Virus record (IMG/VR): IMGVR_UViG_3300020183_000225
Location: 1 to 37,471 of that record
Length of the DNA: 37,471 nucleotides
Strand: one strand, 5' to 3'
Source of the DNA: a virus
In this document: piece by piece, positions 1 to 37,471 of the stretch
Numbering within the stretch: position 1 is the first letter of the stretch
How the letters are laid out: each line of letters begins with the position of its first letter
Program-made: the position numbers and the translations under genes
Notes under the pieces: model-generated
The model's input: only the letters and a program-made list of their open reading frames with translations
Database searches by the model: none
Told to the model about the DNA's origin: nothing

Positions 1-17
1 CTATTTTGGCACATTTA

Positions 18-90
18 TGGGACGAGTGGGGTATGATCCCACAACCTTAAGATTAAAAGTCTTTTGCTCTACCAATTGAGCTATCGTCCC
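18..90 (-). tRNA. tRNA-Lys (anticodon UUU)
   Basis: The minus strand folds into a complete cloverleaf. The acceptor is GGGACGA/TCGTCCC, the D stem GCTC/GAGC, the anticodon loop CTTTTAA (anticodon TTT) and the T stem GTGGG/CCCAC. The discriminator is A and no CCA is encoded. The T loop reads ATCATAC instead of the usual TTCRANY. It is the last tRNA of a cluster read leftwards; the anticodon stem has one A-A mismatch at its base. Confidence 0.93.
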
Positions 91-97
91 GAGTTTA

Positions 98-171
98 TGG
101 GTTGGGTGGGGAACGATCCCACGACCTAATGATTAAGAGTCATTTGCTACTACCAACTGAGCTACCAACCC
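98..171 (-). tRNA. tRNA-Lys (anticodon CUU)
   Basis: The acceptor GGGTTGG pairs with CCAACCC, and the anticodon stem AATGA/TCATT encloses loop CTCTTAA (anticodon CTT). The T stem is GTGGG/CCCAC with the atypical T loop ATCGTTC. The D arm carries one extra base between loop and 3' stem compared with its neighbour. A second Lys isoacceptor next to Lys(UUU) covers AAG directly. Confidence 0.88.
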
Positions 172-178
172 GTATTTA

Positions 179-251
179 TGGCTTCGGACGGAATTGAACC
201 GCCGACACAAGGATTTTCAGTCCTTTGCTCTACCAACTGAGCTACAAAGCC
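179..251 (-). tRNA. tRNA-Phe (anticodon GAA)
   Basis: The acceptor GGCTTTG pairs with CGAAGCC (one G-T pair). The anticodon stem AAGGA/TCCTT encloses loop CTGAAAA with anticodon GAA. The T arm is canonical (GGCGG, loop TTCAATT). The discriminator is A and no CCA is encoded. Confidence 0.95.
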
Positions 252-258
252 GAAAAGT

Positions 259-329
259 AGTCCTATGGAGAATTGAACTCCAATCTCCGGCGTGAAAGGC
301 CAGCGTCATAAACCATTAGACCATAGGAC
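259..329 (-). tRNA. tRNA-Glu (anticodon UUC)
   Basis: The acceptor GTCCTAT pairs with ATAGGAC. The anticodon stem CTGGC/GCCGG encloses loop CTTTCAC (anticodon TTC). The T arm is GGAG with canonical loop TTCAATT. The overall sequence resembles bacterial tRNA-Glu. It lies 7 bp from the neighbouring tRNA-Phe. Confidence 0.93.
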
Positions 330-338
330 CGTATGTGG

Positions 339-423
339 TGCCCCGAACCCGGTTCCAACGGGTACGCTCATTACGAGCAGAAGCTTTTGAGGCTTCCGTG
401 TCTTGCTGTTCCACCATCGGGGC
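339..423 (-). tRNA. tRNA-Leu (anticodon CAA)
   Basis: This is a class II tRNA of 85 nt. The acceptor GCCCCGA pairs with TCGGGGC, the anticodon stem GAAGC/GCTTC encloses CTCAAAA (anticodon CAA), and a long variable arm precedes T stem ACCCG/CGGGT. The T loop TTGGAAC has G where C56 is normally found. The discriminator is A. Confidence 0.93.
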
Positions 424-454
424 TTGTTTGTTTTACTTATCTATATTAACTTCT

Positions 455-1360
455 CTACGAAGAACTGTCAACAACTTTTTTATGTTTTAACCATTTTCTT
501 ATGGCATTATCTGAAACACCATATTTCTTTCCCACTTGAACATAACTTGTTGTTTTTAGTTCTTCAAGTAATTGTTCTTGTGAGGGTCTATCTCTAACTT
601 TTCTTGACGCATATTTAAAACATTCTTGAGAGCAGTAATCAAAATTAACATTTGAAACTACGCTTTCACATACCAAACATTTTTTATCGCTTTCTGTCAC
701 TTTAACAATAAACACAGGAGGAATTTTACTTTTTTGATCTACCAAGCTTTTTATCAATCTTTTTGCTCTTCTATAATTTCCACCATTTTCTAAATCAAAC
801 TTTGCTAATGCTTGTCTGATATTTGGTGATTCTAAAAGAGCTTTCTGTAATTCATCATCGGATACAGAACGCTTATTACTATTTCTTGCACAAAATGTAT
901 CAGTCTGAGAATGGCAACTAGGACACAACCATCTTAAATTTTCCAATCGATGATCTTTTCTGTCGCCGTTTATGTGGTCTAACTGTAGATTAATTGGTTT
1001 ATTATTCCAAGTATCAATGACTGTGCAACCATCAGCTTCGCATCGGTATTCTTTTAGCTTTCTTTTAATCAGAAGCTTACGAACATATGAAGGCGAAGCA
1101 TTACTATTTTGAGTGAATATAAGTTGTGAGCTTTTTTCTTTTCTTAATCTTTGATCTTCTAATGCTGTTTTATCTTTGGACCACAATTGTCCTGTCCAAT
1201 GGGACGTATCAATTTTATTGTTATTTAGGTATTGTCTTAACCTTGTAGCATTTCCACCACTATCGCAAAGATTTAACTTGCGACACATTTCAGCAGAACT
1301 GAAAACATTATTTGCTAAGTCTTGTATTTCTTCAATTGTTAATCTTTTAAGAATTTTCAT
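455..1360 (-). CDS. Free-standing HNH homing endonuclease in the tRNA cluster
   Basis: 301 aa. The HNH core has L-D-H at residues 127-129, an NLRWLC segment at 141-146 and CPSCH at 146-150; C107, C112, C146 and C149 can form the structural zinc site. A second zinc-finger-like stretch with CLVC and CSQEC follows. The C-terminus carries a helix-turn-helix module beginning RPSQEQL and containing YGVSD, which is also found on the PD-(D/E)XK enzyme at 1993-2655. HNH proteins of this design cut DNA to spread themselves or a neighbouring intron. The gene sits between tRNA-Leu(CAA) and intron-bearing tRNA-Leu(UAA). Its ATG is buried in a 13-bp hairpin stem. Target specificity cannot be read from the sequence. 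Confidence 0.9.
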   Translation of the reverse strand: MKILKRLTIEEIQDLANNVFSSAEMCRKLNLCDSGGNATRLRQYLNNNKIDTSHWTGQLWSKDKTALEDQRLRKEKSSQLIFTQNSNASPSYVRKLLIKRKLKEYRCEADGCTVIDTWNNKPINLQLDHINGDRKDHRLENLRWLCPSCHSQTDTFCARNSNKRSVSDDELQKALLESPNIRQALAKFDLENGGNYRRAKRLIKSLVDQKSKIPPVFIVKVTESDKKCLVCESVVSNVNFDYCSQECFKYASRKVRDRPSQEQLLEELKTTSYVQVGKKYGVSDNAIRKWLKHKKVVDSSS

Positions 1361-1401
1361 TTGGTAGACTCTCCATTCACTAATAAATAGTCTACCAAAT
1401 G
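1358..1401 (-). promoter_or_regulatory. Hairpin sequestering the HNH gene start codon
   Basis: A perfect 13-bp inverted repeat (1358-1370 with 1389-1401) surrounds an 18-nt loop. In the minus-strand mRNA the 3' arm ends with the ATG of the HNH gene and the loop holds the SD GGAG. Long transcripts that include both arms would base-pair the start codon. T4 homing-endonuclease genes are known to be silenced by comparable hairpins; that this one works the same way is inference. Confidence 0.7.
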
Positions 1402-1430
1402 TTCAAACGACTATGTTATTTGTTTTTAAA

Positions 1431-1727
1431 TGGTGGCTCTTGAGGGTCACGATCCCTCAATCCCGAAAGGGCGGCAGATTTTCTTACCACTATAGCTTTC
1501 GCTACCATTTCTGTTTGTGGTCTGGACTATACCTTAACCCTCGTCTTTCTCGTTAGGGTCCGTGCCGTCTAGTCTCTACACCTTCATCTTACGATGCTTG
1601 GCTCGGTATTGCCTCGCTTTCGCAGGGGTTTCACCGAATTTGACACGATTCACATTAGAAGTTTCTTTCTAAGTGCTCAAATTTTATAGCTAAAGTCTGC
1701 TGTGTATACCAATTCCACCAAAGAGCC
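1431..1727 (-). tRNA. tRNA-Leu (anticodon UAA), interrupted by a group I intron
   Basis: Exon 1 is 1727-1693 and exon 2 is 1482-1431, joined across a 210-nt intron. Acceptor GGCTCTT (exon 1) pairs with AAGAGCC (exon 2). The spliced anticodon stem GCAGA/TCTGC encloses loop CTTAAAA, so the anticodon is UAA and the intron splits it after its first base. A long variable arm (CCC TTTC GGG) marks a class II Leu tRNA. The T loop is ATCGTGA. Discriminator A is followed by an encoded CCA, unlike the neighbouring tRNAs. Splicing is needed before the tRNA can function. Confidence 0.92.
1483..1692 (-). ncRNA. Group I intron of the cyanobacterial tRNA-Leu(UAA) type
   Basis: 210 nt with no ORF. Conserved core elements occur in order on the minus strand: P-like AAATTCGGTGAAACC, Q-like AATACCGAGCCAAGC, R-like GTGTAGAGACTAGACGG and S-like AAGGTATAGTCC, with a CCCT...AGGG P8 stem between R and S. 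It ends with an AGCGAAAGCT hairpin and a terminal G. The 5' exon ends in U, and TTGAGC after the short first loop matches the internal guide. From memory, P8, the S element and the 3' hairpin closely resemble the Anabaena tRNA-Leu intron (subgroup IC3), which sits at the same anticodon position. Self-splicing is inferred. Confidence 0.92.
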
Positions 1728-1755
1728 AATTTAGCCCTGTCTTTCCAGAGTGTCA

Positions 1756-1810
1756 AATCGTGATTGAGATAGGGGACGCGACCCTTCTACTCAAAACAGT
1801 CCTTACGATT
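1756..1810 (-). other. Imperfect stem-loop between tRNA-Ile and tRNA-Leu(UAA)
   Basis: The 95 bp between the two tRNAs fold into nested stems: AATCGT/ACGATT outside, then TTGAG/CTCAA, TAG/CTA and GGG/CCC around a short loop. No tRNA cloverleaf can be drawn. It could be a processing spacer, a degraded tRNA or a small RNA; function unknown. Confidence 0.4.
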
Positions 1811-1822
1811 ATTGGAATGTGG

Positions 1823-1896
1823 TCGGGGTGGGAGGGCATGATCCTCCGACTTCCACTTTATAAGAATGGCACTCTGACCAACTGAGTTACACCCCG
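1823..1896 (-). tRNA. tRNA-Ile (anticodon UAU)
   Basis: The acceptor CGGGGTG pairs perfectly with CACCCCG, the D stem is ACTC/GAGT, and the anticodon stem CCATT/AGTGG encloses CTTATAA (anticodon TAT, reading AUA). The T stem GGAGG/CCTCC has the atypical loop ATCATGC. An AUA-reading tRNA suits a low-GC genome. Confidence 0.93.
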
Positions 1897-1967
1897 TAAA
1901 GTGCAGTCGTCATTTTGTGAGTGACTTATATTCGTCAAGTGATAGTCTAACTGTTTCTTACATACTC

Positions 1968-1996
1968 AATCTAACCTTTACTCTGTCTCCTGTCAA
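1968..1996 (-). promoter_or_regulatory. Candidate sigma70 promoter for the tRNA operon
   Basis: On the minus strand a perfect -35 TTGACA (1996-1991) is followed after exactly 17 bp by TAGATT (1973-1968). It lies at the end of the PD-(D/E)XK gene and reads towards tRNA-Ile about 70 bp downstream. The -10 matches only four of six consensus bases. Confidence 0.45.
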
Positions 1997-2655
1997 GAAG
2001 AATCTTTTAGTTGATTCTCAGCAGCTTTTTTTGCCCAATAACCACGAGGAGGTTTATTCACCCCATAAGCTTTAGCCCATTTTTCAACTGCTTTATCAGA
2101 TACACCAAAACGGGCAGCAACCTTTATTGTTGGCATTTCCCATAAAAGACTTGTCAGTTCCTCTTTTGAAGGTCTAACTACTTTTCTTGTTTTGTATCTG
2201 GATTCTTCTGTCAATGATTTAGTTATTTCTTTTCCAAAATCTTTATATGTTTTTTTATTTGCTTCATCAGTAAAGTCTATAAAATCTTCCCACCAATAAA
2301 AAGGTGTTGGAGAATTTCTTACTTCTGTCGCAATTGTAATTCCTCTAAACTTTACTGATGGGTAAACTATCTTGTCTATTGATGGAAGAAAAACACCATA
2401 ATAATCAAAATCATCATCAGAGTATTTTCTTTTGTGACTTCCATTTTTATCAGTCCAAGACGTTTCTCCAACAATATCACCATTTGAAGAATACTTGCAT
2501 TGTATTCTTTTTGTTATTCCATCTTTATATGCAATAATGTCAAAAGGTAAAGATTCACAAACTACAGGAGTAAAGATAACATAACCTTTTTTTACAAGGT
2601 CAGCAATTACTTGAATTGCACCTATGTCACCTTTCATTTTATTTTCTGGTATCAC
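1993..2655 (-). CDS. PD-(D/E)XK homing endonuclease with C-terminal HTH
   Basis: 220 aa. The N-terminal domain has the PD-(D/E)XK nuclease layout: a GDIGA helix, then FDIIAYKDG and RIQCKYSS, giving D...xQ-C-K. This resembles the group I intron-associated PD-(D/E)XK family to which the cyanobacterial tRNA-intron enzyme I-Ssp6803I belongs. The C-terminus (residues about 160-205) is a helix-turn-helix beginning RPSKEEL and containing FGVSDKAVEKW, shared with the HNH enzyme at 455-1360. The GTG start is chosen because AGGAG stands 8 nt upstream; an ATG at 2637 is possible but has a poor SD. The SD lies inside a long stem-loop. The gene sits in the same tRNA cluster as the ORF-less Leu intron. Confidence 0.82.
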   Translation of the reverse strand: MIPENKMKGDIGAIQVIADLVKKGYVIFTPVVCESLPFDIIAYKDGITKRIQCKYSSNGDIVGETSWTDKNGSHKRKYSDDDFDYYGVFLPSIDKIVYPSVKFRGITIATEVRNSPTPFYWWEDFIDFTDEANKKTYKDFGKEITKSLTEESRYKTRKVVRPSKEELTSLLWEMPTIKVAARFGVSDKAVEKWAKAYGVNKPPRGYWAKKAAENQLKDSS

Positions 2656-2725
2656 GTTCGATTCTCCTCGTTTCTATAATAATAAGTAGTATTATCTTAC
2701 AGAAACGTCCTATTTTGAATCGAAC
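2656..2725 (-). promoter_or_regulatory. Two-tier stem-loop around the RBS of the PD-(D/E)XK gene
   Basis: An outer 9-bp repeat GTTCGATTC/GAATCGAAC (2717-2725 with 2656-2664 on the minus strand) encloses an inner 7-bp repeat CGTTTCT/AGAAACG (2701-2707 with 2669-2675). The AGGAG SD falls at the junction of the two stems and the GTG follows directly after the outer stem. It probably limits translation from long transcripts. Confidence 0.55.
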
Positions 2726-2742
2726 TTTTTTAAGTAAGTAGC

Positions 2743-2816
2743 ACGGGCAGTTGGACTCGAACCAACATAATCCAATTACGGTACCGAGAGGTAGAAACTC
2801 TGGCCGGTATGCCCGC
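2743..2816 (-). tRNA. tRNA-like gene, identity unresolved
   Basis: A 7-bp acceptor GCGGGCA/TGCCCGT and a canonical T arm (GTTGG, loop TTCGAGT, CCAAC) are clear. The acceptor resembles bacterial tRNA-Gly(UCC). The 43 nt between them do not fold into normal D and anticodon arms. The strongest alternative is one long arm, TACCG...CGGTA with inner AGAG/CTCT around loop TTTCTAC, which would present UCU (Arg) and leave no D arm. It may be a decayed or divergent tRNA. Confidence 0.5.
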
Positions 2817-2902
2817 ATATTCACGCAAGGACTTCAACCTCGCTGCTTTCTTCTTCTCTAACTTAATCTCTTTCGGATGGAGTGTCAAGAAGTTTTTTCT
2901 TT

Positions 2903-2966
2903 CGCGGAGGGCTTGAACCTCTCATTCTCACCCATCCAATCTATCCTCTTTCCTCTCAGCCGTCAA
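2903..2966 (-). pseudogene. Possible tRNA relic
   Basis: On the minus strand GGCTGAGAGG resembles a tRNA-Ser D arm, and AGAGG TTCAAGC CCTCC resembles a T arm with four of five pairs. No acceptor stem or anticodon arm forms. The rest of 2825-2962 holds an open frame with no convincing start and no other recognisable feature. Confidence 0.25.
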
Positions 2967-3145
2967 TCTTTTTCTTCAACTTTCTTTTCTAACCACTCTT
3001 CGGCTTCTTGTCTTGTATTGAAAACTACATCTTCTTCAATGTCATTCATATCAATTCCTAACCAGTTGCCAGTATACTCCCAACAAGAACCACACTTGCA
3101 ACCTGCTTGAATTCTATAATCTGGTTCAATGATAAAGCGTTTCAT
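2963..3145 (-). CDS. Small acidic hypothetical protein
   Basis: 60 aa. It has a CKCGSC cluster near residues 16-21 and an acidic EEDVVF...QEAEEWLEKKVEEKD tail, suggesting a small helical domain. No family is recognised. It overlaps the upstream gene at 3142 by an ATGA-type junction, so the two are translationally coupled. Confidence 0.7.
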   Translation of the reverse strand: MKRFIIEPDYRIQAGCKCGSCWEYTGNWLGIDMNDIEEDVVFNTRQEAEEWLEKKVEEKD

Positions 3146-3327
3146 TCCTCAACCCAGTAAGCCCAATTGACAGCAATAAAATCATCAATTGCTTCTTGTT
3201 CATCTTTGTAACTAAAACCATGACGGTCAGCATAATCATTCATTTTATTTAGGACTTCCTCGACGGAAAGACGAATGGCTTTATCGGAACCATCATCATA
3301 AGGCTCATGGTATTGAAGGTATTTCAT
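3142..3327 (-). CDS. Small hypothetical protein
   Basis: 61 aa, acidic and aromatic-rich (MKYLQYHEPYDDG... ending AVNWAYWVEE). No known domain is seen. It is the first gene of a two-gene unit with the 2963-3145 gene. It lies 31 bp downstream of the zinc-ribbon endonuclease gene. Confidence 0.7.
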   Translation of the reverse strand: MKYLQYHEPYDDGSDKAIRLSVEEVLNKMNDYADRHGFSYKDEQEAIDDFIAVNWAYWVEE

Positions 3328-3358
3328 GTTCCTATCTTATGCTCTCTCGCTATCTCCG

Positions 3359-4852
3359 TCAAGGAGTTTCTTTGCTAATCTTCTTCCAATCACTTTCCCA
3401 AATTGTAACAAGATTAAAGCCATGTGATTTAATTAATCTTGAACGTCTTTGGGTTTCTTTAAGAAGTTGACCAAATGTTTTTTTATTAACTTTATTTATT
3501 TCATTTAGATTAAATTTATTTGGATTTCCATGCCAAAAATCGCCCAAATATTCAATAATTGTATTTGTTTCTGGATCATAACCATCAACTTTAATTATTA
3601 TACCTCCAAGATTAAACACCCTTTCTCTTGTCTCTCCCATTATGTTTGGTATTCCAAGATGATCAAGGTATTCCTGAGATGCTTTTGAAATTGACTTAGA
3701 ACATTTAGGACAATCTTGACCATTTAAATGGTTGGTTGGTGTTTGTTTAAAATCACCATGAATGGGGCAGGTAATGATTACTTTTGTGTGACTATGACTA
3801 TACTCCACTTTTGAATAATCATAAAAGCCATTATGCTTTAATGTGGCTTCTTCAACAAATTGTTGTGTTGTTTTTGTTAATAATTTTCCATAACATTTAG
3901 AACAACCTTTACCTTGTAAATGGCTGCTTGGTGTTTGTTCAAAATCTCCATGAGTAGGGCAGGTAATGATTACTTTTGTTCCGTCACCCTTGTAATCTAC
4001 TTTTGAATAATCATAAAAGCCATTATGTTTTAATGATGCCTCTCCAATAAATTGTTGTGTTGTTTTTTTTAAATTTCTAGAACATTTAGGGCAACCTCTG
4101 CCTTGTAAATGATTAGATGGTGTTTGTTCAAAATCTCCATGAATAGGACAGGTAATAACTACTTTTGTTCCGTTACCCTTATAATCTACTTTAGAATAAC
4201 TGTAAAAACCATTATGCTTTAATGTTGCTTCTTCAACAAATTGTTGTGTTGTTTTGGTTGTTTTTTCTATTATTTTTTCTATACCACATTTAGAACAACC
4301 TTGACCTTCTAAATGGCTGTTTGGTTTTTGTTTAAAATCACCATGAATGGGGCAGGTAATGATTATTTTTGTGTGAGCATTCTTATAATCTACTTTTGAA
4401 TAATTATAAAAGTTATCATGTTTTAATGATGCTTGTTCAATAAATTGTTGTGTTGTTTTTAATAACGTTCCAGAACATTTAGGGCAACCATGACCTTTTA
4501 AATGATGATGTGGTGCTTGTTCAAAATCACCATGAATAGGACAAGTAATGACTACTTTTGTTTTATCATTCTTGTAATCTACTTTTGAATAATCATAAAA
4601 GCCATTATGTTTTAATGATACTTGTTCAATAAATTGTTGTGTTGTTTTGGTTGTTTTTTCTACACCACATTTAGAACAACCGTAACCGTATAAATGGTTG
4701 GTTGGTGTTTGTTCAAAATCACCATGAATAGGACAAGTAATGATTACTTTTGTGTAAGCATTCTTATACTCCACTTTAGAATAATCATAAGAACCATTAT
4801 GTTTTAATGTGGCTTCTGCAATAAATTGTTGTGTTGTTTTTTTTGCTGACAT
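3359..4852 (-). CDS. Six-repeat zinc-ribbon / Vsr-like homing endonuclease
   Basis: 497 aa. Residues 6-390 are six near-identical units of 63-68 aa. Each starts TTQQF, contains LKH..FY.YSKV.Y and ITCP.HGDF, and ends GC.KC (GQDCPKC in the last), so each has three cysteines plus histidines able to bind zinc. Residues 391-497 form a nuclease of the Vsr/EDxHD type: VDGYDPETNTIIEYLGDFWH, then R-R-S-R, then GFNLVTIWESDW. The modular zinc array probably binds DNA and the C-terminal domain nicks or cuts it. This tail resembles the endonuclease remnant inside the split dnaE locus at 27003-27164. The gene has its own strong promoter and is probably a free-standing mobile element. Confidence 0.85.
   Translation of the reverse strand: MSAKKTTQQFIAEATLKHNGSYDYSKVEYKNAYTKVIITCPIHGDFEQTPTNHLYGYGCSKCGVEKTTKTTQQFIEQVSLKHNGFYDYSKVDYKNDKTKVVITCPIHGDFEQAPHHHLKGHGCPKCSGTLLKTTQQFIEQASLKHDNFYNYSKVDYKNAHTKIIITCPIHGDFKQKPNSHLEGQGCSKCGIEKIIEKTTKTTQQFVEEATLKHNGFYSYSKVDYKGNGTKVVITCPIHGDFEQTPSNHLQGRGCPKCSRNLKKTTQQFIGEASLKHNGFYDYSKVDYKGDGTKVIITCPTHGDFEQTPSSHLQGKGCSKCYGKLLTKTTQQFVEEATLKHNGFYDYSKVEYSHSHTKVIITCPIHGDFKQTPTNHLNGQDCPKCSKSISKASQEYLDHLGIPNIMGETRERVFNLGGIIIKVDGYDPETNTIIEYLGDFWHGNPNKFNLNEINKVNKKTFGQLLKETQRRSRLIKSHGFNLVTIWESDWKKISKETP
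3683..4837 (-). repeat. Six tandem coding repeats of about 190 bp
   Basis: The six zinc-ribbon units are also tandem DNA repeats of 189-204 bp. Positions around the ITCPIHGDF segment are almost identical between units at nucleotide level. This suggests recent duplication or gene conversion and makes copy-number change by recombination likely. Confidence 0.9.
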
Positions 4853-4873
4853 TGTATCTTTGATTACACTTCA

Positions 4874-4902
4874 AATATAGTGTAAGAGAATTGGAATGTC
4901 AA
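4874..4902 (-). promoter_or_regulatory. Strong sigma70-type promoter with palindrome over -10
   Basis: The -35 is TTGACA (4902-4897), the spacer is 17 bp and the -10 is TATATT (4879-4874), about 25 bp upstream of the 3359-4852 endonuclease ATG. A 7-bp inverted repeat TTACACT/AGTGTAA (4885-4879 with 4870-4864) sits across the -10 and start region. It could be an operator or an mRNA 5' hairpin. Confidence 0.65.
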
Positions 4903-5023
4903 ATAATATTATAGTCTAAATATTTTTTATATTATTCAATAGGATTTGCAGCTACAAATTTATCAAGTATTGCGTTAGACTGTGCATTTTCACTTTTTAC
5001 AAGGATATATTCTGTTGGCCTAC

Positions 5024-5608
5024 TTACCTCTTCACAAATACGAGAAAATAAGAATGGAACTTCCTCGCATGTTTCTGATTCTTATGATTATGTCCCACGA
5101 TTCTATTCTTTGCGGTCAGAATAAATAAGTCTTTTGTATAAAAACCTAATTCCTCTGCTTTATTTATAATATGAACGTGGCTCAACCATTGTTTTCCAGA
5201 GCTAACTGTATCTTGACATTTGAAGATAAGCACTCCATCCACATTTAGAACTCTATGGAATTCTGCAAGACACTTATCATACCAATTCCAAAGGTCAGAA
5301 ACATAAGGGAATCCGTGGAATCTCTCGCCCATAATACCTGTAGGCTTTTCTTTTGTATGTCCTGCAATAAATGGAGGGTCAAACATAATAGAATTGATAC
5401 TATTATCGCTCAACCATAAACTTCCAGCATCAGATCGAATAGTGTCTGAAGATTGAGGAAATAAGTCTGATTTAATTTTAGGTTGTGGAATATTCTTATA
5501 GAAGTTGCCTTTGCTGTACGTAGGGTCAAGGTCAATACCGTTTGGACAATGAAGGGAAAGAATATCTTTTATTAGATTCTCTTGATTGTCATTGATTGTT
5601 TTTATCAT
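5024..5608 (-). CDS. DNA N6-adenine/N4-cytosine methyltransferase-like protein
   Basis: 194 aa. Motif IV is DPPF in SIMFDPPFIAG (near residue 77), followed by a helix with WNWYDKCLAEFHRVL and a GVLIFKCQD strand typical of motif V-VI in amino-methyltransferases. A recognisable motif I is weak, perhaps GIDLDPTYSKGNF at residues 24-36. It is short for the family and has no obvious target-recognition domain. GAGGAAAT precedes the ATG. It overlaps the upstream small-barrel gene. Methylating phage or host DNA is the expected role. A second reading frame overlaps its 3' end (see findings). Confidence 0.75.
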   Translation of the reverse strand: MIKTINDNQENLIKDILSLHCPNGIDLDPTYSKGNFYKNIPQPKIKSDLFPQSSDTIRSDAGSLWLSDNSINSIMFDPPFIAGHTKEKPTGIMGERFHGFPYVSDLWNWYDKCLAEFHRVLNVDGVLIFKCQDTVSSGKQWLSHVHIINKAEELGFYTKDLFILTAKNRIVGHNHKNQKHARKFHSYFLVFVKR

Positions 5609-5831
5609 ATTTCCTCAAGGTATGAAGCATTTCCTCAGAGCAATCTTGTATATCAAACCAGAAAACTTCAAAGTAATCAAATGTTTCATTAGAATTTAAA
5701 CCAGTAATTACCCCGACAGATTTCAACAAAGAATCGTCATGGTCTGGAAAGCAAACTAAATCACCAATTTGAAAATTTGCTGGTGTATATCTAAGAAGTC
5801 GTTTATCTATTTTCTTCTTGGTTGCTTTCAT
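5589..5831 (-). CDS. Small-barrel protein with FQIGDLV signature
   Basis: 80 aa from the ATG at 5831, chosen because AAGGA stands just upstream; a GTG at 5867 would add 12 residues. The FQIGDLVCFPDHDDSL start and VGVITGL / YFEVFWFD strands look like a small SH3/KOW-type barrel. It is one of several such proteins between 5.6 and 10 kb and again near 15 kb. Function unknown. Confidence 0.75.
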   Translation of the reverse strand: MKATKKKIDKRLLRYTPANFQIGDLVCFPDHDDSLLKSVGVITGLNSNETFDYFEVFWFDIQDCSEEMLHTLRKYDKNNQ

Positions 5832-5922
5832 ACGGTCCTTCGGAATCAAAGATAGGATATTTCTCACAATCTTTGAGCATCATTTTTAAAGTATAATTCA
5901 CCAACACCATAACGCCACTTCA

Positions 5923-6021
5923 TTAATATTTTCCGTTAGAAATATAAGTTGCTACAATAAAACCAACAATTATTGGAATTACAAAAATAGTTAAAAACAC
6001 AATTCCATAATAAAAATTCAT
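5923..6021 (-). CDS. Very small membrane protein
   Basis: 32 aa: a short MNFYYG start followed by about 20 hydrophobic residues (IVFLTIFVIPIIVGFIVATY) and a polar ISNGKY end, so a single membrane helix. Its ATG overlaps the TGA of the thymidine kinase gene, which supports coupling. A 19-codon frame (5864-5923) follows with a TAATG junction but is too short to call. Confidence 0.6.
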   Translation of the reverse strand: MNFYYGIVFLTIFVIPIIVGFIVATYISNGKY

Positions 6022-6554
6022 TGTGGACTCCAATGCTTAGAACATCTTGCTTCGTAACTATCAGCAGCACCAACTAGGATTTGATCGGTTGAATTTACTA
6101 CTCTTTGTGAACGTGTAGCATCACACCCGCACCATGTACAAACCGCTACTACTTTAGTAACCTTATCGGCAAGTGCAAGTAAGTAAGGCATACTACCAAA
6201 TGGATTGCCCTTAGAATCAAGGTCCAACCCAGCTACATAAATATCAAATGTATTCCAAGTATTTAGGTCTTGAACAATTGTCTCAATATTTTTAGAAAAG
6301 AATTGAGCTTCATCAATACCAATAACATCAACAGTATTACTTCTTAAGAAATCGTAAATCTCGTTTGGATTCGTGATACAAACACATTTATACTTTAGGC
6401 CAGAATGAGAAGCAATTTCATGTTCTGAGTACCTATTATCAATTGCTGGCTTGAAAGCAACAATTCTCTTCTTGGCGTAGGAAGCACGGTTAAGTCTGTG
6501 AATTAGTAATTCGGATTTACCCGCAAACATACCTCCACAAATTACTTCAAGCAT
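6018..6554 (-). CDS. tdk: Thymidine kinase (type II)
   Basis: 178 aa, normal length for the family. The Walker A loop GGMFAGKS is at residues 7-14, the Walker B/general base segment is IGIDEAQFF, and a zinc-binding CTWCGC...C..H cluster lies in the C-terminal lasso region. It phosphorylates thymidine to dTMP with ATP, feeding the dTTP pool alongside ThyX. It overlaps genes on both sides by 4-8 bp inside a run of small genes. Confidence 0.96.
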   Translation of the reverse strand: MLEVICGGMFAGKSELLIHRLNRASYAKKRIVAFKPAIDNRYSEHEIASHSGLKYKCVCITNPNEIYDFLRSNTVDVIGIDEAQFFSKNIETIVQDLNTWNTFDIYVAGLDLDSKGNPFGSMPYLLALADKVTKVVAVCTWCGCDATRSQRVVNSTDQILVGAADSYEARCSKHWSPQ

Positions 6555-6738
6555 CTTCGTTATCCTTCTTTTTGCTGTTCAAGATTTTGTTTTCTTTTGA
6601 TTTTGGTAGATTTTCATAAGCAGTTAAAAACTCGCTTTGTTTATCAAAGAATTCAATCAATTTTCCAAGTTTAGCATCTATACGAACAAACATATATACA
6701 AGGAAAGCAATAAAAATAAAATAAGCAGTTACAATCAT
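6547..6738 (-). CDS. Small membrane-anchored protein
   Basis: 63 aa. Residues 2-18 (IVTAYFIFIAFLVYMFV) form an N-terminal membrane helix. A charged amphipathic cytoplasmic stretch ends in a lysine-rich, then acidic tail. It overlaps the genes on either side. No family is recognised; the topology resembles small phage inner-membrane or spanin-like proteins, but nothing specific supports a lysis role. Confidence 0.7.
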   Translation of the reverse strand: MIVTAYFIFIAFLVYMFVRIDAKLGKLIEFFDKQSEFLTAYENLPKSKENKILNSKKKDNEDA

Positions 6739-6944
6739 TTAAGCTCCGAAACTAATGTAAGCCAATCTTCATAAGCGTCAGTAACCTTTGTACTATCAAT
6801 TAAAACATAGATTGTATATTTTATTGAGATTCTTTGCGTAGGGTCTATTATTATATCAGAAATAACACCATAATATGAATCAACAGAAAGATCAAGTAAT
6901 ACAAAATCTCCTATTTCAAATTTTGGTATTAATTGTTGAGCCAT
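6735..6944 (-). CDS. Small-barrel protein with FEIGDFV signature
   Basis: 69 aa starting MAQQLIPKFEIGDFVLLD. The ATG at 6944 overlaps the stop of the upstream paralogue by one base (TAATG), which decides the start over an upstream ATG at 6962. Beta-rich (YYGVISDI, ISIKYTIYVLI). Probable paralogue of the neighbouring GDIV proteins. Confidence 0.75.
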   Translation of the reverse strand: MAQQLIPKFEIGDFVLLDLSVDSYYGVISDIIIDPTQRISIKYTIYVLIDSTKVTDAYEDWLTLVSELK

Positions 6945-7246
6945 TATGAAACAAGACAACAATTACTATTTACATAGCTGACAAGAAGTTTGAAACACTT
7001 ATTGAAACCACCAAAAGAAAAATACTTACGATTAGAATAATAGATATTTTCGCCCATAGGAACGACAATAAAACGCTTATCTCCATCATGCCCAAGGATA
7101 AGTAGAGTATCAGACTTAGTAGTAACTTCTCTCTTCTTTAGTCTTGTCTCATCGTTGTATGGGTCATGCTCACGAACATCGCTAATGGTCTGAACATTAC
7201 ACTTAACAATATCACCAATCCTAAACGTCCTTGTCTTCTTAGCCAT
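6944..7246 (-). CDS. Small-barrel protein with FRIGDIV signature
   Basis: 100 aa starting MAKKTRTFRIGDIVKC. The ATG at 7246 overlaps the TAA of the 7239-7463 gene by 8 bp. FRIGDIVKCN is nearly the same as YQIGDIVKCN in that upstream gene, so the two are close paralogues at the N-terminus. The C-terminus ends in YVNSNCCLVS. Function unknown. Confidence 0.75.
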   Translation of the reverse strand: MAKKTRTFRIGDIVKCNVQTISDVREHDPYNDETRLKKREVTTKSDTLLILGHDGDKRFIVVPMGENIYYSNRKYFSFGGFNKCFKLLVSYVNSNCCLVS

Positions 7247-7463
7247 TTTTCTTTTTCCTAATACTAAATGGTTTGATTTCATAATCATAACACGTAGTTT
7301 GTAATCCGTCAAACCATTGTACATCAAAAATCTGTCTACACATAAGATCTGAATAACCTACAAAACAAATAATTCCATAATGGTTATCTGAGTCATGATC
7401 TAACATGGTTCTAAAGGTTCTGTTGCACTTTACTATGTCACCAATTTGATATTTTCTTTTCAT
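7239..7463 (-). CDS. Small-barrel protein with YQIGDIV signature
   Basis: 74 aa. MKRKYQIGDIVKCNRTFRT is followed by YGIICFVGY and IFDVQWFDG strands, matching the barrel pattern of its neighbours. It begins just after the 7475-7503 terminator and starts the run that leads into the thymidine kinase gene. Confidence 0.75.
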   Translation of the reverse strand: MKRKYQIGDIVKCNRTFRTMLDHDSDNHYGIICFVGYSDLMCRQIFDVQWFDGLQTTCYDYEIKPFSIRKKKNG

Positions 7464-7474
7464 GTAATACCAAA

Positions 7475-7503
7475 AAGCCTCTGACTTTGTGAATCAGAGG
7501 CTT
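7475..7503 (-). terminator. Rho-independent terminator
   Basis: Stem AAGCCTCTGA/TCAGAGGCTT with an 8-nt loop is followed on the minus strand by five T residues. It ends transcription of the 7517-7720 gene just before the 7239-7463 gene. Confidence 0.85.
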
Positions 7504-7516
7504 ATTCGTTTATTAA

Positions 7517-7720
7517 TTAGTTATCAAGTGTGTCGTTTAGAAAACGCTGAAGTACCTTAGCCTCTCGGAGATTCATGTGGACAGTATGACCATCTACACG
7601 CCAATCATCAGATTTAACAGTAATGCTAAGTTTGTTACTTCCAGCTTGCTTATCGGTATTACCAGAAGAAAGAAAAAATACAGAATTTTCAGTTTCACGA
7701 AATTTACGAACAGAATCCAT
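7517..7720 (-). CDS. Hypothetical protein, about 67 aa
   Basis: The ATG at 7720 is chosen because GGAG lies 8 nt upstream; an ATG at 7732 would add four residues. The sequence (MDSVRKFRETENSVFFLSSG... VDGHTVHMNLREAKVLQRFLND) suggests a small alpha/beta domain ending in a helix. No family is recognised. A terminator follows. Confidence 0.7.
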   Translation of the reverse strand: MDSVRKFRETENSVFFLSSGNTDKQAGSNKLSITVKSDDWRVDGHTVHMNLREAKVLQRFLNDTLDN

Positions 7721-7735
7721 TTTATACTCCATTGT

Positions 7736-7813
7736 TTAGAAAAGTAAACCAGCCAAAATTACTGGCATTAATACAAGAGCAGCAATAAGAACTGCTAAAA
7801 CAAACTTATCCAT
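7736..7813 (-). CDS. Tiny membrane peptide (25 aa)
   Basis: MDKFVLAVLIAALVLMPVIL and five more hydrophobic residues form a single membrane helix. GAGGT stands 6 nt before the ATG. It lies between a second tiny hydrophobic ORF and the 7517-7720 gene in the same direction. Confidence 0.6.
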   Translation of the reverse strand: MDKFVLAVLIAALVLMPVILAGLLF

Positions 7814-7824
7814 TTGTTACCTCT

Positions 7825-7941
7825 TTAAAAGAATGAAAATTTAATATAGCCAAAAATGATTGTGAAAATTATATTGAAGAACAAAACAAAGATTGCTTTG
7901 ATTAGGGTGTCAAGCACAAAACTTTTGAAGAGCATTTTCAT
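7825..7941 (-). CDS. Tiny membrane peptide (38 aa)
   Basis: MKMLFKSFVLDTLIKAIFVL is followed by a strongly hydrophobic FFNIIFTIIFGYI stretch. No SD is visible and the start codon lies inside the left 25-bp inverted repeat, so expression is uncertain. Confidence 0.45.
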   Translation of the reverse strand: MKMLFKSFVLDTLIKAIFVLFFNIIFTIIFGYIKFSFF

Positions 7942-8225
7942 AATTTTATAAATAAACTTGTAATAGATAAAAAATGAAGGCTTTCGACTGTTCTCGCCGT
8001 CTGCTCACTATTCCTATATACTTTCATCATAACCTCTGCCTTGCTTTGTGGCAAGGTATCCGACGTATCAGATTTAACGAGGTCACAAGAGAGCCATGAT
8101 AACAGGACAAATTCATGGAATACTCATGATTTATTTGCTATTAGCCTTCAAACTGTAACAGCAACTAATTAATCTACAACAAGGGGTTTATTTTAATTAC
8201 TACAAGTTTATTTATAAAATTATGA
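7938..8225. repeat. 288-bp island with perfect 25-bp terminal inverted repeats
   Basis: Positions 7938-7962 and 8201-8225 are exact reverse complements. Each repeat contains TATAAATA, the T4 late-promoter core, pointing into the island (plus strand at 7947-7954, minus strand at 8216-8209). The right repeat overlaps the stop of the 8220-8876 gene and the left repeat overlaps the start of the 7825-7941 ORF. No obvious target-site duplication is seen. Confidence 0.75.
7966..8150 (-). ncRNA. Candidate structured noncoding RNA
   Basis: This core of the inverted-repeat island has no credible ORF. On the minus strand TGAAGGCT (8150-8143) pairs with AGCCTTCA (7982-7975), followed at once by six T residues, like a terminator. 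Inside lie hairpin TCATG/CATGA, then CTGTT/AACAG, ATCAT/ATGAT, CCTC/GAGG and a CCTTGC/GCAAGG hairpin in nested order. It matches no RNA family I recognise. The strand is inferred from the T tract. Confidence 0.5.
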
Positions 8226-8876
8226 CGTTGCACCCCTGTATAAGAAAAGGTATTTTTCTGGGATTATCGTATCTTCAAATTGCGTATACATATTAAACGT
8301 AACCTTGCTTATAGGTTTGACAACATATTTCTTTTCTTTCTTTCTAAATTCTCTTGTAGCAGGTTTAATTACAAGCCCGACCCACCTATTTTCTTTTAGA
8401 AACCTATGAGTTAATTCACCAGTTACATAAACAAGATCACCAATATTAAACTTGGGATCATCAAAATACGCATCAATAGCCCTCTTAACATATTTATTCT
8501 CTACTAAAATTTTATATTGTTTACGAGTCGGTACAATGTCATTAGGATTTCTTTTAGCACTTTTAATTATTTTATAGTGCTTCATGAACATACGCCTAAA
8601 ACCTTTTGTACCGGAGAAATAGGTTGAATAATACTCACAAGCCATTTGAAAGCTTGATTCTTTTTGTAAGTTCCATTCTTTCAACCAATCTTCGTGTTCT
8701 TTGTTCTTTTTGTTTAACCTTGCCTCTATCTTTGTCAACGTAGATAGTTGTCGTTCGGTTAAGGTTGTTATGTCCTTAAAAGAATTATAAAAATTACGTT
8801 CCCAAGCCAATAGTTTTTGGTCTTTTAACTTATCCATTCTTATTGAGATTTGTTTTCTAAGTTTTGTAAGGGTCAT
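8220..8876 (-). CDS. Basic helical protein with C-terminal GDLV barrel
   Basis: About 218 aa from the ATG at 8876. A lysine-rich, mostly helical N-terminal two thirds (LTKLRKQISIRMDKLKD onwards) leads into FNIGDLVYVTGELTHRFL and WVGLVIKPATREF near residue 158, the same barrel signature as the neighbouring small genes, here as a fusion. The start overlaps the upstream gene by 20 bp. The stop lies in the right inverted repeat of the structured island. Function unknown. Confidence 0.75.
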   Translation of the reverse strand: MTLTKLRKQISIRMDKLKDQKLLAWERNFYNSFKDITTLTERQLSTLTKIEARLNKKNKEHEDWLKEWNLQKESSFQMACEYYSTYFSGTKGFRRMFMKHYKIIKSAKRNPNDIVPTRKQYKILVENKYVKRAIDAYFDDPKFNIGDLVYVTGELTHRFLKENRWVGLVIKPATREFRKKEKKYVVKPISKVTFNMYTQFEDTIIPEKYLFLYRGATS

Positions 8877-9081
8877 AATATTTCTCAACAAACTCTTTGG
8901 TTCTATTGAACTTTATTAAGTTATCATTATCAAATAGATTTGTCAAGATATAATGTTCAAATGGATTTTTAAGATAATCAAGAACAATACATATAATAAT
9001 ATGATTATTTTTATTTTCTAACGTATAGTACATTGGATTTATTACAATTAAATCTCCAACATTATATCTTTGTGTTTCCAT
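8857..9081 (-). CDS. Small-barrel protein with YNVGDLI signature
   Basis: 74 aa. METQRYNVGDLIVINPMYY followed by HIIICIVLDYL fits the recurrent small-barrel pattern. It overlaps neighbours by 20 bp at both ends, so it belongs to a tightly packed unit. Function unknown. Confidence 0.72.
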   Translation of the reverse strand: METQRYNVGDLIVINPMYYTLENKNNHIIICIVLDYLKNPFEHYILTNLFDNDNLIKFNRTKEFVEKYYDPYKT

Positions 9082-9292
9082 TTATAACTTTTGCATTCTT
9101 AATTAAATATTCTTTAGGTAGTTTAATTGTATCTGTATCTGTGTAAATTCTGGGGCTTCTTGGGTTTAGAGGGCGTAAAACCACCAAATCACCTTCATCT
9201 GCTTCTATAATAAAGACTTCTTTTTCTTGTAAAACATCTTGGGCACTTCCGACGTATCTAAATGTGTGTTCTACCAAGTCGCCCTTTTGCAT
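9062..9292 (-). CDS. Small-barrel protein with KGDLV signature
   Basis: 76 aa starting MQKGDLVEHTFRYVG, with EVFIIEADEGDLVVLRPLNP later. A lysine replaces the I/V before GDLV. Probable divergent member of the same family. It starts 6 bp after the 9298-9456 gene. Confidence 0.7.
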   Translation of the reverse strand: MQKGDLVEHTFRYVGSAQDVLQEKEVFIIEADEGDLVVLRPLNPRSPRIYTDTDTIKLPKEYLIKNAKVINGNTKI

Positions 9293-9297
9293 GATGA

Positions 9298-9456
9298 TTA
9301 TTCCCCTTTCGTGTTTCTACAAGCGTACTTATCGCTTTCCTTCTTGCGGTCTTTGAAAACACGCTTAGAACCACGCCACATAGAGGGAGTACCACCATTC
9401 TCAAAGAAATGACGGCGAGCAGAACCCTTTTCCATCTTACGACTATTCTCAGACAT
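9298..9456 (-). CDS. Small basic protein (52 aa)
   Basis: MSENSRKMEKGSARRHFFEN leads to GGTPSMWRGSKRVFKDRKK and a short tail, a highly basic protein. The codons are relatively GC-rich compared with neighbours (CGC, CGT, GGT), suggesting high expression. No family is recognised; it may bind nucleic acid. Confidence 0.7.
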   Translation of the reverse strand: MSENSRKMEKGSARRHFFENGGTPSMWRGSKRVFKDRKKESDKYACRNTKGE

Positions 9457-9467
9457 AATTAAGACCT

Positions 9468-9647
9468 TTATTGCATATTGTGAGTTTTAAACAGCTTTTG
9501 TGTATAGTGACAAAAAACATCCATACAACACCAGTAAATAGTATTATATGGTTCATTCTTCAAAGTTTCTACAATTTTAGGATGGACTTCTGCTTCCAAT
9601 GTTTTCTTCGTAAGGGAAAATTTAATTATTGGGTGTTTGAAAAACAT
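9468..9647 (-). CDS. Small hypothetical protein (59 aa)
   Basis: The ATG at 9647 overlaps the end of the 9622-9951 gene by 26 bp. The protein runs MFFKHPIIKFSLTKKTLEAE to a VHPKIVETLKN helix and a YWCCMDVFCHYTQKLF stretch with three cysteines. It fills an otherwise empty 170-bp gap, in the same direction and without stops, which supports it being real. Confidence 0.5.
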   Translation of the reverse strand: MFFKHPIIKFSLTKKTLEAEVHPKIVETLKNEPYNTIYWCCMDVFCHYTQKLFKTHNMQ

Positions 9648-9951
9648 AGTGTACTAAATCATCCTCATATTCCCAACGCATCCTTTCAAATTTAACCCAA
9701 TATACTTTTGATATATTCGTTGGTGTTGAAGTTAAATTATTTTTTGTTATTAATTTATCTTTTGTATCCTCGTCTGAGTCGTTTGTCAAGCCATGAGGGA
9801 AAACAAACAATTGTTCTAACTTATCTACTATTATACCGACTCCAAAATTATCTATTTCTTCTACAAAATAATTCTTTTGTCTAATCAATCTTTTCCGTTT
9901 CTTTCTATCAACAATGGTTACAAGGTCACCAATTTGAAACTTATTATGCAT
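9622..9951 (-). CDS. Small-barrel protein with FQIGDLV signature
   Basis: 109 aa from the ATG at 9951, which overlaps the upstream stop by 8 bp. MHNKFQIGDLVTIVDRKKRK begins the barrel; FGVGIIVDKLEQLF and VYWVKFERMRWEYEDD follow. A polar low-complexity loop (KNNLTSTPTN) interrupts it. Member of the recurrent family in this region. Confidence 0.72.
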   Translation of the reverse strand: MHNKFQIGDLVTIVDRKKRKRLIRQKNYFVEEIDNFGVGIIVDKLEQLFVFPHGLTNDSDEDTKDKLITKNNLTSTPTNISKVYWVKFERMRWEYEDDLVHYVFQTPNN

Positions 9952-10129
9952 CGCCAACGTATGTAGAACGCTTGAATAAATCCTCAATGAATTTTCTTTC
10001 AGCTTCCTGCATCCTTTGAAAATCTGCTTGTTTCAACTCCTCAAGATAATCCCATAAAAGCTCATTCTCGGATCTAATATAATCCAGTTCTTCCTGCAAC
10101 TTCTTTATTATTAGATCTTTATCTTCCAT
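9944..10129 (-). CDS. Small coiled-coil protein
   Basis: 61 aa. Almost the whole length has heptad-like helical character (LIIKKLQEELDYIRSENELL...). It is predicted to form a coiled coil. It lies directly after the HAD-like gene. No function is recognised. Confidence 0.65.
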   Translation of the reverse strand: MEDKDLIIKKLQEELDYIRSENELLWDYLEELKQADFQRMQEAERKFIEDLFKRSTYVGDA

Positions 10130-10130
10130 T

Positions 10131-10964
10131 TTAGTGTCCTGTATAGTTTATCTTTAGAGATTGTTTACCACCTTTTCTAAACTTACCACCCTTTTCTCTT
10201 GCTCCAAAATTTGCAATCATCGTGTCAATATTCTTCTTATCATCATCGGAAAAACCAATTTGAATTTTAGCTCCTTTTGATGCATGTTTTCTTATGGACT
10301 TAGCTTCTTTGTTTACATATTCAATAAAATTTTTTAGTGCTTCTACTTTTAATTGTTCTGGGTTGGCAGCACTTCCACCACCGAATGATACAGGATAAAA
10401 TTTACATTTGTCAAGATAATCGTCTACTAATTCTTCTGCACCCATTTCTTTTGTTACGCCATAAAGTTCATTGAATTTTTTGATGCTTTCAAGAACCTTA
10501 TTTGTCTCTATACCACTAAAGCCAGAAAGAATATAATATTTGCAAGCTTCTCTAAGGATTGTTGGAGTATGACCTCTTGCAGTAATTATAGCAAATAAAG
10601 AAGCACCCTCAACACATTCTTTGAAATCTTTGAAAGCAGGAGCGGTTTTAGCGGTTTTTATATCTTCTAAGAATTGTTTATCTCCTTGAACTCTAAAGTT
10701 TCTAAAAGGATTCTCAGCATAATCTTTTATTATCTTTCCTTCATATGCAAACTCTTCTTTTCCTATCTTTTCTCTGTAAGTTGCAAAAGCGTGAGTTGAC
10801 ATACCAACTTCATTTCCAGTATTATCAGCAAGCATAATCTTGGTGGGCATGAATACAACATTATCGTCCCAATCGAAAGCGTAGTATTTTAAATCTGGTC
10901 CTTGATCGGTAATTCCCTCGTTGACAAACTGCTTCCAACCATTTAAGATTTGAGTGTATTTCAT
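10131..10964 (-). CDS. HAD-superfamily phosphatase-like protein
   Basis: 277 aa. HAD motif I is YAFDWDDNV, with nucleophile D31 and D33. FAIITARGHTP near residues 123-133 fits motif II, and GFSDDDKKN near residue 240 fits motif IV. A basic glycine-rich tail (KGGKFRKGGKQSLK) follows. Phage HAD enzymes often act on nucleotide or polynucleotide phosphate ends, but the substrate cannot be told here. The N-terminal MKYTQILNGWKQFVNE resembles tags found on marine myovirus proteins. It overlaps the 854-aa gene by an ATGA junction. Confidence 0.72.
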   Translation of the reverse strand: MKYTQILNGWKQFVNEGITDQGPDLKYYAFDWDDNVVFMPTKIMLADNTGNEVGMSTHAFATYREKIGKEEFAYEGKIIKDYAENPFRNFRVQGDKQFLEDIKTAKTAPAFKDFKECVEGASLFAIITARGHTPTILREACKYYILSGFSGIETNKVLESIKKFNELYGVTKEMGAEELVDDYLDKCKFYPVSFGGGSAANPEQLKVEALKNFIEYVNKEAKSIRKHASKGAKIQIGFSDDDKKNIDTMIANFGAREKGGKFRKGGKQSLKINYTGH

Positions 10965-13525
10965 CTTACTAATCCTTTATTCTTTCTTGCATACTCTTTT
11001 AATAATCTTCTAAATCTTTCTTTTTTAGTTTCTTCTATCTTTCTAATAGCTGTTACAAGCTCTTGTGCTTCACTTTCTCTTACTGCCTCAGAGAAAGTTT
11101 CCATAGCTAAATCCTCAAGCATTTCTTTATTTTGTACGATTCCATTTAAAACAGCTAAACTGTTTAATACTCTTTCTTCGTCAGATTGGTTGTCTATTTC
11201 AATTTTTAAATAAAAGTCAACTCTTACTTTAGAAGAAGTACCTGCAACAACGGGCAATTTTGAAACTGCACTTTCTGCATTTACAGAGTAAACTCTAAGT
11301 GTTGGTTGCATATTTGTATAGAAGAAATTTTCAACAAATTCTTTATCTCTTGCAGCAGGAATATCCTTGAATAAAGGCATTTGATTTCTTATTTCTCGTT
11401 GAACTTGGTCAATTTTATTATTAATATTTAAATAAAATATTGATTCAAATGTACTTTCAATAGCCCTTACTTTATTTGTGTTTTCAAATTTTCCGCTATA
11501 TGGAAAGGTAAATACAAATAATGGAACTTTAGAATAAGTGAAAATATCTCTATTTCCTTTTGATTCATATTCAAAATCATCATCTTCTAAGATACTATTT
11601 TTTAGTTCGTCAATTTGGTCTTTGTATTTCATTCTTGCAGAAGGAACTATTAGGCCAAATTGAGATAAATGGTCGATGAAGGATTGTGCTCCATCTTTCA
11701 TATTATCAAAATATCCTATAAATGTTCTCATATCGTCTAATTGATTTTGCAACCATGACAAACCTCTTACACCATAATCTTCTTCATATTCTAACTCTGA
11801 GGAAACTCCATATTTAAAATCAGTAATGATAGAATCACCATAAGTACCTATATATATATCATTTAGGTCCATATCTGGGTATTGAAAACTTACATCAAGA
11901 CCGGGAATGTGGTCCTCTCTTAAATGATTATAGCGAGGAATTTCACCATTGATATATGATTGCATAAGTTCTTCTGATGCAAATAATTTCTTGGGAACAC
12001 CAAATCTGATTCTTACTGTTACAGAAGCATTTGAAGTTGTATTATTGAGAGGTTCATTGTTCATATCTACTTGAACTCTCATATATTCTGAATTATTGTA
12101 TTCCCTCTCTAATGACCTAATTCTGTATCTGACCATATCTTCAAATTCTTCTTGAATCCTATCGGAATAATCTGCTTCCTCTGCTTCCGCAAATTCATCT
12201 GGATCGCCACCACCGAATTCAATTGAGTCATATTCTAAAGTTGATTGAAAATTTCTAAATTCAAAAGAAGTTAATTTTTCAGACCTGTCTTGGATATCAG
12301 ATAATTCAACAACAGTACGTATTAATTTCACAAAGTTACTACCTACGTTTTGTTGTCCACCGTCCTCATATTGTCCACCAAATCTTACTAAATCGTTTAT
12401 TTTTGGTAATACTAATTTACCATCTTTTATAAACTTCTCTTTTTGTAACTCACCAAAATATTTGAAGGTTTGTTCTCTAAAACTTGAGAGTTGTTCACCA
12501 TATATTCTTTTATCTGGTACAGAATACGATTCTCCTGTATCCGTATTTTCAACTCTTCTAAGACGCAAACGGGCTTCTGGTGCTTCGATATATCCTTTTA
12601 TACCTCTTTCTCTATCTACGAATATCTCTCCCTTTTGTGGAATAACACCATCTGGAAAGGCTATATCAAATTTCTTTTTATCAACCAAAAAGATAATACC
12701 ACCACCAGATGCCACTTCTTGTTGACAATTTGAAAAATACTCGCCAGTTGGAGAATGACAGGAGCGTATATTTGAGAAGTCTGACATTCTTAGAACATCA
12801 ATTGGGTGTCTTGTAAGTATGGTAACAAACCCAACACTACCTACTTCTGGTGGCTGTTCATATCCATAACTTGCTTCTCTACCTAAATCTTCAACTAATT
12901 TAAAATTATTTGTGAAGAAGGATTGTCTACCATTTATACCTTTTGCTTTATTGCCTTGCCACCATTCTACTTCATTTGGGTAGTATTTTTGTAATAACTT
13001 AAAAAATGGTGTACTTGAAGTTATTACTTTGCCTTTGCTTTTTTCTGTCCTATATCCAAAGTCTAAAGATAAAGAAACTGTATCAACATCTACGGTTGGA
13101 ATTTCATCACCCTCTCTCCATCCAAGAGGTTTTTTCTTCATTTGAACAGTCTTTTTGATTGAATTCCAAAATGGTTCAAACTCAAGATATACATTTGCTC
13201 TTTCACCCGTATCAGTAACTTTTGCTTGTAGGTCATTAATCATTTTAATAATTTTTTTTCTTTCTTTAAATCTAATGTTTTGAAGGATATTTAGAAACTT
13301 ACCATTATCATCCAAAGAATAAGGCATGATTCTACGAAGCTTTGGATCTTCTGCTGTGCCATTCCCAAAAACTTCGGCAAATGTATCTAATCTACCGCTT
13401 TCTGCCATTTCTACAGCACGTTGAAATTTATCAACGAAAAATTGGTTAACTTCAAGAAGTGTTTTATTGCTTTGTTTTGCTCCATATTTGAAATCAGACC
13501 ATTTTCTCAATAGTAGTTTGTCCAT
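10961..13525 (-). CDS. Large unknown protein (854 aa)
   Basis: No family is recognised. The N-terminal 300 residues contain a conserved-looking cysteine/histidine region, IRSCHSPTGEYFSNC (about residues 251-265), followed by a glycine-rich GGGIIFLVDKKKF strand. The middle is acidic (EFAEAEEADYSDRIQEEFED) and the C-terminus is basic and helical (KKERFRRLLKEYARKNKG). AGGA lies 7 nt before the ATG. It is one of the largest proteins in the window and directly precedes the HAD-like gene. It could be a virion-internal or large enzymatic protein; the CHSP region hints at a metal or catalytic site. Confidence 0.85.
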   Translation of the reverse strand: MDKLLLRKWSDFKYGAKQSNKTLLEVNQFFVDKFQRAVEMAESGRLDTFAEVFGNGTAEDPKLRRIMPYSLDDNGKFLNILQNIRFKERKKIIKMINDLQAKVTDTGERANVYLEFEPFWNSIKKTVQMKKKPLGWREGDEIPTVDVDTVSLSLDFGYRTEKSKGKVITSSTPFFKLLQKYYPNEVEWWQGNKAKGINGRQSFFTNNFKLVEDLGREASYGYEQPPEVGSVGFVTILTRHPIDVLRMSDFSNIRSCHSPTGEYFSNCQQEVASGGGIIFLVDKKKFDIAFPDGVIPQKGEIFVDRERGIKGYIEAPEARLRLRRVENTDTGESYSVPDKRIYGEQLSSFREQTFKYFGELQKEKFIKDGKLVLPKINDLVRFGGQYEDGGQQNVGSNFVKLIRTVVELSDIQDRSEKLTSFEFRNFQSTLEYDSIEFGGGDPDEFAEAEEADYSDRIQEEFEDMVRYRIRSLEREYNNSEYMRVQVDMNNEPLNNTTSNASVTVRIRFGVPKKLFASEELMQSYINGEIPRYNHLREDHIPGLDVSFQYPDMDLNDIYIGTYGDSIITDFKYGVSSELEYEEDYGVRGLSWLQNQLDDMRTFIGYFDNMKDGAQSFIDHLSQFGLIVPSARMKYKDQIDELKNSILEDDDFEYESKGNRDIFTYSKVPLFVFTFPYSGKFENTNKVRAIESTFESIFYLNINNKIDQVQREIRNQMPLFKDIPAARDKEFVENFFYTNMQPTLRVYSVNAESAVSKLPVVAGTSSKVRVDFYLKIEIDNQSDEERVLNSLAVLNGIVQNKEMLEDLAMETFSEAVRESEAQELVTAIRKIEETKKERFRRLLKEYARKNKGLVR

Positions 13526-13558
13526 TATTTTATCCTATTATAAATAGATAAAAATAAT

Positions 13559-13585
13559 AAAGGCAGTACTTTTTGTACTGCCTTT
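13559..13585 (-). terminator. Rho-independent terminator
   Basis: Stem AAAGGCAGTAC/GTACTGCCTTT with a 5-nt loop is followed on the minus strand by TTATTATTTTT. It ends the unit that finishes with the cupin gene and separates it from the 854-aa gene. Confidence 0.85.
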
Positions 13586-13604
13586 AATTCATTTATTTGC
13601 TATT

Positions 13605-13979
13605 TTATGGGTTAGAATCAACTGTATGTCTACCATAATCGTCATCAATTCTTACAACATCGGAAAGTTCAGTTGTAGAAACCTCAACAAGTTGTACTGC
13701 TTCATCACGGGCTTCAAACCTATGAACAAGCTTAGTAGGAACATGAAATACATCACCCTCAACCATTTCAACAATAGAAACAGGCTGCGTAGGGTCAACT
13801 TGATAATGAAGATAAAGTCTACCAGAAAGGACTCTGATAGTTTCACTTTTGAAATTATGGTATTGCAATGAAAGCCTACTATTAGGATTTATGTAAATAA
13901 TTTTTCCTACATAATGCTCGGTATGGGCAAATATTTCTTCTGCTCCCCATGCTTTAGAAATATATTTAACTGAATTCAT
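13605..13979 (-). CDS. Cupin-domain protein (phosphomannose isomerase-like)
   Basis: 124 aa. A single cupin barrel: KAWGAEEIFAHTEHYVGK, then SLQYHNFKSETIRVLSGRLYL (metal ligands H, H/K, E), GDVFHVPTKLVHRFEA and a C-terminal strand. The pattern matches type II mannose-6-phosphate isomerase / mannose-1-phosphate guanylyltransferase cupins. It could act on sugar phosphates, but single-domain phage cupins have no settled role. It overlaps the upstream AT-hook gene by 4 bp. Confidence 0.8.
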   Translation of the reverse strand: MNSVKYISKAWGAEEIFAHTEHYVGKIIYINPNSRLSLQYHNFKSETIRVLSGRLYLHYQVDPTQPVSIVEMVEGDVFHVPTKLVHRFEARDEAVQLVEVSTTELSDVVRIDDDYGRHTVDSNP

Positions 13980-14620
13980 TCTCCTTCTCCAAAAAACATT
14001 TTAGACTTTTTTTCATTAGTGAAGAAAATAACTGACATTCTATTATCATTCTTCACTTTGAAATAATAAGGCATTAAATCACCAAGACGCTTTAGTTTAT
14101 TCTTGCTCTGTGTTTTAGAAAGATAAGAAATACAACCAGTATAGATTTCTTTATCGTTATGTCCCTCTGACCTTAGTTTGTCAATATCTACATTGATACG
14201 AGCTACAATTGGATATATAGGACGAGCAGATACTACAGGAAATCTACAAGAAGAATAGGATCCAAACTTTTGTTTTTCGTCCTCTTTTGGAGGAACAATT
14301 CCAGCCCATTCAAACATTAGATCAAAAGAACATTCAAATGAGTGGGTTACGCTTGCAAATGGATTTACATAATTATCTTCTTGATTTAGTTTTTCATTAA
14401 CTTCAAGTGAAGTCTTTTGATCTTCTTCTGCTGTAATAATTTGAATCTTGCCACGCTTAACGGTACGAATAATTGTTGGCTTTGCTTCTTTTATATTCTT
14501 AGAACCTGCTGGGCGACCTTTACGCTTAGGTGTGTCTGAAATAGTCGCAGTAGTTTCTACGTTTTGTAAAACTACTGGTGTATCTTTTGGTTTATTTTTT
14601 GAACCTTTTGGACGACCCAT
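13976..14620 (-). CDS. AT-hook-like DNA-binding protein
   Basis: 214 aa. Two AT-hook motifs are seen, GRPKGSKNK at the N-terminus and KGRPAGSKN near residue 35, both on basic flexible segments that bind the minor groove of AT-rich DNA. The remaining 140 residues form an unrecognised domain (from VNPFASVTHSFECSFDLMFEW). AAGGAG lies 5 nt before the ATG. The start overlaps the upstream gene by one base (TAATG). Confidence 0.75.
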   Translation of the reverse strand: MGRPKGSKNKPKDTPVVLQNVETTATISDTPKRKGRPAGSKNIKEAKPTIIRTVKRGKIQIITAEEDQKTSLEVNEKLNQEDNYVNPFASVTHSFECSFDLMFEWAGIVPPKEDEKQKFGSYSSCRFPVVSARPIYPIVARINVDIDKLRSEGHNDKEIYTGCISYLSKTQSKNKLKRLGDLMPYYFKVKNDNRMSVIFFTNEKKSKMFFGEGE

Positions 14621-14793
14621 TATTGCTCCTTCGTGTATGTTGAATTTAGATGATTACCAGCTACCACGGCAACTACTTGAATGCCGGGAAAAAGTTTGTA
14701 AGCATCACTAATTGCTTCATTACCACTTTTTGATCCATGAAACATATGTACAACAGTTTTACTTTCTTTATACCCAATAACAGTCCAAACCAT
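14620..14793 (-). CDS. Small hypothetical protein (57 aa)
   Basis: MVWTVIGYKESKTVVHMFHG leads to SKSGNEAISDAYKLFPGIQV and VAVVAGNH, a compact alpha/beta pattern. A TAATG junction joins it to the AT-hook gene, and GGGG upstream of its ATG can act as the SD. No family recognised. Confidence 0.7.
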   Translation of the reverse strand: MVWTVIGYKESKTVVHMFHGSKSGNEAISDAYKLFPGIQVVAVVAGNHLNSTYTKEQ

Positions 14794-14795
14794 GA

Positions 14796-15077
14796 TTACC
14801 CCTTTAGAAGTGAACGACGATTGTTGATGTTTTCATAAATATCTGAGACTGTACCAACAACAGTAGTCTCATAAGTTGAAGAACCACGATTGACAACAAG
14901 TTTTGTAAAGCTTTTATTTTTTAGTTGTGGTGAAGGTTGATTACTAAAATGAATATCTTCTCTAACCATCACAATATGTTCTGGGTTAACGTAAACATCA
15001 CGAAACTCATAGGCATCATTTGTGCTACCTACAAATTGTGCTCCGCGACGTTCAATAACTTCTATAAATTTAATCAT
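14796..15077 (-). CDS. Hypothetical protein (93 aa)
   Basis: MIKFIEVIERRGAQFVGS is followed by a FRDVYVNPEHIVMVRED stretch typical of a small beta-rich domain. No family recognised. It lies between the 57-aa gene and a GDL-type small gene and overlaps the latter by 8 bp. Confidence 0.68.
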   Translation of the reverse strand: MIKFIEVIERRGAQFVGSTNDAYEFRDVYVNPEHIVMVREDIHFSNQPSPQLKNKSFTKLVVNRGSSTYETTVVGTVSDIYENINNRRSLLKG

Positions 15078-15300
15078 TTGTTTTCCTCTTATATTTGTAT
15101 ACGTTTTCTTTTAGAACAGCCCAATATTCACCTTCTGCATAAATTTTAGTTAAAGATGAATTTATTTGTCCTAAAAATACACCAACGCAAGGTTGATCTA
15201 GCATTTTGCATCTACGTGGTGAATCATAATTGATAGGATCATACAAAAATACACCCGATGGAATGTGGGCCAGATCACCCTCTACTAATTCATTCTCCAT
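15070..15300 (-). CDS. Small-barrel protein with EGDLA signature
   Basis: 76 aa from the ATG at 15300 (an ATG at 15312 is also possible). MENELVEGDLAHIPSGVFLY and CVGVFLGQI resemble the GDLV family, with A replacing V. It is a distant or unrelated member found 5 kb from the main cluster. Confidence 0.65.
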   Translation of the reverse strand: MENELVEGDLAHIPSGVFLYDPINYDSPRRCKMLDQPCVGVFLGQINSSLTKIYAEGEYWAVLKENVYKYKRKTND

Positions 15301-15574
15301 CAGATGTATCATTTATATTCTCTGGAATTACTAGAGCTTTAGTATAACCTGATAGAATTGAAGTGCAATCGCTTAAAACTAAATCAACAGAATTAAGTTT
15401 TTGACGCATAGATTCTATTTTTTCAATTGCAACAATATAATTTTTATCCTCAATCGCTTTATGAATGGAATCAAGAATCTTTGCATAAGCAATATTAATT
15501 CTTAAATCTAAGATTCTACGTATTTCATTTGGTACATCATCAAAATCAACTGTATAAGATAATTTTACTCTCAT
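15290..15574 (-). CDS. Hypothetical helical protein (94 aa)
   Basis: After a short strand (MRVKLSYTVDFDDVP) the protein is mainly helical (RRILDLRINIAYAKILDSIH and onwards) with an acidic tail. It overlaps both neighbours. No family recognised. Confidence 0.68.
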   Translation of the reverse strand: MRVKLSYTVDFDDVPNEIRRILDLRINIAYAKILDSIHKAIEDKNYIVAIEKIESMRQKLNSVDLVLSDCTSILSGYTKALVIPENINDTSDGE

Positions 15575-15948
15575 TCTAAAGTCCTTTCTACAATCAGACT
15601 AACCGTATCTACATCTACAGGCAAAGTCTCAAGTGACCTTCTTTTAAAATATGTAATAATTTCTTTACAATACCTTAGCACAGGAGAAATCTTTGGAAGA
15701 TGATTTAGATAGATTGGGTCAATATAAACAATATTATTAGAAACATTTACACCAACAGGAGTTTCGTCAACAAATAAAACACCCTTATAAGTCCAAAGAA
15801 TACCAGACTTATTCTTGCGTGGTTTGATTCTTCTATAAGCGTGCTGATTACCGTAAGCAAAAACAAATAAAACATTATCATTTGTTTCTGTAGTGAATTG
15901 TTTCTTATTTTGCTTATACCATTTATACAGATTATTTGCTTTAGACAT
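15571..15948 (-). CDS. Hypothetical protein (125 aa)
   Basis: MSKANNLYKWYKQNKKQF is a basic start followed by beta-rich sequence (DNVLFVFAYGNQHAYRRI, then KGVLFVDETPVGVNV) and a C-terminal helix. GGAG lies 7 nt upstream. No family recognised. Confidence 0.7.
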   Translation of the reverse strand: MSKANNLYKWYKQNKKQFTTETNDNVLFVFAYGNQHAYRRIKPRKNKSGILWTYKGVLFVDETPVGVNVSNNIVYIDPIYLNHLPKISPVLRYCKEIITYFKRRSLETLPVDVDTVSLIVERTLE

Positions 15949-15982
15949 TAAAACTCCACATTAGGAGTATAACCGTTCTATC

Positions 15983-16351
15983 TTATGTAAGCAAATCCCA
16001 AAGTTGTTTTGCTACAATAAGGATTATAGTAGAAGCAAATATCCATATAACTTTGGAATAAGATTCTTTCCAATATTCAATTTCTTTTACTCTAGCATAC
16101 AATCCTTTTTCTGGATCTTTTAGTTGAATAATGTCAGAGTTTATACCAGTAATTATATATTTTTGCGAATCTAAATCTCTGACTTTAATAAATAAACCAT
16201 CATTGGGGTCATATAAACTATCTTTCATTCTGCTTATATCTTTGCCTATGTCGTCATTCTTTTCTTTGAGATTGTTGATCATATTCATCATTCTGTCTAT
16301 TTTTTTATCAACATCGGCAATAGAGCCTTTAATCTCGTCAAATTCAGACAT
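15983..16351 (-). CDS. Coiled-coil protein with C-terminal membrane anchor
   Basis: 122 aa from the ATG at 16351, decided by GGGAGGGG 7 nt upstream; an in-frame ATG at 16369 lies before that SD. Residues about 1-50 form a heptad-rich helix (DEIKGSIADVDKKIDRMMN), a second helical part follows, and residues about 100-116 (VIWIFASTIILIVAKQL) span the membrane, leaving a four-residue tail. The design resembles phage tail-anchored membrane proteins; no function is known. Confidence 0.75.
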   Translation of the reverse strand: MSEFDEIKGSIADVDKKIDRMMNMINNLKEKNDDIGKDISRMKDSLYDPNDGLFIKVRDLDSQKYIITGINSDIIQLKDPEKGLYARVKEIEYWKESYSKVIWIFASTIILIVAKQLWDLLT

Positions 16352-16403
16352 AGTATTACCCCTCCCCAAAAGATAAAGATGTGGCTATTATTAATTAGTT
16401 TGA

Positions 16404-17972
16404 TTATTTGATTACAGCATAGTTGGTTGTAATTAATGTACCAGCGGCAGAAGTAGAGTTTTGTACTGCACAACGAGTAACTTTTGCAGGGTCAATAATA
16501 CCATTTTTAATCATTGCCTTAATTTGGTCAGTTCTAAAATCGTATCCATCAAACCAATCATTTTCACCAGCCATTTGTACCTTTTGGATAATAAGGTCTG
16601 GTGAAAGTCCTGCATTTAGGGCCATTTGTTTGATTGGCTCTTGACAGGCTCTAACAACAATCTGAGCACCAAGCTTTTCAGATTCGCTGAGTTCATCGTA
16701 TTTGATTGTGTCTGAAATTCTAAGAAGAGCCACACCACCACCGGGAAGAATACCCTCTTGTTGTGCTGATTTAACTGCTTCAAGAGCATCTTCAATACGA
16801 TGCTTCTTCTCAATCATTTCTACTTCTGTTGCTGCTCCTACACGGATAATAGCAATACCAGAAGCCAAACGTGTAATTCTTTCTTGAATTCTCATAGCTT
16901 CATGCATATTATCGGTAGCCATAAGTTCTGCTTTTAGGGATTCAATTCGTTGGTCTACTTCTTCATATGAACCCTTTGCACCTACGATAGTTGTAAGATT
17001 TTTGGCAATCTCAACGGTTTTAGCACGACCGAAATCTTTAATTTTTACATCACCAAGCTTCATACCAGCAGTTGTAGAAATGTAAGTGGCCCCAACAGCA
17101 ACAGCCAAATCACGAAGGATATTTCTACGTTCTTCGCCATATCTTGGAGCCTTTACACCTGCAACTTTCATGGTTCCACGTACACAATTCATAATAAGAG
17201 CAGCAAGTGCTTGACCTTCAATATCATCTGCGATAATAACAAGAGGTCTACCTTCTCTTGCTATAACCTCAAGAACAGGCAACATTTCTGTAACTGTTTC
17301 AAGTTTAAAATCTGTAACAAGAATATAAGGGTCGTCATATTTTACAACACCACGACGTTCATCATTAATAAAAGCAGTTGCAAGATAACCAGAATCAAAG
17401 CGAAAACCTTCAACTACATCAAGAGAAGTTTCAACTGAACGTGCTTCTTCAATCGTAATAGCGCCATCTTTACCTGCTTTATCTACAGCGGTTGCAATAA
17501 GTTTACCGATACCTCTATCATTATTGGCAGAGATTGTAGCGATATCCTCAATCTCTTGTTCAGAAGAAATAGGAACTGCAATCTCCGCAACTTGCTTCAC
17601 AATCTGCTCTGCGGCTTTATCCATGCCCCTCTTCAATTCGATAGGGGAAACACCAGCACTAATATACTTCTGTGCCTCACGGAGCATGGCACGGGCTAAT
17701 ACGATGCTTGTAGTTGTGCCGTCACCAGCTTGAGCGGCAGTTTGTTGAGAAGCTTGCTTGATAATTTGAACGCCAACATTTTGAGTTGGGTCGTCTAAAT
17801 TAATACTGTTCGCAATAGAAACTCCATCTTTTGTTACGATAGGAGCTTTATCTTTTTCATGCAGAATAACGTTTCTGCCTTTTGGGCCTAATGTAGAACA
17901 AACTGTATCTGCGAGAATATCAACGCCAAGGGAAATACCTTTGCGTAATTCCTCATGTGAAGTAATGAGCAT
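16404..17972 (-). CDS. groEL: GroEL-type chaperonin (60 kDa)
   Basis: 522 aa. ATP-site motifs are TLGPKGRNV (28-35) and GDGTTT (83-88); APRYGEERRNILRDLAVAVG in the apical-equatorial region and the C-terminal AGTLITTNYAVIK are intact. The GGM-repeat tail of bacterial GroEL is absent. It folds proteins in an ATP-driven barrel and would need a co-chaperonin; a GroES-like gene lies at 33113-33388. AGAGG precedes the ATG, and a sigma70-like promoter with TTGACT and TATAAT lies just upstream. Phage GroELs are uncommon. The likely clients are capsid or other structural proteins. Confidence 0.97.
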   Translation of the reverse strand: MLITSHEELRKGISLGVDILADTVCSTLGPKGRNVILHEKDKAPIVTKDGVSIANSINLDDPTQNVGVQIIKQASQQTAAQAGDGTTTSIVLARAMLREAQKYISAGVSPIELKRGMDKAAEQIVKQVAEIAVPISSEQEIEDIATISANNDRGIGKLIATAVDKAGKDGAITIEEARSVETSLDVVEGFRFDSGYLATAFINDERRGVVKYDDPYILVTDFKLETVTEMLPVLEVIAREGRPLVIIADDIEGQALAALIMNCVRGTMKVAGVKAPRYGEERRNILRDLAVAVGATYISTTAGMKLGDVKIKDFGRAKTVEIAKNLTTIVGAKGSYEEVDQRIESLKAELMATDNMHEAMRIQERITRLASGIAIIRVGAATEVEMIEKKHRIEDALEAVKSAQQEGILPGGGVALLRISDTIKYDELSESEKLGAQIVVRACQEPIKQMALNAGLSPDLIIQKVQMAGENDWFDGYDFRTDQIKAMIKNGIIDPAKVTRCAVQNSTSAAGTLITTNYAVIK

Positions 17973-17999
17973 ATAAACCTCTATAATATGGGTGAATGT

Positions 18000-18027
18000 A
18001 TTATAATCTTGTTTTAGTAGAAGTCAA
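18000..18027 (-). promoter_or_regulatory. Sigma70-type promoter for groEL
   Basis: The -35 TTGACT (18027-18022) and a perfect -10 TATAAT (18005-18000) are separated by 16 bp, about 28 bp from the groEL ATG. It fills most of the gap after the 413-aa gene, so groEL can be transcribed on its own. Confidence 0.72.
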
Positions 18028-18028
18028 G

Positions 18029-19270
18029 CTATTTTTGACCAGAAATAACAGCATTTAACTCTGACCCTAAAGAATTGACTGAATTTAAAGCATCTTTTCC
18101 GATTTCTTTTTCGCCACTTAGAAGATAATTGTTTACTTTATTTGCAACAGCGTTAACCTGTTCAAGAACTAATTTAATTTGTTCATTAAACAAATTAGAA
18201 TTATTTGTCATAATTTTAGAAACATCTTCAGTAGATAACTCCAATTGAATAGGTTCTGGTATCAGATAATATTCTTTTAAATCTTTTATAGTAAAGGAAA
18301 ACTGTAGGTCATAAGAATTTTGAAAAACAAGTTCAGAGGCTAGACGCTTTTTTTCATTTTCTAATTCATTGATGATTTCATTTTGCTCATTGTCTGTCGT
18401 ACTTCTCTTTAAGATATCTATCTTTTTTTGTATATCTCTGATTTGTAATTTTATAGGGTCATTTGTTTCTTGAGCCTTTTTTACATTTTCATATTTTTCT
18501 TTTTGACCTTTATTAACCAACAAGTTTTCAAATTGTTGTAAGTTGAATCCAACTGCATAGCTTATAATACCTGTAGTTGACCTCATTTTTTGACTTATTA
18601 AATATTTTACCACACCATTTTGAGATTCTCTGAAAAACTCATACATACCATCAATACTACCCGAAATATCTGTATCTGATTTTAATTTTAATGACCATTT
18701 TTCTTTACCAACAATTACATCCTCAATTGTGGTTCCTGCTGGCATTACCCCATGAAAGAAATAAGCAATAAATCTTTCATATAATAAACCAGCAGCAGAA
18801 GGAGCAGAAGCGTATTCTTTAATCATTTTTAGAATTGATACTGCAAAAATTATTGCTGCAAATACTTTACCCATTTCTTTTTCAGTAATTTGACCTTGCT
18901 TTAAACCATTTAAATATTTGACAAATAACACTAATTTTTGTAATGGGTCTGATTGAGAAGCAACAATAGAATCTAATTGTTGTCTTAATAACTTATCAAA
19001 CTCTTGTCTATCTGGTGCTTCAACACCATCTGATTTTAAAAGTTCATCATATTTTTTCAATGCATCAGTTGATAATACATCTTGTTGTTGTGGTATAAAT
19101 GTTGGTATTTGTTGCCGTACAACTTCTGCTTCTGTAACTAACACTTCTGCTTTTTCAATTTCCTCAACAAGAGAAAGCAAAGAAGCCAAGCTAAAGGCGT
19201 TATTGTCCTCTAGCTTGGTCTTTGGGGTTAGGAATGATTCAACAAGTTTATCGAATTCTTTATTTTGCAT
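18029..19270 (-). CDS. Unknown protein (413 aa)
   Basis: No family is assigned. Residues 1-110 are helical and polar. The middle has SAAGLLYERFIAYFFHG, DVIVGKEKWSLKLKSDTDIS and YLISQKM, a spacing of E, D and S-L-K reminiscent of PD-(D/E)XK nuclease folds, though this is weak. A coiled coil (KLQIRDIQKKIDILKRS) and a helical C-terminus follow. No SD precedes the ATG; it overlaps a TATAAATA motif at 19277-19270. It lies between clpP-like and groEL, in a region that could concern virion assembly. Confidence 0.82.
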   Translation of the reverse strand: MQNKEFDKLVESFLTPKTKLEDNNAFSLASLLSLVEEIEKAEVLVTEAEVVRQQIPTFIPQQQDVLSTDALKKYDELLKSDGVEAPDRQEFDKLLRQQLDSIVASQSDPLQKLVLFVKYLNGLKQGQITEKEMGKVFAAIIFAVSILKMIKEYASAPSAAGLLYERFIAYFFHGVMPAGTTIEDVIVGKEKWSLKLKSDTDISGSIDGMYEFFRESQNGVVKYLISQKMRSTTGIISYAVGFNLQQFENLLVNKGQKEKYENVKKAQETNDPIKLQIRDIQKKIDILKRSTTDNEQNEIINELENEKKRLASELVFQNSYDLQFSFTIKDLKEYYLIPEPIQLELSTEDVSKIMTNNSNLFNEQIKLVLEQVNAVANKVNNYLLSGEKEIGKDALNSVNSLGSELNAVISGQK

Positions 19271-19289
19271 ATTTATAAATAGTTATGTA

Positions 19290-20000
19290 TTAGAATACTT
19301 CGTCAGCAATTCCAAGTTTTACAGCTTCTTCGGCAGAGAGGTATACATTTACCTTTTTATTAATCATTCTTTTAAGTTGTGGAACGGTCATTTTGGTTTC
19401 CGCTGCAAGAAGTTTAATATAAGTATCTTGAACATGGCGGATCTCTTGCATTTCGTTTTCAAGATTATGGAAAGAACCAGCATTACCGCCAATAACTGAA
19501 TGAATCATAACGCGACAGTTCTTACCAATTCTGCGTTGTCCTTTAGTTCCCGATGCGAGAATGAGGACACCAGCAGACATAACTTTGCCGATTCCAATTG
19601 TATGAATCTCACAAATCTCTTTAGTTACACGCATCATATCGTAAAGAGAAAGCATATCATCTGCATTACCACCGGGAGTTGAGATATAAAGCTCAATAGG
19701 TTCAACAAATGTTTTTTTGTCTCCATCGGGCTTGTCAGGGTCTACAGGCTCTTCAGTTTCTTCAGCGGCAAGTGTAATAAGACCAGCAATAATCTCTGCT
19801 ACCTTTTTCTCTTCAATCTCTCCATAAAGGCCCATAGAGCGAATATCGTTTTCTGCTGCTGCTGCTGGAAGGGCAAACGATACAAGGGATGGTTTGGTGG
19901 ATGATTTCTCTGACTGTCCACCACCCTCTTCTACACCATCTGAATCGTCATGTTCGTGTTCTTCAACTTTCTTTTTCCCGCCAAATAGTCTAAAAGCCAT
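19290..20000 (-). CDS. ClpP-like serine protease
   Basis: 236 aa. A charged, glycine-rich 50-residue N-terminal extension precedes a ClpP fold: ISTPGGNADD (oxyanion loop, 106-115), KVMSAGVLILASG with nucleophile S142, and CRVMIHSVIGG with H167. The catalytic Asp, aligned on the LSAEEAVKLGIAD segment, appears to be N214, so activity may differ from host ClpP. Phage ClpP homologues often serve as prohead maturation proteases, while host-like ones degrade regulators. GGAGAA precedes the ATG and a good promoter lies upstream. Confidence 0.88.
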   Translation of the reverse strand: MAFRLFGGKKKVEEHEHDDSDGVEEGGGQSEKSSTKPSLVSFALPAAAAENDIRSMGLYGEIEEKKVAEIIAGLITLAAEETEEPVDPDKPDGDKKTFVEPIELYISTPGGNADDMLSLYDMMRVTKEICEIHTIGIGKVMSAGVLILASGTKGQRRIGKNCRVMIHSVIGGNAGSFHNLENEMQEIRHVQDTYIKLLAAETKMTVPQLKRMINKKVNVYLSAEEAVKLGIADEVF

Positions 20001-20021
20001 TCTGTTCTCCGTTGCTCAATA

Positions 20022-20050
20022 AGTATAACCATCCTTGTGTGGTACGTCAA
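20022..20050 (-). promoter_or_regulatory. Sigma70-type promoter for the clpP-like gene
   Basis: The -35 TTGACG (20050-20045), 17-bp spacer and -10 TATACT (20027-20022) lie directly after the terminator at 20058-20084 and about 22 bp before the ATG. Confidence 0.68.
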
Positions 20051-20057
20051 ATAAAAA

Positions 20058-20084
20058 GAGCCACACTTTTTTACGGTGTGGCTC
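20058..20084 (-). terminator. Rho-independent terminator
   Basis: A perfect 9-bp stem GAGCCACAC/GTGTGGCTC with a 9-nt loop is followed on the minus strand by TTTTTATTT. It ends transcription of the acidic-protein gene at 20121-20642. Confidence 0.9.
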
Positions 20085-20120
20085 AAGTTATACAATAAGG
20101 GCTTATTATCTAGTATACAA

Positions 20121-20642
20121 TTACTTTCTTAATCTATTCAATACTCTTTTGAGGGTTTCATTTATAATTTCATCGTTTGTTACAACTTCAACTTCTTGGA
20201 TAGGAGATTCCTCTTCCTCTTCCTCGCCCTCTTCACCGGGTTCAGCAGAAAGTTCATCACCCCCTTCTTCTGCCTCTTCGCCTTCGGTGTCCATTTCCAT
20301 ATCGCCCATATCCATTTCTTCTTCGCCACCTTCGTCTAAAAGGCCAGCGTCTACAAGAGCAGCTTTGACTGCATCTTTAATCATTGACATAAGTTTATCA
20401 ACATCTAAAGACATTTCTTCTTTGGAATCAGCTTCACCAGCACCTAAATCCATATCCATTGGCTCTTCGCCACCCATATCGCCCATATCGCCCATATCTT
20501 CTTCTGGTGCCATTTCATCTTCACGGGCATAAGCCATTTCGCTGCTCATCATTTCGTTTAATACTTTCTTACCGCCAGTTTTAATGTTAGCCAATTTTGA
20601 CCAACGATTTACTAGACTCTCTGACAAAAGTTTCTTGCTCAT
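20121..20642 (-). CDS. Highly acidic protein, possible prohead core component
   Basis: 173 aa. The N-terminus (MSKKLLSESLVNRWSKLANI) is basic and helical, then long runs of D, E, G and M (MGDMGDMGGEEPMDMDLG; EEGEEEEEESPIQ) surround one helix, LDVDKLMSMIKDAVKAALVD, and a basic C-terminal helix ends it. Short acidic proteins of this kind serve as scaffold or core proteins in T4-like phages. Next to a ClpP-like protease this is plausible but unproven. A terminator follows. Confidence 0.75.
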   Translation of the reverse strand: MSKKLLSESLVNRWSKLANIKTGGKKVLNEMMSSEMAYAREDEMAPEEDMGDMGDMGGEEPMDMDLGAGEADSKEEMSLDVDKLMSMIKDAVKAALVDAGLLDEGGEEEMDMGDMEMDTEGEEAEEGGDELSAEPGEEGEEEEEESPIQEVEVVTNDEIINETLKRVLNRLRK

Positions 20643-20690
20643 TATTGTATAACTCCTACAAATTTAAATAGTAACTAAAATCACAAAATA

Positions 20691-21017
20691 CTATAAATCT
20701 ATATCATTTTGTTCTAAAATATCAAAAATATTTTCAATTTCTTCTTGGTCTAGTCCAAAATCTTTTATAATTAGTTCGCCGTCTTCAATTAGCTTTCTAT
20801 TTTTTGGATTTCTATTCTTATTATATTTAGATTTTTTAAGTTTTATAGAATCAATGAAGTCAAGAAACAAAGGGTCTTTATTTATATAAGCATAAATAAT
20901 TTCCCGAAAGAACTGTGATTGATTAGGGAAATCATCATTTTTTAATCTGATGATAAAATCAACATGGGTTTTTTCGGGGAACGTTATGAAAAGTTTCTTT
21001 AGTTTATCTTCACACAT
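20691..21017 (-). CDS. Putative ribbon-helix-helix-like DNA-binding protein
   Basis: 108 aa. LFITFPEKTHVDFIIRLKN and SQFFREIIYAYINKDPLFLD match the strand-helix-helix layout of RHH proteins. A lysine/asparagine-rich linker and an acidic helical tail (LDQEEIENIFDILEQND) follow. The start overlaps the IMPDH-family stop by one base. A regulatory role is inferred only. Confidence 0.6.
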   Translation of the reverse strand: MCEDKLKKLFITFPEKTHVDFIIRLKNDDFPNQSQFFREIIYAYINKDPLFLDFIDSIKLKKSKYNKNRNPKNRKLIEDGELIIKDFGLDQEEIENIFDILEQNDIDL

Positions 21018-22054
21018 TATCGTCTAGATAGAATATGAGTATCAGATTCTCTTTGTGCTGATGGTGATTGTTTTACAAATTTTGCTTTTGACCAAAGTTG
21101 ACCAATTGTTCTACAACCAGAATAAGAAAAACCAGAACGAATACCATTTTCAAGTTGTTCAATTATTTCTCTTGTTGCTCCTTTATAGGGGATTGTCGTT
21201 GAAATACCCTCAAGAGAAGAAGTTTTACCACGCCAATCCATTTGAGCATCTTTGGATGCCATACCACGATAGACCTTAGATTTACTACCGTTTTCTTGTA
21301 CAATAATTTCACCCGGCGTATCCGAGGTTCCAGCCAAAAGTGAACCAAGCATGGCAAAATCACCGCCCACAGCAAGAGCTTTAACAATATCACCACTATT
21401 TTTAATGCCACCGTCCGCAATAACCGCCACATTATGGTGAGTCCTTGCACATTCTACGACTGAATCCAAGGAAGGCACACCATGACCAGTTTGAATACGA
21501 GTGGAACAAATACTGCCACCACCAATACCAACGCGAATAGAATTAACTGCCCAATCAGCCAGATTATTAAATCCATCAAGCGTTGCCACATTTCCTGCCA
21601 TGATATGTGGGGCATTACCCAATTCTCCCCTTAAATGAGAAAGGGCATTTTTTACCAAGATGTGATCTCCATGAGCTACATCTACACATAAAATACGTGC
21701 TCCTAAATTAACTAGTTCGGTTGCACGCTTTAAGTAATCCCCAGTTATACCAATTGCGAAACCAACTTTACTTGGGTCAATATTCTCAAATAGTGTCTCT
21801 GCAATTTGTACTTGTTGTTCTACAGAATTATATCTATGAACAATACCAAGACCTCCCATTCTAGCTAAAGTAATAGCCATAGGGATTTCGGTGACTGTAT
21901 CCATAGGGGCAGAAATAATAGGAAGGTCAAACCATAAATTTCTATCTTGGTCTAACCAGTTTCCAATATTTACTTCTTTTCTAGATTCAATGTCAGAATA
22001 TTGCGGAACAATTAAAATATCATCATAGCTAAGACTTTCTCGCTCAATTCTCAT
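21017..22054 (-). CDS. IMP dehydrogenase / GMP reductase family enzyme
   Basis: 345 aa, TIM-barrel without CBS domains. [23 protein letters not shown], the active-site loop [20 protein letters not shown] with catalytic Cys, [12 protein letters not shown] and VYRGMAS are all present. A C-terminal RESDTH resembles the RESHPH of IMPDH, while length and lack of CBS fit GMP reductase. It therefore either oxidises IMP to XMP or reduces GMP to IMP. The ATG at 22054 is chosen over TTG at 22066 because GAGAGG lies just before it. Neighbours are nucleotide-metabolism genes. Confidence 0.9.
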
Positions 22055-22055
22055 A

Positions 22056-22424
22056 TTACCTCTCAAAATTTTTTAAGTGTTGAACAATATAATCATAACT
22101 ATAACCAGATTCTGGGTCAGCATCGTTCTCTGGATACTTTATGTTATATACCTTATTTTTATGAACAATAAATAGTTCTGGGACTCCATCGATATCAAAA
22201 GCTTTGGCAAGTTTTGATTGCGAAACTACATTAATAGAACCAAAATCAAATGTGTCTTTGTATTCCTCGCAAATCTTGTTGTAAATTGGAGACAAAGCTT
22301 TACATAAATGACAAGAAGGGCTGTACAGTTTTATAACATATGGTTTGTCAGATTGTGCTACAAGCTCAAAATCATTTAGTGTAAGCTGTTTTACACTGGA
22401 CTTATTCGTTAGTTTTATTTTCAT
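22056..22424 (-). CDS. Thioredoxin-like protein
   Basis: 122 aa. The thioredoxin fold is clear: YVIKLYSPSCHLCKALSPIY with redox motif C38-H-L-C41, a cis-proline region DGVPELFIVHKN and a final helix. The active site differs from the usual CGPC. In a phage with ribonucleotide reductase it probably supplies electrons to NrdJ. It overlaps the DUF3310 gene by 23 bp. Confidence 0.88.
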   Translation of the reverse strand: MKIKLTNKSSVKQLTLNDFELVAQSDKPYVIKLYSPSCHLCKALSPIYNKICEEYKDTFDFGSINVVSQSKLAKAFDIDGVPELFIVHKNKVYNIKYPENDADPESGYSYDYIVQHLKNFER

Positions 22425-22677
22425 AATAAGAAATTAACCTTTCCACATACCATTTTGCTTTTCGCAAATCTTCAAGTGGTTTCTCTTTATATTTATAGCG
22501 AGAAATGTATTTTATCGCATTTCCAGCACAGAAATTTTCACCCATGCCAATATTTTCTATATAATCAATAACTTCAATTTGTCCTTGATTATAGTGAGAA
22601 GGATGATTTACCTTCTCTTTATCTTCAAATATAGATTTGGCTAATTCCATCAGTTGTAATTTATCTATATCAGACAT
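22402..22677 (-). CDS. DUF3310-type protein
   Basis: 91 aa. NHPSHYNQGQIEVIDYIENI, CAGNAIKYISRYKYK and DLRKAKWYVERLI are the standard signature of this widespread phage nucleotide-binding-like family. Its molecular role is not established. It overlaps genes on both sides. Confidence 0.9.
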   Translation of the reverse strand: MSDIDKLQLMELAKSIFEDKEKVNHPSHYNQGQIEVIDYIENIGMGENFCAGNAIKYISRYKYKEKPLEDLRKAKWYVERLISYYENKTNE

Positions 22678-22909
22678 TTATTTTCTCTGCATCTTCTGCC
22701 CAAGCTTGTACATCTTTCCAACATTCGGGGCAATAAACCTTTACCGTTTCAGACTCTTTGAAAATATTTACGGTCCATTCTGTAGCCGCTTCTTTACTAT
22801 GCTTATCAAATGGTTTGGAACAGCCTACACACTTATTAGGTAGTTTGTCAAATAAAAATGTTGCTTCTTGAATGGCACGTTGCATCTTTTTTTGTTTTCT
22901 TTGACTCAT
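22670..22909 (-). CDS. Small zinc-ribbon protein
   Basis: 79 aa from the ATG at 22909, immediately after the dUTPase stop. A basic N-terminal helix (MSQRKQKKMQRAIQEATFLF) precedes CVGC and, about 40 residues on, CPEC, forming a four-cysteine zinc site. Function unknown. Confidence 0.72.
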   Translation of the reverse strand: MSQRKQKKMQRAIQEATFLFDKLPNKCVGCSKPFDKHSKEAATEWTVNIFKESETVKVYCPECWKDVQAWAEDAEKINV

Positions 22910-22910
22910 A

Positions 22911-23336
22911 TTATCGACCCGTTGATCCAAAGCCACCAAAACCACGGGAGGTATCGGTTAGCTCTTCGACAAACTGAAAATCATCGTTTGAGATACGCTC
23001 TGGAATAGCTTGAGCAATTCTATCGCCTTTATGAAAAACAAAAGAAGTATTTGTTGTATTATGAAGAATAACCTTCCATTCTCCACGATAAGAAGAGTCA
23101 ATAACACCAGCAAGAACATTAATTCCATGTTTCGCTGCAAGTCCAGAACGAGGGGCAACACGCATATAATATTCTGGATTGAAGGATGTAGCAATCCCTA
23201 CAGATACTGCCATTCTTTGTCCGCCAAGCAAAATACCTTCCTCGGCAGAATAAAGGTCAATACCAGCATTACCAAATACTCTTTGTTCAAGATTTACAAA
23301 ATTATCAAGTTTCTTCACTTTCAGATTTAGACTCAT
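22911..23336 (-). CDS. dut: dUTPase (trimeric type)
   Basis: 141 aa. All five motifs are present: AGIDLYSAEE, PRSGLAAKHGI, GVIDSSYRGEWKVILHN with the catalytic Asp, GDRIAQAIPE and RGFGGFGSTGR. It hydrolyses dUTP to dUMP and pyrophosphate, preventing uracil incorporation and giving ThyX its substrate. It overlaps the upstream gene by 32 bp. Confidence 0.97.
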   Translation of the reverse strand: MSLNLKVKKLDNFVNLEQRVFGNAGIDLYSAEEGILLGGQRMAVSVGIATSFNPEYYMRVAPRSGLAAKHGINVLAGVIDSSYRGEWKVILHNTTNTSFVFHKGDRIAQAIPERISNDDFQFVEELTDTSRGFGGFGSTGR

Positions 23337-23616
23337 GTTTTTCCTTTGTTTGTTTCAATGTAACTAATCTCTGCAAACTTTCAATCCATTCTGTAGAGAT
23401 TTCTATTTCTTTATTATCATCTTCAACGGGCCAACCACGCTTTGACCAATCTTCAATCATGGCTCTCCAAGCTTTAATTGGGATTTCAAGCTTTACTGAT
23501 TTATTAGTTGCCTCAAAATTTACGTCGTAGATTTCAAGATGCACATTAGAAACATCAAATATCTCTTGATATAAATGATATTGTGAATCATGCGAAATAG
23601 TACACTTTGTACTCAT
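23305..23616 (-). CDS. Hypothetical protein (103 aa)
   Basis: Beta-rich start (MSTKCTISHDSQYHLYQEIF, then VHLEIYDVNF) and a helical second half (KAWRAMIEDWSKRG, WIESLQRLVTLKQ). The start shares a TAATG junction with the phosphoesterase gene. No family recognised. Confidence 0.72.
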   Translation of the reverse strand: MSTKCTISHDSQYHLYQEIFDVSNVHLEIYDVNFEATNKSVKLEIPIKAWRAMIEDWSKRGWPVEDDNKEIEISTEWIESLQRLVTLKQTKEKHESKSESEET

Positions 23617-24248
23617 TATATCTCCACAATAATTGGTGGGTTTTCTGGGTGATATCTACGATTTAGAGAGGAGCAATTAATGTAAAGTGTATCCTCAAAC
23701 TTATGCGTTCCATATCCTTCGTGAATATGACCAAAAGCAAATATCTTAGGCTTTACACGATTCATAATATGGAACTTTAGAGACTTGCAACCAACGTTTT
23801 CTTGATGGTATGTCAAATCAAGAATACCGTGAGCAGGACCATGTGTAAGAAGAATGTCAGTTCCATCTGGGATTTCATGCCACTTCTTCTTTAGAGTTTC
23901 TTCATTCGCGTTGAAAGCCCAATTATAAAATATAGGTTGATAGGGAGAGCCATAAAAGTTTATCCCTTCAATTTGAGCAGATGAATCCTCTAGATAAGTA
24001 ATGTCTGGATAATCACGAAGTAGCATTTTGGCTTGAAATTGAGATTCATAAAAAAGCCAATCGTGATTACCAGCAATAAATACCTTATGTTTTGCTGGTT
24101 GTTGATTGAACCAATGCAAAAAAGCAGCTACTTCTGGCAGAGTACCTTTAGAAGTTAGGTCACCAGTATGGATAAGGAAATCAGTAGGTTGAATACTGAT
24201 TGCTCCATGTTTATTGTGCGTGTCTGATATAAAAGTAAGTTTAGGCAT
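23616..24248 (-). CDS. Calcineurin-like metallophosphoesterase
   Basis: 210 aa. The full metal-binding set is visible: FISDTHNKHG, IHTGDLTSKG, IAGNHDWLF, LLTHGPAHG and FAFGHIHEGYG. It is of the short phosphodiesterase type. The substrate could be nucleic acid or cyclic nucleotide; neighbours (UV endonuclease, dUTPase) suggest a DNA- or nucleotide-related task. Confidence 0.92.
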   Translation of the reverse strand: MPKLTFISDTHNKHGAISIQPTDFLIHTGDLTSKGTLPEVAAFLHWFNQQPAKHKVFIAGNHDWLFYESQFQAKMLLRDYPDITYLEDSSAQIEGINFYGSPYQPIFYNWAFNANEETLKKKWHEIPDGTDILLTHGPAHGILDLTYHQENVGCKSLKFHIMNRVKPKIFAFGHIHEGYGTHKFEDTLYINCSSLNRRYHPENPPIIVEI

Positions 24249-25161
24249 TTAGTAGCTCACGATATTTGAAAAGGCCAATTTCCTTTAGCTTACATTCTAG
24301 CATAATATCTACATCAAAACCATGCGTATCTGCAACATTTCGATAGCTATCAGAATGTGCTTGTGGAGGACACTTTATTCCTTGCTCTTCGGAACGAGAC
24401 TCTGAATAATGTACAACAGGCTTGATGCTGCCCCACGTAGAAGTCGCCATATGAAGTGCATCGTATACAGACATACCACCAGAGTTAAGTGAATGATGAT
24501 GATAGTCAAAAACAATTGGTATATTAGTTTTTTTATAAATAAGTTCATAAAGCTCGCTGGCATTGTAGAGGCTTGGTCTGTCGTCTACTTCTAGTGTAAA
24601 TCTTCCCTTGATATTATCGGGCAGAGTTTCGTAATTCTTTAGAAACTGGTTTACTGCCGCTTGCTTATCTTTGTACGTAGCACCAACATGAATATTGATT
24701 TTGTTGTAATGTGTATTTGATAGACCCATAATATCCATAATGTCAGCATGGATTTTGAGGTCTGCAATTGTGTTCTTCGTTACTTGCTCGTTTGATGAAG
24801 TAAGCTTGTTGAAAGGACCGGGATGAAATGTAAGTCTATGCCCATTCTTTGTAGCATAATCTCCACACTTCTTTAGAATCTTAGATACTTCATCAAAGTT
24901 TGGCATGTTGTAGATACCATATTCGGATGCCCAAGGAAACATATCAGAGGACATACGATAGAATTTGATATTGTTTTCTTCGTTCCATAGAAGAATCTTG
25001 TAAAGGTCTTGCACATTTTGTAGAGCAAGTTCTGATGCGTATTGTACACCACGTTCATCAAAGGTTCTACGAATCATAGAACGATTGGTGGTAATACGCT
25101 TTTTGGCGGGTAGTTCGGAGAATTGATGAACGATGCAAGCATAACCAAGATTTTGAGACAA
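24241..25161 (-). CDS. uvsE: UV damage endonuclease (UvdE/UvsE family)
   Basis: 306 aa from a TTG at 25161. The family hallmarks are LGYACIVHQF at the N-terminus, DLYKILLWNEENNIKFYRMS, TFHPGP, FTLEVDDRP, VFDYHHHSLN and VHYSES...QAHSDS, giving the His/Glu/Asp metal cluster. It nicks DNA 5' of pyrimidine dimers. The TTG is chosen because AGAGGG stands 7 nt upstream and the conserved region starts right after it; a TTG at 25197 would lie inside the preceding terminator and lacks an SD. The SD is part of the terminator's 3' arm. Confidence 0.92.
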   Translation of the reverse strand: MSQNLGYACIVHQFSELPAKKRITTNRSMIRRTFDERGVQYASELALQNVQDLYKILLWNEENNIKFYRMSSDMFPWASEYGIYNMPNFDEVSKILKKCGDYATKNGHRLTFHPGPFNKLTSSNEQVTKNTIADLKIHADIMDIMGLSNTHYNKINIHVGATYKDKQAAVNQFLKNYETLPDNIKGRFTLEVDDRPSLYNASELYELIYKKTNIPIVFDYHHHSLNSGGMSVYDALHMATSTWGSIKPVVHYSESRSEEQGIKCPPQAHSDSYRNVADTHGFDVDIMLECKLKEIGLFKYRELLNA

Positions 25162-25165
25162 AGAA

Positions 25166-25205
25166 AAACCCTCTTGAGTACCTGTAGTGTATCTCAAGAG
25201 GGTTT
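25166..25205 (-). terminator. Rho-independent terminator after dnaE C-half
   Basis: A perfect 13-bp stem (25193-25205 with 25166-25178) with a 14-nt loop is followed on the minus strand by TTTTTCTTT. It begins 6 bp after the dnaE-C stop. Its 3' arm contains AGAGGG used as SD by the UV endonuclease gene. Confidence 0.88.
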
Positions 25206-25210
25206 AGTGG

Positions 25211-27043
25211 TCAAGCAATCATTTTCAGTTGTGAAGCGATATTTCTCATAGAAAATCCCCAAGAAGAATCATACTCGACTTTCGCCATATAAACACGATT
25301 CTTCAAGACATTTTCATTTGGCTTTACGCCCCAGCAACGAATTTGCACCATTGTATTTGTGTCATCAATTACTTCAAGAACAAGATAATCCTTGCCAGCA
25401 GCACTAGTCTTTCTAACACAGTTTCTGACTACAAACCAAGTAAGTCCAATTTCCTCGTCATATTCTCCAATTGGTGGAACATACTTCTCTTCAAGTCTCT
25501 TAGAGATTTCTGGAGGTAGAACCATAGAAACTGGATATTCGCCTGTTAGATCAGTCAAATACTCAATCTTTTCTTCCAAAGAGAAATCGCCTTCTGGTTT
25601 ATAAGTCTCGATATTCTGATGGAAAATCTTCTTATTCTTTGGACGGTCTACAGCTACAGCAGACCAGAAGTGTTTGGCACCTGTAAATCTGCTATCAATA
25701 AGGCTGTCGCAAGCACCAGCACGAATAAGAACGTCAAGTGCTTTCTTATTTAGCTTAGAATAAGAAACATTCTCATTGAACAAGAAATCCTCAACATTAT
25801 TGAAAGGACGATTATTTAGAATTTGCAACATCGCAGCTTCTCCAAGTCCTTTGATTGAAGTAAGTGGAGGAACAAATTCCTTCCCATCAGCAGTAATTTC
25901 CCAAACCTTTCCAGACTTATTGATATTGAGTGTAGAAATGTTGTATCCAAGAGACTTTACAGTATTGATTGCCTTTTCTTTACGGTTGATTTTATCGTCC
26001 TTGCTTGTATCCTGTTCAGATTCTTTTTCAAGGAACGCACAGAGCCATTCACATTCATAGTAAGTTGCAAGCCAAGCACATTGATATGAAAGGATTGAAT
26101 AGCAAACGGCGTGAGACTTATTGAAACCGTAACCAGAGAAATACTCAAAGGTTTCCCAAAGTTGTTGAGCTTGCTTTTGAGTAATTCCTTTCTCTCCGCA
26201 ACCTTCAATAAACTTCGCATGAATCTTATCTTTTTCTTCAAAGCCTTTTCCAGTTCCTTTTTTGGTAAGTAGTTTACGAAGTTTGTTACCCTCGTCAAGA
26301 GATACGTCCTTACCAAGTTTGTGTGCTAGAAGTGCAATTTGTTCTTGGAAGATAAGGAATCCATAAGTCTCTTTGGTCACTTCTTTTACAAGTGGATGAA
26401 GATATTTGACTTTGTATGGATTTTCCTTTGCATCTGCATATTGTTGGTCTACACCCGCAGAAAGAGGACCGGGACGATAAATAGAAGTAATAGCAGACAA
26501 ATCAATGATATTGTTTGGCTTTACACGCTTACAGAAGTCTTGTGCTCCACGTTCAGTAAATTGGAACACTCCAACCCACTTACCTTCGTGAAATACGTTC
26601 TGATATATCTTTTTATCAGACAGATTCATCTTTTCTGGATGGAGATTATCGTTATAGAACTTCTTGATTTGGTCAAAGGTTGGTTCTTGAATATTGTGGT
26701 GACGCTTCAGAATATGACGAATACAAGATTCAATCATCTTTAGAGTTGCAAGTCCAAGAATATCGAACTTAATAAATCCCATTGGTTCAAGGTGACGAAC
26801 GTTTTGGCCCTCAGACCAAGGAGTTTGACGTACACCATCGGAATTAATTAGCGGCATATAATAATCAAGCTGTTCGCCTACGACCACGCCGCCAGCGTGT
26901 CTACTACAATTTGAAATAATCAAGCTATTAGCTACCAAATTTGGATGGTTGTTTAAAAATTGTTTACTATCAAGTAGATGTTTAATGTCGTAAACTTTAT
27001 CATTACGAAGTTTGGTTATTGCTTTTACTTTTAATGGCTTCAC
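25211..27043 (-). CDS. dnaE: DNA polymerase III alpha subunit, C-terminal half with C-intein
   Basis: 610 aa. Residues 1-45 are a C-terminal intein fragment: VYDIKHLL with an extended loop, then NHPNLVANSLIISN. The terminal Asn is N45 and Ser replaces the usual penultimate His. C46 starts the extein with CSRHAGGVVVGE, the conserved palm motif. The third catalytic Asp is D94 in IKFDILGLATL. Finger and thumb regions, a GYGFNKSHAVCY motif and a C-terminal OB fold follow. The GTG start has an ideal AAGGAG 7 nt upstream. After trans-splicing with the 27157-29175 product it yields a full polymerase of about 1145 aa. A terminator follows. Confidence 0.95.
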   Translation of the reverse strand: MKPLKVKAITKLRNDKVYDIKHLLDSKQFLNNHPNLVANSLIISNCSRHAGGVVVGEQLDYYMPLINSDGVRQTPWSEGQNVRHLEPMGFIKFDILGLATLKMIESCIRHILKRHHNIQEPTFDQIKKFYNDNLHPEKMNLSDKKIYQNVFHEGKWVGVFQFTERGAQDFCKRVKPNNIIDLSAITSIYRPGPLSAGVDQQYADAKENPYKVKYLHPLVKEVTKETYGFLIFQEQIALLAHKLGKDVSLDEGNKLRKLLTKKGTGKGFEEKDKIHAKFIEGCGEKGITQKQAQQLWETFEYFSGYGFNKSHAVCYSILSYQCAWLATYYECEWLCAFLEKESEQDTSKDDKINRKEKAINTVKSLGYNISTLNINKSGKVWEITADGKEFVPPLTSIKGLGEAAMLQILNNRPFNNVEDFLFNENVSYSKLNKKALDVLIRAGACDSLIDSRFTGAKHFWSAVAVDRPKNKKIFHQNIETYKPEGDFSLEEKIEYLTDLTGEYPVSMVLPPEISKRLEEKYVPPIGEYDEEIGLTWFVVRNCVRKTSAAGKDYLVLEVIDDTNTMVQIRCWGVKPNENVLKNRVYMAKVEYDSSWGFSMRNIASQLKMIA

Positions 27044-27164
27044 GTAAAAACTCCTTTATTTGTTCTGTAGTCAGATACTTTAATTCGCTTTCCCATAACG
27101 TCAATACACTAAACCCATTATCTTCAGCACACACTCTTTTGTTGTATGTAAAAGCATTACTCAA
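27003..27164 (-). pseudogene. Remnant of a Vsr-like homing endonuclease between split-intein halves
   Basis: An open frame overlapping the end of dnaE-N and the start of dnaE-C translates to AFTYNKRVCAEDNGFSVLTL followed by WESELKYLTTEQIKEFLREA. The GFSVLTLWESEL segment matches the end of the Vsr-like nuclease at 3359-4852 (GFNLVTIWESDW). Only the C-terminus remains; the catalytic part is lost. Its IKEFL codons supply the SD for dnaE-C. Confidence 0.7.
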
Positions 27165-29175
27165 TACTAAAAAGTAAATCGTTTTCTGTCAATTCTTTTA
27201 CTTGTTTGTATCCATCTTGAGTAAGGACTTTGTGATCTTCTGTTAGTTCGATTGTAGTACCATCTTCAAGTTCTACCTCATAAACTTCTTTTGTTCCTTG
27301 GAAATAAATTTCGTATTCATCATTAAAATGAATGCTATTATCTTCTCCATAATAAGCAATCTTATCACCATCTTCAATATCCACTACGCTTTTATAGCCA
27401 TCATTAGTAAGGATTCCTACCCTGTCAGTAAAACAGGAACGTACTTGACCATACAAAGCATCAATGTGATTTGCAATGTGTGGATATTGTACCAAAAAGT
27501 CCTGTAGAGACTTAGAATATTTCTTTACTTCCTCAAATGTTGGAGTATAGACACCAGCTTTCATACCGTGGTCTTTCTTAGCTAAAGGTATAGCTTCATT
27601 CATCATTTTGGAAGTTACTTCATTTACTTCCTTGAATGGAATATTGTAGAACTTGCTAATATCCTTTACAAGAGACTTTAGCTGTAGAGTATTCCAGTTA
27701 GAAATAGGAACAACAGTAGTATCACCCCATTCTTTGATTAGAACATCCTTGAGTACCATAGGGTCAGAAACGTCATAATCAATATCTGGGAAACCATCTT
27801 GATTCTTCGTCATAAAGCGGCTAAATAGAAGTCCATGCTTTAGAGGGTCAACCTGTGTAATTCCAAGTACATAAGAAACAAGAGAACCAGCAGCAGAGCC
27901 ACGACCAGCACCAACGAGTTGAAGTTGTTGTGCCTTATCGGAAATAGCCTTCATCGTAAGGAAGTATTTACTAAATCCTCGGTCCTCAATAACATCAAGC
28001 TCATATTCAAGCTGATTTACGTAATCACTATTTTCAAGAAGTCCAAGATTACGCAGACCTTCCATACAGAAATGCTTTAGTGCCTCACCAGCAGTAAAGC
28101 CAGCAGGAACAACGAATTCTGGTAGGCGAACGGTAGCATCTGGCATAAACTTTTGGATTCTATTATGAGCGATATTATAAGTCTCTGTAATAGATTTCAT
28201 GACCAAATTATCGTCATATTGAACGGGAGAAAGTGCAGAATACTTCTTGTAAGCATCCCACATTTGGTTACCGTTCTTTGGATATAGTTCATAACCAATT
28301 TGCTCAACGCCACTTGGAAGTTGATTATCTCCCCACTCTGGCTTCCCGCTTCCAAGCCAACCAAGACGCTTATAAAGTTCGCGGTCCTTCCAAGCATCTG
28401 GGTTTGGATAATGTGAATCACAAGTAGACACAAGACCAATTCCAAACTCTTGGTGCATCTTGATAATATAATTGTTTAGAATATGCTGCTCTGGTACGTT
28501 ATTCCATTGAAGTTCACCATACCAACGGTCACCAAAAATAGCAACCATACGCTTTGTCATATCTCGGAAAGAATCAAGAATAGCTTCTTCGCCCTTCTCA
28601 CGATTCTCCCAATAACAACCAGCATAAACACCACCCAAACAAGCGGAAAGGGCAATCACATCTTCGTTATACTTTTCTAGCAGAGCAAGATCAATACGAG
28701 GATAACGATAGAAGTTTTCGTTACGGTAAGACTCTGAAATAAGCTTGAAAACATTATTCAACCCCTTTTGACTCATAGCAAGCAAAACCAAATGACGACG
28801 ACGATTGATTACAGACTTGTTTTCTTTCTTTGCTGCTGCTTCATCTTCAATAGTAGCACCAGAAATAGATTCATCATCTGTTACTTTATTTTTTTTATCA
28901 TCCTTATATCTTTCATACTCTATACGCCAATCCTCTATAGAAGGAATGAAATATGCTTCAACACCAAAAAGTGGCTTAAATTGCTTACCTTCTTGTATCA
29001 TTTTTTTAGCATGAAATACCTGATAACCTAACGAATTCATGTGTCCATGATTTGTGATAGCCATAGCATCCATGCCATTAGAATAAGCATAGTTCATATG
29101 CTCACTTGGCAAAGACATACCATCAAAAATAGAAAACCCATCGTGAGCATGTAACCCAACAAAAGGAATATTCAT
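27157..29175 (-). CDS. dnaE: DNA polymerase III alpha subunit, N-terminal half with N-intein
   Basis: 672 aa. Residues 1-580 are the N-extein: a PHP domain (LHAHDGFSIFDG at 8-19, AITNHGHM, GVEAYF) and the palm, with catalytic D464 and D466 in PDIDYD. Residues 581-672 form a 92-aa N-intein: C581 opens CFTDRVGILTNDG, block A continues VVDIEDGDKI, and block B is VELEDGTTIELTEDHKVLT. The frame stops after LLFSIE. The extein junction is QVRS/CSRHAGG. The PHP metal ligands are close to but not identical with bacterial DnaE. AGAGGTAAGT precedes the ATG. Confidence 0.95.
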   Translation of the reverse strand: MNIPFVGLHAHDGFSIFDGMSLPSEHMNYAYSNGMDAMAITNHGHMNSLGYQVFHAKKMIQEGKQFKPLFGVEAYFIPSIEDWRIEYERYKDDKKNKVTDDESISGATIEDEAAAKKENKSVINRRRHLVLLAMSQKGLNNVFKLISESYRNENFYRYPRIDLALLEKYNEDVIALSACLGGVYAGCYWENREKGEEAILDSFRDMTKRMVAIFGDRWYGELQWNNVPEQHILNNYIIKMHQEFGIGLVSTCDSHYPNPDAWKDRELYKRLGWLGSGKPEWGDNQLPSGVEQIGYELYPKNGNQMWDAYKKYSALSPVQYDDNLVMKSITETYNIAHNRIQKFMPDATVRLPEFVVPAGFTAGEALKHFCMEGLRNLGLLENSDYVNQLEYELDVIEDRGFSKYFLTMKAISDKAQQLQLVGAGRGSAAGSLVSYVLGITQVDPLKHGLLFSRFMTKNQDGFPDIDYDVSDPMVLKDVLIKEWGDTTVVPISNWNTLQLKSLVKDISKFYNIPFKEVNEVTSKMMNEAIPLAKKDHGMKAGVYTPTFEEVKKYSKSLQDFLVQYPHIANHIDALYGQVRSCFTDRVGILTNDGYKSVVDIEDGDKIAYYGEDNSIHFNDEYEIYFQGTKEVYEVELEDGTTIELTEDHKVLTQDGYKQVKELTENDLLFSIE

Positions 29176-29190
29176 ACTTACCTCTATTGT

Positions 29191-29616
29191 TTAATAACTC
29201 TCATCTTCATCGTCGTCAACTTCATATTCATAACCATCACCAGACCAATATGCTATTTCTGGTGGGTTATCTTGTTCTTTTTGTTCTGGTTTTGGAAGAG
29301 ATTCTGTCATTTTGCACTCCTTTATTTCACCATCTGTAAATTTAAGTTTCCATGTTTCATAAGCACCATAAATTTCAATCCAACCATGAAAATTAAGGTC
29401 AAGCAAACCTATAAATTCAGATTCAATTAAATGAAAGATGTTTTTTCGTCTTTCTTTTGGAACAGGGTTGTATTTGTATATTTTTTTATAAAGACGATTA
29501 TCCTCAAGTATATAATGATCCATAAGGCAATCTAAGTCTTTTGATTGATATTCACCAGCATCTGGACCATTAGGAATATCTTTTTCAATTTCAATACTAT
29601 CGAACATACTCATCAT
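29191..29616 (-). CDS. Hypothetical acidic protein (141 aa)
   Basis: Acidic at both ends (YEYEVDDDEDESY at the C-terminus), with a central FHGWIEIYGAYETWKLKF beta stretch. No family is recognised. It overlaps the nucleotidyltransferase-like gene by 4 bp and precedes dnaE-N by 15 bp. Confidence 0.75.
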   Translation of the reverse strand: MMSMFDSIEIEKDIPNGPDAGEYQSKDLDCLMDHYILEDNRLYKKIYKYNPVPKERRKNIFHLIESEFIGLLDLNFHGWIEIYGAYETWKLKFTDGEIKECKMTESLPKPEQKEQDNPPEIAYWSGDGYEYEVDDDEDESY

Positions 29617-30506
29617 AAGTCCTCCCCATATTTGTATCTAAACTCAGAAATGTGTCTTGCTCTAAGAAACTTTGGTTTTTTTAAATTCAAGTAATAATTC
29701 TGGTCAGTCGCCAAAAATCTTCTATATGTGTGCCAGCAATGAATACCGTGATACCATCTTATATTTTTCTGAATGTCGGTTTCGTAATCATCAAATATAT
29801 TTTGTAATGTAAAGAACCTAGCTCTAAATTGTTTATGTTTAGGTAAAGTAACTAGTTCTCCATTTTCATTACGTTCGGTCTTTCTGGCACCTTCTTTTAT
29901 TTTATTAAAGAAGTCTTTTATCTTTTCTGGTCTAAATGAAAAACCCAAATATGAACCAGTTTTGACACTTTCTCCATTATAATACGCCATAACTGTTTTA
30001 TTTTTTGCCATTTCTTTTCTCAGAGAACGAATAAACGTTGGCTCATAAGCTCCAAATGGGAAAGCTACATAAAACATAGTAGGAGTTGAAGCTTCTGATA
30101 TTCTTTTTGCAACTTTGGTAGCATACATGGCACCTTGTACAATAGAAAAAGGAAGTCCATCTACTTTGTCCCTAAACTTTGGATGGATAGGTACATAAAA
30201 AATAGGTATAAGTCTTTGATTTTTTACATCTTTTAAAAAAAATCTACGTCTTGAAAATTTAATATCTTGATAAATTGGGTCTAATATGAAATCTTTTATT
30301 CTTCTTCTCAAAAGAGGAGCAATATCGTCGTTACAAATAATCCAAATAGAAGAACAACCAGCATAAGCGCACTCAAAAACTGCTCTTTCAACTGCCAAAT
30401 AATCTGGTCCAATAGGCATCATACAATCGTGCCAATCAAGATTAAAATCTTTTCTTTGACCAGCCACAGGAACAATACCTGCTATGTTGTTTTTGATAAC
30501 TTCCAT
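29613..30506 (-). CDS. Putative nucleotidyltransferase-like (GT-A-like) protein
   Basis: 297 aa. The opening IAGIVPVAGQ, then LAVERAVFECAYAGCSSIWI with ICNDDIAPLLRRRI, follows the strand-loop-helix order of sugar nucleotidyltransferases, though the glycine-rich loop is degenerate. The C-terminal third is basic and aromatic. The product might modify sugars or DNA; the assignment rests on pattern only. It overlaps its neighbours. Confidence 0.6.
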   Translation of the reverse strand: MEVIKNNIAGIVPVAGQRKDFNLDWHDCMMPIGPDYLAVERAVFECAYAGCSSIWIICNDDIAPLLRRRIKDFILDPIYQDIKFSRRRFFLKDVKNQRLIPIFYVPIHPKFRDKVDGLPFSIVQGAMYATKVAKRISEASTPTMFYVAFPFGAYEPTFIRSLRKEMAKNKTVMAYYNGESVKTGSYLGFSFRPEKIKDFFNKIKEGARKTERNENGELVTLPKHKQFRARFFTLQNIFDDYETDIQKNIRWYHGIHCWHTYRRFLATDQNYYLNLKKPKFLRARHISEFRYKYGEDL

Positions 30507-31363
30507 ATTTTATCTACTTCTTGATTTGGTTGGTACTGCTTCATAATAGATTCTATATCATATAACATATATAAAATGTTGTCAATGTCTTCGTAAACAT
30601 TCTTTGGTTCTACAATAATTCTTTCTTTTAGTGTATATCTAACTTGTTTATATCTTTGTATATGTTTGTGTATATGATGGAATCCATTTGCTTTGCCTTT
30701 TATTCCATACTTCTTGAATATGTCTTTTAATCTAAACTTTATATTATATTCTGCAAGATCCCTATCCATTTCTTTTTTGGTTTTGAACGTTGAAATTAAG
30801 AATCCATCTTTATATCTCGTATCATTAGGGGGTGAAACAAACCATAATTCTGATATTATGTTGTTTTTATTGTCTTTTAGTAAATCATATTCGTGAGCAT
30901 ACATACTATTGAATTCAACATAATCATAAGAGGTAAATTTACCTACTTTTAATTTTGCTGGCCCTAGTCCTTCAATGCCTAAATCATCAAACAACAATAT
31001 CTTTTGCGGTTCTATTACTAGAAGCCTATTGTTTGAGTTTATTCGAAGAGTACCATTATCAATTCTTAAAGAATTCACCTCACCCGTAATAGGAATTTGA
31101 CCAGACATAGATAAGCAGAACATAAGATTATTCCATAAATCTAACTTGTTTATACCTAAGTTTATATCACCTAAGTTTGATTTTATAGTATGGGATTCGG
31201 AATCAACCAATGGAAAAGAAAAAGCTGGCTCAAAATGCTCAAACTCAAATGGGCATCTTAAGCCAGCAAAGAATACTGGATATTTTGTTATATAAGCGTA
31301 AAGTAAGGCTTCTAAACTAGAACCTACAATTACAGTATCATATTTATGAACCGTGTTTCTCAT
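30482..31363 (-). CDS. Unknown protein with Rossmann-like N-terminus
   Basis: 293 aa. YDTVIVGSSLEALLYAYITK at residues 8-27 looks like the first strand, turn and helix of a dinucleotide-binding fold, but the GxGxxG is incomplete. The rest gives no known domain; a basic helical C-terminus follows. It overlaps thyX by 20 bp, which allows, without proving, an FAD-related role. Confidence 0.6.
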   Translation of the reverse strand: MRNTVHKYDTVIVGSSLEALLYAYITKYPVFFAGLRCPFEFEHFEPAFSFPLVDSESHTIKSNLGDINLGINKLDLWNNLMFCLSMSGQIPITGEVNSLRIDNGTLRINSNNRLLVIEPQKILLFDDLGIEGLGPAKLKVGKFTSYDYVEFNSMYAHEYDLLKDNKNNIISELWFVSPPNDTRYKDGFLISTFKTKKEMDRDLAEYNIKFRLKDIFKKYGIKGKANGFHHIHKHIQRYKQVRYTLKERIIVEPKNVYEDIDNILYMLYDIESIMKQYQPNQEVDKIWKLSKTT

Positions 31364-32060
31364 TCCTAATCTTTTGATAGGCTTTCACCGTAATTGGATA
31401 AAGGTCAGAAATAATATCTAATACTGCTTCTGCTGCTCTCTGAATTTCCCATTGTGCTCCTTCATGTGTGCGAAGGTCTACAAACTTTAGGATATTGTTC
31501 AGATTGGCAGAACAATAATATTCAGTATAGAGATTTTGAGGAAGAACACCACGGGCTTGCTCACGACATACACCAAGTTCCATCATTTTATTGTAAAGCT
31601 CAACACTTTCAATATGATGGTCCCTAACAGCATCTTGTACTCTACGACCTTGTATCCATTGGTCTGGTTCTTCTACCCAAGGATTAATTAAATCTTCTGT
31701 ATTACTTGCTTGGCGGTTGCTTTTATGCTGTGTTCTAAATTGTTTTGGTTCATAAAATTGAAGGTTTTCTTCCGTATAGCGTCTAGAAATTTCATTATAC
31801 GACCAAGTTCTGTGTCTATGGTGCTGTGAGCGTACAAATAGTGGAACCTTAAATCTAAAGGTTACAAAGTTGTGCTCCAATACAGAAGTATGACGATGCC
31901 TAATAAGGTAATCAATAAGCTTTTGATCATTAGTGTCTAACTCTTCTTTGTGTTTTCCAAAACTAACTCTAGCACTATTAACTACAGTTAGGTCGCTCCC
32001 GACAAAATCAACAAGTTCTACTTTACCAATTCCATCATCATATAGCTGAATGGACTTCAT
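31344..32060 (-). CDS. thyX: Flavin-dependent thymidylate synthase ThyX
   Basis: 238 aa. The ThyX signature RHRTWSYNEISRRY is at residues 82-95. Conserved LIRHRHTSVLEHNFVTFRF and the C-terminal FVDLRTHEGAQWEIQ region are present. It converts dUMP to dTMP using methylene-THF, FAD and NADPH, and takes dUMP from the dUTPase. CGGAATAATA precedes the ATG. Confidence 0.97.
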   Translation of the reverse strand: MKSIQLYDDGIGKVELVDFVGSDLTVVNSARVSFGKHKEELDTNDQKLIDYLIRHRHTSVLEHNFVTFRFKVPLFVRSQHHRHRTWSYNEISRRYTEENLQFYEPKQFRTQHKSNRQASNTEDLINPWVEEPDQWIQGRRVQDAVRDHHIESVELYNKMMELGVCREQARGVLPQNLYTEYYCSANLNNILKFVDLRTHEGAQWEIQRAAEAVLDIISDLYPITVKAYQKIRNEKHGS

Positions 32061-32062
32061 TA

Positions 32063-32329
32063 TTATTCCGTTTTTGATTCAACTTCTACAGTACCGCGAA
32101 GAGTACGATAAGTAGCACGAAGTTCATCAAAGTCTACTTCTTGCTTCATAAGTCGATAAGCTTTTACGGCGGTGCGAATATCCTCTTTTGTAAGCCATCC
32201 ATTCTCAATATATTCAGTTCGTAGGTCTGTGCGTTGGTCCTTATAAGGTTGTATAGCATCTTCAATTGTTGAAAGAGAAGAGATATAATTTACGATGTGG
32301 TCTTCTTTTAGTGTTTCATTAACTGACAT
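32063..32329 (-). CDS. Hypothetical helical protein (88 aa)
   Basis: Mostly helical with several charged stretches (SVNETLKEDHIVNYISSLS, KAYRLMKQEVDFDELRATYR). Lies 2 bp from thyX and abuts the next gene. No family recognised. Confidence 0.75.
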   Translation of the reverse strand: MSVNETLKEDHIVNYISSLSTIEDAIQPYKDQRTDLRTEYIENGWLTKEDIRTAVKAYRLMKQEVDFDELRATYRTLRGTVEVESKTE

Positions 32330-32529
32330 TATTTCTCCATTTTTGAAAGTTGATATTCTAACTCACGAATTTTACTGTATTCATATTCCATCATTCGTTC
32401 GTGATGCCAAATGTATTTACTTGTCTTGCTTTTGTCAAGTATGAGAATTTTTCTATTATTTATGCTTTCTGTTAGTTTACTAATTTCATTTAGTATATCT
32501 TCTTTATTGTATAGTATGTTTTTTTCCAT
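32329..32529 (-). CDS. Small coiled-coil protein (66 aa)
   Basis: From the ATG at 32529: MEKNILYNKEDILNEISKLT and a charged helical remainder ending YQLSKMEK. A longer form from 32583 would overlap the upstream gene by 80 bp and is less likely. No family recognised. Confidence 0.62.
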   Translation of the reverse strand: MEKNILYNKEDILNEISKLTESINNRKILILDKSKTSKYIWHHERMMEYEYSKIRELEYQLSKMEK

Positions 32530-33109
32530 CTTTTTGTTTAAAATTCCTGTGGGCATATCCATCCTCAAAAAACGGAATAACAAATTTCTTTGTTTTCTTC
32601 CCTTTGCCTACGGTTGAATACATATCCTTTCTACTTATAACCGCTGGGTCTGGGTGAGTCAACACCATTGATACAGGTTCTGTTGGACTTTCACCAGAAG
32701 CGGAATCAATATAATGAAATAAAAATTCATCTGGTCCGATTCTTTCTCCCCAAATAATCGATTCTTGCCCAAAGTGTTTACCAAGCTTTATCATGGTTTC
32801 TTTTGTGACATTGTTGATAGCAAAAGATTCTTCTTCAGCACCAGCAAATTTACCACCAATACGATAATGTCCAAGGTTCATGTATCTTAGAAAGGCAATA
32901 AGTTTTTCATTTTGCTTTTGGTTGAATTCTTCTGATTGTTTTTGACCATCTGGATTTTGGGCTGTCATAATACCAACAGAATTAATATTATTTCTTTCAC
33001 CCTTTAGAGCTTTTACAACTCTATCATAAGCAGAGCGTTCGGTCAATAGATTACTTTCTTGTAAGGTTTCTTTTACAAGCTTTCTAAGTTCGTTTAGGGT
33101 GATAGACAA
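32504..33109 (-). CDS. Hypothetical protein (201 aa)
   Basis: The N-terminus MSITLNELRKLVKETLQE resembles helical tags seen on virion proteins of marine myoviruses. A GIMTAQNPDG segment, GGKFAGAEEESFAI and GERIGPDEFLFHYI follow and look like a conserved alpha/beta domain, possibly DUF3293-like, but I cannot confirm it. The C-terminus is basic. It precedes the groES-like gene by 3 bp in the opposite sense of transcription order (downstream of it). Confidence 0.7.
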   Translation of the reverse strand: MSITLNELRKLVKETLQESNLLTERSAYDRVVKALKGERNNINSVGIMTAQNPDGQKQSEEFNQKQNEKLIAFLRYMNLGHYRIGGKFAGAEEESFAINNVTKETMIKLGKHFGQESIIWGERIGPDEFLFHYIDSASGESPTEPVSMVLTHPDPAVISRKDMYSTVGKGKKTKKFVIPFFEDGYAHRNFKQKDGKKHTIQ

Positions 33110-33112
33110 GAT

Positions 33113-33388
33113 TTATTCCTCCAATGGTACTACTACGGCAATTACATAATTGTCTGTAATTAAATAGTAATTTTTACCATTTAGTTCTATCTTTTCAAGC
33201 ATTTGTGTAGGAACAAGAATAAAAGAATCTGGTGAATAAACGGCAGTAGAATCCTCAATTACCTTAACTACTTTATATCTTTCTACTTCTTCATATTCGT
33301 TTGGAACAACAAAAGTACGTTCTTCAACTTTTTTTTTTATTTCAACTGGTTCTACAAAGATATATCTATTTCGTGGAGATAAAAACAT
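33113..33388 (-). CDS. GroES-like co-chaperonin (Cpn10)
   Basis: 91 aa, the usual Cpn10 length. LSPRNRYIFVEPVEIKKKVE matches the first strand, ERTFVVPNEYEEVERYKVVK stands where the mobile loop and next strand lie, and MLEKIELNGKNYYLITDNYV with IAVVV matches the closing strands of GroES. It would cap a GroEL ring, most simply the phage's own GroEL at 16404-17972, or replace host GroES as T4 gp31 does. AGAGGACACAA precedes the ATG. It overlaps the upstream gene by 23 bp. Confidence 0.75.
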   Translation of the reverse strand: MFLSPRNRYIFVEPVEIKKKVEERTFVVPNEYEEVERYKVVKVIEDSTAVYSPDSFILVPTQMLEKIELNGKNYYLITDNYVIAVVVPLEE

Positions 33389-33611
33389 TTGTGTCCTCTA
33401 ATAATTTTTGATTTAATTTATATTCATCAACAGTTAGGAAGTTAGTTGTTCTTTTATTGCAATACTTACAAATAAAATCAATACTAATCATATTTGAAAT
33501 AGTTGTTTCTATTCTTCCAGATAAAACCCAAAAGTGTTGTTTACTGTTTGGGTCTGTTTTATTACATTTTTGATTTGCGTCTATTCTTGGTACTAAATGG
33601 TTTAGTTTCAT
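33366..33611 (-). CDS. Small zinc-binding protein
   Basis: 81 aa. ISIDFICKYCNKRTTNF carries a C-x2-C pair; further ligands may be H and C nearer the N-terminus (QKCNKTD, HFWV). The SD GGGAG lies in the 3' arm of the terminator just upstream. Function unknown. Confidence 0.7.
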   Translation of the reverse strand: MKLNHLVPRIDANQKCNKTDPNSKQHFWVLSGRIETTISNMISIDFICKYCNKRTTNFLTVDEYKLNQKLLEDTNVFISTK

Positions 33612-33621
33612 AACAAAAACT

Positions 33622-33652
33622 CCCGATAGGCTAAATATAATAACCTATCGGG
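33622..33652 (-). terminator. Rho-independent terminator after nrdJ
   Basis: A 9-bp stem CCCGATAGG/CCTATCGGG with a 13-nt loop is followed on the minus strand by AGTTTTTG. It lies 68 bp after the ribonucleotide reductase stop. The 3' arm provides GGGAG to the next gene as SD. Confidence 0.85.
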
Positions 33653-33719
33653 GATAATGCAATAGTTATTTAGATATTTTGTAATAAGTCTATGGTTGTG
33701 CTAAATGCCTAAATAGTGC

Positions 33720-36125
33720 CTATCCGCAGCGAGAAAACCCACAATCTCCACAGGTTACACAACCATCTTGATAAATAAGATTTGTTGAATTACAATCTGG
33801 ACAAGTCTTCTGGCTGCTTACTCTTGTTCCATCTGGTACGTATTGCTTCAGTACTCTTGCAATAACTCTGGCAAAGGAGAACATATCTGAGCTTTCATCT
33901 TTCTGAAGTTGTTCTACTACGTAATTGATTTTGGCTCCGTGACGAAGTGAAAGAGATAGTAAACGAGTAAATGATGAGTAGTTTGCATTATCAAATACTT
34001 TTACTACGTCTTTTACGGTAAGTTCATCAACGACTAAATCATAACGTGCTTGTGTCTTTGTGAGAGAAGTCTTGATTAGTTTACCCTTCTTTGCAGTTCT
34101 TGGAAGGTCTACAATTTTGTTAGCACCACCAATAACTTCATAAGGTTTACCATCAAGAAGCCCAATAAGAATTGTCCACTTTTCACCCTTTACAGAAACA
34201 TTGTGGATATCACACTCTACTTCAGATGGACGTTTTGGTGCATCATGTTGTGGGAATGTCTCTTTCTTGGTTTCTGTAAGAAGAACACCATCACGGGAAC
34301 CATCAACATAAACTGTAATTCCTTTTAGACCAAGCTTCCAGCCAAGTTGATAAAGTTCAGAAACTGTATCAGCAGAAGTACCCTTTGGAAGATTGATTGT
34401 TGAAGAAATAGAGTGGTCAATGTGTTTTTGAATTACACCTTGAATCTCTACACGACGTTTCCAATCAATCTTATCTGATTCTGTAAAGAAAGAAGGAATT
34501 TGGTCTGTTTCATTCTTAGAAAGATATTCTTGTACATTGTGATGATAAACTCGGTATTCAGCCCAACGGTCACCAGTAACGTCTACGAATGCTGCTGCTT
34601 GGTCTTGCTCATTGTGAGAAAGTTTACGACGACGAATGTAGAAGTTACGGAATACTGGCTCAAGTCCAGAGGAGGTCTGAGACATAATAGAAACAGAACC
34701 AGTAGGAGCATTTGTTAGAATACTAATGTTTCTACGTCCAAATGTCTTGATTGCATTTTGGATTGCAGTTGGAAGAGATTGAATAAATGCATTATCTTTC
34801 TCCTTCTCCCAATCAAACACAGGGAATGAACCACGCTCTTTAGCAAGCCATGTAGATTCTGTATAAGCACTTTCTTTTAGAGTTGAATAGATTCTATCAA
34901 TTACAACGAGAGCTTCTGCGGAATCATAAGCAAGTTTCATGCAAGCAAGAGCATCTGCAAGACCATGAGTGCCAAGACCTGTACGACGACCATTCTTGCA
35001 AGCATCATAAAGTTGTTGCCAAAGAGCCTTTTCATCTTCTGTATTTGCTGCATCAATAATTGAAAGCAACTTCTCAAGTTCCAAATCAATCAAATCATCA
35101 GATAGACGCATAGCGTGTTTAACTACAGTCTCAAAATGTTCGTAATCAAAAGCAGCATTATCTGTAAATGGATTTGTAACAAATGATTTGAGGTTTACTG
35201 AGATAAGTCTACATGAATCATAAGCAGAAAGAGGAATCTCACCACATGGATTTGTAGTAAGAGTTTTAAAGCCTACATCTTTATATGATTCTGCTGGTAG
35301 ATATTTCTCAATATTACCCCACATCAAGAGTCCGGGTTCTGCGGTTCTCGTGGCTGAGTCAACGATGGTTTTCCAAAGTTCTCTGGCTCTAATAGTTTTA
35401 GTGTAAGTAGGATTAGAGGAATCAACAGGAAATCTAAGAGTAAAATCCGCATCCTGTTGGACAGCTTCCATAAAATCGTCTGTGATTCTGATTGAGACAT
35501 TTGCACCTGTTACTTTTGTTAGATCATGCTTCATTTTAGCAAATTTGTCAACATCTGGGTGTCTTACGTCAATAGAAATCATAAGAGCACCACGACGACC
35601 ATTTTGACCAATCATACGACAAACATATGAATAGAAGTCTGCAAACGACCAAGCACCTGTAGTAGTACCAGCAGAATTGTTTACTGCCATACCTTCTGGA
35701 CGTAGATTTGTAATATCAAGACCTACACCACAACGACGCTTGAAAAGGTTAGCAAGATGTTTCCCAGAATCTACAATAGAAGAAACATTATCGTCTGGTG
35801 AAGCAACTACAACACAATTTGAAAGTGATGCGTTTACAAAACTATTTCCAATACCAAACATTGGAGAACCTTGTGGAACAATGTACTTAAAATCTTTGAT
35901 ATATGAATAAATTTGTTCTTCTGATAGGGCAGACTTTCCACCATATCGTGCTTCAATACGAGCGAACTCTTTAGCCAAACGACGATGTAAGTCATTTGGG
36001 GTAAGCTCTATATATAAGCCTGTAGTATCTTTTAGGGCGTATTTGGTGGTAAACACGTTTGCTGATAATTCATCACCATTAAAATATTGTAAACTTGCCT
36101 TGTTTACTTGTTCTCTAGTGTACAT
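33720..36125 (-). CDS. nrdJ: Class II (adenosylcobalamin) ribonucleotide reductase
   Basis: 801 aa. The RNR core includes NASLSNCVVVASPDD (redox Cys), FKRRCGVGLDITNLRPEG, the active-site TTNPCGEIPLSAYDSC with Cys and Glu, and NAPTGSVSIMSQTSSGLEPVF. The C-terminal CPDC...CVTCGDCGFSRC zinc ribbon is typical of NrdJ. It reduces ribonucleotides to deoxyribonucleotides and needs host cobalamin but not oxygen or a second subunit. It overlaps the helicase gene by 22 bp. No intein or intron is present. Confidence 0.96.
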   Translation of the reverse strand: MYTREQVNKASLQYFNGDELSANVFTTKYALKDTTGLYIELTPNDLHRRLAKEFARIEARYGGKSALSEEQIYSYIKDFKYIVPQGSPMFGIGNSFVNASLSNCVVVASPDDNVSSIVDSGKHLANLFKRRCGVGLDITNLRPEGMAVNNSAGTTTGAWSFADFYSYVCRMIGQNGRRGALMISIDVRHPDVDKFAKMKHDLTKVTGANVSIRITDDFMEAVQQDADFTLRFPVDSSNPTYTKTIRARELWKTIVDSATRTAEPGLLMWGNIEKYLPAESYKDVGFKTLTTNPCGEIPLSAYDSCRLISVNLKSFVTNPFTDNAAFDYEHFETVVKHAMRLSDDLIDLELEKLLSIIDAANTEDEKALWQQLYDACKNGRRTGLGTHGLADALACMKLAYDSAEALVVIDRIYSTLKESAYTESTWLAKERGSFPVFDWEKEKDNAFIQSLPTAIQNAIKTFGRRNISILTNAPTGSVSIMSQTSSGLEPVFRNFYIRRRKLSHNEQDQAAAFVDVTGDRWAEYRVYHHNVQEYLSKNETDQIPSFFTESDKIDWKRRVEIQGVIQKHIDHSISSTINLPKGTSADTVSELYQLGWKLGLKGITVYVDGSRDGVLLTETKKETFPQHDAPKRPSEVECDIHNVSVKGEKWTILIGLLDGKPYEVIGGANKIVDLPRTAKKGKLIKTSLTKTQARYDLVVDELTVKDVVKVFDNANYSSFTRLLSLSLRHGAKINYVVEQLQKDESSDMFSFARVIARVLKQYVPDGTRVSSQKTCPDCNSTNLIYQDGCVTCGDCGFSRCG

Positions 36126-37471
36126 TCATTGTTCTCCGTTTTTTTGGTTTTCTTATGTCTTGAATACTTCTTCTTTAAGTTTTCTTCTTGCTCTTTCGCA
36201 GACTTGGTAACGATTTCTGATGGAGTTTCGCCAGTTGAGGGAAGCATTCTGATACTAACATTTCCCGTATCCATATTGATTGGATATACCAAACCATCTG
36301 GACCGTTTCGGTTTTTAGCGATAAACATTCTACCACCATTTATATTCTTATCTTCAACTGTACGAGATACTGAGAAAATCAAATCTGCAACAAAACACTT
36401 ATTGAAGGCTTCACTAATTGACTCCATCGTAATAACTTCTGCATTTAGACCAGAGCGATTTGTTTGAGAAGCGGTCCAAACAGGGCAACCAACTTCTGCT
36501 GCAATTCCTCTTAGTTCTTCATAAATAGTCTCAAGTTCTTGCCTCTTCTCTTTTTGATTTGAAATAGGTTTGAGTAGATCACCATAATCAACAATAATCA
36601 TATCGGGAGTAATACCACGGACCTTTAGCTTTTCAAGATGCATACGAATGGTGTTAGTGCTTGCTGTTTTGGTAGGATACTCCTTTACAATAAGCTTACC
36701 ACTCATATCCTTAATCATATCAAAAATTTGGTCTTTATATTGAGGCAACTCACGAATAGCAAATGAAGTATAACAACTATCATAGCGAGAAGCAACAACA
36801 GTATCACCTAATTCAAGAGTATAATGAATAACCGTCTTTCCTTGTTTTAGAGCCTCGGTCCCAAGATGTACAAGAACCATTGATTTACCAGCACCCGTAG
36901 GAGCTACAACTACGCCAAGTTCACCACGACCAAGGCCACCTTTTGTAAGATGGTCCATTTCACCCCAACCAGTTGAAACAGGATTACGGGACTTAATTTC
37001 AAAACGCTTCTCAAAGTCTGCAATAAAATCATACCCAACATCAGCGGATACACCAAGCTTTAGTGCATCATTGATTGTCTTTGAGATTTCATCAAATGAA
37101 GCAGATTGAAGAAGTTTTACAGACTTCAACATAGCTTCCTTCAACTTTTGCTTCTTACAAAAGTCTAGAGAAGTTTCCTTGATATACTCCGCACCATCTA
37201 CTTCTTTTGCATGAATACGAGCAAAGTAATCCCGTACTTGCTTCTGTAGGGCTTCGTTTTCTTCGCCCAAAGAATCACGGAGAATAGAAGTCATAATGTC
37301 ATAAGATGGATGCACCTTATAACGGTCTTTATAATCAAACATCTTCTGTACAAAGGTTTGAAGGTACTTGAGTTCCAAAAACTCAATATTCATTACTTCT
37401 TTGATTTGGTCACAGAAGGTTCTATCGTTTAGCATAAGTTGGACAAGGTTCTCTTGAAATACCTTGCCAAA
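36104..37471 (-). CDS. Replicative DNA helicase (DnaB/gp41-like), 5' end outside window
   Basis: The frame is open to the right edge, so the true start lies beyond 37471; an internal ATG at 37435 gives 443 aa. Walker A APTGAGKS (near residue 188 of that count), Walker B DMIIVDYGDLLKP and a VWTASQTNRSG arginine/sensor region mark a RecA-fold DnaB-type helicase. It unwinds DNA 5'-3' ahead of the phage PolIII alpha. The C-terminal tail is basic (KKYSRHKKTKKTENNE). Confidence 0.93.
   Translation of the reverse strand, partial: FGKVFQENLVQLMLNDRTFCDQIKEVMNIEFLELKYLQTFVQKMFDYKDRYKVHPSYDIMTSILRDSLGEENEALQKQVRDYFARIHAKEVDGAEYIKETSLDFCKKQKLKEAMLKSVKLLQSASFDEISKTINDALKLGVSADVGYDFIADFEKRFEIKSRNPVSTGWGEMDHLTKGGLGRGELGVVVAPTGAGKSMVLVHLGTEALKQGKTVIHYTLELGDTVVASRYDSCYTSFAIRELPQYKDQIFDMIKDMSGKLIVKEYPTKTASTNTIRMHLEKLKVRGITPDMIIVDYGDLLKPISNQKEKRQELETIYEELRGIAAEVGCPVWTASQTNRSGLNAEVITMESISEAFNKCFVADLIFSVSRTVEDKNINGGRMFIAKNRNGPDGLVYPINMDTGNVSIRMLPSTGETPSEIVTKSAKEQEENLKKKYSRHKKTKKTENNECTLENK

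What the first reader, a model, noticed from the sequence alone, without database searches (positions are those of the whole stretch)
25211..29175. DNA polymerase III alpha split by a trans-splicing intein at the HAGG site
Two adjacent same-strand genes end and begin with matching intein halves: a 92-aa N-intein after residue 580 of the first and a 45-aa C-intein opening the second. The junction QVRS/CSRHAGG falls between the two parts of the polymerase active site (D464/D466 and D94 of the C half). Cyanobacterial DnaE split inteins are known to sit at a different, later site near the FNKSH motif, which is uninterrupted here. This would be a separate acquisition of a split intein by a replicase. 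The C-intein has a Ser in place of the penultimate His and an enlarged loop, so splicing kinetics may be unusual.
Basis: partly seen in the sequence, partly recalled or inferred. Interest (0 to 1): 0.9.

Follow-up and report, generated by a model that had tools for sequence, protein, structure and literature searches.

The report
Phage polymerase split by trans-splicing intein
An uncultured phage carries its DNA polymerase III gene as two separate genes whose protein products are almost certainly stitched together by a split intein inserted at the polymerase's catalytic HAGG motif, a worn-down copy of a mobile element that in related phages still has its DNA-cutting gene and in distant ones has broken the same polymerase into four or more genes.

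Summary
Genes 29175-27157 and 27043-25211 (minus strand) encode the two parts of a DnaE-type polymerase. A 92-aa N-intein follows Ser580, and a 45-aa C-intein precedes Cys-Ser-Arg-His-Ala-Gly-Gly. In 78 relatives the two exteins are fused: 75 directly (residue 580 to residue 1), three with one extra codon. The splice point is therefore known exactly.

The 113-bp gap holds the last ~40 codons of a Vsr-like homing endonuclease (profile E 8e-7). Relative L047 and two distant phages carry that endonuclease intact between the same intein halves. The locus is therefore a 'fractured gene' (the arrangement named by Dassa et al. 2009) whose endonuclease has eroded. The surviving tail contains the ribosome-binding site of the second gene.

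Carriers are scattered on the DnaE tree (at least 4 gains or losses), as expected of a mobile element. The penultimate Ser is a family trait, also reported for cyanobacterial DnaE inteins, so it is not a sign of poor splicing. In four distant phages the same polymerase is broken further, into up to four or more genes.

Splicing itself is inferred, not shown. Prior description of this site could not be checked (Dassa 2009 not readable here).

The parts
27436..29175 (-). N-extein of DNA polymerase III alpha (PHP domain and first part of the palm, residues 1-580, with D464/D466)
   Evidence: Pfam PHP and DNA_pol3_alpha; fused to the C-extein in one frame in 78 relatives
27160..27435 (-). N-intein, 92 aa, Cys1, block B motif TEDH, stop codon at 27157-27159
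   Evidence: TIGR01445 above cut-off; 64-75% identical at the same site in L047, L094, L095
27024..27146 (-). relic of the C-terminal ~40 codons of a Vsr-like homing endonuclease (open frame 27188-27006)
   Evidence: profile of the L047, G005 and G007 endonucleases hits it with E 8e-7, one of only two hits in the six-frame window; blastp to L047 endonuclease E 2e-6, better than all 2000 shuffles, and only this frame
27051..27056 (-). Shine-Dalgarno AAGGAG of the second gene, inside the endonuclease relic
   Evidence: sequence, 7 nt before GTG 27043
26909..27043 (-). C-intein, 45 aa, VYDI block F, enlarged loop, ends Ser-Asn
   Evidence: 64% identical in L047 and L098; same loop and ISN end in L144, L145, L147, L148; not hit by TIGR01443
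25211..26908 (-). C-extein of DNA polymerase III alpha from Cys-Ser-Arg-His-Ala-Gly-Gly (D94 of the C gene, intact FNKSH)
   Evidence: Pfam finger, HHH_6 and DNA_pol3_alpha; PDB DnaE matches

Best explanation
The locus is a DnaE-type phage polymerase gene invaded at codon 580/581 (RS|CSRHAGG) by a mobile 'fractured-gene' element: N-intein with stop codon, a free-standing Vsr-like homing endonuclease gene, then a C-intein with its own start codon. The two precursors should associate and splice in trans, giving a 1145-aa polymerase. Neither precursor alone has the complete catalytic Asp triad, so assembly is needed for activity. In this phage the endonuclease has been deleted except for its last ~40 codons, which carry the ribosome-binding site and overlap the start of the second gene. 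The element can therefore probably no longer home by itself but cannot easily be lost, because the polymerase depends on splicing. Shown: the architecture, the exact empty site, conservation, patchy distribution, and intact-endonuclease relatives. Inferred: splicing, homing, loss of mobility, and dependence of the phage on the product.
For: Intein and polymerase models. The fused intein halves match solved DnaE and gp41-1 inteins along both parts. Exact empty sites in 78 relatives. Same insertion with an intact 317-aa endonuclease between the halves in L047, its first codons after the N-intein in L094 and L095, and an intact homolog at this site in G005 and G007. Relic in the window E 8e-7. 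Carriers need at least 4 changes on the tree, and the window sits among intein-free relatives with 99-100% support. Intein protein identity stays 64-75% while fourfold sites are near random (29-38% for the N-intein), so the intein is under purifying selection. Catalytic D464/D466 and D94 lie on opposite sides of the split.
Against: No splicing experiment. The C-intein is not recognised by the general C-intein model, although its position, Ser-Asn|Cys end and conservation fit. The window is a 37-kb fragment, so a second intact dnaE cannot be excluded; four relatives with 162-205 kb contigs each have only one.
Confidence: 0.93

Rival explanations
1. The two products form a working two-subunit polymerase held together by the intein halves, with little or no ligation.
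For: The C-intein is divergent and not detected by TIGR01443. Split proteins can work without a peptide bond.
Against: All residues needed for ligation are kept (Cys1, TxDH, Asn, Cys+1), and the Asn|Cys junction is invariant in every family member seen, including those at ~40% extein identity. A non-splicing scaffold would not need this.
Confidence: 0.04
2. The gene is a decaying pseudogene: an intein broken by deletion together with its endonuclease, no longer functional.
For: The endonuclease is truncated to ~40 codons.
Against: Both frames are open, and intein and extein are under purifying selection. Relatives with an intact endonuclease are split in the same way, so the split predates the deletion. 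The second gene has a good ribosome-binding site.
Confidence: 0.02
3. Assembly artefact: one contiguous intein-containing gene broken by sequence errors.
For: The window is metagenomic.
Against: Record L003 has the same sequence through the junction. The stop, gap and new start recur in independent contigs.
Confidence: 0.01

Closest known systems
'Fractured genes' of phage metagenomes (Dassa et al. 2009, NAR, doi 10.1093/nar/gkp095; cited in PMC12350094 and PMC6892783; the paper itself was not readable here, so its content is from memory)
   Same: Enzyme gene broken by a split intein with a free-standing Vsr-like homing endonuclease in between; present in L047, G005 and G007. Dassa also reported control elements (memory), and L047 has a hairpin over the endonuclease start.
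   Different: In the window the endonuclease is reduced to a ~40-codon tail. The host gene is DnaE cut at its catalytic HAGG motif; whether DnaE was among the eight enzyme types of Dassa could not be checked.
Cyanobacterial split DnaE inteins (Npu, Ssp)
   Same: Same host protein family, trans-splicing, similar sizes of the halves, Ser or Ala in place of the penultimate His (PMC5874633).
   Different: Different insertion site: the cyanobacterial site near FNKSH is intact here. Weak sequence similarity only, a longer C-intein, a phage host, and an endonuclease or its relic between the halves.
Split PolB intein of Pseudomonas phage MIJ3 (PMC6892783)
   Same: A phage replicative polymerase split by a split intein with an endonuclease gene between the halves.
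   Different: Family B polymerase, HNH endonuclease, different site.
Inteins in named phages (Salmonella S16-like UvsW helicase, Salicola SCTP-2)
   Same: Best named-phage matches to the N-intein, up to 39.6% identity.
   Different: Other host genes; none of the 20 listed matches is annotated as dnaE.

Membership tests
Split intein | N-intein begins with a nucleophile and carries block A and block B (TxxH) | tested here: met
   Cys1, TEDH; TIGR01445 above cut-off
Split intein | C-intein with block F and block G, terminal Asn, Cys/Ser/Thr at +1 | tested here: met
   VYDI, Ser-Asn|Cys at the site defined by empty relatives; TIGR01443 itself does not score
Split intein | the two halves are separate genes | tested here: met
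   stop 27157-27159, 113-bp gap, new start GTG 27043 with Shine-Dalgarno
Split intein | splicing in trans | not testable with these tools
   needs expression of both halves
Fractured gene (Dassa 2009) | conserved enzyme gene broken by a split intein | tested here: met
Fractured gene (Dassa 2009) | free-standing endonuclease gene between the halves | tested here: not met
   window has only a ~40-codon relic; met in L047, G005 and G007, so the window is a derived, endonuclease-less descendant
Vsr-like homing endonuclease (relic and L047 gene) | Vsr/EDxHD-type nuclease domain | tested here: inconclusive
   L047 gene: Pfam MTES_1575, DUF559 and weak Vsr, PHROG homing endonuclease, 40% to an annotated VSR endonuclease. 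The relic lacks the catalytic part.
Cyanobacterial DnaE split intein | insertion next to FNKSH | tested here: not met
   FNKSH uninterrupted, insertion at HAGG

The most novel reading that the evidence does not exclude
Phage DnaE is a hot spot for split inteins, and in some phages it is shattered: it is made as four or more separate proteins joined by three or four different trans-splicing reactions, some with cis-inteins in addition, at sites in or next to the catalytic motifs (SA|CLGG, GRG|SGAGS, KKK|SLPDID, PDID|SD, RS|CxRHAGG, FNQ|SHA). The window shows the simplest stage, one fracture whose endonuclease has been lost.
Probability: 0.85. Interest if true: 0.75.

Novelty: new member of a known kind. 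Interest (0 to 1): 0.62.

Why it matters
A replicase that must be assembled by protein trans-splicing at its catalytic palm ties phage replication to a selfish element. The set of phages found here covers the expected life cycle in one gene: empty site, element with endonuclease, element with eroded endonuclease, and several elements piled up in one polymerase. It makes homing, domestication and the origin of natural split inteins testable. The C-inteins form a distinct, apparently uncharacterised group with a longer loop, and distant phages carry several different split inteins in one protein, which are candidates for mutually compatible splicing tools.

Tried and rejected
Cellular origin of the site: a genome-wide pattern for His-Asn|[Cys/Ser/Thr]-x-x-His-Ala-[Gly/Ala]-Gly gave 7 hits, none of which reads as a dnaE intein. 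That pattern would miss inteins ending Ser-Asn.

C-intein by general models: TIGR01443 and Pfam did not score it alone; a PDB search with the C-intein profile gave only chance-like PAS-domain matches. It was accepted on position, junction and conservation, and because the fused halves match known inteins along both parts.

Horizontal transfer by silent-site comparison: fourfold sites are saturated, so only the patchy tree is used.

Leader hairpin over the endonuclease start: strong in L047 (z -4.8), not in L094 or L095, absent in the window, so not general.

Insertion in MT836180 (L083): in-frame alignment gap only, no intein.

Dassa 2009 and Caspi 2003 were not held in the library.

Full report
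Observation. The N gene (29175-27157, minus strand, 672 aa) and the C gene (27043-25211, 610 aa, GTG start) match DNA polymerase III alpha over consecutive parts: PHP and the first part of the palm in the N gene; the end of the palm, finger and helix-hairpin-helix in the C gene. From Cys581 to the stop the N gene matches the NCBIfam N-intein model above its cut-off. The C gene starts with 45 residues ending Ser-Asn before Cys-Ser-Arg-His-Ala-Gly-Gly. Catalytic Asp residues fall on both sides of the split (D464/D466 and D94), FNKSH is intact, and the joined extein is 1145 aa.

Empty sites. A scan of IMG/VR gave 80 relatives at 60-100% identity. Of the loci that cover the junction, 78 have the two exteins in one frame without the insertion: in 75 residue 580 is followed directly by residue 1 of the C-extein, and in three near-identical contigs (L078-L080) there is one extra codon. 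L003 and L047 carry an insertion. This fixes the splice point and shows that the insertion is an addition to an ordinary gene. L003 is a near-identical separate record with the same gap.

The gap. The 113 bp between the genes belong to an open frame, 27188-27006, reading ...YNKRVCAEDNGFSVLTLWESELKYLTTEQIKEFLREAIKS.... In L047 the same two intein halves (75% and 64% identical) flank a 317-aa gene whose C-terminus aligns to this frame. A profile from the endonucleases at this site in L047, G005 and G007 finds two places in the six-frame window: a CapR-repeat/Vsr-like gene at 4870-3362 and this relic, E 8e-7. The L047 gene matches phage homing endonuclease families and a phage gene annotated VSR endonuclease. 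L094 and L095 show the endonuclease start codons just after the N-intein before their contigs end. In L047, G007 and the window the end of the endonuclease frame overlaps the start of the C gene in another frame, and in the window the Shine-Dalgarno AAGGAG of the C gene lies inside the relic. This may be why the tail was kept (inference).

Mobility. On a tree of 45 DnaE proteins the five carriers need at least four gains or losses, and the window lies with 99-100% support within intein-free relatives. Its sister L004 (85% identical) lacks this insertion but has a different split intein with an endonuclease-like gene at SA|CLGG in the PHP region. Fourfold sites are saturated while intein protein identity stays at 64-75%, so the intein is under purifying selection.

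C-intein peculiarities. The Ser-Asn end and the longer loop occur in every member seen, including DnaE proteins about 40% identical to the window. Cyanobacterial DnaE inteins are reported to have Ser or Ala at the same place (PMC5874633). No general C-intein model hits it alone, but the fused halves match solved DnaE and gp41-1 inteins over both parts.

Beyond the window. A DNA pattern for Asn|Cys before HA[G/A]G found four distant phages with the same insertion. Their dnaE genes are broken at further points. G007 has four dnaE genes joined at SA|CLGG, HR|TSWPDID and RS|CGRHAGG, with endonuclease genes in two of the gaps. G006 has four genes joined at GRG|SGAGS, KS|CGRHAGG and FNQ|SHA plus a predicted cis-intein before SLPDID, and its first piece lies about 15.6 kb from the second. 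G008 has four genes on the contig and an N-intein at the end of the fourth, so a fifth is expected; a predicted cis-intein interrupts the catalytic PDID|SD motif. Joined exteins of G007 and G006 align along the window protein with no gap or overlap at the junctions, as do those of G008 over its available part. Joined intein halves score above the NCBIfam N- and C-intein cut-offs at the SA, GRG, HR and FN sites, and above the N-intein cut-off at HAGG; the predicted cis-intein of G006 was not recognised by these models.

Comparison with the known. The arrangement is that named 'fractured genes' by Dassa et al. 2009, known here only from memory and citations. A phage PolB split in this way, with an HNH endonuclease, is described for MIJ3. 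No named phage among the listed matches has this intein in dnaE, and no cellular dnaE with a His-Asn intein at this exact site was found. I therefore call the window a new member of a known kind, derived by loss of the endonuclease. The multiply broken relatives would be a new variant.

Limits. Splicing and homing are inferred. The window is a fragment, so a second dnaE is not excluded; four relatives with contigs of 162-205 kb hold one dnaE each and no family B polymerase, three of them with a weak PolA-like match.

Noticed in passing
L180, L181 (G006, IMGVR_UViG_3300028826_000180), L182 (G008, 3300043411_002890), L183 (G005, 3300025767_000073), L184 (G007, 3300025078_000002): DnaE encoded by three to five genes separated by split inteins at up to four sites, with predicted cis-inteins in G006 and G008; in G008 only the six residues SLPDID lie between two inteins.
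   Followed up: partly
L004:3100-4510 (IMGVR_UViG_3300009184_004284): Sister of the window polymerase fractured at a different site, SA|CLGG in the PHP region, with a separate endonuclease-like gene (3387-4388) between the intein halves.
   Followed up: partly
L088:4002-7406 (IMGVR_UViG_3300018031_000005): Contiguous large intein, probably with an endonuclease domain, in another phage dnaE after LRKA.
   Followed up: no
window 3359-4852 (-): Repeated CapR/DUF4379/DUF723-like domains followed by a Vsr-like C-terminus, matching the homing endonuclease outgroup described in PMC12350094.
   Followed up: partly
window 455-1360 (-): HNH endonuclease gene next to a cluster of phage tRNA genes.
   Followed up: no
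window 16404-17972, 19290-20000, 24241-25197, 33720-36125 (-): Phage-encoded GroEL-like chaperonin, ClpP-like protease, UvdE UV endonuclease and an intein-free ribonucleotide reductase.
   Followed up: no
L047:5012-5075: Strong hairpin (z -4.8) that pairs the Shine-Dalgarno and start codon of the endonuclease gene, likely limiting its translation; not seen in L094 or L095.
   Followed up: partly
G011, G013, G014 (large relatives of the window phage): PolA-like match in a 380-430 aa open frame besides DnaE.
   Followed up: no
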